From NCBI RefSeq assembly GCF_900102525.1, contig NZ_FNBZ01000002.1, positions 186,001 to 250,000 on the forward strand: a stretch of DNA of 64,000 nt, written 5' to 3'. Under the pieces are notes generated by a model. It was not told the DNA's origin, did not search any database, and saw only the letters and a list, made by a program, of their open reading frames with translations. A program made the translations under genes and the position numbers. The DNA comes from Allobosea robiniae (GTDB lineage: Bacteria > Pseudomonadota > Alphaproteobacteria > Rhizobiales > Beijerinckiaceae). Shown here piece by piece: positions 1 through 64,000 of the stretch (position 1 is its first letter; each line of letters begins with the position of its first letter).

Positions 1-10
1 GCAGACGGGC

Positions 11-523
11 GTGCCTGATCCCAACGCGACGCTTGCCGGCAAACGCGGCGATGCCAGCGATATCGACGAGATCACGCTGGCTGCGAAGCCCGTCCTGCTC
101 CTTTCGGGGCAGGCAAGCTGGGACCAGGGGTTCCAGAAACTGTCGGAGAGTTTCAACGCCTTGCGCGCCGAAGCGCAGAAGGCGGGCCTGCCCGTCGCGG
201 GCCGTCCGCTGGCGCTGTTCGTCGAGACGACGGATGACGGCTTTCGCTTCGATGCGATGCTGCCGGTTGCCGCGCCCGCCGGAGGGCAGGCTCCCGCATT
301 CGGCGGCGGCGTGAAATTGAGCGCCTCACCGATGGGCAAGGCCCTGCGCTTCCTCCATGTCGCGCCTTATGACGACATCGATTCCACCTACGAGACGATC
401 ACGGCCTATCTCGAAGCCAAGAGCATCACGGTGAAGGATGCTTTCCTTGAGGAATATGTCAGCGACCTCAAGGACCCTGGCGATCCGAACCTCGAGATCA
501 ACGTCTACGTCCAGCCCAAGTGA
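11..523 (+). CDS. GyrI-like effector-binding domain protein, probably 5' truncated
   Basis: The 170 residues read as an AraC-type effector-binding (GyrI-like) domain: a small beta-sheet fold with the run GRPLALFVETTDDGFRF followed by a motif around residues 105-130 (ALRFLHVAPYDDIDSTYETI). The first available start is a GTG only 10 bases into the window, with no ribosome binding site visible before it, and the frame stays open to the window edge. An N-terminal signal peptide or further domain is therefore probably missing. Such domains bind small lipophilic ligands or act as stand-alone sensors; the ligand here is unknown. A palindromic repeat follows the stop codon. Confidence 0.7.
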   Translation: MPDPNATLAGKRGDASDIDEITLAAKPVLLLSGQASWDQGFQKLSESFNALRAEAQKAGLPVAGRPLALFVETTDDGFRFDAMLPVAAPAGGQAPAFGGGVKLSASPMGKALRFLHVAPYDDIDSTYETITAYLEAKSITVKDAFLEEYVSDLKDPGDPNLEINVYVQPK

Positions 524-527
524 TCAG

Positions 528-622
528 CGTCATGCTCGGGCTTGACCCGGGCATCTCGGAAACCAGCGGCCTCCCGTCCTGAGATTCTCGGGTCGAAGCT
601 GTGCTTCGCCCGAGAATGACGC
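528..622. repeat. Two-hairpin palindromic intergenic repeat, copy 1
   Basis: An outer inverted pair (CGTCAT at the left end, ATGACG at the right) encloses two smaller hairpins. The left arm is TGCTCGGGCTTGACCCGGGCA and the right arm carries TTCTCGGG and CCCGAGAA around GTCGAAGCTGTGCTTCG. The middle, about 20 bases, is not shared with the other copies. It lies between the convergent genes ending at 523 and 637. Related copies are at 3658, 6007 and 25377. It resembles the RIME-type mosaic elements of rhizobia, but the name is an inference. Confidence 0.8.
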
Positions 623-636
623 GGAGGTCCAGCCGG

Positions 637-1695
637 TCACACGTTCCAGCTCAAACCCGGCCGCATCGGTCTGAAGCGCTCTTCCGGCAGGCCGGCTTCG
701 GCGAGCGCGGCCTTCAGCGCCTCCGGCGGGCGCTCGACGCCCTCGTCGGTGAGCTGGAAGGTGCCCCAGTGATGGCCGATCGCCTGCTGCGCCCGCAGCG
801 CCAGCATGACCTTGACCGCCTCGTCAGGGTTCATGTGGTTGTCCGACATGAACCAGCGCGGCTCGTAGGCGCCGATCGGTAGCACGGCGAGATCGAACGG
901 CCCGTGCCTGCTGCCAAGGTCCTCGTAGAGCGAGCCGTCATGGTAGCCGGTATCGCCGATATGGAAGATCTTCGCGGCCGGCGTTTCGAGCATGTAGGAG
1001 CACCACAGCGCCATGCGCCGGTCGAAGGCGCCGCGCGCCGACCAGTGATAGCTCGGCACCAGCGTGACCGCGACGGCGTCCGAGAGGGTGAGCCGGTCAT
1101 TCCAGTCATGCGCCTCGGCGCGGGCGTCGGGGATGCGGGCGCGGACGATCGAGTCATTGCCGAGCGGCATGATCATCCGCGGCCGGTCGCGGGCATGCAG
1201 CAGGGCCAGCGTCTCGATGTCGAGATGGTCGTAATGGTTATGCGTGATCAGCACGGCGTCGATCTTCGGCAGATCGGCGAAGGCGACTCCCGGTGCGTTC
1301 ACGCGCCTGGGGCCGATGAAGGAGAAGGGGCTGGCGCGCAGCGAATAGACCGGGTCGATCAGCAGGTTGAGGCCGGCTGCCTGGTACAGGAAGGAGGCGT
1401 GGCCGAGATGGACGATCCTGACGCCCTCGACGCGGGCCGGAGGCTTGTCCTGAGGCGGCGCCTGATAGGCGAGGGGGAAGGCCTCGCGCTCGCGCTTGCC
1501 GGTCTGCCAGCGCAGCACGTCGGCGAGGCCCTTGCTCACGGTGCGGCCGTCGCTGAAGACGAGCCCGTTGAAATGGTCGCTGACGGGGCCCTGGTAATAG
1601 GGATTGCGCGAGCGGGAGATCGCGGCCCAGGCAGCGCCGGTCGAAGCCAGCAATGCACCGAGGCCAACGAAGGAGAGAAGCTTGCGGCGGGTCAT
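637..1695 (-). CDS. Metallo-beta-lactamase-fold hydrolase (RomA / NAPE-PLD-like)
   Basis: A 352-residue MBL-fold protein. The N-terminus, MTRRKLLSFVGLGALLASTGAAWA, with two arginines and a hydrophobic stretch, looks like an export signal, so it probably acts in the periplasm. The metal-binding motif HNHYDHLD is clear, followed by the later ligands in HIGDTGYHDG and the terminal GHHWGTF. The segment YEPRWFMSDNHMNPDEA is typical of the RomA/NAPE-phospholipase D branch, which hydrolyses phosphodiester bonds in N-acyl phospholipids in animals; bacterial substrates are largely unknown. It is transcribed leftward, 59 bases after the LysE gene, and may be its cotranscribed partner. Confidence 0.88.
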   Translation of the reverse strand: MTRRKLLSFVGLGALLASTGAAWAAISRSRNPYYQGPVSDHFNGLVFSDGRTVSKGLADVLRWQTGKREREAFPLAYQAPPQDKPPARVEGVRIVHLGHASFLYQAAGLNLLIDPVYSLRASPFSFIGPRRVNAPGVAFADLPKIDAVLITHNHYDHLDIETLALLHARDRPRMIMPLGNDSIVRARIPDARAEAHDWNDRLTLSDAVAVTLVPSYHWSARGAFDRRMALWCSYMLETPAAKIFHIGDTGYHDGSLYEDLGSRHGPFDLAVLPIGAYEPRWFMSDNHMNPDEAVKVMLALRAQQAIGHHWGTFQLTDEGVERPPEALKAALAEAGLPEERFRPMRPGLSWNV

Positions 1696-1754
1696 GGTGT
1701 AGAACAGGTAGGCGGCCGCGACGCAGCGTCAAGGCCGCCCTCCCGATTGGCCGA

Positions 1755-2381
1755 TCAGTTGCTGCCAGAGCGGATCGCGACGGTGGCGACGCCGGCGCCG
1801 ATCAGCAGCGTGCCACCGGCCTTGTTGAACAGCCCGATCGCGCGGGGATTGCCGATCACGGCCCGCGCTCGCGAGGCGATCAGCGCGTAGCCCATGGCAT
1901 TGGCGAAGGCGAGCGTGATGAAGGTCGCCTCGAAGATCAGCATCTGCGTCCAGAAATCGCCTTTGGTGTCGAGGAACTGGGGCAGGAAGGCGACGAAGAA
2001 GGTGATGCTCTTCGGGTTGAGGGCCGTCACCAGCCAGGCATGGCCGAGCATCTTCCTGCCGGGTGCGGCATCCTCGCGCGGCTTGGCGTCGAGCGTGCCG
2101 CCGGCGCGGAAGAGCTTGATGCCGAGCCAGACCAGATAGGCCGCGCCGATCCATTTCAGCGTGGTGAAGACCAGCGCGGAGGTGGCGAGCAGGGCCCCGA
2201 CGCCGAGCATGGAGAGCGTCATCGCGGTGAAATCGCCGAGCGCGACGCTGACGGCGATCGGAAACGCGGTGCGCCAGCCCTGGCCGAGCGCATAGGAGAT
2301 GACGAGGAGGATGGTCGGTCCGGGGATGACCAGGAGGACGGCGGTGGCGGCGGTGAAGGCGATCCAGGCTTCGAAGGTCAT
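1755..2381 (-). CDS. LysE/RhtB family amino acid exporter
   Basis: A 208-residue inner-membrane protein. The N-terminal block WIAFTAATAVLLVIPGPT is the signature first helix of the LysE/RhtB superfamily, and ALNPKSITFFVAFLPQF in the middle is the second conserved block. About six hydrophobic segments are visible. I chose the ATG at 2381; an in-frame start 33 bases upstream adds residues outside the family pattern. The family exports amino acids or homoserine-like metabolites; the substrate cannot be told from sequence. It is one of three LysE-type genes in the window (others at 48680 and 61447). Confidence 0.9.
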   Translation of the reverse strand: MTFEAWIAFTAATAVLLVIPGPTILLVISYALGQGWRTAFPIAVSVALGDFTAMTLSMLGVGALLATSALVFTTLKWIGAAYLVWLGIKLFRAGGTLDAKPREDAAPGRKMLGHAWLVTALNPKSITFFVAFLPQFLDTKGDFWTQMLIFEATFITLAFANAMGYALIASRARAVIGNPRAIGLFNKAGGTLLIGAGVATVAIRSGSN

Positions 2382-2462
2382 GGTGATGGCTCCGCTAAAG
2401 ACCAGAGCCATCACCAGAAGCGGGTGTTTGTAAAGGGCGAAATCGAACCGCGTGAGGGCGGC

Positions 2463-2888
2463 TCAGAGCGCGCTGCGGAGGAAGTCGCAGAGGGCCGTGC
2501 GAACGGCCGCTTCGGGAGCCATCTGGCCGGGCTGCACGGTGAAGGCGATGTCGATGCGCGTGCCCGTGGGCTGCTTGCGGGTGGTCACCTTCAGGAGCTG
2601 CGGACGCCCCGAGCCGGTGACTTCCTGCACGGCGGAGATCGTGCCGCGCGCCTTGTCGGTTCGGATATCCATGAAGTCGCGGTCGGCCTGGATCGCCCGG
2701 GTGATGATAGGCAGCACGGCGGCTTGGGATTTCTTGGTCAGCTCCCAGGTTTTGTAGGTAATCTGCGAGACCATCGGCACACCGGCGGAGCTGAAATTGG
2801 TCATGCAAGGTTGAGCCTGCCCCTGCGTCACGCCCGCGATCAGCAATGGAGCGGCGAAAGCGAGTGCTATTCCTGAAAATTTGGCCAT
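2463..2888 (-). CDS. Small secreted protein of unknown function
   Basis: This encodes 141 residues starting MAKFSGIALAFAAPLLIAG and ending its signal peptide near TQGQAQ. The mature part has one cysteine near its start (QPCMTNF) and one near its end (ALCDFL), which could form a disulphide in the periplasm. No family is recognised. A start 18 bases upstream is possible, but the chosen ATG gives a cleaner signal peptide. It is on the same strand as the CAP lipoprotein gene upstream and the LysE gene downstream, with gaps of about 80 bases on each side, so cotranscription is possible but not certain. Confidence 0.65.
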   Translation of the reverse strand: MAKFSGIALAFAAPLLIAGVTQGQAQPCMTNFSSAGVPMVSQITYKTWELTKKSQAAVLPIITRAIQADRDFMDIRTDKARGTISAVQEVTGSGRPQLLKVTTRKQPTGTRIDIAFTVQPGQMAPEAAVRTALCDFLRSAL

Positions 2889-2966
2889 CGTAGTCTGTAT
2901 CCTCAATGAAAGGACACGATTGCTAGCTGCAAGAACCAGTTCCTGTCATCTCGGAATTTCCGTTCA

Positions 2967-3524
2967 TCAACGCCTTTGGACGGGGGCAATCGGGCCGGCG
3001 TCGAGCGTCACGCGGGTTTCGGGTTCGGCAGCAACGACCAGCGCCCACCAGACGCGATAGCTGGTGCGCGGATCCTTGGAGAGCGCGATGCCGTAGCGGG
3101 TTGCTTCCTTCATCCGCAGATTGGTGTCGTGGCCGGGCGACTTGCGCCAGCCGTCGAAGGCCTCCTCGACCGAGAAATAGCCGCCGCCGAGATTCTCCGC
3201 GGCGCGGGCGCTGTCGACGCCGGCGGCATGGATGCGGGCGGTGAAGTTGCCGCCGGCCTCATGCGAGAGGGCGTTGGCCTTGACCATGGCATCGGCCTGG
3301 CGCTGGGCCATCGCCATCAGGCGCGGGTCCGGCCGGACGGGGCCGAGGCCGTTGCTCGCGCGGTAGGCGTTGAGGATGCGCCCGGCCTGGGCCGGATCGA
3401 GCGAGACGGCGGCGACCTTCTCGACCATGCGCGGATCGAGCGGGCCTTCGCGACGCGGATCGCCGGCGCAGGCGGCGAGCAGAAGAGCGAGAGCCAGCAA
3501 GGTCGAGGCGGGTTTCAGTTTCAT
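2967..3524 (-). CDS. CAP-domain (SCP/PR-1) lipoprotein
   Basis: A 185-residue protein with a lipoprotein signal peptide: the hydrophobic run ends in LLAAC, making Cys19 the lipidation site. The remainder is a CAP domain: ILNAYRASNGLGPVRPDPRL, then RQADAMVKANALSHEAGG with the conserved histidine, AAENLGGGYFSVEEAFDGW and SPGHDTNLR with the second histidine. Bacterial CAP proteins are found on membranes and cell walls, and their biochemical role is mostly unsettled. The conserved His/Glu cavity residues appear intact. The gene ends a leftward run and faces away from ffh. Confidence 0.9.
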   Translation of the reverse strand: MKLKPASTLLALALLLAACAGDPRREGPLDPRMVEKVAAVSLDPAQAGRILNAYRASNGLGPVRPDPRLMAMAQRQADAMVKANALSHEAGGNFTARIHAAGVDSARAAENLGGGYFSVEEAFDGWRKSPGHDTNLRMKEATRYGIALSKDPRTSYRVWWALVVAAEPETRVTLDAGPIAPVQRR

Positions 3525-3657
3525 GGGCCGGCTTGTTTTGCGAATCGGGCGCGCAGCGATGCTGTCAGATCAGGGCCATTCTGCGGCCAAGCCTCACAAT
3601 TTCGTGTAGAAGTCGAAGCGCGTGTGAGGGAAGGGGCTGCTCCGTAACAAGACGGAG

Positions 3658-3751
3658 CGTCATTCTCGGGCTTGACCCGAGAATCTCTGGAGAGTGAGGC
3701 GTAGGAGCCCGCTTCGGCAGGAGATGCTCGGGCCAAGCCCGAGAATGACGG
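3658..3751. repeat. Two-hairpin palindromic intergenic repeat, copy 2
   Basis: The left hairpin is ATTCTCGGGCTTGACCCGAGAAT. The right hairpin is TGCTCGGGCCAAGCCCGAGAATGA. The outer ends CGTCAT and ATGACG are as in copy 1. The central spacer of roughly 40 bases differs from the other copies. It sits between the CAP lipoprotein gene and the ffh promoter. Confidence 0.8.
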
Positions 3752-3792
3752 CCATGAGAAGGCTCCGTTCGCAAGGGAAACCATCGCCAAAC

Positions 3793-3821
3793 TTGACTTT
3801 CGCAACAGTCTTCCGCTTTAA
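3793..3821 (+). promoter_or_regulatory. Possible sigma-70-type promoter for ffh
   Basis: TTGACT at 3793-3798 is followed by exactly 17 bases and CTTTAA at 3816-3821. The -35 box is good and the -10 box is weak. It would give a leader of about 170 bases before the ffh ATG. Confidence 0.35.
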
Positions 3822-3996
3822 GGCCGCATCCGTTTCGCCGACATCGCCGAAACCACATCCGCCGACCGGGCCGCGCAAGCCGCTTTCATGAGCCCGGAGG
3901 TCAACGCCCGACAGCGCGATTGCGCCCTCGGGCGCGAAACCGCTTGGCGATGAGGTGAGGTGCTGAAGGCTCCCTGAGGCAAGCAGGCAGGTCCGC

Positions 3997-5571
3997 ATGT
4001 TCGGTACGCTGAGCGACAGGCTCTCCGGCATCCTCTCGGGGCTGACCCGCAGGGGTTCGCTGACCGAGGAGGACGTCAACGCGGCTCTTCGCGAGGTTCG
4101 CCGCGCGCTGCTCGAAGCGGACGTCGCGCTCGAGGTCGTCCGCAGCTTTACCGACAAGGTCAGAGAGCGTGCCGTCGGCGCCGAGGTGCTGAAGTCGATC
4201 ACGCCCGGCCAGCAGGTCATCAAGATCGTCAACGACGTCCTGATCGAGACGCTGGGCGGCGAGGGCGAGAGCATCAATTTCGATGCCGTGCCGCCGGTGC
4301 CGGTGCTGATGGTCGGCCTTCAGGGCTCCGGCAAGACGACTTCGACCGCGAAGATCGCCAAGCGCCTGACCGAGCGCCACAAGAAGAAGGTGCTGATGGC
4401 GTCGCTCGATACGCGACGCCCGGCCGCCATGGAACAGCTCGCCATTCTCGGCCAGCAGGTCGGCGTGCAGACGCTGCCGATCGTCGCCGGCCAGTCGGCG
4501 GTGCAGATCGCCAGGCGCGCGGTCGAGGCCGCCCGTCTCGGCGGCTACGACGTCGTGATGCTCGACACCGCCGGCCGCGTGACGCTCGACGACACGCTGA
4601 TGGCCGAGGTCGCCGAGGTGAAGGCCGCGACCAACCCCCATGAGGTGCTGCTCGTCGCCGACGCGCTGACCGGCCAGGACGCGGTCAACACGGCCCGTGC
4701 CTTCGATGCCCGCGTCGGCCTGACCGGCATCGTGCTGACCCGCATGGACGGCGATTCGCGCGGTGGTGCGGCGCTCTCGATGCGGGCCGTCACCGGCAAG
4801 CCGATCAAGCTCGTCGGTATCGGCGAGAAGGTCGACGAGCTCGACGAATTCCATCCCTCGCGCGTCGCCAACCGCATCCTCGGCATGGGCGATATCGTCT
4901 CGCTCGTCGAGAAGGCGGCGCAGACCATCGATGCGACGCAGGCGCAGGCGACCGCGCAGCGCATGGCCAAGGGCCAGTTCGACCTCTCCGACATGCGCGC
5001 GCAGCTCCAGCAGATGGAGAAGATGGGTGGCATCGGCGGCGTGATGGGCATGCTGCCGGGCATGAAGCAGGCCCAGTCCCAGCTCGCCAATGCGGGTGTC
5101 GGCGACACGATGTTCAAGCGCATGATCGCCGCGATCGACTCGATGACGCCGGCCGAGCGCAAGAATCCCGATTTGCTCAAGAACAGCCGCAAGAAGCGCA
5201 TCGCGGCCGGCTCCGGCACCTCTGCCGAGCAGATCAACAAGCTGCTCAAGATGCATCGCGGCATGGCCGACGCCATGAAGATGATGAGCAAGCAGAAGGG
5301 CGGCATGCTCGGCAAGCTCGGCTCGATGTTCGGGCTCGGCGGCGGCCTGCCTGCCGGCATGCCGGACCCCTCGAAGATGGATCCGGCGCAGCTTGCGGAA
5401 CTGCAGAAGCAGCTCGGCGCGGGCGGCGGTCTGCCCTCGATGCCGCCGGGCGGCTTCCCCGGCCTGCCCAAGGGTGTCACCCCGCCGGCGGGGATGATGC
5501 CGAAGCTGCCGGGCCTCGGCGGCAATGGCCTGCCCGGCCTGGGCAGCAACCCGTTCGGCAAGAAGAAATAG
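3997..5571 (+). CDS. ffh: Signal recognition particle protein Ffh (SRP54)
   Basis: Ffh binds the SRP RNA and signal sequences emerging from ribosomes and, with FtsY, delivers them to the membrane. The 524 residues show the helical N domain, then the GTPase G domain with the P-loop starting at Gly107 (GLQGSGKTT), DTRRPAA, DTAGR and TRMDGDSRGG. A methionine-rich M domain follows (QQMEKMGGIGGVMGMLPGM, MHRGMADAMKMM). The C-terminus has a Gly/Pro/Leu-rich tail of some 70 residues (GGLPSMPPGGFPGLPKG) that E. coli Ffh lacks but alphaproteobacterial versions often carry. It heads the rightward cluster ffh-rpsP-rimM-HAD-trmD; rpsP begins 51 bases after its stop. Confidence 0.98.
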   Translation: MFGTLSDRLSGILSGLTRRGSLTEEDVNAALREVRRALLEADVALEVVRSFTDKVRERAVGAEVLKSITPGQQVIKIVNDVLIETLGGEGESINFDAVPPVPVLMVGLQGSGKTTSTAKIAKRLTERHKKKVLMASLDTRRPAAMEQLAILGQQVGVQTLPIVAGQSAVQIARRAVEAARLGGYDVVMLDTAGRVTLDDTLMAEVAEVKAATNPHEVLLVADALTGQDAVNTARAFDARVGLTGIVLTRMDGDSRGGAALSMRAVTGKPIKLVGIGEKVDELDEFHPSRVANRILGMGDIVSLVEKAAQTIDATQAQATAQRMAKGQFDLSDMRAQLQQMEKMGGIGGVMGMLPGMKQAQSQLANAGVGDTMFKRMIAAIDSMTPAERKNPDLLKNSRKKRIAAGSGTSAEQINKLLKMHRGMADAMKMMSKQKGGMLGKLGSMFGLGGGLPAGMPDPSKMDPAQLAELQKQLGAGGGLPSMPPGGFPGLPKGVTPPAGMMPKLPGLGGNGLPGLGSNPFGKKK

Positions 5572-5622
5572 CCTTCACCATTCAACCCGACTTCAGACGT
5601 CAAACCAAAAGGAAGAAGACCC

Positions 5623-5991
5623 ATGTCCCTCAAGATCCGCCTGACCCGCGGCGGCGCCAAGAAGCGCCCCTACTACCGCATCGTCGTCGCCGACGCCCGC
5701 TCGCCGCGCGATGGCCGCTTCATCGAGAAGATCGGCTCCTATGATCCGATGAAGCCGAAGGATTCGGCCGAGCGCGTCGTGCTCGACACCGAGAAGGTCC
5801 AGGCCTGGCTCGCCAAGGGCGCCCAGCCGACCGACCGCGTGCTGCGCTTCCTCGATGCCGCCGGCCTCGCCAAGCGCCCGGCCCGCAACAACCCGAACAA
5901 GGCCGTTCCCGGCGAGAAGGCCAAGGAGCGCGCCGAGAAGAAGGCCGAGAAGGCCGCTGCTCCGGCTGCCGAAGAAGCCGCCGAGGCGTGA
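5623..5991 (+). CDS. rpsP: Small ribosomal subunit protein bS16
   Basis: The start [20 protein letters not shown] and the next stretch, [19 protein letters not shown], are diagnostic of bS16, a protein of the 30S subunit needed for its assembly. The core ends near residue 85. A Lys/Ala/Glu-rich tail of about 35 residues follows, as in other alphaproteobacteria. A clear purine-rich ribosome binding site (AAGGAAGAAG) lies before the ATG. It sits between ffh and rimM in the usual rpsP-rimM-trmD order, but a palindromic repeat has landed in the gap to rimM. Confidence 0.98.
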
Positions 5992-6006
5992 GCTTGACTG
6001 TCCGCA

Positions 6007-6083
6007 CGTCTTTCTCGGGCGAAGCGCAGCTTCGACCCGGGAACCTTCTTTGGGAGATGCCCGGCTCAAGGCCGGGCATGGCG
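6007..6083. repeat. Palindromic intergenic repeat, copy 3, inside the rpsP-rimM gap
   Basis: A shorter relative of the repeat: TTCTCGGG-CGAAGCGCAGCTTCG-ACCCGGGAA makes one hairpin, and ATGCCCGGCTCAAGGCCGGGCAT makes a second with a nearly perfect stem. The copy fills almost all of the 99 bases between rpsP and rimM and ends about 8 bases before the rimM ATG, so transcripts of the operon should carry both hairpins next to the rimM start. Confidence 0.75.
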
Positions 6084-6090
6084 TGCTGAC

Positions 6091-6612
6091 ATGAGCGACC
6101 TCATCCTGCTCGGGATCGTCGGCGCGCCGCATGGCGTGCGCGGCGAGGTCAGGATCAAGACCTTTACCGGCGACCCGTTGGGTATCGCCGGTTACGGCCC
6201 GTTGTCGGACGACAAGGGCCGCAGCTTCGAGATCACCGATATCCGCCCTGCCAAGGAGGTGGTCGTCGCCCGGCTCAAGGGCGTGACCACGCGCGAGGCA
6301 GCCGAGGCGCTGAACGGCACCGAACTGTTCGTTGCCCGCGACAAGCTCTCGGCCGGCGAGGACGAGGACGAATTCCTGCATGCCGATCTGATCGGTTGCA
6401 GCGTGGTCGGGCCGGACGGCACTGTGCTCGGCAGCGTCACCGTGGTCGAGAACTACGGGGCAGGCGACCTGCTCGACATCGAGACGCCGGACGGACGCTC
6501 CGTCCTGATGCCCTTCACCAAGGCCTTCGCGCCGCGCATCGACATCGCCGCGCGCCGGATCGAGGCCGAGCCGCCGCTTGGACTGTTCGAGCCCGACGAT
6601 GACAAACGATAG
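6091..6612 (+). CDS. rimM: Ribosome maturation factor RimM
   Basis: RimM helps 30S subunits mature by acting around 16S rRNA helices 31-33b and binds uS19. The 173 residues begin LILLGIVGAPHGVRGEVRIK, the family signature, and pass into a PRC-barrel domain (DLIGCSVVGPDGTVLGSV, NYGAGDLLDIETPDG, VLMPFTKAFAP). No strong ribosome binding site precedes the ATG; the space is occupied by the right hairpin of the repeat at 6007-6083. The end overlaps the start of the HAD gene by 14 bases, which suggests coupled translation. Confidence 0.97.
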   Translation: MSDLILLGIVGAPHGVRGEVRIKTFTGDPLGIAGYGPLSDDKGRSFEITDIRPAKEVVVARLKGVTTREAAEALNGTELFVARDKLSAGEDEDEFLHADLIGCSVVGPDGTVLGSVTVVENYGAGDLLDIETPDGRSVLMPFTKAFAPRIDIAARRIEAEPPLGLFEPDDDKR

Positions 6613-7270
6613 GCCGGCCCGCGCCCTGATCTTCGACATGGACGGCACCATCGTCGACAATATGCGCTTCCATGACGATGCCTGGGAGAGCTGGCACGTC
6701 AGCAACAAGTTGCCCTTCGACCGCAAAACCTTCGCGGCGCGCACCGCCGGAATGGCCGGCAACGAGATCATCTCCTCCTATTTCCCGCAGGCGGTTGTGG
6801 CCGAGCTCGATGCGATGAGCGACGCCAAGGAGGCGCTCTATCGGGAGGCCTATCTGCCGCATGTGACGCCAACTGCCGGCTTCCTCGAACTGATCGCGCG
6901 GGCCGAGGCGGCAGGCGTGCCGATGGCCGTCGGGACAGCGGCGCCGCCGGCCAATATCGAGGTCGTGCTGGATACGCTCGGCCTGCGCCAGCGCTTCGCG
7001 ACGATCGTCTCGCCGAGCCAGGGCTTCCGTGGCAAGCCGCATCCCGACATGTTCCTGGCCGCGGCGGAGCGGATGAAGGTCGACCCCGCCGATTGCATCG
7101 TCTTCGAGGATGCGCCGCTCGGCGTCGAGGCGGCGCGCCGTGCCGGCATGCGGGCCGTGGCGCTGCTGACCATGCTCGGTCCCGAGGGCTTTGCGGGTTA
7201 TGACAACCTGATCGCCTCGGCTGGCGATTTCACCGCGCTGGACGGGTTGCCTGCGCTGCGCTTTGCTTGA
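6599..7270 (+). CDS. HAD-superfamily phosphatase (beta-phosphoglucomutase-like)
   Basis: A 223-residue HAD hydrolase. Motif I is [12 protein letters not shown] (nucleophile Asp in DMDGT), motif II is in AVGTAAP, the lysine of motif III lies in GKPHPDMF, and motif IV is [17 protein letters not shown]. An alpha-helical cap of subclass I lies between motifs I and II. The substrate is probably a sugar phosphate or similar small phosphate but cannot be named. The ATG at 6599 overlaps the rimM end by 14 bases, and trmD begins 4 bases after the stop, so it is cotranscribed inside a translation-related operon. That placement is unusual compared with rimM-trmD in most bacteria. Confidence 0.9.
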
Positions 7271-7274
7271 AGGC

Positions 7275-7970
7275 ATGTCCTTCCACGCCTCGATCCTGAC
7301 GCTCTATCCGGAGATGTTTCCCGGGCCGCTCGGCATCTCGCTGGCGGGCGAGGGGCTGCGCAAGGAATTGTGGTCGCTCGATACCCATCAGATTCGCGAG
7401 CACGGCATCGGCCGCCATCGCAATGTCGACGACAACCCGGCCGGCGGCGGCGCCGGCATGGTGCTGCGCTGCGACGTGCTGGCGGCGGCGATCGACGCGG
7501 CCGTGCCGGCGGATGATGCGCGCCCGCGCCTGCTGATGTCGCCGCGCGGACGCCCGCTTCAGCAACGACAGGTCCGCGATTGGGCTGAAGGTCCTGGCCT
7601 CGTCATCGTCTGCGGGCGGTTCGAGGGCGTCGACGAGCGCGTGATCGAGGGGCGCAACCTGATCGAGGTTTCGATCGGCGACTACATCCTCTCCGGCGGC
7701 GAGATGGCGGCGCTGACATTGCTCGACGCCTGCGTGCGACTGATCCCCGGCGTGATGGGCAAGGTTGCCTCCGGCGAGGACGAGAGCTTCGAGAACGGTC
7801 TGCTGGAATACCCGCATTACACCCGTCCGCGCGAATGGGAGGGCCGGGGCCTGCCCGAGGTGCTGCTCTCCGGCGACCATGCCCGCATCGCGAAATGGCG
7901 GCGCGAGCAGGCTGAGACGATCACGCGCAAACGGCGGCCGGACCTGCTCGCCAAGCGGGATCAGGGATAG
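7275..7970 (+). CDS. trmD: tRNA (guanine(37)-N1)-methyltransferase TrmD
   Basis: TrmD methylates G37 next to the anticodon of tRNAs reading CNN codons, which prevents +1 frameshifting. The 231-residue protein has the trefoil-knot SPOUT fold signatures: [13 protein letters not shown] at the start, [14 protein letters not shown], then the SAM-binding knot [18 protein letters not shown] and [13 protein letters not shown]. The C-terminal [15 protein letters not shown] is also typical. The ATG at 7275 fits the family N-terminus. The usual following gene rplS is absent here. Instead the gene runs 10 bases into a convergent rhodanese-like gene. Confidence 0.98.
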
Positions 7971-8383
7971 GCTGTCACCGGCAGTTTCTCGGCCAGCCAA
8001 CCGCCCGGCCCGAGCATACCGCCCCGCACGCCTGCGAGATCGCGCCAGCCCCGTCCGGCGAGCTTCTGCGCCACGGCAACCGCCTGCGCACCCGTGCGGT
8101 CGATCAGGACGATGCGCTTGCTGGGGTTGTCGAGGCGAAGCCCGGCGATCCTGACCTCGAAGGCCGGAGCGTCGACATCCAGTGCAAGAGCGCCCTGCGG
8201 CAGGCCGGTATCGGCCCATTCCTGCGCATTGCGGATATCGATCAGGAGGATGCGCTTCGCCTGTGCCGCGTCATGAGCCTCGCGGGGCGAAAGCGTCGTC
8301 GCCGATTGCCCGAAAACGAAAGAGGCCGGGAGCATGAAGCCCCCGGCCAGAACGATCCGGCGCGTTGCGGCGCCCTTGGCCAT
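7961..8383 (-). CDS. Secreted rhodanese-like protein lacking the catalytic cysteine
   Basis: A 140-residue protein with an N-terminal signal ([20 protein letters not shown]) and one rhodanese domain. [21 protein letters not shown] is the domain's first half. The position where active sulphurtransferases have the Cys-X5-Arg loop reads [10 protein letters not shown] here, so the nucleophilic cysteine appears to be replaced by aspartate. It is therefore more likely a binding or regulatory domain than an active enzyme. It converges on trmD with a 10-base overlap. The aminotransferase gene upstream on the same strand stops 5 bases before this gene starts, so the two are probably cotranscribed. Confidence 0.82.
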
Positions 8384-8388
8384 CGTGC

Positions 8389-10234
<1,846 letters not shown>

Positions 10235-10237
10235 CCC

Positions 10238-11050
10238 TCAGATCTCCGAGAAGTCGCCGCCGCGCCCCTTGCCGGCAGCGAAGCGGCCGGCGCCTGCTGC
10301 GCCTTCCGTCGCGATGGTGTGGACGCCCCGCTGCCACTCCCGCCGAAGTGCTTCCTGTATGCTCAGCCCATGGCCGGCGATGGCGCTGGCGCGGTCGGCA
10401 CGGACCGCGCCCTGCGGGAAGCGCGCGATCTCCCGGGCCATCGCCTCGGCTGCTGCGCGAGCCCCACCCTTCGGCGAGACCGTCTCGCACAGGCCGATGC
10501 GGAGTGCTTCGTCCGCCGCGACCTTGCGGCCGGTCATGATGATTTCCAGCGCGCGGCCCTGGCCGACGAGGCGCGGCAGGCGCACCGTGCCGCCGTCGAT
10601 CAGCGGGATGCCCCAGCGCCGGCAATAGACGCCGAAATAGGCATCCTCCGCCATCACGCGGATGTCGCACCAGAGCGCGAGTTCCATGCCGCCCGCGACG
10701 GCCGGGCCCTCGATCGCGGCGATCAGCGGCTTGCTCATCTCCAGCCGCGAGGGGCCCATCGGCCCGCGGGGCGTCGTGCCATCGGCGGCGGGAAAGGCAA
10801 GCCTCTCGACGATCTCGCTTTCGAAGCGCCCGGCATCGGTGAAGGCCTGGGCATATTTCAGGTCCCAGCCGGCGCAGAAGGCGCCGCCTTCACCCCAGAA
10901 GACGATCGCCGCCGTGTCCTCGTCGCTGTCGAGTTCGAGGAAGGCGCGAGTCAGCGCATCGGCGCTGTCGGGGTCCATCGCATTGCGCGCTTCCGGCCTG
11001 CTGTGGACGACCGTCGCGACCTTGCCCTGCCTCTCGATTCGTACCGCCAT
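10238..11050 (-). CDS. Crotonase-family enoyl-CoA hydratase/isomerase
   Basis: A 270-residue crotonase-fold protein. The two oxyanion-hole regions are visible: GGAFCAGWDLKYA and IEGPAVAGGMELALWCD. The start MAVRIERQGKVATVVHSRPEARNAM fits the family. Members hydrate or isomerise acyl-CoA thioesters in fatty acid or aromatic acid breakdown. The second glutamate of a classic hydratase is not obvious, so the exact reaction is open. It converges with the DUF188 gene (3 bases between stops) and diverges from the TctC-type gene at 11192. Confidence 0.88.
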   Translation of the reverse strand: MAVRIERQGKVATVVHSRPEARNAMDPDSADALTRAFLELDSDEDTAAIVFWGEGGAFCAGWDLKYAQAFTDAGRFESEIVERLAFPAADGTTPRGPMGPSRLEMSKPLIAAIEGPAVAGGMELALWCDIRVMAEDAYFGVYCRRWGIPLIDGGTVRLPRLVGQGRALEIIMTGRKVAADEALRIGLCETVSPKGGARAAAEAMAREIARFPQGAVRADRASAIAGHGLSIQEALRREWQRGVHTIATEGAAGAGRFAAGKGRGGDFSEI

Positions 11051-11191
11051 TCTCCGTCCCTCTCCTTGTTTCCCATGCAGATTAAGCTGTGTTTTCGAGC
11101 CCATATCTGGCGCTGGACGCATGGCGCCTTTGCCCGTAAATCTCGCCGGAAAGCAGCCCCGCCATCCAGGTGGGTGTCCGGGAGGAAGTCC

Positions 11192-12166
11192 ATGTCGTTG
11201 ACCCGCCGTTCCACGCTCGGCCTGATGGCCGGCGCCGTATTCGCTCCGTCGATCGTCCGGGCCGAGAGCTTTCCCAGCAAGGTCATCACCCTGGTCGTGC
11301 CCTATCCGGCGGGTGGGCCGACCGATGCCATCGCACGCTTCGTGGCGCAGGATCTGACGATTGCCTTCGGGCACAATGTCGTGGTCGACAACCGCGCCGG
11401 CGCCTCGGGCGCCGTCGGCACGCGCGCCGTCGCCCATGGCCCGGCGGATGGCTACACCATCGTCTTCGGCAACAACCAGACGCATGGCAACAACATGTTC
11501 CTGCTGAAGGAGCCGGGCTACGACGCGGTGAAGGATTTCGCGCCGCTTGCCGGCGTCGGCGCCTTCGAGCATGCCTTCGTCGTGCGCAACGGCCTGCCGG
11601 CCAAGAACATCCAGGAGCTGATCGCGCTGGCCAAGGCCGATCCGGGCAAGCTCAACTATGGCTCGACCGGCGTCGGCTCCGGCTCGCATCTGGCGATGGA
11701 GCTGTTCATGCAGCGCACCGGCATCAAGATGACGCATGTGCCGTTCCGCGGCGCCGCGCCGCTGGTGCAGGAAATCATCGCCGACCGCATCGACGTCGCC
11801 AACTCCACCTTGCCGAGCGTGCTGGAGCAGATCAACGGCGGCGCGCTCAGGGCGCTGGCCCTGGCGAGCCCGGAGCGCAATCCGCGTGCCAAGGACATTC
11901 CCACGCTGCGCGAGCAGGGTGTGAGCAATGCCGATGCCGATTCCTGGGCTGCCTTCTTTGCTCCGGCGAAGACGCCGGACGCCGTGCTCGACACGCTGTC
12001 CAAGGCGGTGATCGCCTCGCTGAACAAGCCCCAGACGCGGGAGGCGATCCTGAAGCTCGGCTTCACGCTCAAAGTGCGCGATCCCGAGGCGTTCAAGCCC
12101 TATCACGTCCAGGAAATCGCGACCTGGAAGCAGATCATCGCGGATGCCGGCGTGAAGCCGGAGTAA
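11192..12166 (+). CDS. Tripartite tricarboxylate transporter substrate-binding protein (TctC/Bug family)
   Basis: A 324-residue periplasmic binding protein. The signal peptide MSLTRRSTLGLMAGAVFAPSIVRA begins with a twin-arginine-like pair. The mature part shows the Bug signatures ITLVVPYPAGGPTDAIAR, VVDNRAGASGAVGTRAVA, FGNNQTHGNNMF and KLNYGSTGVGSGSHLAMELF. Bug proteins capture carboxylates and other small organic compounds for TctAB membrane partners. No TctA or TctB gene is nearby, as is common in organisms with many orphan Bug proteins. A good ribosome binding site GGAGGAAG lies before the ATG. The divergent crotonase may belong to the same catabolic task. Confidence 0.93.
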   Translation: MSLTRRSTLGLMAGAVFAPSIVRAESFPSKVITLVVPYPAGGPTDAIARFVAQDLTIAFGHNVVVDNRAGASGAVGTRAVAHGPADGYTIVFGNNQTHGNNMFLLKEPGYDAVKDFAPLAGVGAFEHAFVVRNGLPAKNIQELIALAKADPGKLNYGSTGVGSGSHLAMELFMQRTGIKMTHVPFRGAAPLVQEIIADRIDVANSTLPSVLEQINGGALRALALASPERNPRAKDIPTLREQGVSNADADSWAAFFAPAKTPDAVLDTLSKAVIASLNKPQTREAILKLGFTLKVRDPEAFKPYHVQEIATWKQIIADAGVKPE

Positions 12167-12324
12167 GCGGGCACCGTCTCGAACATCCCGGCTGGCGCAT
12201 CGCTCCGGCCGGGATGGCCGCGCCGATCGCCTCACTTCGTCGTGAGTTGGCCGCAACGGCTTGGCGATCGGCAGCGTTCCCCTCTATCTCCGATCTGTCG
12301 ATCGGATGAAGCGAGGAGCGGACC

Positions 12325-13458
12325 ATGCGGCGGTTGCGACTGGTTGGGGTGCTCGGGACGGCCCTGTTGGTCGCGGGCCTGACGTTGCCTGCGGCTGCCC
12401 AGAAGCGCTACCCCTCGAGTGCCGGGGAGCTTTCGGTCGAGACCGTCGCAAGCGGGCTCGAAAACCCCTGGGGCCTCGCCTTCCTGCCGGATGGACGCAT
12501 GCTGGTCACCGAGCGGCCGGGCCGGTTGCGGCTCGTCGAGACCAATGGCCAGCTCTCGCGGCCGATCACCGGCCTGCCGAGCGTGATGGCGCGCGGGCAG
12601 GGCGGTCTGCTCGGCATCGCGCTTGATCCCGGTTTCGCGCATAACCGCCTCGTCTATCTCTCCTTTTCCGAGCCGCGCTCGGGCGGCAACGGCACCAGTG
12701 TCGCGCGCGGACGCCTCAACGAACAGGGCACGGCGCTGACGGCCGTCGAGGTGATCTTCCGGCAGATGCCGACGATCAGCTCCAACATGCATTTCGGCTC
12801 GCGCCTCGTCTTCGACCGCACGGGCGCGCTCTTCGTCACGGTGGGCGATCGCTACAGCCAGCGCGACCAGGCACAGAACCCGGCCAATCATCTCGGCAAG
12901 ATCATCCGTATCCGGCCGGAGGGCGGGACGCCTGCCGACAACCCGAAGAAGGAGGGGTGGGCGCCGGAGAACTGGTCGATCGGCCATCGCAACGTCCAGG
13001 GCGCGGCGCTGCATCCCGAGACCGGGCAGCTCTGGACCGCGGAGCATGCGGCGCGCGGCGGCGACGAGGTCAACACGCCCAAGGCCGGGCTGAACTATGG
13101 CTGGCCGGTCATCACCTATGGCGTCGACTATTCCGGCGCGAAGATCGGCGAGGGCACGGCGAAGCCCGGCATGGAGCAGCCGCTGTTCTACTGGGATCCG
13201 TCGATCGCGCCGTCCGGCGCCGCCTTCTATACCGGGCCGGTCTGGCCGGCCTGGAGGAACTCGCTCTTCGTCGGAGCACTCGCCGGGCAGATGCTGGTCC
13301 GGCTCTCCACCGAGGGCGAGAAGGTGACGGGCGAGGAGCGCCTGCTCACCGATATCGGCGCGCGCATCCGCGACGTCGTCCAGGGACCGGACGGCTTTAT
13401 CTACCTGCTCAGCGACGATGCCGACGGAAAGGTGCTGCGGGTGCGGCCGGCTAGCTAG
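12325..13458 (+). CDS. PQQ-dependent soluble sugar dehydrogenase (YliI/Asd-like)
   Basis: A 377-residue periplasmic protein with a signal peptide ending at LTLPAAAQ. The rest is a six-bladed beta-propeller of the glucose/sorbosone dehydrogenase type: ENPWGLAFLPDGRMLVTERPGRL, GQGGLLGIALDPGF, FVTVGDRYSQRDQAQNPANHLGKIIRI, SIGHRNVQGAALHP, WTAEHAARGGDEVN and LNYGWPV. In E. coli the homologue oxidises aldose sugars with PQQ. Whether this strain makes PQQ is not visible here. It ends 7 bases before a convergent small gene. Confidence 0.92.
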   Translation: MRRLRLVGVLGTALLVAGLTLPAAAQKRYPSSAGELSVETVASGLENPWGLAFLPDGRMLVTERPGRLRLVETNGQLSRPITGLPSVMARGQGGLLGIALDPGFAHNRLVYLSFSEPRSGGNGTSVARGRLNEQGTALTAVEVIFRQMPTISSNMHFGSRLVFDRTGALFVTVGDRYSQRDQAQNPANHLGKIIRIRPEGGTPADNPKKEGWAPENWSIGHRNVQGAALHPETGQLWTAEHAARGGDEVNTPKAGLNYGWPVITYGVDYSGAKIGEGTAKPGMEQPLFYWDPSIAPSGAAFYTGPVWPAWRNSLFVGALAGQMLVRLSTEGEKVTGEERLLTDIGARIRDVVQGPDGFIYLLSDDADGKVLRVRPAS

Positions 13459-13465
13459 GCGCCGG

Positions 13466-13768
13466 TCACGGCCCGCAATCCCATTCGCGCTCGATGACGA
13501 AGACCTTGCGGGTCGCGAGGCTGCCGTTCGGATCGTAGAGATCGCCGACATAGTATTCGGTGCCGGCGGCGTCATGGGCGCTGCGCTCGACCTGGAGCGA
13601 CCAGCCGTAGCCGACCTGCTTGCCGCCCTGCCAGTTGCGATGGACGGCGCTCGGCGAAGCCGCGGAGAGGATGCGGGCGTTCTCGTCGCTCGGGCTGCAG
13701 GTCGGGCCGGCGAGGGCTGTAGCGGGGGCGAGCACGAGGCCGCAGAAAATCAGTGCCGTCTTTTGCAA
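13466..13768 (-). CDS. Small secreted protein, unknown function, likely TTG start
   Basis: A frame of 100 residues in which no ATG fits: the best start is TTG at 13768, giving MQKTALIFCGLVLAPATALAGP as a signal peptide. The mature part is about 80 residues with one cysteine near the start and one near the end (EREWDCGP), likely a disulphide. The middle reads as short beta-strands (GYGWSLQVERSAHDAAGTEYYVGDLYD). No family is recognised. It is the last gene of a short leftward cluster (SemiSWEET, DUF486 protein, this gene). Confidence 0.6.
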   Translation of the reverse strand: MQKTALIFCGLVLAPATALAGPTCSPSDENARILSAASPSAVHRNWQGGKQVGYGWSLQVERSAHDAAGTEYYVGDLYDPNGSLATRKVFVIEREWDCGP

Positions 13769-13806
13769 GGCAGTCGGTCCTATCGAAGAGAAGTGAGGCG
13801 TGGCGC

Positions 13807-14163
13807 TCAGGCCTTGGCGTGGAAGATGAAGAAGGCGCCGGCGGCGATCAGGGCAAAGCCGACCGCATGGCTCCAGGTCAGCGATTCCTTCAGCCAGAAC
13901 ACCGAGAAGCCGGCGAAGACGGTCAGCGTGATGACCTCCTGCATGGTCTTGAGCTCGGCGGCGGAGTAGACGGCGGAACCGATGCGGTTTGCCGGCACGG
14001 CCAGCATGTATTCCGGCAGGGCGATCATCCAGCTCGCGAGGATGGCGAGCCAGATCGCCGTGCTCTTGTAGCTGAGATGCCCGTACCAGGCGAAGGTCAT
14101 GAAGATGTTGGAGCCGAACAGCATGGCGATCGGCAGGAGATGGGCCATTGAGAGCGAGGGCAT
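13807..14163 (-). CDS. DMT-family small membrane protein (DUF486)
   Basis: A protein of 118 residues with four hydrophobic segments. MAHLLPIAMLFGSNIFMTFAWYGHL and LKTMQEVITLTVFAGFSVFWLKE are the DUF486 signatures, and LTWSHAVGFALIAAGAFFIFH is the last helix. DUF486 proteins belong to the drug/metabolite transporter clan and probably work as dimers, but no substrate is known. The gene starts 51 bases after the SemiSWEET gene and continues leftward toward the small secreted gene. Confidence 0.9.
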   Translation of the reverse strand: MPSLSMAHLLPIAMLFGSNIFMTFAWYGHLSYKSTAIWLAILASWMIALPEYMLAVPANRIGSAVYSAAELKTMQEVITLTVFAGFSVFWLKESLTWSHAVGFALIAAGAFFIFHAKA

Positions 14164-14214
14164 GCCGGAGGCCTTCTGCGCGGCGGTGGGAACAGGTTGG
14201 ATGCGTTCCGGCGT

Positions 14215-14475
14215 TCAGCCGAAGCGCAGCTTCATGGTGATGATGGCGAGAACGAGCAGCAGGGTCAGCGCATTGGCCGCGATGACCGGCCAGGACAGGA
14301 TCTGGATGCCATAGCTCAGCCAAAGCGCGGTGCCGGTGGCGAAGAGCCCTTGCGTCCACAGCGAGATCGCGCGGGTGTCGCGGGTGCGGATGGTCCGCCA
14401 GGCCTGCGGCAGCCAGCACAGGCTGGTCAGCGTGGCGGCGGCGAAGCCGAGGAGTTCGACAGCGGCTGGCGACAT
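14215..14475 (-). CDS. SemiSWEET-type sugar transporter
   Basis: An 86-residue protein with three hydrophobic helices forming one PQ-loop repeat. LLGFAAATLTSLCWLPQAWRT contains the PQ motif, and ARAISL-like DTRAISLWTQGLFATGTALWLSYG and WPVIAANALTLLLVLAIITMK supply helices two and three. SemiSWEETs move mono- or disaccharides as homodimers by facilitated diffusion. Length and layout are normal for the family. It opens a small leftward operon and diverges from the lytic transglycosylase gene at 14611. Confidence 0.88.
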   Translation of the reverse strand: MSPAAVELLGFAAATLTSLCWLPQAWRTIRTRDTRAISLWTQGLFATGTALWLSYGIQILSWPVIAANALTLLLVLAIITMKLRFG

Positions 14476-14548
14476 GGCGGGCGAATCGCGGAAGGGATGC
14501 TGGCTCCCCCATAGCCGGATTCGCTTCTTCGTGCCGCCATTCTCGATG

Positions 14549-14564
14549 GTTAACCTCCCTTAAC
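14549..14564. promoter_or_regulatory. CtrA-like TTAA pair upstream of the lytic transglycosylase
   Basis: TTAACC at 14549 and TTAACC at 14559 are separated so that the two TTAA cores lie 6 bases apart. The CtrA consensus has 7. It sits 47 bases before the transglycosylase ATG. The match is suggestive only. Confidence 0.25.
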
Positions 14565-14610
14565 CACAGCGGCCTAGTTTCGCGTCTTTCAAGCGATTCG
14601 GTGGAGACCC

Positions 14611-15795
14611 ATGCGCGCAATCACATTGGCCTTGCCCCTCATCCTCCTTGCCTCCGCCGCCTCGGCGCAGAGTGGCTTCCAGTCCTGCCTCAATGGCTTG
14701 CGGTCGGCCGCCGCCGCCAAGGGCGTCTCGGGCGCGACCTTCGACCGGGCCATGGCCGGCGTCGAGCCGGACATGAAGATCATCGAAGCCATGAACAACC
14801 AGCCGGAGTTCAAGACGCCGATCTGGGATTATCTCGGCACGCTGGTCGATGAGGAGAAGGTCGCGGAGGGCCGCTCGATGCTGCGCCAATACGCCTCCGT
14901 CTTTGCCGCCGCAGAGCGGCGCTTCGGCGTCGACCGCCACACCATCGCCGCCGTCTGGGGCGTCGAGAGCGATTTCGGCAAGGCGCGTGGCAAATGGCCG
15001 CTGGTGCAGTCGCTCGCGACGGGCGCCTGCCTGGCGCCGCGCCGCAACGCCTTCTTCAAGGGCGAGCTGATCGCGACGCTGCAGATCATCCAGCGTGGCG
15101 ACGTCAGGCCCGAGCGGCTGTTCGGCTCCTGGGCCGGCGCTTTCGGGCATACCCAGTTCATCCCCTCGACCTATCTCAGGCTCGGTGTCGACGGCGATGG
15201 CGACGGCCGGCGCGACCTCGTCGATTCGATCCCCGACGCGCTGCATTCGACCGCGAATTTCATGGACAAGGCCGGCTGGGTCACCGGCGCGGCCTGGGGC
15301 TACGAGGTGCGCGTGCCGGACGGCTATCGCGGCGCGGCCGGCCGCAATCCGAAGCGTCCGCTGTCGCATTGGGCGGCGCAGGGCATCGTGAAATACGACG
15401 GCTCGCGGCTCGACGGCCATGGCAATGCCGGGCTCCTGATGCCGGCGGGGCGCAACGGGCCGGCCTTCCTCGTCTTCAAGAACTATGACGCCGCCTACAG
15501 CTATAACGGCGCGGATTCCTACGCGCTCGCCATCTCGCTCCTGTCCGACCGCCTGCGCGGCCGGCCGGGCGTGCAGGGCAACTGGCCGACCGACGACCTG
15601 CCGCTGTCGCGCGAGCAGCGCCGCGAGCTCCAGCGCCTGCTGATCGCGCGCGGCTACAATGTCGGTGAGCCGGATGGCGCGGTCGGTTCGCTGACGCGCG
15701 CTGCGATCAAGGAGATCGAGGCGAAGATCGGCATGCCCCAGACCGGACGGCCGGGCGAGAAGGTGCTGCGCGCGCTCAAGGGCGGGCGGGTCTGA
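14611..15795 (+). CDS. Lytic murein transglycosylase (MltB-type) with peptidoglycan-binding domain
   Basis: A 394-residue secreted enzyme (signal MRAITLALPLILLASAASAQ) that cleaves glycan strands of peptidoglycan with formation of 1,6-anhydromuramic acid. The catalytic domain shows AAVWGVESDFGKARGKWP with Glu119 as the likely catalytic acid, RLFGSWAGAFGHTQFIPSTY, and NGADSYALAISLLSDRL. The last 60 residues are a PG_binding_1 domain (REQRRELQRLLIARGYNVGE). The substrate is the cell wall in the periplasm. It is transcribed away from the SemiSWEET operon and followed by a RidA gene. Confidence 0.95.
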   Translation: MRAITLALPLILLASAASAQSGFQSCLNGLRSAAAAKGVSGATFDRAMAGVEPDMKIIEAMNNQPEFKTPIWDYLGTLVDEEKVAEGRSMLRQYASVFAAAERRFGVDRHTIAAVWGVESDFGKARGKWPLVQSLATGACLAPRRNAFFKGELIATLQIIQRGDVRPERLFGSWAGAFGHTQFIPSTYLRLGVDGDGDGRRDLVDSIPDALHSTANFMDKAGWVTGAAWGYEVRVPDGYRGAAGRNPKRPLSHWAAQGIVKYDGSRLDGHGNAGLLMPAGRNGPAFLVFKNYDAAYSYNGADSYALAISLLSDRLRGRPGVQGNWPTDDLPLSREQRRELQRLLIARGYNVGEPDGAVGSLTRAAIKEIEAKIGMPQTGRPGEKVLRALKGGRV

Positions 15796-15872
15796 CCTTG
15801 CAGAAAACGGGTGGCGTCGCGGGAGGGCTTGAGAAAAGCCTTCCCGCCGCATCTGAAGCCTCCGGAGACGCC

Positions 15873-16262
15873 ATGACCCGCCGCCTGATTTCCACCGGCT
15901 CGCCCTTCGAGCGCAGTTTCGGCTATTCGCGTGCCGTGATCGACGGCGATCTTGTCTTCGTCTCCGGCACGACGGGCTATGACTATGCCACGATGACCCT
16001 GCCGGACGATGCGGCAGAGCAGGCGCGCAACATCTTCCGCACGATCGGAACCGTGCTGGAGGAGGCGGGTTCCTCGCTCGCCCATGCCGTCAGGGCGCAG
16101 TATTTCGTCACCGATCGCAGCTATTGCGAGCCGGTGCTCGCCGTCTGCGGCGAGTTCTTCCGCGAGATCAGGCCCGCTGCCGGCATCTACGTCGTGGCCG
16201 GGCTGCTCAAGCCGGAAATGAAAATCGAGATCGAGGTCACGGCGCGCCTGCCGAAGGCCTGA
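15873..16262 (+). CDS. RidA/YjgF/Rid family protein
   Basis: A protein of 129 residues starting [21 protein letters not shown]. The core [27 protein letters not shown] matches the Rid family, and [17 protein letters not shown] is its C-terminal strand. RidA proper deaminates reactive enamine/imine intermediates such as 2-aminoacrylate. The key arginine normally at the site corresponds to the segment around the C-terminus and is not clearly conserved, so this may belong to another Rid subfamily. The start at 15873 is preceded by GGAG. It lies upstream of leuB. Confidence 0.86.
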
Positions 16263-16369
16263 GGGCGCCACGCTCCGAACAGGGCAGGGCTGCATCGCGG
16301 CGCTTGCGCGCGCGCTGCAGCCCCCGTAATCACCCGCCAACGCAAACACGCGACGAGGCGAGGCGATCC

Positions 16370-17479
16370 ATGGCGACCCACAAGCTCCTGCTGCTCCCCG
16401 GCGACGGCATCGGCCCCGAGGTGATGGGCCAGGTCGAGCAGATCGTCTCCTGGTTCGGGAAGCAGGGCCTCGGCTCCTTCGAAATCGAGAAGGGCCTTGT
16501 CGGCGGCGCGGCCTATGACGCGCACAAGCAGGCGATCTCCGAAGGCGACATGAAGCTCGCGCAGGATGCCGACGCCGTGCTGTTCGGCGCGGTCGGCGGA
16601 CCGAAATGGGCCGACGTCCCCTATCAGCACCGTCCGGAAGCCGGCCTTTTGCGCCTGCGCAAGGACCTCGGCCTGTTCGCGAACCTCAGGCCCGCGATCT
16701 GCTATCCGGCGCTGGCCTCGGCCTCCTCGCTCAAGCCCGAGGTCGTCGAGGGCCTCGATATCCTGATCGTGCGCGAGCTCACCGGCGGCGTCTATTTCGG
16801 CGAGCCCAAGGAGATCGTCACGCTGGAGGACGGCTCGAAGCGCGGCATCGACACTCAGGTTTACACCACGCCCGAGATCGACCGGATCTGCCGCGTCGCC
16901 TTCGAGCTCGCCCGCACCCGCCGCAACAAGGTCTCCTCGGCCGAGAAGCATAACGTCATGAAGACCGGCGTGCTCTGGAAGCAGACGGTCACCGCGCTGC
17001 ATGCGGCCGAATACAAGGATGTCGAGCTCGAGCATGTGCTGGCCGACAACTGCGCCATGCAGCTCGTGCGCTGGCCGAAGCAGTACGACGTCATCGTCTG
17101 CGACAACCTGTTCGGCGACATCCTGTCGGACGTGGCCGCGATGCTGACCGGCTCGCTCGGCATGCTGCCTTCCGCTTCGCTCGGCGCCGAGGACCCGGCC
17201 ACGGGCAAGCGCAAGGCGCTCTACGAGCCCGTCCATGGCTCGGCGCCGGATATCGCCGGCAAGGGCCTCGCCAACCCGATCGCGATGATCGGCTCCTTTG
17301 CCATGGCGCTGCGCTACTCGTTCGGCGCGGGCGAGGCGGCCGACCGGCTCGAAGGCGCGATTGCCGATGTGCTGGGCTCCGGCACCCGCACCAAGGACAT
17401 CGCGGCGCCGGGCGCCAACGCCGTCTCGACCAGCGAGATGGGGCAGGCGATCATCAAGGCGCTGGAAGCGCGCGGCTGA
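16370..17479 (+). CDS. leuB: 3-isopropylmalate dehydrogenase
   Basis: LeuB oxidises and decarboxylates 3-isopropylmalate with NAD+ in leucine synthesis. The 369 residues show [55 protein letters not shown] and the metal/substrate residues in [16 protein letters not shown], then [20 protein letters not shown]. Length and motifs are complete. Neither leuC nor leuD is adjacent. A palindromic hairpin follows at 17493-17521. Confidence 0.97.
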
Positions 17480-17492
17480 TCTACCGGATGTG

Positions 17493-17521
17493 ACGAGGGA
17501 GAGAAATTCTCTCTCCCTCGT
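17493..17521 (+). terminator. Hairpin after leuB
   Basis: CGAGGGAGAGA at 17494-17504 pairs perfectly with TCTCTCCCTCG at 17510-17520 over a 5-base loop, extended by A-T at both ends. There is no T tract after it, so it may act as an mRNA-end stabiliser or a factor-assisted terminator. Confidence 0.55.
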
Positions 17522-17583
17522 GAATTGCCGTTACCCCGCTTTCGTGGCCTAACAACCGCCAACGAAAACGGAGTATGTCCGTC

Positions 17584-18540
17584 ATGCTGATCAAACGCCG
17601 TGCCGGCTGGGACATGCCGGAAAACCAGGCCACGCCCGAGAGCGTGTTCCTCAATCGCCGCCAGCTGATGGCCGCAGGCGCTGGATTGATCGCAGGAGCG
17701 GCATTGCCGGGTGCCGCCGCGGCGCAGTCAGCCGATCCGACTGTTGATCTCTACCCGGCCAAGCGCAACGCCGCCTATGTGCTCGGCGTGCCGCAGACGG
17801 CGGAAGAGGACGCCGCGAACTACAACAATTTCTACGAATTCGGCATGTCGAAGGACATCGTCGACGCCTCAAAGCGCCTCGCCACACGTCCCTGGAATAT
17901 TCAGGTCGACGGCCTCGTCGAGAAGCCTTTCGAGATCGGTTTCGACGATCTCATCCGCAAGCTGCCGATCGAGGAGCGGCTCTATCGCTTCCGCTGTGTC
18001 GAAGCCTGGGCGATGGCGGTGCCGTGGACCGGTATCCCTCTCAAGTCCTTCGTCGCGCTGGCGAAGCCGCTTGCGGGGGCGAAATACATCCGCTTCGAAA
18101 CCTTCATGAACCCGCGCGTCGCGCCGGGGCAGAACCAGCGCTGGTATCCCTGGCCCTATACGGAGGGGCTGACGATCGCGGAGGCGACGAACGAATTGCC
18201 GCTGCTCGTCACCGGCATCTACGGCAAGCCGCTGCCGACGCAGCACGGTGCGCCGATCCGCCTGATCACCCCTTGGAAATACGGCTTCAAATCGGTGAAA
18301 TCGATCCGCAAGATCAGCTTCGTCGCCGAGCGTCCGAAGACCTTCTGGGAAGGCTTGCAGGCCTCGGAATACGGCTTCTGGGCCAATGTGAACCCGGCCG
18401 TGCCGCATCCGCGCTGGAGCCAGGCGAGCGAGCAGATCCTGGGTTCGCGCGAGCGGCGCCCGACGCAGATCTATAACGGCTATGGCGAGCAGGTCGCGGG
18501 CCTCTACAAGGGGCTGGAGGGCGAGAAGCTCTTCATGTGA
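17584..18540 (+). CDS. msrP: Protein-methionine-sulfoxide reductase catalytic subunit MsrP
   Basis: MsrP is a periplasmic molybdopterin enzyme that repairs oxidised methionine in envelope proteins. The 318 residues start MLIKRRAGWDMPENQATPES and carry the twin-arginine region RRQLMAAGAGLIAGAA. The Moco-binding cysteine is in YRFRCVEAWAMAVPW, and KYIRFETFMNP and WKYGFKSVKSI are conserved. I chose the second ATG because GGAG at 17570 spaces well with it and the first ATG would be one base from that site. Its usual haem partner msrQ is not next to it. Confidence 0.93.
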   Translation: MLIKRRAGWDMPENQATPESVFLNRRQLMAAGAGLIAGAALPGAAAAQSADPTVDLYPAKRNAAYVLGVPQTAEEDAANYNNFYEFGMSKDIVDASKRLATRPWNIQVDGLVEKPFEIGFDDLIRKLPIEERLYRFRCVEAWAMAVPWTGIPLKSFVALAKPLAGAKYIRFETFMNPRVAPGQNQRWYPWPYTEGLTIAEATNELPLLVTGIYGKPLPTQHGAPIRLITPWKYGFKSVKSIRKISFVAERPKTFWEGLQASEYGFWANVNPAVPHPRWSQASEQILGSRERRPTQIYNGYGEQVAGLYKGLEGEKLFM

Positions 18541-18633
18541 GGGGAAGGGCATTCGGCAGGTTTCGGGTGCCGTCTCCTGCCGCTGCCGTGCTAGACCTCA
18601 TGCCATTCCAAGCCGGAACGACACGAGTCGAGC

Positions 18634-19209
18634 ATGGCCAACCAGCATTTCCATCTGTTCGAGACCACGATCGGCCCCTGCGCCGTTGTCTGGGAAGGGG
18701 AGCGCTTCATCGGCGCGCAACTGCCCGAGCGCGACGAGGCGGCGGCCCGCAAGCGCCTGGAACGGCGCTTCCCCGAGGCTGACGAGGTCCCCGCCGAAGG
18801 CTTCGTCGCGGAGGCCGTAGCCGGCATCCGCGCGCTGTTCGACGGCGAGAAGCGCGACCTGTCCCATCTGCCGGTGGCGCTGGACAGCGTCTCCGAGTTC
18901 AATCGCAAGGTCTACGAGGTCGCGCTCGCCATCCCGCATGGCGAGACGTTGACCTATGGCGAGGTGGCACAGCGTATCGGCGACCCCGGCGCGGCGCGGG
19001 CCGTCGGCGTCGCACTCGGCCAGAATCCCTGGCCGATCATCGTGCCCTGCCATCGCATTCTGGCGGCAGGGGGCAAGACCGGTGGCTTTTCGGCCGAGGG
19101 CGGCGTCGAGATCAAGCTCAGGATCCTGACCATCGAGAAGGCGCGCACCAGCGCCGAGCCCAGCCTGTTCGATGCCCTGCCGCTGGCGGCCCGGCCCGGG
19201 CGACACTGA
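18634..19209 (+). CDS. Methylated-DNA-[protein]-cysteine S-methyltransferase
   Basis: A protein of 191 residues that removes methyl from O6-methylguanine by transfer to its own cysteine. The acceptor is Cys139 in IIVPCHRILAAGGKTGGFS. FNRKVYEVALAIPHGETLTYGEVAQRIG is the helix-turn-helix DNA-reading part. No N-terminal Ada AraC domain is present, so this is the stand-alone Ogt type. It lies between msrP and an FMN reductase, all rightward; a repair theme links it loosely with msrP. Confidence 0.94.
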   Translation: MANQHFHLFETTIGPCAVVWEGERFIGAQLPERDEAAARKRLERRFPEADEVPAEGFVAEAVAGIRALFDGEKRDLSHLPVALDSVSEFNRKVYEVALAIPHGETLTYGEVAQRIGDPGAARAVGVALGQNPWPIIVPCHRILAAGGKTGGFSAEGGVEIKLRILTIEKARTSAEPSLFDALPLAARPGRH

Positions 19210-19335
19210 TGAGTGGGAGGCCTCCGGCCTCGCAGCTTGAAATCGCGCAATGTCCTCCTTGCAGCCCCGCTGCTTGCGCGCTCGGGCGCGCGGCCTCTAC
19301 TGTTCCGGCCTTTCCACCCTCCACTGGGGACTATC

Positions 19336-19887
19336 ATGGCCAAACTGAAGCTCGCCGTCATCGTGGGCAGCAACCGCCGCGAATCGATCAACCGCAAGCT
19401 GGCCGAGGCGCTGGTGAAGCTGAGCGCCGGCGCCTTCGACGCGACCATCATCCAGATCGACGACCTGCCGATGTTCAACCAGGACCTGGAGCCGAACCGG
19501 CCGGAATCGACCCTGCGCCTGAAGCGCGAGATCGAGGCCGCCGACGCGATCCTGATCGTCACGCCCGAGCATAACCGCTCGATTCCCGCGGTGCTCAAGA
19601 ACGCCATCGACTGGGCCTCGCGCCCCTATGGCAAGAATTCCTGGGCGGGCAAGACCGTCGCGGTCACCGGCACCAGCGGGGGCGCCGTCGGCACGGCCGT
19701 CTCCCAGAACGAATTGCGGATGATCCTGACCAACCTCGCCGGAGTCGTCGTGGGTGGCCAGGTCTTCGTCACCTTCAAGGACGATCTGGTCGACGCCCAG
19801 CACAATGTCACCAACGAGGCCACACGCGGCTTCCTGCAGGGCTTCATCGACAATTTCGCCCAGATCGCCGGCAAGCTCGCCGCCTGA
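19336..19887 (+). CDS. NAD(P)H-dependent FMN reductase (NADPH_dep_FMN_red family)
   Basis: A flavodoxin-fold protein of 183 residues. VIVGSNRRESINRKLAEAL binds the flavin phosphate, LIVTPEHNRSIPAVLKNAIDWASRP is the family signature, and VTGTSGGAVGT lies next to the isoalloxazine. It probably reduces FMN, azo compounds or quinones. The catalytic flavin loop is complete. A second family member is at 58372. The ATG at 19336 follows GGGGA. A good terminator follows at 19915. Confidence 0.92.
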   Translation: MAKLKLAVIVGSNRRESINRKLAEALVKLSAGAFDATIIQIDDLPMFNQDLEPNRPESTLRLKREIEAADAILIVTPEHNRSIPAVLKNAIDWASRPYGKNSWAGKTVAVTGTSGGAVGTAVSQNELRMILTNLAGVVVGGQVFVTFKDDLVDAQHNVTNEATRGFLQGFIDNFAQIAGKLAA

Positions 19888-19914
19888 TTGACGCCAACGT
19901 CGCGCTGCCGCCAA

Positions 19915-19947
19915 GGCGTCGCCCTTCTGGGCGGCGCCTTTCTCATT
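19915..19947 (+). terminator. Terminator of the FMN reductase gene
   Basis: GGCGTCGCCC at 19915-19924 pairs with GGGCGGCGCC at 19929-19938 over a TTCT loop with one mismatch, followed by TTTCTCATTT. It marks the rightward transcript end. Confidence 0.75.
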
Positions 19948-19995
19948 TCCGGGGATGTGGGGAGGCAGGCAGGCTGACGGAGATCCCAGCCTTCA

Positions 19996-20033
19996 CGCAA
20001 AAAAAGAGCCGGCGTCCCCGAGGGGAGCCGGCT
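19996..20033 (-). terminator. Strong Rho-independent terminator of the sRNA
   Basis: AGCCGGC (with TCCCC inside) pairs with its exact reverse complement around a tiny loop between 20007 and 20033. On the minus strand it is followed by CTTTTTTT. It is the strongest intrinsic terminator in the window and has no protein gene before it on that strand until 20453, whose own terminator lies at 20402-20433. Confidence 0.85.
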
Positions 20034-20139
20034 TTAAAAGTTTGAAACATCTGGCGAAACCGCCAAACATCTCAGAGGGGAACGGCTGAAACGAACTCAA
20101 CGCCGGGAGGAGATTGCGGAGCCCGTTTCGAACAACCGT
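19996..20139 (-). ncRNA. Probable AbcR-type (alpha-r15) small regulatory RNA
   Basis: No protein gene fits here, but the minus strand has all parts of a trans-acting sRNA of about 144 bases. It has an anti-Shine-Dalgarno stretch CTCCTCCC (20105-20112) and a second one, TTCCCCTCTGAG (20071-20082). It has a stem CGGC/GCCG enclosing TGA/TCA with a GTTCGTT loop, a tight hairpin TGGCG-GTTT-CGCCA (20052-20065) and a terminator with seven T. AbcR RNAs of Rhizobiales are of similar size, use two such unpaired C-rich sites to silence ABC-transporter mRNAs via Hfq, and are activated by the LysR protein VtlR/LsrB. A gene for a VtlR/LsrB-like regulator starts 1.2 kb away. Start of transcript inferred from the promoter at 20146-20174. 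Confidence 0.68.
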
Positions 20140-20145
20140 GAGTTC

Positions 20146-20174
20146 AATATCGGGCATGACCTGCCGTTTTGCAA
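20146..20174 (-). promoter_or_regulatory. Promoter of the probable AbcR-type RNA
   Basis: Read on the minus strand, TTGCAA (20174-20169) is the -35 box and GATATT (20151-20146) is the -10 box, with exactly 17 bases between. Transcription would begin near 20139. TTGCA-T-TGCAA, a small palindrome, overlaps the -35 box and could be the LysR activation site. Confidence 0.5.
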
Positions 20175-20195
20175 TGCAACATATCTTGGGTCCGC

Positions 20196-20212
20196 CATGC
20201 AGTGACTGCATG
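20196..20212. promoter_or_regulatory. LysR-type palindromic operator upstream of the sRNA
   Basis: CATGCAGT-C-ACTGCATG is a perfect 17-base palindrome with an odd centre at 20204, flanked by CTTGG/CCAAG arms at 20185 and 20215. The centre lies about 65 bases upstream of the predicted RNA start, the classical place of the LysR recognition site. The most likely binder is the LsrB/VtlR-like protein encoded next door. Confidence 0.5.
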
Positions 20213-20401
20213 AACCAAGGGCAGATGGCGTGAATTTGAGCCTAAATGATTGAGAAATATGCGTTCATTGCAGGATGAGGCCTGCGCGGGAAAGTTGCAG
20301 GTCCCGCGAAAACCGGCATTTCGTCCGCTCCTGAACAGTTTTCAGGCGAACTGTCCGAATATGGCGCATGCGAAACGCGGAAATGGTCACAAAACCGCCA
20401 G
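20213..20401. other. Remaining intergenic DNA between sRNA promoter and lsrB terminator
   Basis: About 190 bases with no supported gene. Short open frames here lack a ribosome binding site and codon bias. The DNA is slightly less GC-rich than the flanking genes. Confidence 0.5.
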
Positions 20402-20433
20402 AATCAAATCGGGCGCCTTGCGGCGCCCGATTC
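20402..20433 (-). terminator. Terminator of the LsrB/VtlR-like gene
   Basis: AATCGGGCGCC (20408-20418) pairs perfectly with GGCGCCCGATT (20423-20433) over a TTGC loop. On the minus strand the stem is followed by TGATTCT after its own TT, a modest T tract. It lies 20 bases after the stop codon at 20453. Confidence 0.8.
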
Positions 20434-20452
20434 TTCGCGGAGACAGGCGAAA

Positions 20453-21373
20453 TCAGTAGGTCCAGCGCTGGGCCTTCTGGATGAGGAAGTCGCGGAAGAC
20501 CTGGACGCGGGCGACCGACTTCATCTCCTCGGGATAGACCAGATAGCTTTCGAGCTGCGGCATCTCGGTCTCGCGCATCAACTGCACGAGGGGCGAGCCG
20601 GTCTCGATCAGGTAATCCGGCAGCACGGCGATGCCGGCGCCCGAATCCACCGCGCGCTTCATCGCGGTGATATTGTTGACCGTCAGATGGATCGGCCGCG
20701 GATTGCGCTGGTCGCGCCCCATGGTGCCGAGCCAGTGGACCGCCGTCAGATAGGACGGCGAGGTGCCGCCGAAGGAGAGGATGCGGTGGTTGTCGAGATC
20801 GTCGTAGCTCTTGGGCTCGCCGAAGCGCTTCACATAGGCCGGCGAGGCGTAGACGTGGAAATGCACCGTGAAGAGCTTGCGCTGGATCAGGTCCGGCTGC
20901 TGCGGCTGGCGCAGGCGGATCGCGATATCGGCCTCGCGCATCGACAGGTCGAGTTCCTCGTCGGTGAGGATGAGCTCGACCCTGATGTCGGGATAGAGGT
21001 CCAGGAACTCGGCAAGGCGAGGCGTCAGCCAGTGGCCGCCAAGGCCGCGCGTCGCCGTGACCTTGAGCTCGCCCGAAGGATGCTCGCGCGTCTCGGAGAG
21101 CTGCGAGCGTGTCCGCTCCAGCCGCTGCGTCATCTCGCGCGCCGCTCGCCAGAGCAACTCGCCCTGCTCGGTCAGGATCAGGCCGCGCGTATGCCGGTGG
21201 AACAAGGGCGCGCGCAGCTCTCGCTCGAGCGCCCCGATCTGCCGGCTGACGGCCGATTGACTCAAGCCGAGAACATCGCCAGCTTTTGTGAAGCTGCCTG
21301 ACTCCGCGACCGTATAAAAGATTCTAATGCGGTCCCAATCCACCGCGCTTCCCCCGCTATGCGTTTTTTGCAT
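20453..21373 (-). CDS. LysR-type regulator, LsrB/VtlR-like
   Basis: A 306-residue LysR-family activator. The winged HTH is DWDRIRIFYTVAESGSFTKAGD with VLGLSQSAVSRQIGALERELRAPLFHRHTRG as recognition region. From residue 95 on comes the substrate-binding domain (GELKVTATRGLGGHWLTPRL). The gene follows trxB on the same strand, an order known for lsrB in Sinorhizobium and vtlR in Brucella, regulators of symbiosis or virulence, envelope and small-RNA control. The name is inferred from this order and protein character. It ends in a good terminator, beyond which lies the probable AbcR-type RNA. Confidence 0.88.
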   Translation of the reverse strand: MQKTHSGGSAVDWDRIRIFYTVAESGSFTKAGDVLGLSQSAVSRQIGALERELRAPLFHRHTRGLILTEQGELLWRAAREMTQRLERTRSQLSETREHPSGELKVTATRGLGGHWLTPRLAEFLDLYPDIRVELILTDEELDLSMREADIAIRLRQPQQPDLIQRKLFTVHFHVYASPAYVKRFGEPKSYDDLDNHRILSFGGTSPSYLTAVHWLGTMGRDQRNPRPIHLTVNNITAMKRAVDSGAGIAVLPDYLIETGSPLVQLMRETEMPQLESYLVYPEEMKSVARVQVFRDFLIQKAQRWTY

Positions 21374-21446
21374 GATGGGGGATAAAGGCGTGGTGCGTCA
21401 ATGTCTGTGTGGCAGAAGTCTGCGTTATTCGCCGTGAATCTGGTGA

Positions 21447-21477
21447 CGCAACCCATCAGAGTCAGTGATGGGTTGCG
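21447..21477 (-). terminator. Long hairpin between trxB and the LysR gene
   Basis: CGCAACCCATCA (21447-21458) pairs perfectly with TGATGGGTTGCG (21466-21477) over a 7-base loop. It begins about 10 bases after the trxB stop. No T run follows on the minus strand, so it could terminate weakly or attenuate read-through into the regulator gene. Confidence 0.55.
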
Positions 21478-21486
21478 CCAAAGGCT

Positions 21487-22539
<1,053 letters not shown>

Positions 22540-23550
22540 TCAGGAGCCCGTGAACCCCAATGCCGCCCGGTGGCGCAGCCAGCCTTGCCGTATCGCATCG
22601 GCTATGATCGGCGTTGAGTCTATCGGTTCGTAAGCCTCGCCTTCAAGGCGTCCACAGAAGCGATGCACAACGCCCTCGCGTTCGAGCGCCGAGACCAGCG
22701 CCGCGATCTTGGGATGGCCGCCCGTAGGTTCGAAGACCAGCACGGGCACGCCCGCTGCCGCCGCCTCGCCGATCATGTTGGTGGAGTCGGCCGTCACGAC
22801 CACGGCATCGGCATTGGCGAGCAGGGCGAGATAGGGATTCTCGCCCGTACCGTCCCACCACCAGCCGCCATGCTTGGCGAAGACCGCGGCGACGGCAGCT
22901 CCCAGCGCCGGCGAAGTGCGCCGCGAGGGCGAGCCCATCAGGCTCGCGCCTGAGCTGGCGAGCGCGTCGAGCTGCCCTGTCAGGCGCTCGCTATCGGCCC
23001 GGGTGAAGCGGTGATGCCGGCTGTCGCCGCCGACGAGCACCGCGACACGCGGCTTGCGCAAGCTCGCGATGGCCGCAGGCGGCGCGGCGCGGGCGGCGAC
23101 GAGCCTCCCGGGCGTCAGGCGATGCGGCGAGGTCGCGGTAACCAGGACGTTGTCGCCGCGCAGCCGGTCATGGCCGGAGACCCAGATCAGATCGGCCGTG
23201 CCGGGGCCGGTGCGCGGATCCTTGAGGAAGACGGTGTAGGTCGCGCCGTTCGAGGCCTGCTTCAGGGCGCGCAGATAGGCGACGGCGCGCCGGCCCGACG
23301 CGATGGCGATGTCGGGGAAGGGGGGCTTGAGCGGGCTTGCCGGGCGGTCCGGCGCCTCGCGCGGGTCGATCGGCCCGCGCGGCATCAGCCAGGCCCAGGG
23401 CCGGCGGGGTTTCACCCGGCGGATTTCGGGTACGACGCCCAATCGTTCGGCGACGCCCAGGCACTGGAGTTCGTCGCCGGCCTTGCCGTCGGTGAGGACC
23501 CAAACGGTCGGCTCCGGATTGTCGTGCATGGCGGTCTGGGCTCGTGGCAT
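22540..23550 (-). CDS. ELM1-like (DUF1022) glycosyltransferase-fold protein
   Basis: A 336-residue protein of the mitochondrial-fission ELM1 family. VWVLTDGKAGDELQCLGVAERLG at the N-terminus, DIAIASGRRAVAYLRALK, VAVLVGGDSRHHRF, and the nucleotide-sugar-like motif VVTADSTNMIGEAAAAGVPVLVFEP are the family blocks. In plants ELM1 recruits dynamin to mitochondria. The bacterial function is unknown, though the fold suggests a GT-B glycosyltransferase. No membrane segment is evident. An internal ATG at 23529 is an alternative start. It probably shares a transcript with trxB. Confidence 0.85.
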   Translation of the reverse strand: MPRAQTAMHDNPEPTVWVLTDGKAGDELQCLGVAERLGVVPEIRRVKPRRPWAWLMPRGPIDPREAPDRPASPLKPPFPDIAIASGRRAVAYLRALKQASNGATYTVFLKDPRTGPGTADLIWVSGHDRLRGDNVLVTATSPHRLTPGRLVAARAAPPAAIASLRKPRVAVLVGGDSRHHRFTRADSERLTGQLDALASSGASLMGSPSRRTSPALGAAVAAVFAKHGGWWWDGTGENPYLALLANADAVVVTADSTNMIGEAAAAGVPVLVFEPTGGHPKIAALVSALEREGVVHRFCGRLEGEAYEPIDSTPIIADAIRQGWLRHRAALGFTGS

Positions 23551-23611
23551 GCGCCTTGTATCGCTTGGCCGCGCCGTCTACACCAGCGCGACCTTCACGC
23601 GGGAATGTTCG

Positions 23612-24076
23612 TTGCGCCCCAAACTCGACGATATCGACCTGCGCATCCTGCGCGAGCTCCAGGCCGATGGGCGCATGACCAATGTCGAGCTGGCAAGCCG
23701 CGTTGGCATCTCGCCGCCGCCCTGCCTGCGGCGCGTCCGCGCGCTGGAGGAGGCCGGGCTGATCCGCGGCTATCATGCCGATCTCGACGAGCGGAAACTC
23801 GGCTTCGAGGTGGTCTGCTTCGCGTTCGTGCATCTGGCGAGCCAGGCCGAGGCGGACCTCATCGCCTTCCAGGATCGGATTCGGAATTGGCCGACGGTGC
23901 GAGAGTGCTGGACGCTCTCGGGCGATATCGACTTCGCCCTGAAATGCGTCGCGGCGGACCTGAAGGCTTTCCAGGATTTCGTCGCCGAACTCACGGCGAT
24001 GCCGAATGTCCGCAATGTCCGGACCGCGCTCGCCCTCGACCGGGTCAAGGACGAGCCGATCGTTCCCTTCGGCTGA
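23612..24076 (+). CDS. Lrp/AsnC family transcriptional regulator, TTG start
   Basis: A 154-residue regulator: HTH in KLDDIDLRILRELQADGRMTNVELASRVGIS, then the RAM ligand-binding domain (GYHADLDERKLGFEVVCFAFV, CWTLSGDIDFALKCVAADL). No ATG fits the start; TTG at 23612 lies 7 bases after GCGGGA, a good ribosome binding site. Lrp-type proteins form octamers or dimers and sense amino acids. It diverges from the ELM1-like gene with 61 bases between, so it may regulate that cluster or itself. Confidence 0.9.
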   Translation: MRPKLDDIDLRILRELQADGRMTNVELASRVGISPPPCLRRVRALEEAGLIRGYHADLDERKLGFEVVCFAFVHLASQAEADLIAFQDRIRNWPTVRECWTLSGDIDFALKCVAADLKAFQDFVAELTAMPNVRNVRTALALDRVKDEPIVPFG

Positions 24077-24087
24077 CAGCCGCGTCC

Positions 24088-24579
24088 TCAGCCCGCGAGA
24101 TAGTGCCGGATCCACCAGGCATTGTTGCGGGCAAGCGCCCTGAGGCGAAGCGGGTCGACATCCGCCACTTGCGGATTGCCGGCGCCGCTCGACGATTCGG
24201 TGGAGCGGATCGGGTAGCTGGCGAGCGGCCGGCCGCTGCGGTCGTAGAGCGTGGCCGTGCTTTCGAGATAATCGTCGCTGGCGCCTGAGAAGCGACCGCC
24301 CCGGATATCGCTGGCGAGCCAGAGGCGGCCGATGGTGACGACGAGCCGGGTGCCGGCGCCGCGCTGCAGTGTCGGCCCCAGAATCTCGGTCAGGGTTTTC
24401 GCCAGTTCGGCCTTCACCATCGGCACGTTCGGCCCCCACGCCTCGACGACCGAGGGCAGGGCCTCGACCCGGATGGTGCCGACCGCAGCCCCCTGAGCCG
24501 CAGCGGGTGAAATGGCCGGCGCCAGGGCCAGCGCGGTGGCGCCGAGCGCGGACGCCAGAACATGTCGACGCGTGATCAT
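24088..24579 (-). CDS. Exported protein of unknown function
   Basis: A protein of 163 residues. MITRRHVLASALGATALALAPAISPAAAQ has two arginines before the hydrophobic core and may use the Tat route. The mature part has alternating strands and the runs RLVVTIGRLWLASDIRGGRFSG and DDYLESTATLYDRSGRPLAS. The end reads LRALARNNAWWIRHYLAG. I recognise no family. It converges with the Lrp gene and diverges from marC-like 24759. Confidence 0.6.
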   Translation of the reverse strand: MITRRHVLASALGATALALAPAISPAAAQGAAVGTIRVEALPSVVEAWGPNVPMVKAELAKTLTEILGPTLQRGAGTRLVVTIGRLWLASDIRGGRFSGASDDYLESTATLYDRSGRPLASYPIRSTESSSGAGNPQVADVDPLRLRALARNNAWWIRHYLAG

Positions 24580-24758
24580 GGTCGGATCTCCGAAAAAGCC
24601 TGTCGCTTCAATGTAGGTGCGGAGCGGCGATAGTCCATGGCCGCGGCCTTCGCGCCGATCATGCCCCGGGGGTGGTTGCCAAGTCGTGTCGAAATGCGGC
24701 CTATCGAGGCGGGGGAGACGCGCGGTCCGTCGCGCGCGGCAGACAAGAGGGCGCTATC

Positions 24759-25370
24759 GTGGATCGCTGGTTGACGGAGTTCGTGAAGCTCTGGGTCGTG
24801 ATCGATCCGATCGGCACCTTGCCGGTCTTCCTGGCGGTCACGGCGGGCTTGAGCGCCTCTGCTGCGCGGCGCATCGCACTGCACGGCTCACTCGTCGCCT
24901 TCCTCGTGCTGCTGTTCTTCATCCTGCTCGGCCAGGTGCTGCTGTCGGCGATGGATATCGAATTGAGCTCCTTCCAGATCGCCGGGAACATCGTGCTGTT
25001 CCTGTTCGCGCTGACGATGATCTTCGGCGAATCGAAGCTGGAGGAGGACCAGAAGCTGCTGCGTTCCTCGGATCTCGAAAAGGCGGTCTACCCGCTGGCC
25101 ATCCCCAGCATCGCCAGTCCGGGCGCGATGCTGACCGTCATGACCGTGACCGACAATTCGAAGTTCAGCCTCGCAGAGCAGGCCGAGACCATCGGCCAGA
25201 TCGCGATCATCTTCGCGCTCATGCTCGTGCTGCTGTTTTGCGCCTCGCGGATCATCGCGGTGATCGGCAATGCCGGCGCCAGCGTCATCAGCCGCGTGAT
25301 GGGGCTGATCCTGGCGAGCGTCGCCGTGGACGGCATCATCAAGGCGATGCGGGTCGTGCTGGCGGGGTAG
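24759..25370 (+). CDS. MarC family integral membrane protein
   Basis: A protein of 203 residues with six hydrophobic segments. The segment WVVIDPIGTLPVFLAVTAGL is the family signature, and VYPLAIPSIASPGAMLTVMTV the second. MarC proteins sit in the inner membrane. They were named for a supposed role in antibiotic resistance that later work did not support, and the function remains unknown. The best start is GTG at 24759, 8 bases after AGAGG; an upstream ATG would add a polar, non-conserved leader. A palindromic repeat follows the stop. Confidence 0.9.
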   Translation: MDRWLTEFVKLWVVIDPIGTLPVFLAVTAGLSASAARRIALHGSLVAFLVLLFFILLGQVLLSAMDIELSSFQIAGNIVLFLFALTMIFGESKLEEDQKLLRSSDLEKAVYPLAIPSIASPGAMLTVMTVTDNSKFSLAEQAETIGQIAIIFALMLVLLFCASRIIAVIGNAGASVISRVMGLILASVAVDGIIKAMRVVLAG

Positions 25371-25376
25371 AAGCGC

Positions 25377-25481
25377 CGTCATGCTCGGGCGAAGACCCGA
25401 GCATCTCTGGCCGGAGGAGGCTCCTATGCCTCCCTTTCATGAGATTCTCGGGTCTGCGCTGCGCTTCGCCCGAGAATGAGG
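25377..25481. repeat. Two-hairpin palindromic intergenic repeat, copy 4
   Basis: The left hairpin is ATGCTCGGGCGAAGACCCGAGCAT. The right part carries TTCTCGGGTCTGCGCTGCGC with CGCCCGAGAA. The centre holds a third small stem (GGAGGCTCC / ATGCCTCC). The copy lies between marC-like and greA, which converge, so it may serve as a two-way transcription stop. Confidence 0.8.
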
Positions 25482-25487
25482 TTCATT

Positions 25488-25961
25488 TCAGCGGAAGACG
25501 ACGCTGACGACTTCGTAGGACTTGCCGCCGCCGGGCGTGTTGACCTGGACGGAATCGCCGACCTTCTTGCCGATCAGCGCGCGCGCGATCGGCGAGCCGA
25601 TCGAGACCTTGCCGGACTTCACGTCCGATTCCGGTTCGCCGACGATCTGGTAGCTCTTCTCTTCCTCGGTATCGTCATCGATCAGCTTGACCGTGGCGCC
25701 GAACTTGATGGTCTCGCCGCCGAGCTTCGAGACGTCGATGATGTCGGCGCGGCCGATCAGCGATTCGAGTTCCATGATCCGGCCCTCGTTGAGCGACTGG
25801 GCTTCCTTGGCCGCGTGATATTCCGCGTTCTCGGAGAGATCGCCCAGCGCGCGCGCTTCGGCAATCGCGGTGATGATGCGCTGGCGCTGGACCTGCTGAC
25901 GGTCTTTCAGCTCGGCCTCCAGGGCAGCGAAGCCGCCCGCGGTCATCGGAACCTTTTCCAT
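25488..25961 (-). CDS. greA: Transcription elongation factor GreA
   Basis: GreA rescues backtracked RNA polymerase by stimulating transcript cleavage. The 157 residues show the N-terminal coiled coil ([35 protein letters not shown] with the acidic tip D-E) and the C-terminal FKBP-like domain ([40 protein letters not shown]). Start MEKVP at 25961 fits the family. It follows carB on the same strand with about 100 bases between, an order seen in many alphaproteobacteria. Confidence 0.97.
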
Positions 25962-26063
25962 TCTTTCCGTCCCATAAGCTCCGAAAGCGCGGCCCACCGG
26001 CGGCATATCGACCGCCGGTTCCCGCGCTTCCGCTCAATATCCGAATTCGCGACGAACGGCCTG

Positions 26064-29381
<3,318 letters not shown>

Positions 29382-29523
29382 GATCTCGACCGGTCTTGGG
29401 CAGGCGCGCGCAAGGCCGCTCCGGTCGGGCGAGCGGAGCCGTGCGAGCGTCTGAATGAATGCTAGGCGCTCGCTATAGACGGCGAAGGCGGAAGGGGAAA
29501 GCTAAAAGCGCTTCCCCCCTTGC

Positions 29524-30738
29524 TCAACGCACAGGCCTTGGTGCGGGGATGACGAGATCGATCTCCAGCGGACGGGGCTGCCGGCGCTTGCGCCGCATCG
29601 CGATGAAGAGCACCGCGAGCGCTGCGACCTCGCAGGCCGCGCCGACGAAGCCGAGCGGCCAGGTGCCGGCATGGCGCATCACCTGCTGGCCGAGCGCTGC
29701 GCCGGCCGCGATGCCGAAATAGAGCGCGGAGGCATTGAGCGAGAGCGCGACCACGGTGGCATCCGGCGCCATCGCGGCCAGCCGCGACATCTGCGAGGGG
29801 TGGCCGGCCCAGCCCGCCGCGCTCCAGACGAAGAGCGCGAAGGGAATCGGCCAGATCGCCAAAGCCGGCGGCAGGCTGACCGCGATCAGCGAGGCGGTGA
29901 AGAGCGCGGCGGCCAGGATCGACAGTACGACACTCAGCGACCGCTCGGAGCCGAAGCGGTCGCTGGCGATGCCGCCGAGCTGGTTGCCGATGGCCGAGCC
30001 GAGGCCGGAGACGACCAGCGTCGCGGCGAGCCAGGGGCCGGTGATGCCGGCATGATTGGTCAGGAAGGGCGCGATATAGGTGTAGAGAACGAAGGCGCCG
30101 GTGGTCCACAGCATGGTCGTTGCGAGCGCCAGCAGCACGTCGCCGCGGCCCGCGACCTGAAGCCGCTCGCGCAAGGTGTTGGTGCTGTGCGGCAGGCCCT
30201 TGGGCAGCTTGACCAGAAGGCCCGCCAGCGAGAGCGCGCTCAAGCCCGCCACGATCAGGAAGGCGAGGTGCCAGCCGCCGAAGCCGACGACGGCCGTGCC
30301 GATGGGTATGCCGAGAATCAGCGATACCGTCATGCCGCCGGTGACGAGCGCGATGGCGCGTCCGCGCCGCTCGGGGGCGGAGACCGCGACGGCGACCGCA
30401 TTGGCGGCGGGCATGAAGACGCCGGCGGCGAGTGCCATCACGATCCGGGCGGCCATCACCACCCAGAAGTCCCCGGCGAAGGCGGCGCCGAGATTGGCGA
30501 GGCCGAAGACGGTCATCGCGCCGACCAGTACGGTCTTGCGGTCGGCATCGCCGAGGACGGTGGAGAGGATCGGCGAGCCGATGGCGTAGGCCAGCGCGAA
30601 GATCGAGATGAGCAGGCCGGCTGTGTCGACGGAGACGGCGAGGCCGGAGGCGAGATGGGGCAGGATGCCGGTGACGATCAGGCTGCCCGTGCCGATGGCG
30701 AAGGCGCCGCCGGCGAGCGAGAGAAGGCGCGTATCCAT
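29524..30738 (-). CDS. MFS transporter (DHA1-type, AraJ-like)
   Basis: A 404-residue membrane protein with about twelve hydrophobic segments. The start MDTRLLSLAGGAFAIGTGSLIVTGILPHLA is typical of the AraJ/PbuE-like drug-H+ antiporter branch. GDADRKTVLVGAM corresponds to motif A of the major facilitator superfamily. A start 81 bases further upstream is possible but overlaps the operators. The substrate is unknown. It diverges from an ArsR regulator gene over a 151-base region with three inverted repeats, so it is most likely controlled by that repressor. Confidence 0.9.
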   Translation of the reverse strand: MDTRLLSLAGGAFAIGTGSLIVTGILPHLASGLAVSVDTAGLLISIFALAYAIGSPILSTVLGDADRKTVLVGAMTVFGLANLGAAFAGDFWVVMAARIVMALAAGVFMPAANAVAVAVSAPERRGRAIALVTGGMTVSLILGIPIGTAVVGFGGWHLAFLIVAGLSALSLAGLLVKLPKGLPHSTNTLRERLQVAGRGDVLLALATTMLWTTGAFVLYTYIAPFLTNHAGITGPWLAATLVVSGLGSAIGNQLGGIASDRFGSERSLSVVLSILAAALFTASLIAVSLPPALAIWPIPFALFVWSAAGWAGHPSQMSRLAAMAPDATVVALSLNASALYFGIAAGAALGQQVMRHAGTWPLGFVGAACEVAALAVLFIAMRRKRRQPRPLEIDLVIPAPRPVR

Positions 30739-30786
30739 GGGAATGATCCTTGCGGATGATCGCTGTTTCGAAAGCGCGGTTCGAAA

Positions 30787-30851
30787 TTCAATGATCGTTG
30801 AAATAAACCGGCCTCGCAATTACCACAAGGGTAATTTCAATGAATGTTGAA
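30787..30851. promoter_or_regulatory. Three inverted repeats between the MFS and ArsR genes
   Basis: TTCAA-TGATCG-TTGAA lies at 30787-30802 and TTCAA-TGAATG-TTGAA at 30836-30851, two near-identical palindromes with the same arms and 6-base centre. Between them is ATTACC-ACAAG-GGTAAT (30819-30835), which abuts the second. These are probable operators for the ArsR-family protein encoded at 30890. They cover the likely promoters of both divergent genes. Confidence 0.65.
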
Positions 30852-30889
30852 TATTGTCAGGAGCGGTCGCATCGCCTATCTCGGAGGCC

Positions 30890-31258
30890 ATGAAGCCGGT
30901 TTTCCACCCCGATATCGAGGATGTCGCGCCCGCCGACGTGTTCGCGGCGCTGGCCGACCCGATCCGGCTCGGCATCCTCATCGCGCTGGCCGAGGTCAGC
31001 GAGGTCGACAAGGCGCGCTGCAGCCATTTCACTGCGCTCGCCTCGCCCTCGCTGCTCTCGTACCATTTCGCCAAGCTGCGCGAGGCCGGGATCACCCGCA
31101 TGCGGGTGGAGGGGACCTCGCGCTATCTCAGCATCCGGCGCGACGAGTTGAACCAGCGCTTCCCGGGGCTCATCGCCAGCGTGATCGAGACCGCCCGGCG
31201 GGACCCGAATCTGCCGCGTCTCGGGCCGGAATGGCTTTCCGGCAGCGACGAGGCGTAG
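30890..31258 (+). CDS. ArsR-family HTH transcriptional regulator
   Basis: A 122-residue winged-helix protein. ADVFAALADPIRLGILIALAEV and SPSLLSYHFAKLREAGITRMRVEGTSRYLSIR cover the HTH and wing. Only one cysteine (ARCSHF) is present, so a metal site of the classic ArsR kind is not visible, and the signal may be organic or oxidative. The ATG at 30890 is only 2 bases from GGAGG; a TTG at 30854 is an alternative. It most likely represses itself and the divergent MFS gene. Confidence 0.85.
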   Translation: MKPVFHPDIEDVAPADVFAALADPIRLGILIALAEVSEVDKARCSHFTALASPSLLSYHFAKLREAGITRMRVEGTSRYLSIRRDELNQRFPGLIASVIETARRDPNLPRLGPEWLSGSDEA

Positions 31259-31376
31259 GGACAGGCGTCGCCTCGTTGACAGGTATCCGGACAGGTTTAA
31301 CGTCATCGTTTCCGCGATGGCGTCGAGCCGGTTCGCGATACGGTACCGGCCACGCTCGAACCCGAGGAGGATGGCC

Positions 31377-32438
31377 ATGCGTGCTGCCGACCCTCAGAAA
31401 CTCGATACTTTGGTGGAGCGTCTCGTTGGTGATGTCGGAGCTTCCGTCACCGGCGCCCTGATCGTGCTGGGCGACCAGCTCGGTCTCTACAAGGCCATGG
31501 GCGATGGCGAGCCCGTCACCTCCCAACAACTGGCGCAGAAGACGGGCCTCAAGGAGCGCTATCTGCGCGAATGGCTCGCCGGCCAGGCCTCGGCCGGCTA
31601 TGTCGATTATGACGAAGGCAGCGACAGCTTCAGTCTCTCGCCGGAGCAAGCCATGGCCTTCGCGGAGGAGGACAGCCCGGCCTTCTTCGCCGGGGCCTTC
31701 GAAATCATCCAGTCGATGTGGCTCGACGAGCCGAAGGTCGAGGAGGCTTTCCGTAACGGCTCGGGGCTTGGCTGGCACGAACACAGCAAGTGCCTGTTCC
31801 GCGGAACCGAGCGCTTCTTCCGTCCGGGCTACAATGCGCATCTGACGGCGGAGTGGATTCCGGCGCTGGATGGCGTCAAGGCCAAGCTCGAACGCGGGGC
31901 GACCGTCGCCGATGTCGGCTGCGGGCACGGTTCCTCCACCATCCTGATGGCACAGGCTTATCCGCAATCGCGCTTCCACGGCTTCGACTATCACGGGCCG
32001 TCGATCGAGCGGGCGCGCGAGGCGGCGGAAAAGGCCGGTGTTGGCGACCGCATCACTTTCGAGCGCGCCTCGGCCAAGGACTTTCCGGAGCGGAAATACG
32101 ACCTCGTGACGATGTTCGACTGCCTGCACGACATGGGCGACCCGGTCGGGGCAGGAAAGCATGTGCGGGAGTCGCTGGCCAAGGACGGGAGCTGGATGAT
32201 CGTCGAGCCCTTCGCGCATGATCATCTCAAGGACAACCTCAACCCGGTCGGGCGGATCTTCTACGGGGCATCGACGATGATCTGCACGCCGGCCTCGCTC
32301 TCGCAGGAGGTCGGGCTGGGGCTAGGCGCGCAAGCCGGCGAGATGCGGCTGCGCAAGGTCGCGATGGATGCGGGCTTCCAGCATTTCCGCCGCGCAACCG
32401 AGACGCCGTTCAACATGGTGTTCGAGGTCAGGGCCTGA
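31377..32438 (+). CDS. SAM-dependent methyltransferase with N-terminal winged helix
   Basis: A 353-residue protein. Residues 1-90 form a winged-helix dimerisation region (LGLYKAMGDGEPVTSQQLAQKTGLKERYLREWLAGQ). The catalytic part has the SAM motif ATVADVGCGHGSSTILMAQAYP, FHGFDYHGPSIERA and MFDCLHDMGDP. This layout resembles the Rv2258c-type methyltransferases, whose substrates are unknown. ATG at 31377 is preferred over 31371 because it is 6 bases after GAGGAGG. It follows the ArsR gene by 118 bases. Confidence 0.9.
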   Translation: MRAADPQKLDTLVERLVGDVGASVTGALIVLGDQLGLYKAMGDGEPVTSQQLAQKTGLKERYLREWLAGQASAGYVDYDEGSDSFSLSPEQAMAFAEEDSPAFFAGAFEIIQSMWLDEPKVEEAFRNGSGLGWHEHSKCLFRGTERFFRPGYNAHLTAEWIPALDGVKAKLERGATVADVGCGHGSSTILMAQAYPQSRFHGFDYHGPSIERAREAAEKAGVGDRITFERASAKDFPERKYDLVTMFDCLHDMGDPVGAGKHVRESLAKDGSWMIVEPFAHDHLKDNLNPVGRIFYGASTMICTPASLSQEVGLGLGAQAGEMRLRKVAMDAGFQHFRRATETPFNMVFEVRA

Positions 32439-32543
32439 GGCTGCCTGATTGACAGCGGGCGCGCCGGCGCCGGAGCGCGCCGGCCATATCGGCATTGTCC
32501 ACTGTGGGAGCGCGGCAGTGGGTTGAGTTCTCGAGATGTTGAT

Positions 32544-32561
32544 GTAATGTTATATCATTGC
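32544..32561. promoter_or_regulatory. Zur-like box upstream of the AztD-like gene
   Basis: GTAATGTTATATCATTGC agrees with its own reverse complement at 14 of 18 positions and resembles the alphaproteobacterial Zur consensus with its GTTATA core. It lies about 20 bases before the gene start, where bound repressor would block transcription. This supports zinc-dependent control. Confidence 0.6.
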
Positions 32562-32582
32562 ATTATTGCCTTGGAGCTTCCC

Positions 32583-33890
32583 GTGCCTTCCTTCCGTTTC
32601 GCTGCCGCTGGCCTCGCCGGCTGCCTGCTCGCCTCCGCGGCTTTCGCCCATGACCATGCGCCACTGCGCGGGCGCTTGATCTTCGCCGATCACGAGAAGC
32701 CGGTGGTCCGCATCCTCGATCTCGACAGCGGCGAGGTCACGCACAGCTTCGACGTGCCGAAGGCCAATCCCGGTTTCGCCGGCGTCTCCGGCGGGCGCTA
32801 TGTCGTGGTGAAGACCGGGGACGAGACCGGCACGCTTGGTATCCTCGATACCGGGCTGATCGCGGAATCGCATGGCGACCATGTCGATCTCGACAAGGCG
32901 CCGCCGAAGCTGCTCGATTTCGCCGTGAAGGGCGACCGGCCGGCGCATGTGCTCTCCGGCCATGGCCAGCTCGCGCTGTTCTTCGACGGGCTGCGGCCCT
33001 GGGAGGGCAAGAGCGAGCCGAAGGCGGTGCTGGTCGCGATCGACAGCCTCGCCAAGGACAAGCCTGCCGTCACGGTCTGGCCGAGCCCGGCGCCGCAGCA
33101 TGGCATTGCGGTGCCGCTCGGCAACCGGCAATGGCTGATGTCGATCCCCAACCCTGCCTATGCCAGGGGCGATGACCGCAGTGCCTCCTCGCGACCCAAC
33201 GGCTTCGAGATTCTCGAGCAGGGCAAGGACTGGAAGCGGATCGCGCTGTTCGACGATGCCGGAAAGCCCGATGCCTCCTGCAAGCTCTTCCACGGCTCGG
33301 CCGAAGCGCGGGGGCGCCATGTTTTCGGCTGCGCCGAGGGCGAGGGCGGTGGCCTGCTCGTGCTGGCAAAAGCCGGGCAGGGAACCGCTGCGGCATGGAG
33401 CGGGCGCAAGCTCGGCTATCCGGACGAGCGCCGTGTCAGCGCCCTGAAGTCGCGAGCCGGCGGGCGCTATCTTGTCGGCAATTACGGGCTGAAGGCGCCG
33501 TATGACGCGCTGCTGCGGATCGATCCGGATGCAAAGGCGCTCAAGGCGGACGATGTGCTGGCGGTGCCGGGCGGGCAGGCTGCCTGCCAGTTCGAACTGA
33601 GCGGTAATGGCAGCCGCCTCGCCAATCTGACGCCGGACGGCAAGCTCCGGATTTACGAGATCGCGCCGTCCTGGAAGGAGCTTGCGGCCTTCGATGCCGT
33701 TGCCGCCTTCGACTGTGCCTATGGCGCGAAGACGCCGGTGCCGAGCCTCGCCGTGATCGGCGGCAACGCCTTCGTCAGCGATCCCGCCAATGGGCGCATT
33801 CGCGAATTCCATCTGGATACGCTGAAGCAGGGGCTCGACATGCCCGTCGGTGGCATGCCGGCCAATCTGGCTGGCAGCGACGCCGGCTGA
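32583..33890 (+). CDS. AztD-like periplasmic zinc metallochaperone
   Basis: A 435-residue secreted protein (signal ending near ASAAFAHDH). The histidine pair HDH begins the mature chain. Family blocks RLIFADHEKPVVRILDLDSG, LIAESHGDHVDLDKAPPKL and GHGQLALFFDG resemble AztD, a beta-propeller zinc-binding partner that hands zinc to the AztC binding protein in Paracoccus. The best start is GTG at 32583, 6 bases after GGAG. A Zur-like box precedes it. No aztABC genes are adjacent, so it would serve transporters encoded elsewhere or a different role. Downstream lies an unrelated GtrA gene. Confidence 0.78.
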   Translation: MPSFRFAAAGLAGCLLASAAFAHDHAPLRGRLIFADHEKPVVRILDLDSGEVTHSFDVPKANPGFAGVSGGRYVVVKTGDETGTLGILDTGLIAESHGDHVDLDKAPPKLLDFAVKGDRPAHVLSGHGQLALFFDGLRPWEGKSEPKAVLVAIDSLAKDKPAVTVWPSPAPQHGIAVPLGNRQWLMSIPNPAYARGDDRSASSRPNGFEILEQGKDWKRIALFDDAGKPDASCKLFHGSAEARGRHVFGCAEGEGGGLLVLAKAGQGTAAAWSGRKLGYPDERRVSALKSRAGGRYLVGNYGLKAPYDALLRIDPDAKALKADDVLAVPGGQAACQFELSGNGSRLANLTPDGKLRIYEIAPSWKELAAFDAVAAFDCAYGAKTPVPSLAVIGGNAFVSDPANGRIREFHLDTLKQGLDMPVGGMPANLAGSDAG

Positions 33891-33930
33891 CGGGCTTCCG
33901 CGAACCCACGGCATCCTCTAGGAAGCGCGG

Positions 33931-34335
33931 ATGCCGCTTCGCCAGTATCCGCGCCAGTTTCGCCAGCTCGCCGCCTATGTCTTGGCCGGCGGGCTGACCG
34001 CGGTCGCGCATTACGGCGTGCTGATCGGGCTGGTCGAGCTCGGCCGCATCGATCCCGTGCCGGCGACGCTCGCCGGCTTCATCGTCGGCGCGCTGGTGTC
34101 CTATGCGCTCAATCGCTGGATGACCTTCGATGCGACCCGCAGCCATGCCCAGGCCGGCTGGCGTTTCGCCCTGATCGCGGCCGGCGGCTTCGTGCTCACC
34201 GGCATCCTGATGCATCTGTTCGTGGCGCGGGCGGGGTTGCCCTATCTGCCGATGCAACTGGTCACCACGGGCGTGGTGATGGTGTTTTCCTTCCTCGGCC
34301 ACAAGTTCTTCAGCTTCGCGGACAGGACGGCGTGA
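33931..34335 (+). CDS. GtrA family membrane protein
   Basis: A protein of 134 residues with four hydrophobic helices. FRQLAAYVLAGGLTAVAHYGVLIGLVE, LAGFIVGALVSYALNRWMTFD and VVMVFSFLGHKFFSF are the GtrA signatures. GtrA proteins are thought to help flip or move polyprenyl-linked sugars across the inner membrane in wall or O-antigen modification. No glycosyltransferase gene is adjacent. It ends 30 bases before a convergent unknown operon. Confidence 0.9.
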   Translation: MPLRQYPRQFRQLAAYVLAGGLTAVAHYGVLIGLVELGRIDPVPATLAGFIVGALVSYALNRWMTFDATRSHAQAGWRFALIAAGGFVLTGILMHLFVARAGLPYLPMQLVTTGVVMVFSFLGHKFFSFADRTA

Positions 34336-34365
34336 GGCGACAGGCTCGCACCGCCCTGTCCGGCT

Positions 34366-34836
34366 TTATTGCGTCGGGGCGACGGTCAGCGTGAGCTGCC
34401 TGCGGCCCACGCGGCCTTCCTTGTCGGTGGCCTCGATCTCGATGACATGGCTGCCGCTCGGGACGACGACCGAAGGAGCGTCGATCCCGGCGGGCGTGAT
34501 GAACGGCTTGATCCGCTGGGTGATGTCGATCGGCGGCTGGCGCCGGTAGAAGACGCGCACGGTCGCCGGGTCGATTGGCACGCCGTTGCTCGGCATGAAG
34601 CGCACGGCGAGGCGGAAAGGCTTGCCGTCGACGCCCTTGTCCGGGGTCGGCAGGGTGTCGATGCCGGGGCCGCGCGTCAGGTTGCGCGTGCTGGCCGGGG
34701 TCTTGGCCGCGGCCGGCAGCCCGGCTTCCTCGCGGGTGATGAGGTGGACCGGGTCGGCGGCTTGTACCGCCGTCAGCATGGCGGCGGTGGCGAGAACGGC
34801 AGGCAGCATGTGCCGAGCGAGCACAGACTTCATCAT
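34366..34836 (-). CDS. Secreted protein of unknown function, paired with membrane protein
   Basis: A 156-residue protein with signal peptide MMKSVLARHMLPAVLATAAMLTAVQA. The mature part is rich in beta-strand-like runs (KPFRLAVRFMPSNGVPIDP, TVRVFYRRQPPIDITQRI, VVVPSGSHVIEIEATDKEGRVG), consistent with an immunoglobulin-like sandwich, but no named family is recognised. It begins 4 bases after the stop of the gene at 34841 and so is translated from the same transcript. Role unknown; the pairing suggests an envelope function. Confidence 0.65.
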   Translation of the reverse strand: MMKSVLARHMLPAVLATAAMLTAVQAADPVHLITREEAGLPAAAKTPASTRNLTRGPGIDTLPTPDKGVDGKPFRLAVRFMPSNGVPIDPATVRVFYRRQPPIDITQRIKPFITPAGIDAPSVVVPSGSHVIEIEATDKEGRVGRRQLTLTVAPTQ

Positions 34837-34840
34837 CGTC

Positions 34841-35680
34841 CTATTTCACTCCCAGGATTGCGGCAATGAGACCGGCGATTGCCGAAATGGCGGTGCCGGC
34901 CATCAGGATGGTGGTTTCGATCGTCTTCAGCGTTTCCATCGGCACCTTGCCGTGGACGGCCTGCAGCCCCTTTCGCAGTTCCGGCAGCGAGACGAGGCCA
35001 CGCGCGGTCAGCGCAGCCTGCGTCACGCGCAGCAACATCCCCGAGAACATGGAAGCGCCGATGCTCAGCGCGTAGAACGAAGTCTCGCGCCAGGCTGCCG
35101 GCCCTTGCGGAAGGAGCGGTATGTTGTCGTGCCAACTCAGCAACGCGTTCATGGTCCCGACAGAAAAAATCGCGAAAGCGATGGCAACGCCGATATCGAA
35201 GGCGATCAGGCGCGGGCGGAGGCCGAAATAGATCAGGCCCGTCAGGAAGGGGATCGCGATCGAGGACAGGCGCAGGGTCCAGAGCGGCAGGTCGAGCCAG
35301 AGGATCACCGCGCAATAGGCGAGCAGCAGCAAGACCAGGCCGAAGGGCAGCACCCAGAAGCGCCGGCGCGCGACCGGCAGGACGCGCGGCTCGGCTTCCC
35401 GCCAAGGCCCGGCAGGCTCGACGGCGGCAGCTCTTTGAGGTTCGGCCACCCAAGTGCGGGCCATTGCAGCGCGATCTTCCTCGGCGCTTTTCTCGAAGGC
35501 GGCGAGGCGCTGTTCCAGCGCGTCGAGGCGATGCAGCAGCGGCAGCACGGGGGTAAGGTCCCGGCCGCAGCAGCGGCACGACAGCACGCCCCGATTGAGC
35601 GCGGCATCGCAGTAGGGGCAGACGAACTGGTCCTGCACGGAAATCTCGCGCCTGAAGGGGCAAGCCGCGCTCAAAGCCAT
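34841..35680 (-). CDS. Zinc-ribbon integral membrane protein of unknown function
   Basis: A 279-residue protein. The N-terminus carries a rubredoxin-like knuckle, CPYC at 21-24 and CRCC at 35-38, then a helix LHRLDALEQRLAAFEKSAEEDR that may coil. From about residue 105 come four to five membrane helices (FWVLPFGLVLLLLAYCAVILWL, LSSIAIPFLTGLIYFGL, LIAFDIGVAIAFAIFSVG, ILMAGTAISAIAGLIAAIL). The last part includes KVPMETLKTIETTI. No family is recognised. It is first in an operon with a secreted protein. Confidence 0.7.
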   Translation of the reverse strand: MALSAACPFRREISVQDQFVCPYCDAALNRGVLSCRCCGRDLTPVLPLLHRLDALEQRLAAFEKSAEEDRAAMARTWVAEPQRAAAVEPAGPWREAEPRVLPVARRRFWVLPFGLVLLLLAYCAVILWLDLPLWTLRLSSIAIPFLTGLIYFGLRPRLIAFDIGVAIAFAIFSVGTMNALLSWHDNIPLLPQGPAAWRETSFYALSIGASMFSGMLLRVTQAALTARGLVSLPELRKGLQAVHGKVPMETLKTIETTILMAGTAISAIAGLIAAILGVK

Positions 35681-35771
35681 ATCTGATCCGCCAGATCAAG
35701 GCGTTTGGCGACATTCCGTAAGGTAATATTGATGCAGGGCGCCGAATTTCCGGCTCGAATTCTACTTTCGT

Positions 35772-36467
35772 CTATATCTTGGCCTTGGTTGCCTTGAACG
35801 TCATCCGGTGCGGATTGTGCCCGAAGTTCTTCGGTTGCTGCACATCGGCGAAGCCCGCTTCACGGATCAGGGCCGTGATCGCGTCCGCGGTATAGGTCGA
35901 AAGGCCGTATTGCGCCCTGAGCTTGCGATAGTCCGAGAAGACGGTCCGGATGAGGCCGCCGAGGGCCGCCAGCAGGAAGCCGCCGCGCCAGGCGAAGGCG
36001 AGCAATTGCGAGGCGTCGGTCAGGGGGCTGACATCGGGCGGGATGATGTCGGCGACGATCAGTGCGCCGCCCGGCTTCAGCCGGTCCCGCCAGATTTCGA
36101 GCAGCGCCTTCAGCTCGTCGCGCGAGAGATACTGGAGCAGCGAGTTGGCGACCACGAGGTCGAGCGAGGTCGGGGGCAGGGCCTCGACCTCTTCCGGCGA
36201 GACCACGACGATATTGTCCTTGCGGCCGAACTGCGCGCGCAGCTTGTCGCGAACGGTCGGCGCCGCCTCGCAGAGATAGAGCCGCCCACAGGATGCGGCG
36301 ACGCGGCCGGCATCCAGCGCCTCGCCGCAGCCATGGTCGAGGACGACGGCGTCGCCGGCCGGGATATGGGCGATGAGATCGGTCGCGATGGCGCGGTAAT
36401 GCAGGGCCTTGTGGCGTGGCGAGACGTAGATCGAATGCTCGCCATTCCAGAAATCGCGCCAGGACAT
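35772..36467 (-). CDS. Class I SAM-dependent methyltransferase
   Basis: A 231-residue enzyme with the SAM motif AVVLDHGCGEALDAGRVAA, ANSLLQYLSRDELKALLEIWRDRLKPGGALIVAD and a C-terminal region containing GLSTYTADAITALIREAGF. The middle (LLAFAWRGGFLLAALGGLI) is unusually hydrophobic, so it may act at the membrane or on a lipid. No substrate can be named. It diverges from the cyclopropane-synthase-like gene at 36614 over 146 bases. Confidence 0.88.
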   Translation of the reverse strand: MSWRDFWNGEHSIYVSPRHKALHYRAIATDLIAHIPAGDAVVLDHGCGEALDAGRVAASCGRLYLCEAAPTVRDKLRAQFGRKDNIVVVSPEEVEALPPTSLDLVVANSLLQYLSRDELKALLEIWRDRLKPGGALIVADIIPPDVSPLTDASQLLAFAWRGGFLLAALGGLIRTVFSDYRKLRAQYGLSTYTADAITALIREAGFADVQQPKNFGHNPHRMTFKATKAKI

Positions 36468-36613
36468 GTGTTCGGTCGACCCTCGGGTTGCAGCGATGTT
36501 CGCGATGACTACGCATAAGCCGGGTGGCTCTGCAACAGCCGGGCTTTCGAGGCCGCGGCGTTTCGGCTTTAGTTGTCGCTTCGTCCGGATGTCGAATCGA
36601 GACGAGGAGCGCC

Positions 36614-37867
36614 ATGCTGCTGCTGCCGCGATTGCTCAAGCGGTTCGTCCGCCACGGTCGCCTGACGGTCATTACGCCCGACGGCAAGAAGCATGTCTTC
36701 GGCTCGGGGCCGGCGGAACTGCTCTTCGCCGGCGTCACCAAGACCGCGCCTTCCGTGACCGTGCGTTTCCACGACAACCGCGTCGAGCGCGAGCTCTTCC
36801 TCAATCCCGAGCTCGCCCTGGCCGAAGGCTACATGGACGGGCGGATCGATTTCGAGGAAGGCACGATCCACGATCTGCTGACGCTGTTCTGGCTGCAGCG
36901 CCGCGAGATGCGCAAGGACCCGTTGCAACAGGCGATCCGCAAGGTGCGCTTCAAGATCCGGCGCTGGCGGATGCACAATCCGCTCGGCGTCGCCGGCAAG
37001 AAGGTCAAGCATCACTACGACATCCCGACCGATTTCTATCGGCTCTGGCTCGACGAGACGATGACCTATTCCTGCGCCTATTGGCACAGCCCCGATGTTG
37101 GGCTGGAGAACGCGCAGAAGGCGAAGCTCCGCCATCTCGCCGCCAAACTCAGGATCGAGCCCGGCATGAGCGTGCTCGATATCGGCTCGGGCTGGGGCGA
37201 GCTTGCGATCTACCTCGCCAAGGCCTGCGGCGCGAAGGTGACCGGGCTCAACGTCTCGCCGGACCAGATGGCGGCCGCGCAGAAGCGGGCCGAGGCGGCC
37301 GGCGTTGCCGATGCCGTCACCTTCATCAACAAGGACTATCGCGAACTCGGCGGTACGTTCGACCGCGCCGTCTCCGTCGGCATGATGGAGCATGTCGGCG
37401 TTGCGCATTACGGCGAGTACTTCGGCAGGATACGCGACCTGCTGACGCCGGACGGGATCGCGCTCGTCCACTGTATCGGTCGCGTCGGGCCGCCCGGCTT
37501 CACCGGGCCGTTCTTCGATAAATACATCTTCCCGGGCGGCTATGCTCCGGCTTTGTCGGAGGTCTTCGCGGCGCAGGAGCAGACCGGCTTGTGGGCCTCC
37601 GACTGCGAGTTCTGGCGCCGGCACTACCACTGGACGCTGGAAGCCTGGCGCGAGCGCTTCATGGCCAAGCGCGAGGAGGTCGTCGGCATGATGGGCGAGC
37701 GTTTCGCCCGGATGTGGGAATTCTATCTCTGCGCCTGCTCGATCTCCTTCGATATCGGCGGCGACATGGTGTTCCAGCTCCTGCTCGGCCCGCACAAGAG
37801 CGCCGTGCCCGTCATCCGCGACTATATCGCGGATGACAAGAAGGCGCTGGAGGCGAGAGGGTTCTGA
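36614..37867 (+). CDS. Cyclopropane-fatty-acyl-phospholipid synthase family protein
   Basis: A 417-residue SAM-dependent methyltransferase that adds a methylene group across double bonds of membrane phospholipid chains. Residues 1-110 are the N-terminal lipid-binding part (LTVITPDGKKHVFG, LALAEGYMDGRIDFEEGTIHDLL). Then come HHYDIPTDFYRLWLDETMTYSCAYW, SVLDIGSGWGELAIYLA, and VSVGMMEHVG with the glutamate of the active site. The C-terminal FYLCACSISFDIGGDMVFQLLLG is typical. ATG at 36614 follows GAGGAG. Confidence 0.93.
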   Translation: MLLLPRLLKRFVRHGRLTVITPDGKKHVFGSGPAELLFAGVTKTAPSVTVRFHDNRVERELFLNPELALAEGYMDGRIDFEEGTIHDLLTLFWLQRREMRKDPLQQAIRKVRFKIRRWRMHNPLGVAGKKVKHHYDIPTDFYRLWLDETMTYSCAYWHSPDVGLENAQKAKLRHLAAKLRIEPGMSVLDIGSGWGELAIYLAKACGAKVTGLNVSPDQMAAAQKRAEAAGVADAVTFINKDYRELGGTFDRAVSVGMMEHVGVAHYGEYFGRIRDLLTPDGIALVHCIGRVGPPGFTGPFFDKYIFPGGYAPALSEVFAAQEQTGLWASDCEFWRRHYHWTLEAWRERFMAKREEVVGMMGERFARMWEFYLCACSISFDIGGDMVFQLLLGPHKSAVPVIRDYIADDKKALEARGF

Positions 37868-38776
37868 TCAGCGCTTGAGGTTGACGACGACGACCCCGGC
37901 GAGCGCCATGGCGCCGCCGATCAGCCCGAAGATCGTGGGGATTTCCCCGAGCCAGAGGAAGCCGATCAGCATCGCCATCGGCGGCACGGCATACTGGAAA
38001 TTCGAGGCGCGGGCGGCCGGCAGGCGCGAGAGCGTGATCGCCCAGGTGCCATAGGCGATCAGGCTTGGCACCACCGCGAGATAGACCACCGACCAGAAGG
38101 AGATGGCGGGGGCAACCTGCGCCTGCTCGATTGCCGAGGGCAGGAAGGGCAGCAGCACGAAGCCGCCGATCGCCATGTTCCACGCGGCGACATGGAGCGG
38201 CTTGTAGCGGGCGAAGAGCGGCTTCTGCACGACCGTGGTGATGGCGTTGCAGAAGGCGGCGCCGAGGATCAGCAGCACGCTGACGCCGATCTCGACGTCG
38301 AGCCCCTTGCCGAGCGCGATCACGCCGATGCCCGCGAAGGAGATGGCCGTGCCGAGCCAGGCGGTGAGGCTGAAGCGCTCGCCCAAAATCATCATGGCGA
38401 GCACGGCCGTCATGATCGGGTTGGTGTTGATGATGAAGGCGGCGGGACCGGCCGGCACGACGCGCTGGCCGAAATTCAAGAGCAGCGCATAGCCCGCGAT
38501 GAAGATCACGCCGCCGACGAGGAAGCGCCAGATGTCGCCGAGCTCGGGCAGCTTCGCCCGCGTCGCGATGAGAAAGAGCGCGGCCGGGCCTCCGGCGAGC
38601 GCGAAGCGCAGCGCCGCCATCTCGGCCGGGCCGAAGCCGGCGAGGCCGGCGCGGATCGCCGGGAAGGAGGAGGCCCAGGCCATGACCGTGAAGGTCACGG
38701 TGAAGACCAGCGTCGGGTCGAGGCGCTGGGAGCCTGAGGCGGTCAGCGCGGGGGAGGCGCAACTTGAGGAGGACAT
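37868..38776 (-). CDS. EamA/DMT-family exporter
   Basis: A 302-residue protein with ten hydrophobic helices in two EamA repeats. LVFTVTFTVMAWASSFPAIRAGL begins the first and LLILGAAFCNAITTVVQKPLFARY the second. The family exports amino acids, nucleobases and small drugs; the substrate here is not evident. Start ATG at 38776 is inside the good upstream context GGAGGACAT on the opposite strand. It diverges from a LysR gene at 38861 and is probably its target. Confidence 0.92.
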   Translation of the reverse strand: MSSSSCASPALTASGSQRLDPTLVFTVTFTVMAWASSFPAIRAGLAGFGPAEMAALRFALAGGPAALFLIATRAKLPELGDIWRFLVGGVIFIAGYALLLNFGQRVVPAGPAAFIINTNPIMTAVLAMMILGERFSLTAWLGTAISFAGIGVIALGKGLDVEIGVSVLLILGAAFCNAITTVVQKPLFARYKPLHVAAWNMAIGGFVLLPFLPSAIEQAQVAPAISFWSVVYLAVVPSLIAYGTWAITLSRLPAARASNFQYAVPPMAMLIGFLWLGEIPTIFGLIGGAMALAGVVVVNLKR

Positions 38777-38860
38777 GGCGTCGATCCATCGATGACGAGA
38801 AGTTGCTCCGATAAGCGCCCATGCCAGCTGATTGACAAACGAACAATTCGCGCATGAGCT

Positions 38861-39799
38861 GTGAGGATGGATCACAGCTCGAACTTGCCGCCACTCGATA
38901 CCTTGCGCGCCTTCGAGGCGGCCGCGCGTACCGGCAGCTTCTCCGCCGCCGCCGAGGCGCTGAACCTGACCCATGGCGCGGTGAGCCGGCAGATCGCCAA
39001 GCTCGAGCATTGGCTGGGCCTGCGCGTCTTCCTGCGGCAGGCGCGCGGCGTCTCGCTGACGCCGGAAGGGCAGCGCCTGCTCCAGCGCACACAGGAGGCT
39101 TTTGCGTTGATCGCCGATAATTCCGAGCGCTGGCGCGAGGCGCGGGGTGCCTCGGTCGTGCGGGTCAGCGCGCCGCCTTCGGTCTGCGCGCTCTGGCTGA
39201 TGCCGCGATTGGCCGTGCTGGAGGCGGGGACGCCCGCGCTGCGGATCGTGCTGCAGGTCGAGCATCGCAAGGTGGATTTCGAAGAGGAAGGTGTGGATCT
39301 CGGGATACGTTGCGGGCGCGGCGGTGCGCCGGACCGGCTCTCGCTCAAGCTGTTCGAGGAGTGGTGCTTCCCCATCGCCTCGCCGCAGCTTGCCGAAGTG
39401 ATCGGGGAGGGCGCGCCGGAGCGCCTGCTGGCTCAGCCGTTGATCCACGACTCGGATGCCGCCGGCTGGAAAGCGTGGTTCGCGGCGCAGGGGCTGGACT
39501 ATCGCCCGCGCCCGCAGGATCGGCGCTTCGAGGACTACAATCTCGTGCTGGATGCCGCCGCGCATGGGCTTGGCATTGCACTGGCGCGCCCGCCCCTGGC
39601 GCGCGAGCAACTGGCTGTGGGACGGATCGTCAGGGTCGATGAACGCGAGGCCCTGAACCCGGTCTCCTACTGGCTCGACCGGCCGCTGGGGGCGCTGCGG
39701 CCCTCGGCTGCGGCCTTGGCCGAGCGGATCGCCCTGGAGGCAGGAGCCGATCGCGGGGAGATCGCGACGTTTCTCAGCCGGGAAGCCAGAGCGGCCTAA
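38861..39799 (+). CDS. LysR-family transcriptional regulator (GcvA-like)
   Basis: A 312-residue LysR protein: LPPLDTLRAFEAAARTGSFSAAAEALNLTHGAVSRQIAKLE is the HTH; the rest is a substrate-binding domain with SVVRVSAPPSVCALWLMPRL and FEEEGVDLGIRCGRGG. The GcvA-like character shows in the APPS and GVDLGIR blocks. GTG at 38861 is used; the ATG at 38867 is an alternative. It shares an 84-base divergent region with the EamA gene, so it likely activates export of a metabolite it senses. Confidence 0.92.
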   Translation: MRMDHSSNLPPLDTLRAFEAAARTGSFSAAAEALNLTHGAVSRQIAKLEHWLGLRVFLRQARGVSLTPEGQRLLQRTQEAFALIADNSERWREARGASVVRVSAPPSVCALWLMPRLAVLEAGTPALRIVLQVEHRKVDFEEEGVDLGIRCGRGGAPDRLSLKLFEEWCFPIASPQLAEVIGEGAPERLLAQPLIHDSDAAGWKAWFAAQGLDYRPRPQDRRFEDYNLVLDAAAHGLGIALARPPLAREQLAVGRIVRVDEREALNPVSYWLDRPLGALRPSAAALAERIALEAGADRGEIATFLSREARAA

Positions 39800-39802
39800 C
39801 GC

Positions 39803-40234
39803 CTAGGTCTCGCGCAAGCTGTGCCTTGGCGCGGCGAACTCGCCGCGCTGGCTGGCGCGGGCCATCTCGAAACTGTCGGCGATGCGGCGCGCCCGGACGA
39901 TGAAGGCCTGCGCGATATCGGGCGGGCAGACCTCATGCGCCGTGATCTCGAACAGGTCGAGCCAGCGGTCGAAATGCTTGCCTTCCAGCGGCAGGATCAG
40001 ATGCGGGCGCATCGGGCGGCCATCGTAGCGGCCGGTGCGCAGCATCACGCCGCTCCAGAAATCGGTGATCTTGCCGATATGGTGGTCCCAGTCCTCGACC
40101 GCCGCCTCGAAGACCGGGCCGATCAGCTTGTCCTCCCGAGCCCGCGCATAGAAGGTGCGGACGAGCTCCGCGATCATCGGCTCGCGCAGGTCGGGGTGGG
40201 CGGCGCCCGGGTAGAGCAGGGGATTGTCGGTCAT
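39803..40234 (-). CDS. Group III truncated haemoglobin
   Basis: A protein of 143 residues with the globin core of trHbP: LVRTFYARAREDKLIGPVFEAAVEDWDHHIGKITDFWSGVML, then PHLILPLEGKHFDRWLDLFE with the proximal histidine. The glycine pairs of group I/II are missing, as expected for group III. Members bind O2 and NO and have been linked to nitrosative stress. Fifty bases separate it from the prephenate dehydrogenase gene upstream, on the same strand. Confidence 0.93.
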   Translation of the reverse strand: MTDNPLLYPGAAHPDLREPMIAELVRTFYARAREDKLIGPVFEAAVEDWDHHIGKITDFWSGVMLRTGRYDGRPMRPHLILPLEGKHFDRWLDLFEITAHEVCPPDIAQAFIVRARRIADSFEMARASQRGEFAAPRHSLRET

Positions 40235-40284
40235 CGCAGGAGCATTCGTGTTTCCGGTATTCTCGTCGGTCAGGATCGCGAAGG

Positions 40285-41100
40285 CTAGACCTGCGCAACC
40301 TCTGCGACCTTGTGAGGCAGGGCGGCGGACTGTGCGGTTTCGGCATGGCCATGTTCCAGGAACAGCCGCATCTCCTCGGCCAGCGCGAAGAAGCGGTCGC
40401 GCACCGCCTTGGCATGCGGATTGGCGCGCTCGATCGCCATGAAAACGTTCGGTGCGTCGTAGCGCACCATCTCGGTCGCCTGCATCAGGAGGTCGAAGCT
40501 CGCCGTGGTCATCGTCCGGGGCAGGGGTTCCATCCGGACCAGGATCTTGGCGATGAGATGGGTCAGGCCCTGCACCATCGCAACCTCGCGGTCATGGGCG
40601 TCCGCCGTGGTGACGATGACCTTCAGCTTGAGGACATGGCGCAGGAAGGCGGCGATGCGCGGTGTGCTTTTCCCTCTGATGGGGCACAGCGCGATCTTTA
40701 GGCCGGCGAGCCCGTCGCGGGCGCTCTGCGGGCCGAAGAGCGGGTGAGTGCCGATAATCTCGACATCGTCGGGCAGCGCCGCCTGCATCGCGCGGGCCGG
40801 GCCGATCTTGACCGAGCCGACATCGAGCACGATGGCGCCGGCCTTGAGATGCGGACGCAAGGTCGTGATCGCCTCGGGGATGGCCGGGACGGGCACGGCG
40901 AGGATGACGAGATCGCAGGCGGCGACTTCAGCAGCGGTGGCAGGCTGCAAGCCCTTGCCGCTCGCATCGGGCGCGGGCGCGTTTACGGGATCACAGATGC
41001 GCAGCGCGAAATGCGGCTGGAGATGGCGGGCCATCAGTCGGCCGAAGGCGCCGAAACCCATGATGCCGATGGTGGAGATGGTTCTGATCTTGGAGGACAT
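40285..41100 (-). CDS. Prephenate/arogenate dehydrogenase family protein
   Basis: A 271-residue NAD(P)-dependent enzyme of tyrosine synthesis. The Rossmann motif GIMGFGAFGRLMARHLQ is near the N-terminus, VLDVGSVKIGP and IIGTHPLFGPQSARDGL form the active-site area, and VQGLTHLIAKIL the helical part. The length is that of monofunctional TyrA without an ACT domain. ATG at 41100 fits the family better than an upstream ATG at 41151. It precedes the truncated haemoglobin gene, with no evident functional link. Confidence 0.9.
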   Translation of the reverse strand: MSSKIRTISTIGIMGFGAFGRLMARHLQPHFALRICDPVNAPAPDASGKGLQPATAAEVAACDLVILAVPVPAIPEAITTLRPHLKAGAIVLDVGSVKIGPARAMQAALPDDVEIIGTHPLFGPQSARDGLAGLKIALCPIRGKSTPRIAAFLRHVLKLKVIVTTADAHDREVAMVQGLTHLIAKILVRMEPLPRTMTTASFDLLMQATEMVRYDAPNVFMAIERANPHAKAVRDRFFALAEEMRLFLEHGHAETAQSAALPHKVAEVAQV

Positions 41101-41269
41101 CGTTTTCGCTCGGTGGTGAGCCGCGATGCCGGGTGATCTGCCTGAATTCAACCGCCAGCGCGGCGGTTGAACATGGGAATGCCACCGCCTCTATGAGGAC
41201 GGGGCGTAATAGCTGCGCTGGGCCATCAGGCTGGTCATAGACCGCTTAAACCGCGCCCAACCCGCGCTG

Positions 41270-41599
41270 TCAATCGAGCGAGGGCGAATAGGCGGTCAGG
41301 GTCATCAGGCGGTCCTCGATCGCGCCGACCATGTCGCCCTGCTCGATCTTGGTCACGCGCTTGATCTCGATCCATTCGGGATCGGCCATGAAGCTCGCCC
41401 AGGCCGCCGCCTTCGTCTCGGCATCGGGCCAGGCGAGGATATAGGCGAACTCGGTGCGGGCGGCGCTGGCCGTCTCCCACATCGCCATGATCCTGAAGCC
41501 GTGGCGCGCCATGATGCGGGCGGCATGGTCGCGGAAACGGGCATGGAAGGCCGCCTTGTTGCGCTCGAAGATCTCGTAGATGCGCAACTGGTGGATCAT
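41270..41599 (-). CDS. NIPSNAP family protein
   Basis: A protein of 109 residues. MIHQLRIYEIFERNKAAFHARFRDHAARIMARHGFRIMAMWE and FAYILAWPDAETKAAAWASFMADPEWI are the ferredoxin-like NIPSNAP fold, common in bacteria with unknown roles. The chosen ATG at 41599 follows GGAG; an earlier ATG at 41617 adds six residues. It starts 29 bases after the carA stop on the same strand, so it is likely on the carA transcript. Confidence 0.88.
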   Translation of the reverse strand: MIHQLRIYEIFERNKAAFHARFRDHAARIMARHGFRIMAMWETASAARTEFAYILAWPDAETKAAAWASFMADPEWIEIKRVTKIEQGDMVGAIEDRLMTLTAYSPSLD

Positions 41600-41628
41600 G
41601 CCTGTCTCCTTCGGCATCAGGACGGCCC

Positions 41629-42837
41629 TCAGGCCGCCTTCTTCGCCTTCTCGGTCGCCATCAGCTCGGTGAAGCGGATGAAGAGGTAGTGGCTGTCCTG
41701 CGGGCCGGGCGAGGCTTCCGGGTGGTGCTGGACGCTGAAGGCCGGGCGGTCGGTGAGCGCGATGCCGCTGTTCGAGCCGTCGAAGAGAGAGACATGGGTC
41801 TCGACCGCATGCGCGGGCAGGCTCGCCGGATCGACCGCGAAGCCGTGGTTCATCGAGACGATCTCGACCTTGCCGGTGGTCTTGTCCTGAACCGGGTGGT
41901 TGGCGCCGTGATGGCCCTGCTTCATCTTCATGGTCTGGCCGCCGATGGCGAGCGCCATCATCTGGTGACCCAGGCAGATGCCGAAGGTCGGGACCTTCCG
42001 GTCGAGCAACTGCTTGATCACCGGCACGGCATATTCGCCGGTCGCGGCCGGGTCGCCGGGGCCGTTGGAGAGGAAGATGCCGTCGGGATTGAGCGCGAGG
42101 ATATCCTCGGCGGTCGCCGTCGAGGGCACCACGGTGACGTCGCAGCCGGCCTTGGCGAGCAGGCGCAGGATGTTGCGCTTCACGCCGTAATCGATGGCGA
42201 CGACCTTGAACTGGCTGCTGTCGCGCTTGCCGTAGCCGGCCGGCCAGATCCAGGGCGTCTCGTCCCAGTCATAGCGCTGCGCGGCGGTGACCAGCGGAAC
42301 GAGGTCGAGGCCTGCCATCGAGGGCAGCGCGGCCGCCTGCTTCTTGAGGCGCTCGATGTCGAAGACGCCGTCCGGGCTATGGGCGAGGATGGCATTCGGC
42401 ATGCCGTTGTCGCGGATCAGCGCGGTCAGCGCACGGGTGTCGACGCCGCAGATGCCGACGATGTTGCGCGCCTTGAGCCAGGCGTCGAAATGCCGGTTGG
42501 CGCGCCAGCTTGAGGGCTCTGTGATGGCGGCATGGAGTACGCAGCCGCGCACGCCGGAGGAGGCCGCGGCGTTCACCGTCTCGGTGTCCTCCTCGTTCAC
42601 GCCGACATTGCCGACATGCGGGAAGGTGAAGGTGATGATCTGCCCGGCATAGGACGGGTCGGTCAGGATTTCCTGGTAGCCGGTCATCGCCGTGTTGAAG
42701 CAGACCTCGCCCGGCGCCTCACCGATGGCGCCGAGGCCGAAGCCTTCCAGCACCGTGCCGTCGGCCAGCACGAGGAGTGCGGTCGCGTGCGGTTCTGTCC
42801 AGCCGCCTGCGGCGGGGTTTCCTTCGGTGGCGGTCAT
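41629..42837 (-). CDS. carA: Carbamoyl-phosphate synthase small subunit
   Basis: CarA hydrolyses glutamine and passes ammonia to CarB. The 402 residues show the CPSase domain (GEVCFNTAMTGYQEILTDPSYAGQIITF, GVDTRALTALIRDNG) and then the class I glutamine amidotransferase domain, with the nucleophilic cysteine in TFGICLGHQMMALAIG and the histidine-glutamate pair in SVQHHPEASPGP. The ATG at 42837 is the likely start. The gene diverges from yqeY over 155 bases and lies far from carB. Confidence 0.97.
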   Translation of the reverse strand: MTATEGNPAAGGWTEPHATALLVLADGTVLEGFGLGAIGEAPGEVCFNTAMTGYQEILTDPSYAGQIITFTFPHVGNVGVNEEDTETVNAAASSGVRGCVLHAAITEPSSWRANRHFDAWLKARNIVGICGVDTRALTALIRDNGMPNAILAHSPDGVFDIERLKKQAAALPSMAGLDLVPLVTAAQRYDWDETPWIWPAGYGKRDSSQFKVVAIDYGVKRNILRLLAKAGCDVTVVPSTATAEDILALNPDGIFLSNGPGDPAATGEYAVPVIKQLLDRKVPTFGICLGHQMMALAIGGQTMKMKQGHHGANHPVQDKTTGKVEIVSMNHGFAVDPASLPAHAVETHVSLFDGSNSGIALTDRPAFSVQHHPEASPGPQDSHYLFIRFTELMATEKAKKAA

Positions 42838-42992
42838 GTCTATGTCTCGATCCAGGCCGCGCCAGCGGCAAAATGCGGGGGCGGGGCTGCAGCAATCCAC
42901 TCCGCCGGTCTGGAACGCGAGCCTTAAAGAGCCGGGCCCGGCCCGTCAATCAAAGCCGGCGCAGGCCGCACAAAAGAAAAAGGAACAACGAG

Positions 42993-43454
42993 ATGACGAG
43001 CCTGCGCGAGCGCTTCACGGCCGACATGAAGGAAGCGATGAAGGCCGGCGAAAAAGCCAAGGTCGCGGCGATCCGCCTGATCAGCGCCGCGCTGAAGGAA
43101 AAGGATATCGAGGCGCGCGGCGCCGGCAAGGGCGAGGCGACCGCCGACGAGATCCTCGGCGTGCTCCAGAAGATGATCAAGCAGCGCCAGGAATCGATCG
43201 CGATCTACGACGCCAACAACCGCCCGGAGCTGGCCGATGGCGAGCGCGTCGAGGTCGCGGTGATCTCGTCCTACCTGCCGAAGCAGATGTCCGACGACGA
43301 AGTGAAGGCCGCGATCGATAAGGCGGTGGCCGAGACCGGCGCGACCGCCGTCAAGGACATGGGCAAGGTCATCGGCGTCCTGCGCGCCGCCTATGCCGGC
43401 CAGATGGATTTCGGCAAGGTCAGCCCGATGGTGAAGGCCGCGCTCGGCGGCTGA
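42993..43454 (+). CDS. GatB/YqeY domain-containing protein
   Basis: A protein of 153 residues, mostly helical. MTSLRERFTADMKEAMKAGEKAKVAAIRLISAALKEKDI and LVISSYLPKQM-like VISSYLPKQMSDDEVKAAIDKAVAETGA followed by DMGKVIGVL are the family blocks. The domain matches the tail of GatB, which binds tRNA in the amidotransferase; the stand-alone protein is of uncertain role, perhaps in tRNA-related stress. It sits between carA and dnaG, the usual order in this group. Confidence 0.93.
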   Translation: MTSLRERFTADMKEAMKAGEKAKVAAIRLISAALKEKDIEARGAGKGEATADEILGVLQKMIKQRQESIAIYDANNRPELADGERVEVAVISSYLPKQMSDDEVKAAIDKAVAETGATAVKDMGKVIGVLRAAYAGQMDFGKVSPMVKAALGG

Positions 43455-43572
43455 GCGTCTCGCGGCGACCGCCTTTCGAGGTTGCCCGCCATCACTGTGA
43501 ATCACGGTTGAAAGCCAGCCGCCGGCGCGATCGGCGGTTGGCTTTCGGCTTCTGCAGGTCCACATAAGGTCG

Positions 43573-45471
43573 ATGAAATTCCCGCCCTCCGTCCTTGATG
43601 AGATCAAGGCGCGGCTGCCTGTCTCGGCGGTCGTGGGCAAGCGCGTGCGCCTGCAGAAGGCCGGTCGCGAATGGAAGGGGCTTTCGCCCTTCAATGCCGA
43701 GAAGACGGCCTCCTTCTTCGTCAACGACCAGAAAGCTTCGTTCTTCGATTTCTCATCCGGCAAGAACGGCGACATCTTCAAGTTCGTGATGGAGACCGAA
43801 GGGCTCTCCTTCCCGGAGGCCGTCGAGAAGCTCGCGGCTGAGGCCGGCGTCATCCTGCCGAAGATCACGGCGGAGGCGCAGGTCCAGGAGGAGAAACGCA
43901 AGGGGCTGCACGAGGTCGTGGAGCTCGCGGCGCAGTTCTTCGAGGCTGAACTGATGGGCGATCGCGGCGGCGGCGCCCGGCGTTATCTCGCGACGCGCGG
44001 GCTCGACGGTGAGGCGCGCACGCGCTTCCGGCTCGGCTACGGTCCGGTCGATCGCTTCGCGCTACGCGACCATCTGGCGGGGAAGGGCGTTCCGGCCGAA
44101 CTGATGATGGAGGCGGGGTTGCTCGTGCATGGCGAGGAGATCGCCGTGCCCTATGACCGTTTCCGCGACAGGGTGATGTTTCCGATCCATGATTCCCGCG
44201 GGCGGGTCATCGCCTTCGGCGGGCGGGCCATGAGCTCGGAGGTGGCGGCGAAATACCTGAACTCGCCGGAGACGCCGCTCTTCCACAAGGGCTCGCTGCT
44301 GTTCAACCATCATAATGCCCGCAAGGCGTCGCACGACACCGGGCAGGTCGTCGTGGTCGAGGGCTATGTCGACGTCATCGCGATGTCGCTCTCGGGTTTT
44401 CCGCAGACGGTGGCGCCGCTCGGCACGGCGCTGACCGAGGACCAGCTCGGCCTGCTCTGGCGCATGGCCGACGAACCGGTGATCTGCCTCGACGGCGACA
44501 AGGCCGGCCGCAAGGCCGCGAGCCGGGCGATCGACCTGGCCTTGCCGATGCTGGAGCCGGGCAAGTCGCTTTCCTTCGCCCTGCTGCCGGACGGGCAGGA
44601 CCCGGACGACCTCGCTCGCTCGGGCGGGCGGCAGGCGATCGCGGAGGTGGTCGCGGCGGCGCGCCCGCTGGTCGACATGCTCTGGCAGCGCGAGGTCGAG
44701 GCCGGTCCGCTCGACACGCCGGAGCGCCGCGCCGCTTTCGAGCGGCGGCTGAAGGAACCGCTCGGGCAGATTCGCGACGAGACCACGCGCAAGCATTATC
44801 GTCGCGAGATGGACGAGCGGCTGGGGCAGCTCTTCGCCAGCACCGCGCCGGCGCGACAGGAGCGTGGCGGCGGAGGTGGAAATTTTCAGCGCAACCGGGG
44901 CGGATCGCCTCAGCGCGGCGGGTTCGGTCGGCAGGTGCCCCCCTGGCTTGCCGGGCCGCTCAAGGCTTCGAGCGCGGTGACACAGTCACGCATGCTGGCG
45001 AAGCTGCGCGGCGAGGACCAGCGCGAGGCCTTCATCCTGCTGGCGCTGGCGAGCCATCCCGATCTCATCCTGCGCTGCGCCGACGAGATCGCAGAGCTTT
45101 CGCTGGACGGGACCGCGGCCGAGCGTTTCCGGCAGGCGCTGCTCGATTCCGTCGAGGGTACGCTCGATCGCGAGGTGCTGGCGAATCGCCTGGCGCAGCC
45201 GCGGGTTCGGGAAGCGCAGGGCCACCTGATGGCGGTCACAGGGCCGGCCGAGCGATTAAAACTCGCGCAAGACGCTGATCCTGAATCGGTTTTCGACTCG
45301 ATTCATCAGGCTCTCGTCTTGCATCATCGCGCGCGAACGCTAAATAGCGAGTTGAGAGCAGCCGAGCGCGCCTTGGCTGACGACGCGACCGAAGCCAATT
45401 TCGCCTGGATCAAGGACGTCAAGGCCCGCCTCGAGACGATCGAGGGTACCGAGGCCATGTCCGAGGATTGA
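43573..45471 (+). CDS. dnaG: DNA primase DnaG with degenerate zinc site
   Basis: DnaG lays RNA primers for DNA replication. The 632 residues show the N-terminal domain, the Toprim core (VVVVEGYVDVIAMSLSGF with the catalytic glutamate, VICLDGDKAGRKAASRAI with the aspartates) and the C-terminal helicase-binding part. The N-terminal zinc ribbon is changed: where most primases have CPFH and a later CxxC, this one reads SPFNAEKTASFF and FDFSSGKNGD, so zinc ligands are gone though the fold may remain. A Gly/Arg-rich linker (ERGGGGGNFQRNRGG) joins the core to the end. It precedes rpoD. Confidence 0.97.
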   Translation: MKFPPSVLDEIKARLPVSAVVGKRVRLQKAGREWKGLSPFNAEKTASFFVNDQKASFFDFSSGKNGDIFKFVMETEGLSFPEAVEKLAAEAGVILPKITAEAQVQEEKRKGLHEVVELAAQFFEAELMGDRGGGARRYLATRGLDGEARTRFRLGYGPVDRFALRDHLAGKGVPAELMMEAGLLVHGEEIAVPYDRFRDRVMFPIHDSRGRVIAFGGRAMSSEVAAKYLNSPETPLFHKGSLLFNHHNARKASHDTGQVVVVEGYVDVIAMSLSGFPQTVAPLGTALTEDQLGLLWRMADEPVICLDGDKAGRKAASRAIDLALPMLEPGKSLSFALLPDGQDPDDLARSGGRQAIAEVVAAARPLVDMLWQREVEAGPLDTPERRAAFERRLKEPLGQIRDETTRKHYRREMDERLGQLFASTAPARQERGGGGGNFQRNRGGSPQRGGFGRQVPPWLAGPLKASSAVTQSRMLAKLRGEDQREAFILLALASHPDLILRCADEIAELSLDGTAAERFRQALLDSVEGTLDREVLANRLAQPRVREAQGHLMAVTGPAERLKLAQDADPESVFDSIHQALVLHHRARTLNSELRAAERALADDATEANFAWIKDVKARLETIEGTEAMSED

Positions 45472-45667
45472 TCACCCAGCGATTGGTGGACGCGGGTCCA
45501 TGCGCGCAAGCTGTCGGGTGGTTCACGATTCGTCAACGACGTCTGGTGCCATCTGCGAGCAATGATTTGGGTGGGTGAGCGCGCCGGACCTGCGGTCGCG
45601 CCGCCCTTTTATGCGTCGGTATATGGCTTTCTCGGTCATGGCCGGCGCGAGTGCGGAGCGCTGATTG

Positions 45668-47677
<2,010 letters not shown>

Positions 47678-47684
47678 GATAAAA

Positions 47685-47716
47685 AAGAAGGGCGCCATCG
47701 GCGCCCTTCTTCGTTT
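47685..47716. terminator. Two-way terminator after rpoD
   Basis: AAGAAGGGCGCC (47685-47696) pairs perfectly with GGCGCCCTTCTT (47700-47711) over a 3-base loop. A-rich DNA precedes and a short T run follows, so it can stop rpoD transcripts and those of the convergent AHSA1-type gene. Confidence 0.85.
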
Positions 47717-47736
47717 CCCGCTCGACTTTGGTCAGC

Positions 47737-48219
47737 TCAGAGCGTTCGCGCCAGCGTGACCAGTTGCTCCCAGGCCGCGCCCCAGCCGTCGTGGAAGCCC
47801 ATCTCCTCGTGCTGCTGCTTGCCGGCGGCATCCTTGTGATAGGCGCGGGCGATGTAGAGCGTGCCGGTCGCCGTCGGCTCGATCGTGACCGAAGCGGTCA
47901 TGAAGCCGCCCTCGATCGGACGGAAACCCGGGCCGAGCGCGTCGGTGAAGAGCAGGAAGGTTTCCGGCACCACCGCCAGCACGCAGCCGTTATTGTCGTG
48001 CTTCTCGCCGTTCGGTCCTTCCATCACGGTGTGGAACTTGCCGCCGGGACGCAGGTCGAGCTCGCAGGCGGTCGTCTTCCAGGGCGCCGGGGTGAACCAC
48101 TGCATCAGCAGCTTCGGCTCGGTCCAGGCACGCCAGACCAGGCGGGGTGGAACGTCCGTCTCGCGCCGCAATTCGAGGTCGAGCGCCGGGTCGAAGGCGG
48201 TCGCATGCGTATCGGTCAT
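47737..48219 (-). CDS. AHSA1/SRPBCC-family protein
   Basis: A protein of 160 residues with the Bet-v-1-like fold (SRPBCC). LELRRETDVPPRLVWRAWTEPKLLMQWFTPAPW and GGFMTASVTIEP mark the AHSA1-like branch, a hydrophobic-cavity fold that binds lipids or other small ligands. It overlaps the end of the ArsR gene by 4 bases (ATGA), so the two are a translationally coupled operon. ArsR plus SRPBCC pairs are common and the target of the pair is unknown. Confidence 0.92.
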   Translation of the reverse strand: MTDTHATAFDPALDLELRRETDVPPRLVWRAWTEPKLLMQWFTPAPWKTTACELDLRPGGKFHTVMEGPNGEKHDNNGCVLAVVPETFLLFTDALGPGFRPIEGGFMTASVTIEPTATGTLYIARAYHKDAAGKQQHEEMGFHDGWGAAWEQLVTLARTL

Positions 48220-48560
48220 CCGTTGTCCTCCTGATTTTTCAGTTGCAGCACCAGCCGGTCGAGCTGGTCGAGGCGTCTGGTCCAGAGTGAGCGCTGCGCC
48301 TCCAGCCAATGCTCGGCCGCGGCGAGCGGTTCCGCCCGCAGGGTGCAGGTGCGCACCCGGCCGGCCTTGCGCGTGGCGACGAGGCCGCAATCCTCGAGCA
48401 CCTTGAGATGCTGCAGGAAGCTCGGCAGCGCCATCTCGAAGGGCTTCGCCAGTTCGCTGACGGAGGCCGGCCCACGGCCGAGCGCCTGGACGACCGCCCG
48501 GCGCGTCGGATCGGACAGCGCGCGGAAGGTGTCGTCGAGGGCGGGCTGGGTTGCGACCAT
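48216..48560 (-). CDS. ArsR-family HTH regulator (SRPBCC partner)
   Basis: A 114-residue winged-helix repressor. FRALSDPTRRAVVQALGRGPASVSELAKPFEMALPSFLQHLKVLEDCGLVATRKAGRVRTC covers the HTH and wing. Cysteines are sparse, so it may sense something other than metal. The start at 48560 is used. It is the first gene of the pair with the AHSA1-like protein and probably represses that operon. Confidence 0.92.
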   Translation of the reverse strand: MVATQPALDDTFRALSDPTRRAVVQALGRGPASVSELAKPFEMALPSFLQHLKVLEDCGLVATRKAGRVRTCTLRAEPLAAAEHWLEAQRSLWTRRLDQLDRLVLQLKNQEDNG

Positions 48561-48679
48561 GCTCCTCGATAGCGTGCCGATAATACTTAGGTCAACGCCT
48601 AAGTTTTGAGAGCTGCTGACACGGCCTTGATCTTCGCTGCGGGAGAGGGCTTCCTGCGCATCACGTTTTTGGAGGCACC

Positions 48680-49291
48680 ATGTCCCCTGAATTCCTGCTG
48701 ACCTCGCTCATCATCGTCGCTTCGCCGGGAACGGGCGCGATCTACACGATCGCCGCCGGGCTGACGCGCGGTTCGCGGGCGAGCGTGCTCGCGGCCTTCG
48801 CCTGCACGCTGGGGATCGTGCCGCATCTGATCGCGGCGATGATGGGGATCGCGGCACTGCTGCATGCCAGCGCGCTCGCCTTCGCCATCGTAAAATATGC
48901 CGGCGTCGCCTATCTGCTCTACATGGCCTGGCAGACGCTCCGGGAGCATGGCGCGCTCAAGGTCGAAACCACCGCGGATGCGCGCTCGGCCTGGCTGGTG
49001 CTGCGCGACGGGCTGGCGCTCAACCTGCTCAACCCCAAGCTCTCGATCTTCTTCGTCGCCTTCCTGCCGCAGTTCATCGCGGCGAACGAGGCAAGCCCGA
49101 TGGCGCGCATGCTGGAGCTCTCCGGCGTGTTCATGGCGATGACCTTCATCGTCTTCGCGCTCTACGGGCTGTTCGCCGCGGCGATGCGCGACAAGGTCAT
49201 CGGCCGCCCAGTGGTGATGGCCTGGCTCAGGCGCAGCTTCGCCGCAGCCTTCGTCGCGCTCGGCGCCAAGCTCGCGCTGACCGAGCGCTGA
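48680..49291 (+). CDS. LysE-family exporter
   Basis: A membrane protein of 203 residues. FLLTSLIIVASPGTGAIYTIAAGLTRG is the first family helix, LALNLLNPKLSIFFVAFLPQFI is the second conserved block, and several other hydrophobic segments follow. It exports an amino acid or small metabolite. Its TGATG stop overlaps the start of the yjbQ-like gene, so the two are translated together. Confidence 0.92.
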   Translation: MSPEFLLTSLIIVASPGTGAIYTIAAGLTRGSRASVLAAFACTLGIVPHLIAAMMGIAALLHASALAFAIVKYAGVAYLLYMAWQTLREHGALKVETTADARSAWLVLRDGLALNLLNPKLSIFFVAFLPQFIAANEASPMARMLELSGVFMAMTFIVFALYGLFAAAMRDKVIGRPVVMAWLRRSFAAAFVALGAKLALTER

Positions 49292-49716
49292 TGGCGCGGC
49301 AGACGATCCTGAGCGTCGAGACGCGCGGGCCGGGGCTCTACGAGTTCACCGACCGCGCGGTCGCCTTCGTGAAGGCGAGTGGAGAGGCGAGCGGGTTGCT
49401 GACGCTGTTCGTGCGCCATACCTCCTGCTCGCTCCTGATCCAGGAGAATGCCGACCCGGATGTGCGTGTTGATCTCGACGCGTTCTTCCGCAGGTTGGTA
49501 CCGTCCGCGGATGATCCGGCGATGGCCTATCTCGTCCATCGCGACGAGGGGCCGGACGACATGCCGGCCCATATCAAGGCGGCGCTGACGCCGGTCTCGC
49601 TCTCGATTCCGGTGATGGGCGGGCGCCTCGCGCTCGGCACCTGGCAGGGCATCTATCTGTTCGAGCATCGCCAGCGGCCGCATCGGCGCGAGGTCGCCCT
49701 CCATCTCTCTGTGTGA
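49291..49716 (+). CDS. YjbQ (UPF0047) family protein
   Basis: A protein of 141 residues of the YjbQ family. The core FVRHTSCSLLIQENADPDVRVDLDAFF, then DDMPAHIKAALTPVSLSIPVMGGRLALGTWQGIYLFEHR, is diagnostic. E. coli YjbQ shows weak thiamine phosphate synthase activity in vivo, but its real role is uncertain. It overlaps the LysE gene by 1 base, so the two are one operon. Confidence 0.94.
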   Translation: MARQTILSVETRGPGLYEFTDRAVAFVKASGEASGLLTLFVRHTSCSLLIQENADPDVRVDLDAFFRRLVPSADDPAMAYLVHRDEGPDDMPAHIKAALTPVSLSIPVMGGRLALGTWQGIYLFEHRQRPHRREVALHLSV

Positions 49717-49718
49717 GA

Positions 49719-49970
49719 TCAGGCCGGCGGCGCCACCACGAGGGCGACGAGGCGCCGGACGATCGGCAGGACCAGCATCAGCGTCGGGAAGGCGACGATC
49801 CAGGACAGGGCCCAGGAGGCAGGCCAGGTCTGGAGGAATGCGGTGGTTGGGCCGAGCGCCTTCAGGGTCGAGATGCCGGAGACGACGAAGGTCATCAGCA
49901 CGGACAGGAAGAACGGCATCACCACGCCGGCGTAGCGGGCGGGGAGGCGAGGGTAGGCAGAGCTGGACAT
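49719..49970 (-). CDS. DUF2798 small membrane protein
   Basis: A protein of 83 residues with two hydrophobic helices: RYAGVVMPFFLSVLMTFVVSGISTL and WALSWIVAFPTLMLVLPIVRRLV. This is the DUF2798 fold, found widely in proteobacteria with unknown function. The start ATG at 49970 directly precedes the conserved part. It converges with yjbQ (2 bases between stops). Confidence 0.82.
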   Translation of the reverse strand: MSSSAYPRLPARYAGVVMPFFLSVLMTFVVSGISTLKALGPTTAFLQTWPASWALSWIVAFPTLMLVLPIVRRLVALVVAPPA

Positions 49971-50125
49971 AGATAAATCAGGCTTTCGCAAGGGGCAGGC
50001 TGGTCGGACGCATCCGAGACGGCCTATGCCGAATGGATGCGTTGCCTGACGTGAGACGCTTACGAACGGGACCAGAGCCCGATGGGGGCCTCCATACCGA
50101 ACGACCTCACTGCTGCCAAGGGCTT

Positions 50126-50443
50126 CTATTGCGCCGCGAAGTGTTCTGGAGTCGGCAGGGGCTCCCAGGCCTCGCCGGAGCCGATCAGGCAACTCCTCCC
50201 GGTGGGGACGGTGGCGAGCAGGGTCCAACTGCCATTGGCCCCGACATAGAGCTCAAAGAGGACGCCGCTCTCGGCCAACCCACTGCCGATCATGCGTTCG
50301 CCGAAGGTTTCGCGAAGCTGGCCGGCGACATGGTCGCGATCGGCGCAGGGCGGGCCGCGCGGCGAGGGGTTCTGGGCGAGTACGGACGTCGCCAGCGTCG
50401 CGCCGGTCAAGCCCGCGATCATCAGGAATTTGCCGAGTGTCAT
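50126..50443 (-). CDS. Small secreted protein of unknown function
   Basis: A protein of 105 residues. The signal peptide runs MTLGKFLMIAGLTGATLATSVLAQ. The mature part has a cysteine early (RGPPCADRDHV) and one late (GRSCLIGSGEAW), which could pair. LRETFGERMIGSGLAESGVLFELY and GSWTLLATVPTGRSC are the conserved-looking stretches. This type of small protein is frequent in Hyphomicrobiales, but I know no function. Confidence 0.62.
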   Translation of the reverse strand: MTLGKFLMIAGLTGATLATSVLAQNPSPRGPPCADRDHVAGQLRETFGERMIGSGLAESGVLFELYVGANGSWTLLATVPTGRSCLIGSGEAWEPLPTPEHFAAQ

Positions 50444-50646
50444 GACCACCTCCCTGTCCGGAGGCAGCCGCTGGAGCGGCAGGATATCGGGAAGCCTTGC
50501 GGCTGCCCTGAACATTATCAATGTGGGAAGCGGCGAAACGCCGTTCAAGCGGTAGACCGACGTGGGGTTTACTCGATCAGGCGAAACAGCGCTCCCCTTG
50601 GCGCTGCTCCTGTCCTATACCGGGCCGCAAGCAATGCGGAGGCACC

Positions 50647-50934
50647 ATGTCTTTCTTCAAGTCGCTGTTCGGGGGCCGCAAGCCGGCCGAGGAGAAGCCC
50701 GCCGGCCCGGTCAAGACGATCGAGCACAATGGTTTCACGATCCATGCCACGCCCTACCAAGAGGCGGGCCAGTACCAGCTCTGCGGCGTCATCGAGAAGG
50801 TCGTCGACGGCGAGACGAAGAGCCATCGTTTCATCCGGGCCGACCGCTTTCCCGGACAGGCCGAGGCCGCCGACTTCACCTTGGTGAAGGGCCAGCAGAT
50901 CGTCGACATGGAAGGCGACCGCATCTTCCGCTGA
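50647..50934 (+). CDS. HlyU-family protein
   Basis: A protein of 95 residues matching the HlyU/DUF family: MSFFKSLFGGRK, HNGFTIHATPYQEAGQYQLCGVIEK and SHRFIRADRFPGQAEAADFTL. Vibrio HlyU is a transcription activator of haemolysin; alphaproteobacterial copies are small and of unknown role. One cysteine lies in the middle. The start at 50647 follows GGAGG with a 4-base gap. It stands divergent from the gene at 50126. Confidence 0.88.
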   Translation: MSFFKSLFGGRKPAEEKPAGPVKTIEHNGFTIHATPYQEAGQYQLCGVIEKVVDGETKSHRFIRADRFPGQAEAADFTLVKGQQIVDMEGDRIFR

Positions 50935-51062
50935 GCGGCTGATGCCGGGTGCCTGCCGCTGGCGCGCGGCAGGGCTGCCCCGCAGGCGCTTGCCCGGCGG
51001 ATTCCAGTCGCTAAAGCTGCCCGGAGAAGAGCCATCTCCCAAGATATGGCCGCCGAGGAAGC

Positions 51063-52298
51063 ATGTCCCAGGACGCCGACCGCTACCAACCCGATTCGTC
51101 CTATGCCTGGCTGAGGCTTGCCGTCGCATTGCTGGTCGGCACGATCGCCTGCGTCGGTTCCTGGTCGGTCGTCGTCGTGCTGCCGGCGATGCAGGGCGAG
51201 TTCGATACGCTGCGGGCTGGGGCCTCGCTGCCCTATACCTTCGCCATGCTCGGCTTCGGCGCCGGCAACATCATCATGGGCCGGGTCGCGGACCGCTACG
51301 GCATCATGGTGCCGATCGTGATGGGTGCCTTCCTGCTTGCGGCTGGCTATGCCGCAGCGGCGATGTCGCATTCGCTCTGGCAGTTCGCACTCGCGCATGG
51401 GTTGCTGATCGGCATGGGCAGCGCCGCCGGCTTCTCGCCGCTGATCTCGGATCTGTCGCACTGGTTCCGCAAGCATCGTGGCCTCGCCGTCGTCTGCGGC
51501 GCGTCCGGCAGCTATCTCGCCGGCGTGTTCTGGCCGCAGATCATCACCTGGGGCGTGGCCAACCATGGCTGGCGCGCGACCCATTTCGGCATTGCTGTCG
51601 TCACGCTGGTGGTGCTGCTGCCGCTCGCGCCGTTCTTCCGGCGCCAACCGACCGCTGCGACCATGGCCGCGGCAGAGGCGAGCAGCGCCGGGGCGCGCGG
51701 CGATCTCGGCCTCAGCGCCGGCCAGCTCCAGCTCCTGCTCTGCGTCGCGGGCTTCGCCTGCTGTGTCGCCATGGCGATGCCGCAGGTCCATATCGTCGCC
51801 TATTGCGGTGATCTCGGTTACGGCGTGGCGCGCGGCGCCGAGATGCTCTCGCTGATGATGCTGCTCGGCATCGTCAGCCGCATCGGCTCGGGCTTCGTCG
51901 CGGACCGGATCGGCGGCGCGGCGACGCTGGCGCTGGGCTCGCTGATGCAGGGCGTGGCGCTGTTCCTCTATCTCTGGTTCGACGGCCTGCAGTCGCTCTA
52001 TGTCGTCAGCGGCATCTTCGGTCTGTTCCAGGGCGGCATCGTGCCGATGTACGCCGTCGTCATCCGCGAATACCTCCCGGCCAAGCAGGCCGGCATCCGG
52101 ATCGGGCTGGTGATGTCGGTGACCGTGCTCGGCATGGCCTTCGGCGGCTATCTCTCGGGCGTGATCTTCGACTATTTCAGCTCGTACCGGATGGCGTTCC
52201 TCAACGGGCTCGCCTGGAACCTCGTCAATCTCAGCATCGTCTGCTGGCTGATGCTGCGGGCGCGCCGATCGATGCCGCCACTTCAGGTCGCGGGCTGA
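51063..52298 (+). CDS. MFS transporter (YbfB/YjiJ-like)
   Basis: A 411-residue membrane protein with about twelve hydrophobic segments: AWLRLAVALLVGTIACVGSWSVVVVL is the first and FAMLGFGAGNIIMGRVADRYGI carries the family motif A (GRVADRYG). The substrate is not known. The end overlaps the convergent VOC gene by 16 bases. It has no close regulatory gene. Confidence 0.9.
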   Translation: MSQDADRYQPDSSYAWLRLAVALLVGTIACVGSWSVVVVLPAMQGEFDTLRAGASLPYTFAMLGFGAGNIIMGRVADRYGIMVPIVMGAFLLAAGYAAAAMSHSLWQFALAHGLLIGMGSAAGFSPLISDLSHWFRKHRGLAVVCGASGSYLAGVFWPQIITWGVANHGWRATHFGIAVVTLVVLLPLAPFFRRQPTAATMAAAEASSAGARGDLGLSAGQLQLLLCVAGFACCVAMAMPQVHIVAYCGDLGYGVARGAEMLSLMMLLGIVSRIGSGFVADRIGGAATLALGSLMQGVALFLYLWFDGLQSLYVVSGIFGLFQGGIVPMYAVVIREYLPAKQAGIRIGLVMSVTVLGMAFGGYLSGVIFDYFSSYRMAFLNGLAWNLVNLSIVCWLMLRARRSMPPLQVAG

Positions 52299-52720
52299 GA
52301 AGGGCGATAGGTGCCAAAGCACCAGACGTGGCCCTCGGGGTCCTTGCAAATGAAGTCGCGGCTGCCATAGGGCTGGTCGGTCGGCTCCATGCAGATCTGG
52401 GCGCCGGCCTTGCGAGCGCGTTCACAGCGTGCGTCGATATCGTCGGTGGCGATATAGGGCGAGGCGGTGGTGCCGCCGAGCTCGGCCGGGCGCGAGACAA
52501 GCTTGCCGAATTCGTTGCCCTCGGACGAACCGAGCATGACGAAGCTCGCCCCCATCCTGAGTTCGCCATGGAGGAGCGTCCTGCCGTCCTCCGAATAATA
52601 GGCAGCGTGCTTCTCGAAACCGAAGGCCTCGATCAGCCAGTCATACATGCGCGGTGCATCGGCATAGCGCAGCGAGATGATGATCATGGGCTCGGGTTTG
52701 GACGCATTGGCGCTGGGCAT
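52283..52720 (-). CDS. VOC-family glyoxalase/dioxygenase-like protein
   Basis: A protein of 145 residues with two beta-alpha-beta-beta-beta units. MIIISLRYADAPRMYDWLIEAFGFEKHAAYYS starts the first unit, and PEGHVWCFGTYRP ends the second. This is the layout of a single-domain VOC protein of the PhnB type. The metal site may be degenerate. It overlaps the MFS gene end by 16 bases, convergently. Confidence 0.88.
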   Translation of the reverse strand: MPSANASKPEPMIIISLRYADAPRMYDWLIEAFGFEKHAAYYSEDGRTLLHGELRMGASFVMLGSSEGNEFGKLVSRPAELGGTTASPYIATDDIDARCERARKAGAQICMEPTDQPYGSRDFICKDPEGHVWCFGTYRPSQPAT

Positions 52721-52856
52721 GGCATGAATCCCTGTTCGCGAGGCTTGCCGCGATTGTCGGCGAGATGGCCGGGCAGTGCAAAGCGCCCGCTTGCGTGTCC
52801 ACCATGGCGCCAGCATCATCGGCTGAGCGGATTCCCCGCCTGCCTGAAGGACGCCC

Positions 52857-53264
52857 ATGAGCCCTGCCACTGACGGACCCGAGGAAGCGCCGCGCGGGAC
52901 GCTGACCGTGCGCACCATCGCCATGCCGGGCGATACTAACGCCAATGGCGATATCTTCGGCGGCTGGGTGATGTCGCGGATGGACCAGGCGGGCGGCATC
53001 GCAGGCGTCGACCAGGCGCAGGGGCGCGTCGTCACCATCGCGGTCGAGGCCATGACCTTCATCCGGCCGGTCAAGGTCGGCGACGTGCTGAGCGTCTATA
53101 CCGAGATCGAATCCATCGGGCGGACCTCGATGAAGATCCATGTCGAGGCCTGGGCCAAGCGCTTCCGCACGACGCTGCACGAGAAGGTCACCGACGCCAC
53201 CTTCACCTTCGTGGCGATCGACGAGGAAGGGCGGCCCCGGCCGGTGCCGAGAGGATCGGCCTGA
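52857..53264 (+). CDS. Acyl-CoA thioesterase (YciA-type hotdog)
   Basis: A protein of 135 residues. GDTNANGDIFGGWVMSRMDQAGG is the active-site signature of the YciA branch, and VAVEAMTFIRPVKVGDVLSVY a second conserved strand. It hydrolyses acyl-CoA thioesters in the cytoplasm. The start ATG at 52857 is well placed. It diverges from the VOC gene and lies 411 bases before the chemoreceptor gene. Confidence 0.94.
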   Translation: MSPATDGPEEAPRGTLTVRTIAMPGDTNANGDIFGGWVMSRMDQAGGIAGVDQAQGRVVTIAVEAMTFIRPVKVGDVLSVYTEIESIGRTSMKIHVEAWAKRFRTTLHEKVTDATFTFVAIDEEGRPRPVPRGSA

Positions 53265-53675
53265 ATATTCGGCCCGATCCTCCCGGCTGTTTGATCGTGC
53301 ATCGGCTTTTCGAAAAAACCGCGCTCCACTTTCGGGCCGATGCTCCCCTCAGAAGGTTGACGGGATTTAACCTCCCCTAACGTCAGATGAATCCCGCGAC
53401 TGTCGGAGTGATTCAAAAGAATCCACTTTTAAGCGTTCTTTAAGCGCAATTGGAGGATGCTGCGCTCCAGACCGGGGGTACGCCTCGGCCGGGGGACTTC
53501 CATGGCCTTTCGACGCTGCATGCGGACCCAACCGCCTGGCTCATATGCCGGGGGAGGGAGGGGATTCGCGCATCAGTCTGATGATCGAGGCCGGTTCAGG
53601 GTGAACCTGAGCGGGGAATTCTTCCCGTTTTCCGAGCTCCTCTCCAGCGTTGCGTGAATTCCGGAGTACGACTTC
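53265..53675. other. 411-base intergenic region upstream of the chemoreceptor
   Basis: No gene is supported. It holds a TTAA-N7-TTAA pair (53429-53443), TTAACCTCCCC near 53370, a TGGAG/CTCCA stem near 53450 and a GC-rich leader. A 66-residue frame at 53457 has no family match or ribosome binding site and looks random. Confidence 0.55.
53429..53443. promoter_or_regulatory. CtrA-like site upstream of the chemoreceptor
   Basis: TTAA at 53429-53432, then exactly 7 bases, then TTAA at 53440-53443: the spacing of the CtrA consensus TTAA-N7-TTAAC, except that G follows the second half. CtrA controls motility and chemotaxis in this group, which makes the match plausible. Confidence 0.4.
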
Positions 53676-56081
53676 ATGACGAAAGCCAAGCCCGCGCGTG
53701 AGGGCAAGCCGCTGCGGATCGGTATCGCGCCACGCATCTACGCCGCTCTCGGCGTGATGACGGCGCTGACCATCGTCTCATCCTCGGTCGCCTGGTTCTC
53801 CTATAACAGCGTCGACCATACGGTCGACGACCTGGTCGGTCAGAAGATGCCCGTCGTGGAACTCGCGCTTGAGCTCTCGCAGGCGGCGACGCAGTCGACT
53901 GCACTGGCGGCGCGCTTCAGCGAAGTATCGACCCTCCAGCAGCGCGCGGCCCTGACCGGCGAGCTCGACAGCGTCGAGGCGCGCCAGCTGGAGCTGCTGC
54001 GGCGCATCGCCGAGCAGGGCAAGGTCGACAAGTCCAAGCCGCAATCGGCGATCGACGACCTGGCGCGGCAGATCAACGACATCAACGACCTGACGGGAGA
54101 GCGGCTGCGCAACGCCGCCGACACCGCCACTGCGCTGGCCGCCCTGTCCAAGGCTCGCGAAGGTTTCAGCGCCATGGCCGATTTCGAGACGGCTGACGCC
54201 CAGTTCAACGTCAAGATGAACATCACCAGCGCGGCGCAGCTCAGCGGCGCCGAATTCGATGCCGCCCTGTCCAAGGTGCTGGACAAGGATCTGTCCTCGC
54301 TCCAGACCGCCCAGGCGCTCCAGCTCCAGATCAGCGAGACCGTCGGCCTGCTGCGCGAGATCTCCCAGGTCGACAGCACCGAGAAGCTCGAGTTCGCCAA
54401 GTCGCGCCTGAAGGCCCAGCTCGGCCAGGTTCGCGGCCTCCTGACGGCAGCGGACATGCTGCAGGCCAACCCGGCGCGCGGGCAGGCGGTCAGCGCCGTG
54501 ACCGATCTCGGCGAGGGCGCCAGCGGCCTGGTTGCCATCCGCGAGCGCGATCTTGCGACGCAAGCCGCTATCGTCGCCGGGCTGAAGAATCTCGACCAGG
54601 CGGCGCAGAAGGTTCGCCGCGAAGTCGGCGAGCTGGTGACGGCTGCCCGTGGTGGCGCCATCGCCGGGCGCGACTCGACCAAAGCCCTGATCGAGCGGAG
54701 CGAGCTCACGCTCGCCGCCATCGGCATCGGCGCGCTGCTGATCGCGCTCGCGCTGTCCTTCTTCTTCGTCCGCCCGATGATCATCGGGCGCCTCAACCGG
54801 CTCTGGGCTGCGACCCGTGCGATCGCCGATGGCGCGCTGGAGACGGTGGTCGATACCAAGGGCAATGACGAGATCTCCGACATCTCGAAGAGCGTCCTGC
54901 TGTTCCGCGACAATGCGGTGGCGCTGCGTGCCGCCGAGCTCGCCAAGGTCGAGGACGAGGCGCGGGCGCAGGAGCAGCGCCGCGAGATGATGCGCGAGCT
55001 GGGCGAGGCCTTCGGCGTCGTCGTCGCGGCCGCCGCGGCCGGCGACTTCACTCAGCGCGTCGCCGCGCAGTTCGCCGACCCCGAGCTCAATGCGCTCGCC
55101 GGTTCGGTCAACACGCTGCTGGAGACGGTCCAGACCGGCCTGCTCGAGACCTGCGACGTGCTGGCAGAACTCTCGGCCGGCCATCTCTCGACCCGGATCG
55201 AGGGGATGTATCAGGGCGCCTTCGCCGAGCTCAAGGACGGCACCAATGCGCTGGCCGAAGAGTTCGAGAGCACGCTCGCCCGCCTGGCCGAGACGGTTAC
55301 CGCCGTCCGCAGCGCGACCAGCGAGATCCTCGACGGCGTCACCGATCTCGCCGAGCGCACCAGCGAGGAGAGCAATGCCGTCTCGATGGCGACCAACCAG
55401 CTCGGCGCCTTCGCCGGCACCGTGAAGAAGACCGCGAGCGAGGCGGCCCAGGCGACCGGCATGGCGCAGGGCGCGGAAGAGCGTGCGCAGCAGGGCGAGA
55501 AGGTCGTGGCCTCGGCGCTGGAAGCGATGCAGCGCATCCGCCAGTCCTCGAGCAAGATTTCCGAGGTCATCGCGATGATCGACGAGATCGCTTTCCAGAC
55601 CAACCTGCTGGCGCTCAACGCAGCGGTCGAGGCGGCGCGTGCCGGCGATGCCGGCAAGGGCTTCGCTGTGGTCGCGACCGAGGTGCGCAGCCTCGCCAAG
55701 CGCTCGGCCGATGCCTCGAACGACGTCAAGAAGCTGGTCGAGGCGGCGCATGGCGACGTCAAGGTCGGCGTCGGCCTGGTCGAGGAGACCTCCGCGATGT
55801 TCGGCGCGATCGTCTCCTCGGTGAACGAGCTGACCGGGCTGATGAACGGCATCTCGCAGACCGCCCGCAGCCAGGCGAGCGACGTCTCGGCGATCAACAC
55901 CGAGATCGACGGCATCGGCACGATGGCGCACCAGAACGCCGCTCTGGTCGAGGAGACGAACGCTGCGCTCGCCCTGACGGACGAGCAGACGCGGGCGCTG
56001 ACCGAGCATATCGGCCGCTTCACCTTCCGGCAGAGCCAAGCGGCCGAGCATGACGAACGCGAGGTCCCCGCCGCGGCATAA
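53676..56081 (+). CDS. Methyl-accepting chemotaxis protein
   Basis: An 801-residue transducer. A short cytoplasmic tail is followed by a first membrane helix (residues about 20-45), a long periplasmic region of about 300 mostly helical residues, a second helix near 345-370 ([20 protein letters not shown]), HAMP ([31 protein letters not shown]), a second HAMP-like stretch and a signalling domain whose hairpin tip [23 protein letters not shown] contacts CheA and CheW. Ends with a non-conserved tail, no NWETF-like motif. The periplasmic ligand is unknown. GGAG lies 9 bases before the ATG. Confidence 0.95.
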
Positions 56082-56121
56082 TGTGCGCGATTGGAGCGAT
56101 CCCGCTCCCATGAACGCAACA

Positions 56122-56150
56122 GGGCCTCCCGGTCGACCGGGAGGCCCTTT
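56122..56150 (+). terminator. Terminator of the chemoreceptor gene
   Basis: GGGCCTCCCGG (56122-56132) pairs perfectly with CCGGGAGGCCC (56137-56147) over TCGA, then TTT. It closes the chemoreceptor transcript ahead of the tRNA. Confidence 0.85.
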
Positions 56151-56206
56151 CGATTCCGGCTGCATGTGCCTTGCTTGCCGGGCGGCGGCGATGCTAGGCG
56201 AAGAGC

Positions 56207-56282
56207 GGGCCGGTAGCTCAATGGTTAGAGCTCGCTGCTCATAACAGCGCCGGTGCCGGTTCGAGTCCGGCCCGGCCCACCA
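56207..56282 (+). tRNA. tRNA with CAT anticodon (Met elongator or Ile2)
   Basis: A full 76-base cloverleaf: acceptor GGGCCGG pairs with CCGGCCC, D-stem GCTC/GAGC, anticodon stem CGCTG/CAGCG around the loop CTCATAA, T-stem GCCGG/CCGGC with TTCGAGT, discriminator A and an encoded CCA. The anticodon CAT is shared by elongator tRNA-Met and by tRNA-Ile2, where C34 is modified to lysidine. The loop CTCATAA does not separate them, and the GGGCC/GGCCC end with A73 fits Ile2 at least as well as Met. Confidence 0.93.
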
Positions 56283-56372
56283 TCTTTTTCCCAACCATTT
56301 GATTTCGCTTCCTTGCCCGTCGGTGCGGGAACAAGCGTTCGGCTTTGGTGCGGGAAACGGCCATGACGGTGG

Positions 56373-58211
56373 TCAGCGATTGACGTCGAGCCGCGGTGCC
56401 GCTCTCCAGAGCATGGCGGCTCCCAGCAGGGCGGCGCCGATCGAGGCGGCGAAGACCGCAATCTTGGCGGCGGCGAAATCGCCGGGATCGGCGAAGGCCT
56501 GGCCGGCGATGAACAGCGACATGGTGAAGCCGATGCCGGCAAGTGCGCTCGCGCCGGCAAGCTGCAGCCAGGAATACTCCGCCGGCTTCACCGCGACGCC
56601 GAGGCGGACGGCCAGTGCGGTGGCGCCGAGCATGCCGAGCGGCTTGCCGAGCACGAGCCCTGCCACGATCGCGAGCAGCAGCATCCCGCGGCCTTCGAGG
56701 ACATCGGGCGCGATGACGACGCCGGCATTGGCGAGAGCGAAGAGCGGCAGCACCAGATAGCTCGAGCGGGCGCCGGCGTGCCGGAGCAGGCGGTCGGCCG
56801 GCGATTCCAGGCGATCATGGATCGCGTCGAGCGCGCGCAGGGCCGGGGTCGAGGGGCCGTGCCGCAGGACCTCGGCACCATGGGCCGCTTCCGCCAGCAT
56901 GATCGAATTGGCCTGGGCGGTGAGCGCGGTGAGATCGGCTGGCGGGCGCGTCGGAATGAACAGCGCCAGCACGACGCCGGCCAGCGTCGCATGCAAGCCT
57001 CCGGCATAGACGCAGAGCCAGAGCGCGATGCCGATCAGCGCATAGGGCGCGACGCGATAGATATGCGAGCGGTTGAGCGCTGCAAGCCCGCCCGTCAGGA
57101 CCAGCGCGGCCAGCAGGTAGCCGAGCTGGAGCTTGCCCGAATAGAACAGCGCCACCACGATGATCGCGCCGATATCGTCGACGATGGCCGCGGCGGTGAG
57201 GAAGATGCGCAGCTCGATCGGCACCCGCGAGCCCATCATGACAATGATCGCGATCGCGAAGGCCGTGTCTGTCGCCATCGGCACGCCCCAGCCATGCGAC
57301 CAGGGGCCGCCGGGCAGGACGAGCATGTAGAGCGCCGCCGGCACCACCATGCCGCCGACCGCGCCGGCGATCGGCAGCGCTGCGGAGCGCCGGCCGGCGA
57401 GATGCCCGACGGTGAACTCGCGCTTGATCTCCAGCCCGACGACCAGGAAGAAGATCGTCAGCAGGCCGTCATTGACCCAGTGCTGGAGCGACATCCCGAA
57501 GCGGGCCTCGCCGAAGGACAGCGCCAGCTCGCGATGCCAGAACGCCTCGAAGCCCGGCCCCAGCGGCGAATTGGTCAGCGCGATCGCGAGGATCGTCGCG
57601 AGCAGGAGCAGGATGCCGGCCGAGGGCCCCCAGCTGGCGAAATCGAGTGCTGCGGCCCGGAAGCGGTGGCCGAGCGTCCCCAGCATCGCATCGAGGAAGG
57701 AGCTTTCATCCCAGGGGCCATCATAACGCCGCTCGTTGATGAAGAAGCTCGGCGTGAAGCGCACGCCGCTGGCATGGGAGCTGGCGATGTCGGCTTCGAC
57801 GCGTGCCGCGGCCCGTTGCGCGTCGGTGGCGTCGTGCTCGGGGTCGATATCCGCAAGGCCGAGATCGCGCGCGACCGCCTCGAGATCCTCTTCGGTCAGA
57901 ACCTGGGAGCGGGTCATCAGCTTGACATGCGCGTCCCAGAACTGCTCGGCGGTCGCTGCGCGTTCGACGAGGGCGGCGGCGCGTAGTGCGATGTCGCTGC
58001 CGGTCAGGGGCCGATGGCGGAAGACGTAGCGCAGGCGCTCGCCGAGCTGGTCGCGGACCTCGGCAATGCGCTCATTGGCGGCGCGGCAATAGGGGCAGGC
58101 ATAGCTGCCATATTCAACGAGCGTGATCTGGGCGAGGCCGGGGCCGAGGATGTGATCGATCCTATCATCGACCGAGCGGTCGAGGCGGTTGGCAATCGCG
58201 GCCTCGGACAT
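56373..58211 (-). CDS. nhaA: DsbA-like domain fused to Na+/H+ antiporter NhaA
   Basis: A 612-residue fusion. Residues 1-190 form a thioredoxin/DsbA-like domain with the redox motif Cys39-Pro-Tyr-Cys42 in [16 protein letters not shown] and a second block [18 protein letters not shown]. The rest is NhaA with [58 protein letters not shown] containing the aspartate pair of the ion site, and [13 protein letters not shown]. It exchanges sodium for protons across the inner membrane. The fusion is known in some actinobacteria and proteobacteria. No signal peptide precedes the redox domain, so it may lie in the cytoplasm. Confidence 0.93.
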
Positions 58212-58371
58212 CCCTGTGGTCCCCTTTCTTCGACGAAAGCCGCCTGCCGCCTGGGTGCGGCCTTCCGGGCAAACCGATCCTGCCCATGGTAGCCACAATC
58301 GGGAAGATGCGTCAGCATCGGGTTTGGCCGCGCCGGCCGTCGGTCGGGCCGTTGGGCGCGAGGGAGCAACG

Positions 58372-58926
58372 ATGACACGCCTTCTGGGAATTTCCGGCAG
58401 CCTGAGACAGGCGTCTTTCAATACCGGCCTGCTGCGGGCCGCAACGGAACTCACGCTCGACGGCGCGACCCTGCTGGCCGGCAGCATAGAGGGCATTCCG
58501 CTCTATAACGGCGACGACGAGCGGGAGCAGGGGATACCGCCCGCGGTGCAGGCGCTGAAGCAGCAATTGGCGGCGGCCGATGGCCTGCTGCTGTTCACGC
58601 CGGAATACAACAACTCATTGCCGGGCGTGTTCAAGAACGCGATCGACTGGCTGACGCGGCCGGCCTCCGATATCGGGCCGCTGTTCGGCGGCAAGCCGGT
58701 CGCCGTGCTCGGCGCCTCTCCGGGCGGCTTCGGGACGATCCTGGCACAGGATGCCTGGCTGCCGGTGCTGCGCACCCTCGGGACCCGGCCCTGGTTCGAG
58801 GGCCGGCTGATGGTGTCGCGGGCGCAGAGCGTCTTCGACGCCGAAGGCAACCTGACCGACGAGACCACGCGTCAGCGTCTCGCGCAGTTCATCGCGGGTT
58901 TCGCCGCCTTCGCCGCCGGGCGCTGA
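58372..58926 (+). CDS. NAD(P)H-dependent FMN reductase (second copy)
   Basis: A protein of 184 residues with the family signatures [21 protein letters not shown] for the flavin phosphate, [24 protein letters not shown], and [16 protein letters not shown]. It probably reduces FMN, quinones or similar compounds. The start at 58372 follows GGGAGC. It diverges from the NhaA-type gene over 160 bases. The paralogue at 19336 differs clearly, so it is not a recent duplicate. Confidence 0.93.
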
Positions 58927-59043
58927 GCCGCTGTCAGGAAGCGCGGCGCGAAAGCCAGTCCGCGGCCAGGTCGATCGACGGCCCCAGGGGCGGACGGCTG
59001 ATCGAGGTGCTGCCGGATTGGGCACCGTGATGAACGATCGAGA

Positions 59044-59083
59044 CCCAGGAGCGTGATGGCTTGAGGGCTCATACGCTCCTGGG
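59044..59083. terminator. Perfect 11-base inverted repeat between convergent genes
   Basis: CCCAGGAGCGT (59044-59054) pairs perfectly with ACGCTCCTGGG (59073-59083) around 18 bases. It lies between the FMN reductase gene and the dioxygenase gene and may terminate the former. No T tract follows. Confidence 0.5.
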
Positions 59084-59093
59084 CCGGGTGTGG

Positions 59094-59116
59094 CGCGCGT
59101 CCGCTCGGGACGCGCG
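59094..59116 (-). terminator. Hairpin after the dioxygenase gene
   Basis: CGCGCGTCC (59094-59102) pairs perfectly with GGACGCGCG (59108-59116) over a 5-base loop, directly after the stop codon of the dioxygenase gene on the minus strand. No T tract follows. Confidence 0.5.
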
Positions 59117-59119
59117 GGA

Positions 59120-60073
59120 TCAGGCGAGCGGCTTGAGGTTGGCCTCGATCCGCGCCCGCTGCGCCTCGAGGAAGGGCGGCAGCGCCAGTCGCTCGCCGAG
59201 CGTTTCCAGCGGCTCATCGACCGCGAAGCCTGGTCCATCGGTGGCGATCTCGAACAGGTTGCCACCCGGCTCGCGGAAATAGAGCGACCGGAAATAGTAG
59301 CGCTCGACTTCGCCGCTGGAGGGAACCCGGTTTTCAGCCAGGCGACGGGACCACGCGTTCATGCCTTCGAGATCCGGAGTCCGGAAGGCGACGTGATGGA
59401 CGCCACCCGCACCCTGCCGAGCGATGGGCAAGCCAGGCTGGACCGCAACGTGCAACTCCGCGGCCGGGCCACCTTCGCCCATCGTGAAGACATGCACCTC
59501 GCCTGCGCCGTCGGGCGAGGCGTAGCTGCGTTCGCGGCGCATGTTCATGACCTGCGTCAGCACGGCTTCGGTCGGACCGAGCTCGGGCACGCTGATCGTG
59601 ATCGGGCCGAGCCCCCGGATCTGGTGTTCTGCCGGGACGGGGCTGCCCGACCAGGCATGAGCCTCGCCCGTGCCGCTGTCATCGATGAAGCGCAGACGCT
59701 GCCCTTCCGGGTCTTCGGCGTCGAAGGACGCCCTGCCATCCAGCAGCGCCACGTCGGTTTTGGCGTAGCCGCCGGCCGAAAGGCGCTCGTGCCAGAAATT
59801 CAGCGCGGTCTCGCCGGCGACGCGCAATCCTGTGCGCGAGATCGAATGCGTACCGCGCCGTTCGGGCGCTGCCGGCCAGTCGAAGAAGGTGATGTCGGTG
59901 CCGGGGCTCGCCTGCCCGTCGGCGTAGAACAGGTGATAGGCCGAGGTATCGTCCTGGTTCACCGTCTTCTTGACGAGGCGCAGGCCGAGCGTGTCGGTAT
60001 AGAAGCGCTTGTTGCCCGGTGCGTCGGCGGTGATCGCCGTCAGATGATGGATGCCGCTGAGTTGAAGAGCCAT
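59120..60073 (-). CDS. Ring-cleaving dioxygenase, MhqO-like (VOC superfamily)
   Basis: A 317-residue protein with two tandem VOC domains. The metal ligands are visible as the histidine in [19 protein letters not shown], the histidine in [15 protein letters not shown] and the glutamate in [14 protein letters not shown]. MhqO-type enzymes open hydroquinone-like rings and are induced by quinones. MALQLSG at 60073 is the likely start. An inverted repeat at 60151 could be the operator of a quinone-sensing repressor encoded elsewhere. Confidence 0.92.
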
Positions 60074-60150
60074 GATCGTCCCTTTCTGGTTTCTCCTGCC
60101 TGATATCGAGGCGCCGGCTTGGCTCGGTAGGGGATGATTCAAGAACGGGT

Positions 60151-60169
60151 TGTTCGATAAACGCGAACA
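60151..60169. promoter_or_regulatory. Inverted repeat upstream of the dioxygenase gene
   Basis: TGTTCG (60151-60156), a 7-base centre, and CGAACA (60164-60169) make a perfect palindrome 78 bases upstream of the dioxygenase start. It is a candidate operator for a MarR-type quinone sensor. Not shared with other places I inspected. Confidence 0.4.
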
Positions 60170-60330
60170 GCTGGCCCTGCGGCCTGACCATCTCTGATTG
60201 ACGTGCAAATCCGACGTTGTCCGGGTCTTGGCCATAACATCGCCCAGAAATGACCAAACCGGCTTCAGTCTGTGACCGCATTTGCACGGCCTGATACGGC
60301 TTCCATCGGCAAAACACAGGAGGATACTCC

Positions 60331-60690
60331 ATGCGAACCGCCATGATTGCCATCGGCACTGCTTTGATCGTCTCGGGCAGCGCGATGGCGCAAGCTCCGG
60401 CGTCGCCGACAGCACCGGCACAATCGGCTCCCTCCACTCAAAAGGAAACGACGATCAAGTCGATCAGCGTCGTCGACATGGACGCATTGCCGGCTGCCGC
60501 CCAGGAGCAGGTCAAGCAGCAATCGGCGGCGCAGCCGGCCGGACAGCTTCAGCAGATCCAGGCCACGATCGAAAACGAGCCGAAACTGAAATCGGCCCTT
60601 GCCGTGAAGGGCTTCACGTCCCGGGACGTGGTGATGGCCGCGCTCGACAGCGAGGGTGAACTGACCATCGTCGCGAAACGGGCGGCGTAA
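60331..60690 (+). CDS. Secreted protein of unknown function
   Basis: A protein of 119 residues with signal peptide [22 protein letters not shown] Pro/Ala/Ser-rich linker follows, then [23 protein letters not shown], a helix-rich stretch and [34 protein letters not shown]. No cysteine. This small-protein type occurs in related genomes without known role. It diverges from the dioxygenase gene over 257 bases and converges with the phosphoesterase. Confidence 0.65.
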
Positions 60691-60700
60691 GCGGGATCGG

Positions 60701-61384
60701 TCACCCCTCCCGGAGGATGCGGACGAGTTCCGCCTCGACCTCCGGGGGATGGCCGAGGGCTTCGAGCTTCGCGACCGTCGATTCGATGGGATAGTCGAAG
60801 CTGCGGAGTTCGAAGGCGCCATCCTGCCAGACCGCATAGCTTGGTCGGGGCTTGCCGCCGCGCGGCTGGCCGATGCTGCCGGGATTGACGACGGTCTTGT
60901 TCCCGATCCTCCGGATGAAGGGCATATGCGTGTGCCCGACCAGCAGCACGTCGGCATCGACGCTTTCCAGTTCGGCTGCCCAGCCATCCGCATCCTCCAG
61001 CAGGTAGCCGTAATGCGGGTCCGACGGCGTGGCGTGGACGAGCTGGAACCGGGTGCCCTCGCGCACGGCCTGGACGGCGAGCGGCAGCTCGCGCAGATAA
61101 AGCTTCTGCTCTTCGCTCAGCTTTGCCGAAGTATGGCGGCGCGTCGCCTCGGCGATGGCGCGGAATTTCGGCGTCCAGCGGCTGTCGTCGTCGAAGCCGA
61201 CGGCGTGGTCGTGGTTGCCCTGGATCGCGATATCGGCCCGGTCGCGGATGATCTCGACGACTTCGCGCGGCTGCGGGCCGAAATTGACCTGATCGCCCAG
61301 TACCCAGAGCTCGTCATAGGTCTCGGAGAACGCCCGGAGCGCATCGAGATTGCCGTGGATGTCGGAGATGATCGCGATCTTCAT
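60701..61384 (-). CDS. Metallophosphoesterase (YfcE/MJ0936-type)
   Basis: A 227-residue calcineurin-like phosphoesterase. The metal ligands are in IISDIHGNLDALRAF (Asp8, His10), WVLGDQVNFGP, IQGNHDHAVG and VGHTHMPFIRRIG. NPGSIGQPRGGKPRPSYAVW is the closing family block. It hydrolyses phosphodiesters of unknown identity. It lies on the same strand as LysE at 61447, which stops 62 bases before its start. Confidence 0.93.
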   Translation of the reverse strand: MKIAIISDIHGNLDALRAFSETYDELWVLGDQVNFGPQPREVVEIIRDRADIAIQGNHDHAVGFDDDSRWTPKFRAIAEATRRHTSAKLSEEQKLYLRELPLAVQAVREGTRFQLVHATPSDPHYGYLLEDADGWAAELESVDADVLLVGHTHMPFIRRIGNKTVVNPGSIGQPRGGKPRPSYAVWQDGAFELRSFDYPIESTVAKLEALGHPPEVEAELVRILREG

Positions 61385-61446
61385 GGGGCGGCTCGTCGAG
61401 GCTGTCGTCGATGGCCTATGCGGGCATGAACCACCGTCACCTCTGC

Positions 61447-62094
61447 TTAGGCCGGGCGCTTCGCAAAGGCGAGCCCGATCCCGAGTGCGACCATCGCGGC
61501 GCCCGAGCCTTCGCGCAGCCGGCGGACGAGGTTCGGCCGCGCCGCAGCACCCTGCCGGATGCGGCTGGCTGCGAACGCCACGCCGATATCGGCCAACGTG
61601 TTGAGGATGACAGAAACGAAGCCGAGCAACAGGAATTGCAGCGCGACATTTCCGGCGGACGAGTCCACGAATTGCGGGATGAAGGCGAGGAAGAACGCTG
61701 CCGTTTTCGGGTTGAGTGCTTCAACGATAGCGCCTTCCCGGAAAGCGCGCCGCGACCCGACCGGTGCGATGTCCTCACTCTGGATCAGGGCAGCGGCCGC
61801 ATCGCGACGGGCGATCTGGATGGTGCGGATGCCCAGCCAGACCAGATAGACGGCACCGATGAGCTTCAGCGCGGTGAAGAGCTCGGCGCTGGCCAGCACG
61901 ATCGCGGAGACGCCGAGCGCTCCGGCGAAGACATGAACCATGCCGCCGAGCCCGGTGCCGAAGCTCGACGCCATGCCCTCCGTGCGTCCGCCGGCCAGCG
62001 TGCGGGCGGCGACGTAGAATATGCCGGGGCCGGGTGTGATGGCGAGCAGAAGCGCTGCGACGAAGAAGAGGGCGAACTGGGTGGGATCAGGCAT
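61447..62094 (-). CDS. LysE-family exporter (third copy)
   Basis: A 215-residue membrane protein. FALFFVAALLLAITPGPGIFYVAARTLAGG is the first helix and motif; EALNPKTAAFFLAFIPQFV is the second block. It exports an amino acid or related metabolite. The start at 62094 fits. The PaiB-like gene upstream stops 31 bases before it on the same strand, so the two are likely one transcript. Confidence 0.93.
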   Translation of the reverse strand: MPDPTQFALFFVAALLLAITPGPGIFYVAARTLAGGRTEGMASSFGTGLGGMVHVFAGALGVSAIVLASAELFTALKLIGAVYLVWLGIRTIQIARRDAAAALIQSEDIAPVGSRRAFREGAIVEALNPKTAAFFLAFIPQFVDSSAGNVALQFLLLGFVSVILNTLADIGVAFAASRIRQGAAARPNLVRRLREGSGAAMVALGIGLAFAKRPA

Positions 62095-62125
62095 AGGGGC
62101 ACGTTTCCGGATTGAAGGTTGGGGC

Positions 62126-62749
62126 TCAGACCGGGATCAGCGTCGCGACATGGCGATCCATCGGGCGATCGCTTTCGGCAAGGCCTGCGGTCACGCCCGC
62201 GCGGTCGGCCGGGCTGCGGTTCTGGCTGAGCTTGCGTTTGCCTTCGAGCGTCGCGATCGGCATGCGCAGGCCGACGATGCCGCGCAACTGGGCCTGGACG
62301 AATTCCGCCGGCGCATCGGAGACGGCCCAGGGCGCAGCGCGTTCGCCCTCGTGCAGATTGGTGAGGCGCGTCACGACATCGAGCAACCGGGCGGGGTCGT
62401 CGAAGAACTCGACCGGGCCGGAGGCGTGGACCGTGACGTAATTCCAGGTCGGCACGACCTTGCCGGTCTCCTGCTTCAGCGCATACCAGCTTGGCGTGAC
62501 ATAGGCGTCGGGGCCGGAGAAGATGGCGAGGCCATTGCCGACCACGGGCGCGCGCCATTGCGGGTTCGCCCTAGCGAGATGTCCGTAGAGCACGCCATGC
62601 TCGCCCTCGGTCTCATCGATGAAGAGCGGCAGCGGCGTCGCGAGCGGACCCTCCGTCGTAGCGGTGATGAAGGTGGCGAGCCGGGCGGCCCGGATCGTGG
62701 CCAGAAGGCTGCCCCTGTCCTCGTCGCGAAAGGCCGGTGGGGTGTACAT
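62126..62749 (-). CDS. PaiB-family FMN-binding regulator
   Basis: A 207-residue protein of the PaiB (FMN-binding negative regulator) family: MYTPPAFRDEDRGSLLATIRAARLATFIT, ATPLPLFIDETEGEHGVLYGHLARANPQW, TWNYVTVHASGPVEFF and GIVGLRMPIATLEGKRKLSQNR. Bacillus PaiB influences sporulation and polyamine genes, but the mechanism is not firm. It diverges from a MocR regulator over 75 bases and is followed by LysE. Confidence 0.92.
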   Translation of the reverse strand: MYTPPAFRDEDRGSLLATIRAARLATFITATTEGPLATPLPLFIDETEGEHGVLYGHLARANPQWRAPVVGNGLAIFSGPDAYVTPSWYALKQETGKVVPTWNYVTVHASGPVEFFDDPARLLDVVTRLTNLHEGERAAPWAVSDAPAEFVQAQLRGIVGLRMPIATLEGKRKLSQNRSPADRAGVTAGLAESDRPMDRHVATLIPV

Positions 62750-62787
62750 GCGGGAACTCCTTGTGTCGGCGCTGTCATGCCTGCAAT

Positions 62788-62833
62788 CTGGACCGATCGG
62801 AATATCCAGTTCTGAAGGTTTTCTGTGGTCCAG
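62788..62833. promoter_or_regulatory. Inverted repeats between PaiB-like and MocR genes
   Basis: CTGGACC (62788-62794) matches GGTCCAG (62827-62833) and its core CTGGA also matches TCCAG at 62805-62809. The copies lie inside and at the edge of the 75-base divergent region and could be the MocR operator. Confidence 0.4.
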
Positions 62834-64000
62834 TTGGAAGGGCAGGGCATCGCCCGCCGGATCATCGCCGCGATCAAGCAGCGGATTCATGGCGGAGAGT
62901 ACCACCCCGGCGATCGCCTGCCGTCGAGCCGGGCGCTCGCCCTCGAATGGGGCGTGTCGCGCACCACGGTGACGGCCGCTTATGCGCAGCTGATCGGGGA
63001 AGGCTATCTGCTCAATCGCCCCGGCGCGCGTGCCGTCGTGGCGCGCGGGCTTGCCGCGGCGCCGATACCCAAGGTTGCTGCGCCTGCAAGCGAGCGGACT
63101 TTGTCCGACTTCGCCGAACGCCTGCTGGCCTTGCCCGCGCCGGCCCGGTTCCAGACCTATCGCGTCGCCGATCTCCGCTATGGCGACTTGAACGGGGCGG
63201 ATTTTCCGATGCTGCCCTGGCGCCGCGCGCTGAACCGCGCGAGCCTGCGCCGCACTGAGCGTCTGCGTTACAGCGACCCGCAGGGCTCGGCTCCGCTCAG
63301 GGCTGCTTTGCAGAGCTATCTGTGGCGCGCTCGCGGGATCAGCTGCGCGCCGGAACAGATCGTCGTCGTCAACGGCTCGCAGCAAGGCCTCGATCTCTGC
63401 GCCCGGTTGCTGCTCAATCCCAGCGATCGGTTCGTCATGGAGGACCCAGGCTACGTGCTGGCGCGGCATGCGTTCGCTGCCGCGGGCGGCGTGGCGGTCC
63501 CTGTCGCCGTCGATCGCGAAGGCATCCGGACGGATGGGCTGCCGGCAGCGCGATTAGCCTATGTCACGCCGTCCCATCAGTATCCGCTGGGCAGCGTGCT
63601 TTCGGCGGCGAGGCGACGGGCCTTGCTGGACTGGGCCGTCGAAGCCGGGGCCGTGATCGTCGAGGACGACTATGACGGCGAATACCGGCACGGCGTCGCG
63701 CCGATCCCGCCTCTCCAGACGTCGGCGCCTGATACGGTCATCTATCTCGGCACGGTCTCGAAGACGCTCTCGCCGACCCTGCGGCTCGGCTATCTCGTCG
63801 TGCCGCCCGATCTCTGCGGCGTCTTCGCGGAGGCCAAGCGCCTCACCGACCGGCACACACCGCTGCTGGAACAGGAGGCGCTGGCGGAATTTCTCGCCAG
63901 CGGTGGCTATGAGCGCCATATCCGCAGCATCCGCCGGCGCAATGCGGAGCGCCGGGCCGCGCTGTTGCAGGCTCTGGCGACGGAGTGCGGTTCGCGCCTG
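62825..64000 (+). CDS. MocR-family GntR regulator with aminotransferase domain, cut by window end
   Basis: An open frame of 392 codons that runs through the window end. It starts with GTG at 62825, 6 bases after GAAGG. Residues 1-75 are a GntR winged helix (GIARRIIAAIKQRIHGGEY, RLPSSRALALEWGVSRTTVTAAYAQL). The rest is a fold type I aminotransferase-like domain with VVNGSQQGLDLCARLLL, the Asp in VEDDYDGEY and the PLP lysine in GTVSKTLSPTLRLGY. MocR proteins bind PLP and often control nearby amine or vitamin B6 genes. It probably regulates the divergent PaiB-LysE pair. Confidence 0.95.
   Translation, partial: MVQLEGQGIARRIIAAIKQRIHGGEYHPGDRLPSSRALALEWGVSRTTVTAAYAQLIGEGYLLNRPGARAVVARGLAAAPIPKVAAPASERTLSDFAERLLALPAPARFQTYRVADLRYGDLNGADFPMLPWRRALNRASLRRTERLRYSDPQGSAPLRAALQSYLWRARGISCAPEQIVVVNGSQQGLDLCARLLLNPSDRFVMEDPGYVLARHAFAAAGGVAVPVAVDREGIRTDGLPAARLAYVTPSHQYPLGSVLSAARRRALLDWAVEAGAVIVEDDYDGEYRHGVAPIPPLQTSAPDTVIYLGTVSKTLSPTLRLGYLVVPPDLCGVFAEAKRLTDRHTPLLEQEALAEFLASGGYERHIRSIRRRNAERRAALLQALATECGSRL

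Follow-up and report, generated by a model that had tools for sequence, protein, structure and literature searches.

A probable AbcR-type small RNA gene beside a cysteine-free VtlR orthologue in Bosea

Introduction

What does the intergenic DNA downstream of a LysR-type regulator gene encode in a 64-kb stretch of DNA from Bosea or a near relative (64,000 nucleotides, hereafter the window), and is it governed by the regulator next door? The original prediction was an AbcR small RNA homologue with a cis-linked activator, possibly in a local arrangement not described for this lineage. Comparable loci are on record: PMC7486931 describes the order trxB-vtlR-abcR1-abcR2 for Agrobacterium tumefaciens, and PMC3712013 places the S. 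meliloti RNAs beside lsrB and states several AbcR copies per genome for Rhizobiaceae and Brucellaceae. As the linkage is known from both organisms, it is to be regarded as ancestral rather than local, although the narrower claim, that no description exists for this lineage, may be literally true; no paper naming both Bosea and AbcR1 was found among open-licence PubMed Central papers. The analysis below points with high confidence to a gene for a trans-acting AbcR small RNA with its transcriptional activator, VtlR, encoded next door, and the RNA would most likely throttle nutrient-uptake genes.

Results

Structure of the small RNA gene

The AbcR-like (alpha-r15) gene covers about 141 nt of intergenic minus strand (19999..20139), with a presumed start at 20139; in alignments of Bosea-like sequences, a conserved stretch opens at this start and closes at a run of T. 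The calculated fold consists of three hairpins (-63.3 kcal/mol, z = -5.68) and none of 200 shuffled sequences was as stable. The 5' hairpin, SL1 (20082..20139, minus strand; helices 1 and 2 of the fold), holds a first anti-Shine-Dalgarno stretch (anti-SD 1), CUCCUCCC (DNA letters CTCCTCCC; 20105..20112, minus strand), in its unpaired loop. The core of a second (anti-SD 2), UUCCCCUCUGAG (DNA letters TTCCCCTCTGAG), is read at 20071..20082 on the same strand, and its UCCCCUC is unpaired in the fold, between SL1 and SL2. Both C-rich stretches lie exactly where they had been predicted. SL2 (20043..20074, minus strand; helix 3) is a hairpin with a stem of 14 bp, after which the A/U-rich sequence is single-stranded; what the original prediction called the "tight hairpin at 20052" is present, but is really the tip of this stem. 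The gene closes with an intrinsic terminator (19999..20033, minus strand; helices 4 and 5), whose hairpin (20033..20007) precedes the expected seven T (20005..19999). A terminator scan did not report this element and found only the terminator (19913-19940, plus strand) of the converging NADPH-dependent FMN reductase-like gene (19336..19887, plus strand; PF03358, 138 bits; start codon set by eye), which lies outside the circuit.

The fold is conserved within Bosea. Among 36 Bosea-like sequences, all 1512 cells of the 42 modelled pairs hold standard pairs and six pairs have compensatory changes on both sides; in SL1, helices 1 and 2 are paired in every cell and three pairs have changed on both sides. 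The covariation score (0.115 versus 0.082) was reached by none of 500 shuffles, which ignore kinship, and sliding the partners by 1-3 columns reduced pairing to below 48%. One of the five measures, the number of further pair types, was not clearly above the shuffles (64 of 500 as high). Across families, alignment with MAFFT and RNAalifold retained only 4 consensus pairs, because the families are too divergent for this route. When 81 copies were folded singly, every one formed at least three hairpins; anti-SD 1 could be located in 77 copies and was unpaired to at least 80% in 75 of these, and anti-SD 2 likewise in 62 of the 80 copies in which it was located. The AbcR-type layout, with anti-SD 1 in the 5' loop and anti-SD 2 between SL1 and SL2, is thus found in the fold, the pair counts and the 81 single folds alike.

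A coding frame was considered and rejected: no open reading frame of at least 80 aa spans the RNA, and one minus-strand frame begins at 20000. The SL2 loop carries indels of 1-2 nt between species, which break reading frames and therefore also speak against coding.

Relationship to AbcR

In a permissive scan of 581 nt, positions 1-112 of the Rfam ar15 model (RF02345) match 20137..20003 at 28.7 bits (E 6.7e-4; E 0.0015 for this locus in a whole-genome search). The match to the model named in the original prediction therefore runs end to end, but falls below the gathering score of 40 bits, and so supports the prediction less strongly than a gathering-level hit would. Since this score is the curator's reporting threshold, the RNA is called here a homologue of AbcR rather than a member accepted by Rfam as ar15. 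A gathering-level Rfam scan of the window reports no ar15, only an ffh RNA and one tRNA (3890-3942 and 56207-56279), both ordinary. Other weak Rfam rows of the permissive scan were rejected.

The reverse search used a covariance model (R1) whose 36 sequences are the window's own RNA, 24 from loci of the genus and 11 from named Bosea-like loci (L056, whose start motif did not fit, was omitted from alignment A1). R1 scores the window RNA, itself among its sequences, at 171.3 bits, and over its full length (1-141) matches the canonical ar15 loci L113-L120 (E 2.5e-9 to 1.2e-5), which reach 115-127 bits under the Rfam model itself. Homology to AbcR/alpha-r15 over the whole length is indicated by these comparisons in both directions. 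Together with the two anti-SD stretches, which are those reported for S. meliloti, the reciprocal matches support the assignment of the feature as a small RNA gene of the AbcR/alpha-r15 kind in Bosea, in keeping with the original prediction of a homologue.

The S. meliloti AbcR1 and AbcR2 RNAs (alpha-r15, RF02345) are likewise built of three hairpins; both share anti-SD 1 CUCCUCCC and anti-SD 2 UUCCCCUC (PMC8844928) and have an A/U-rich single strand before the terminator (PMC8844928, PMC3712013). The anti-SD 2 core of the window RNA aligns with the ar15 core GUUCCCCUCUG. Differences are that the window RNA scores under the Rfam cut-off, that its VtlR box is imperfect, and that a single copy stands at the vtlR locus in place of the tandem pair, with a second, diverged copy elsewhere in the genome. 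The second anti-SD core is termed ultraconserved in the S. meliloti work. In six loci of a Bosea sister clade (L070-L075, vtlR 81-83% identical) the core GTTCCCCTCTG is altered to CCACCC(C)TCTG or CCGCCCCTCTG, a naturally occurring variant of the stretch used for targeting, with the vtlR linkage kept.

The sub-threshold ar15 score also leaves some room for a small RNA from a different family, resembling AbcR only in its C-rich anti-SD loops, to have arrived at the vtlR locus independently; at least partial anti-SD loops are described for several RNAs, for example RNAIII and CyaR (PMC3927594). Such an origin is nevertheless very improbable, given the full-length matches in both directions, the same three-hairpin order, and the same place downstream of trxB-vtlR. 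Scores are graded through other families, and no other overlapping Rfam family on the same strand has E < 0.2 (the best, Pseudomon-1, has E 0.23).

Within the order, ar15 matches at E <= 0.01 occur in 88 of 397 genomes, 25 of them over the cut-off, versus none of 14 control genomes; at E <= 10, 12 of the 14 controls have matches, none over the cut-off. R1 has matches in 109 of the 397 genomes, many of them weak. At the DNA level, 54 of 101 genomes (its own and relatives) have a match to the RNA, and R1 (E <= 0.001) finds the structure in 59 of 61 genus genomes (at least two matches in 14, one in 45, none in 2). In Bosea relatives, Chelatococcus, Microvirga and others, 18 vtlR loci were scanned; ar15 reaches the gathering level in none of them, and R1 detects the RNA at E <= 0.001 in 16 (no match in L103, a weak one in L109). 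Rfam's ar15 cut-off therefore misses the sampled AbcR RNAs of these groups.

Three weak matches were set aside. An R1 match at 26.2 bits (G058 C29, L154) shows poor loop agreement and no anti-SD, and is taken as chance, driven by hairpin and terminator; another, on the plus strand of the window (19913-20041, 19.1 bits), consists of two terminators; and an ar15 match elsewhere in this genome (G000:C12:169981-170072, 17.2 bits, E 1.16) lies in a locus, L003, in which R1 finds nothing.

The vtlR locus

The neighbouring gene (20453..21373, minus strand) encodes a LysR-type regulator of 306 aa with LysR domains. Its best PDB relative is 9hh1 (378 bits, aligned over residues 11-306), an entry named in the paper on the LysR protein LsrB of A. 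tumefaciens (PMC11975290). It adjoins trxB, a thioredoxin reductase gene (21487..22527, minus strand; TIGR01292, 416 bits against a cut-off of 343). No NCBIfam model names the regulator above its cut-off. It is 93-100% identical to the protein at 36 loci (L033-L068), mostly Bosea, and an uncultured Bosea assembly has an exact match. In B. thiooxidans DSM 9653 the corresponding locus (L038) shows 90% identity. The alignment and the position beside trxB indicate that it is the LsrB orthologue, and the VtlR/LsrB-like neighbour that had been predicted is borne out.

On the minus strand the order is trxB, vtlR, a hairpin, the presumed operator, the promoter and the RNA (20139..19999). The A. tumefaciens locus is alike in having trxB upstream and the RNA downstream of vtlR (PMC7486931); in the window, by comparison, there is neither a tandem second RNA nor a downstream ArsR gene, and the FMN reductase-like gene converges on the RNA. 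The linkage is widespread: among 80 named vtlR loci, an RNA follows vtlR on the same strand in 75, comprising all 37 Bosea-like loci (blastn) and 38 of the 43 others (R1, E <= 0.001; in L105 it is 1.4 kb away). The five loci without an RNA at E <= 0.001 have no R1 match (L103, L108, L111) or a weak one (L109, L110). When ar15 is the starting point instead, 24 of 30 loci in the order have vtlR no more than 1.5 kb away, and the six others come from genomes with at least two ar15 matches. In Chelatococcus sambhunathii and C. composti (L077, L078) a tandem AbcR-like pair stands downstream of vtlR, as in rhizobia; L076, L079, L082 and L112 have one R1 match each.

That the RNA lies on the same strand as vtlR, 313 nt past its stop codon, and that a terminator closes the region would also suit a regulatory 3' end, that is, a vtlR 3' UTR or read-through tail rather than an independent gene. 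This possibility is remote. A hairpin directly follows the vtlR stop (AATCGGGCGCC GCAA GGCGCCCGATT; 20407..20432, minus strand, read from the sequence) and is likely the end of the vtlR transcript, although its T tract is weak and the terminator scan does not report it. A conserved promoter block and the operator stand between vtlR and the RNA, and dispersed copies of the RNA that have no vtlR nearby keep the same promoter elements. In S. meliloti, moreover, the AbcR RNAs are independent units by RACE (PMC3712013). An independent gene is accordingly the preferred reading.

Promoter and presumed operator

The promoter (20146..20178, minus strand) was assigned by conservation. The hexamers TTGCAA (20174..20169) and GATATT (20151..20146) are separated by the 17 nt that had been predicted, and a conserved -35 block, TGCATTGCAAAA (20178..20167), appears in alignments of Bosea promoters and of other families. 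As consensus elements they are weak, and a consensus promoter scan detected no promoter-like site for the RNA; the support for the pair is its conservation.

The presumed VtlR operator (20188..20212, minus strand) includes the perfect palindrome CATGCAGTCACTGCATG (20212..20196, centre 20204) with outer arms ATGC-N7-GCAT. No other perfect odd-centred palindrome in the 64-kb window has arms of at least 8. About one such palindrome is expected per window by chance (an estimate, 64000/4^8), so its existence is unremarkable and it is the position, 65 bases upstream of 20139, that is remarkable; symmetry and position are both as originally predicted. Conservation covers the outer arms of the palindrome and not its symmetrical middle. 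In unique vtlR-linked Bosea-like promoters, GCAT is present at -61 in 47 of 47, and the partner at -72 is ATGC in 40 and ATGT in 7; the bases between the arms vary, and the perfect symmetry is therefore particular to this strain.

The VtlR/LsrB box is given as GCAT-N3-TG-N3-T (PMC7486931, PMC8844928). At the S. meliloti abcR1 promoter, beside lsrB, it occupies -61..-49, as here by position (PMC8844928, PMC3712013), and tandem T-N11-A motifs are reported in most sequences (PMC8844928). In the window, GCATGGCGGACCC (20200..20188) agrees with the box at 5 of 7 fixed letters, with GCAT exactly at -61; GG replaces TG and C the last T, so that the full pattern is absent from this promoter. Of the 81 promoters examined across all groups, 22 have the full box at -59, including Chelatococcus and Rhizobiaceae-like ones, and 37 have ATGC-N7-GCA[TG] at -70 to -73, compared with a chance expectation for either pattern of about 0.005-0.006 per 85 nt of window DNA. 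Promoters of family f11 (e.g. L126-L128) keep GCAT and have neither full motif.

The imperfect box raises the question of whether the RNA, though real, is controlled in Bosea by another LysR protein that uses the palindrome. Such genomes hold many LysR proteins, and the Bosea VtlR lacks the redox cysteines of LsrB. This alternative is nonetheless unlikely in view of the fixed GCAT in the 47 linked promoters, the full box in 22 of the 81 promoters, and the retention of vtlR linkage in 75 of 80 loci, all of which argue for control by VtlR.

Additional copies of the RNA

Several congeners have two to four AbcR copies. Eight dispersed copies of the window type (L143-L145, L147-L150, L152) have no vtlR in the flanking stretch examined. 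All eight have GCAT and ATGC at the same places, in one case displaced by 1 nt; five have the -35 block TGCATTGCAAAA unchanged, and in three a single letter of it is altered. Operators thus travel with the dispersed RNA copies, which argues that VtlR acts on them in trans.

The genome that contains the window has two matches, the second of them diverged (G000:C7:20690-20784; 41.1 bits with R1, 26.4 bits with ar15). This copy (locus L153, 3191-3285, plus strand, contig C7) has a PRC-barrel gene nearby and is patchy in the genus. The genome-wide ar15 search did not list it, the 26.4 bits being obtained only when it was scanned alone, and as CCCCTCCC precedes the R1 match, the copy probably begins further upstream than the match does. 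In L153, GCAT stands 50 nt before a -10 ATAT; the same pair, at the spacing of the window locus, is found in 9 of the 12 diverged copies aligned (the best 12 of 33 places), and the other 3 have no GCAT/ATAT pair at that spacing.

Hfq and candidate targets

An hfq gene is present in the genome (113 bits). Exact complements of anti-SD 2 within 10 nt of an ATG (GAGGGGAA-N1-10-ATG) occur at 30 sites. In the target counts, open reading frames of < 100 aa and duplicates are excluded, and TctC and DctP receptors count as solute-binding. The 30 anti-SD 2 sites lead to 15 open reading frames, all 15 scanned, two of them without a Pfam family, and 10 of the remaining 13 encode periplasmic solute-binding proteins. 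For anti-SD 1, 14 sites precede 9 frames, of which 7 were scanned (two antisense-looking ones omitted) and 4 of the 7 are solute-binding. A purine-rich control, GGAGAGAA, has 22 sites and 18 frames (18 scanned, 3 without a family), with 6 of 15 solute-binding; a second control, CAGGAAAC, has 24 sites and 13 frames (10 scanned, 2 without a family), with 0 of 8 solute-binding, two of the eight being other transporter parts. The enrichment for anti-SD 2 has a Fisher p of 0.055 versus the first control (GGAGAGAA) and 0.004 versus both. The reversed pattern has a count of 0 for anti-SD 2, but likewise for both controls, and is therefore no evidence for anti-SD 2. These counts are suggestive of solute-binding-protein mRNAs as AbcR targets; they agree with AbcR function and are not proof of it, because strong ribosome sites and solute-binding-protein genes co-occur.

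A cysteine-free regulator

The window VtlR has no cysteine in its 306 aa. In the alignment with A. tumefaciens LsrB, the four cysteines of the latter (C144, C236, C244 and C273) correspond to I, V, V and V. Thiol sensing by LsrB is proposed to proceed through C144/C273 and C236/C244, and C144 and C273 are conserved in the three species that PMC11975290 compares. At these four columns cysteine is absent from all 80 named vtlR loci, and 7 of the 80 have one elsewhere. In the ar15 sample, 12 of 24 vtlR-bearing loci have the C144 cysteine, all in family f24, with C273 present as well in 7 of them; all four cysteines are missing from the 12 vtlR-bearing loci of families f11 and f14. We take family f24 to be Rhizobiaceae. 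Without cysteines, this protein cannot operate the redox switch proposed for Agrobacterium LsrB, and judging from the protein sequence the signal sensed by Bosea VtlR is not a thiol switch of that kind. The cysteines are confined to f24 within the sample and the linkage of vtlR to the RNA is wider, and the wiring is therefore broader than the cysteine switch. The LsrB cysteines define a proposed sensing mode, not orthology.

Discussion

The mechanism that we infer for this locus is as follows. VtlR, a LysR-type protein, would bind the site centred at -65 and make a second contact at -35, as in the general LysR model, and would thereby switch on a sigma-70 promoter. The resulting transcript of 141 nt would end at its own terminator and, with Hfq, its two C-rich unpaired stretches would pair with the ribosome-binding sites of target mRNAs, which would block translation of mRNAs for periplasmic solute-binding proteins.

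The trxB-vtlR-abcR arrangement is itself known, and the more interesting parts of this locus are those that go beyond it, namely a regulator without cysteine and dispersed copies that bear the operator. The locus separates a conserved wiring, composed of vtlR, operator and RNA, from the redox sensing proposed for rhizobia and Agrobacterium, and in a lineage that has the wiring without the cysteines the signal of VtlR becomes a directly testable question. We propose tentatively, and with slightly more doubt than conviction, that VtlR-AbcR is an ancient circuit by which Hyphomicrobiales control transporters, free of redox gating outside Rhizobiaceae, the cysteine switch being either a local addition there or lost elsewhere, and that Bosea VtlR acts on dispersed AbcR copies, most of which carry the operator and some of which are apparently plasmid-borne. 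If so, the transporter silencing of a host can gain dosage or new pairing loops from accessory DNA.

Three of the dispersed copies lie on contigs of 372 kb (L143 and L144, G028 contig C2) and 190 kb (L145, G042 contig C1), in genomes of two or three contigs, and these contigs look like plasmids. Genes for Fic, AAA or HSP90-like proteins or for a LuxI-type autoinducer synthase stand at most a few kb from L143-L145, and no Pfam family was assigned to the neighbours that were scanned for L147, L148 and L149.
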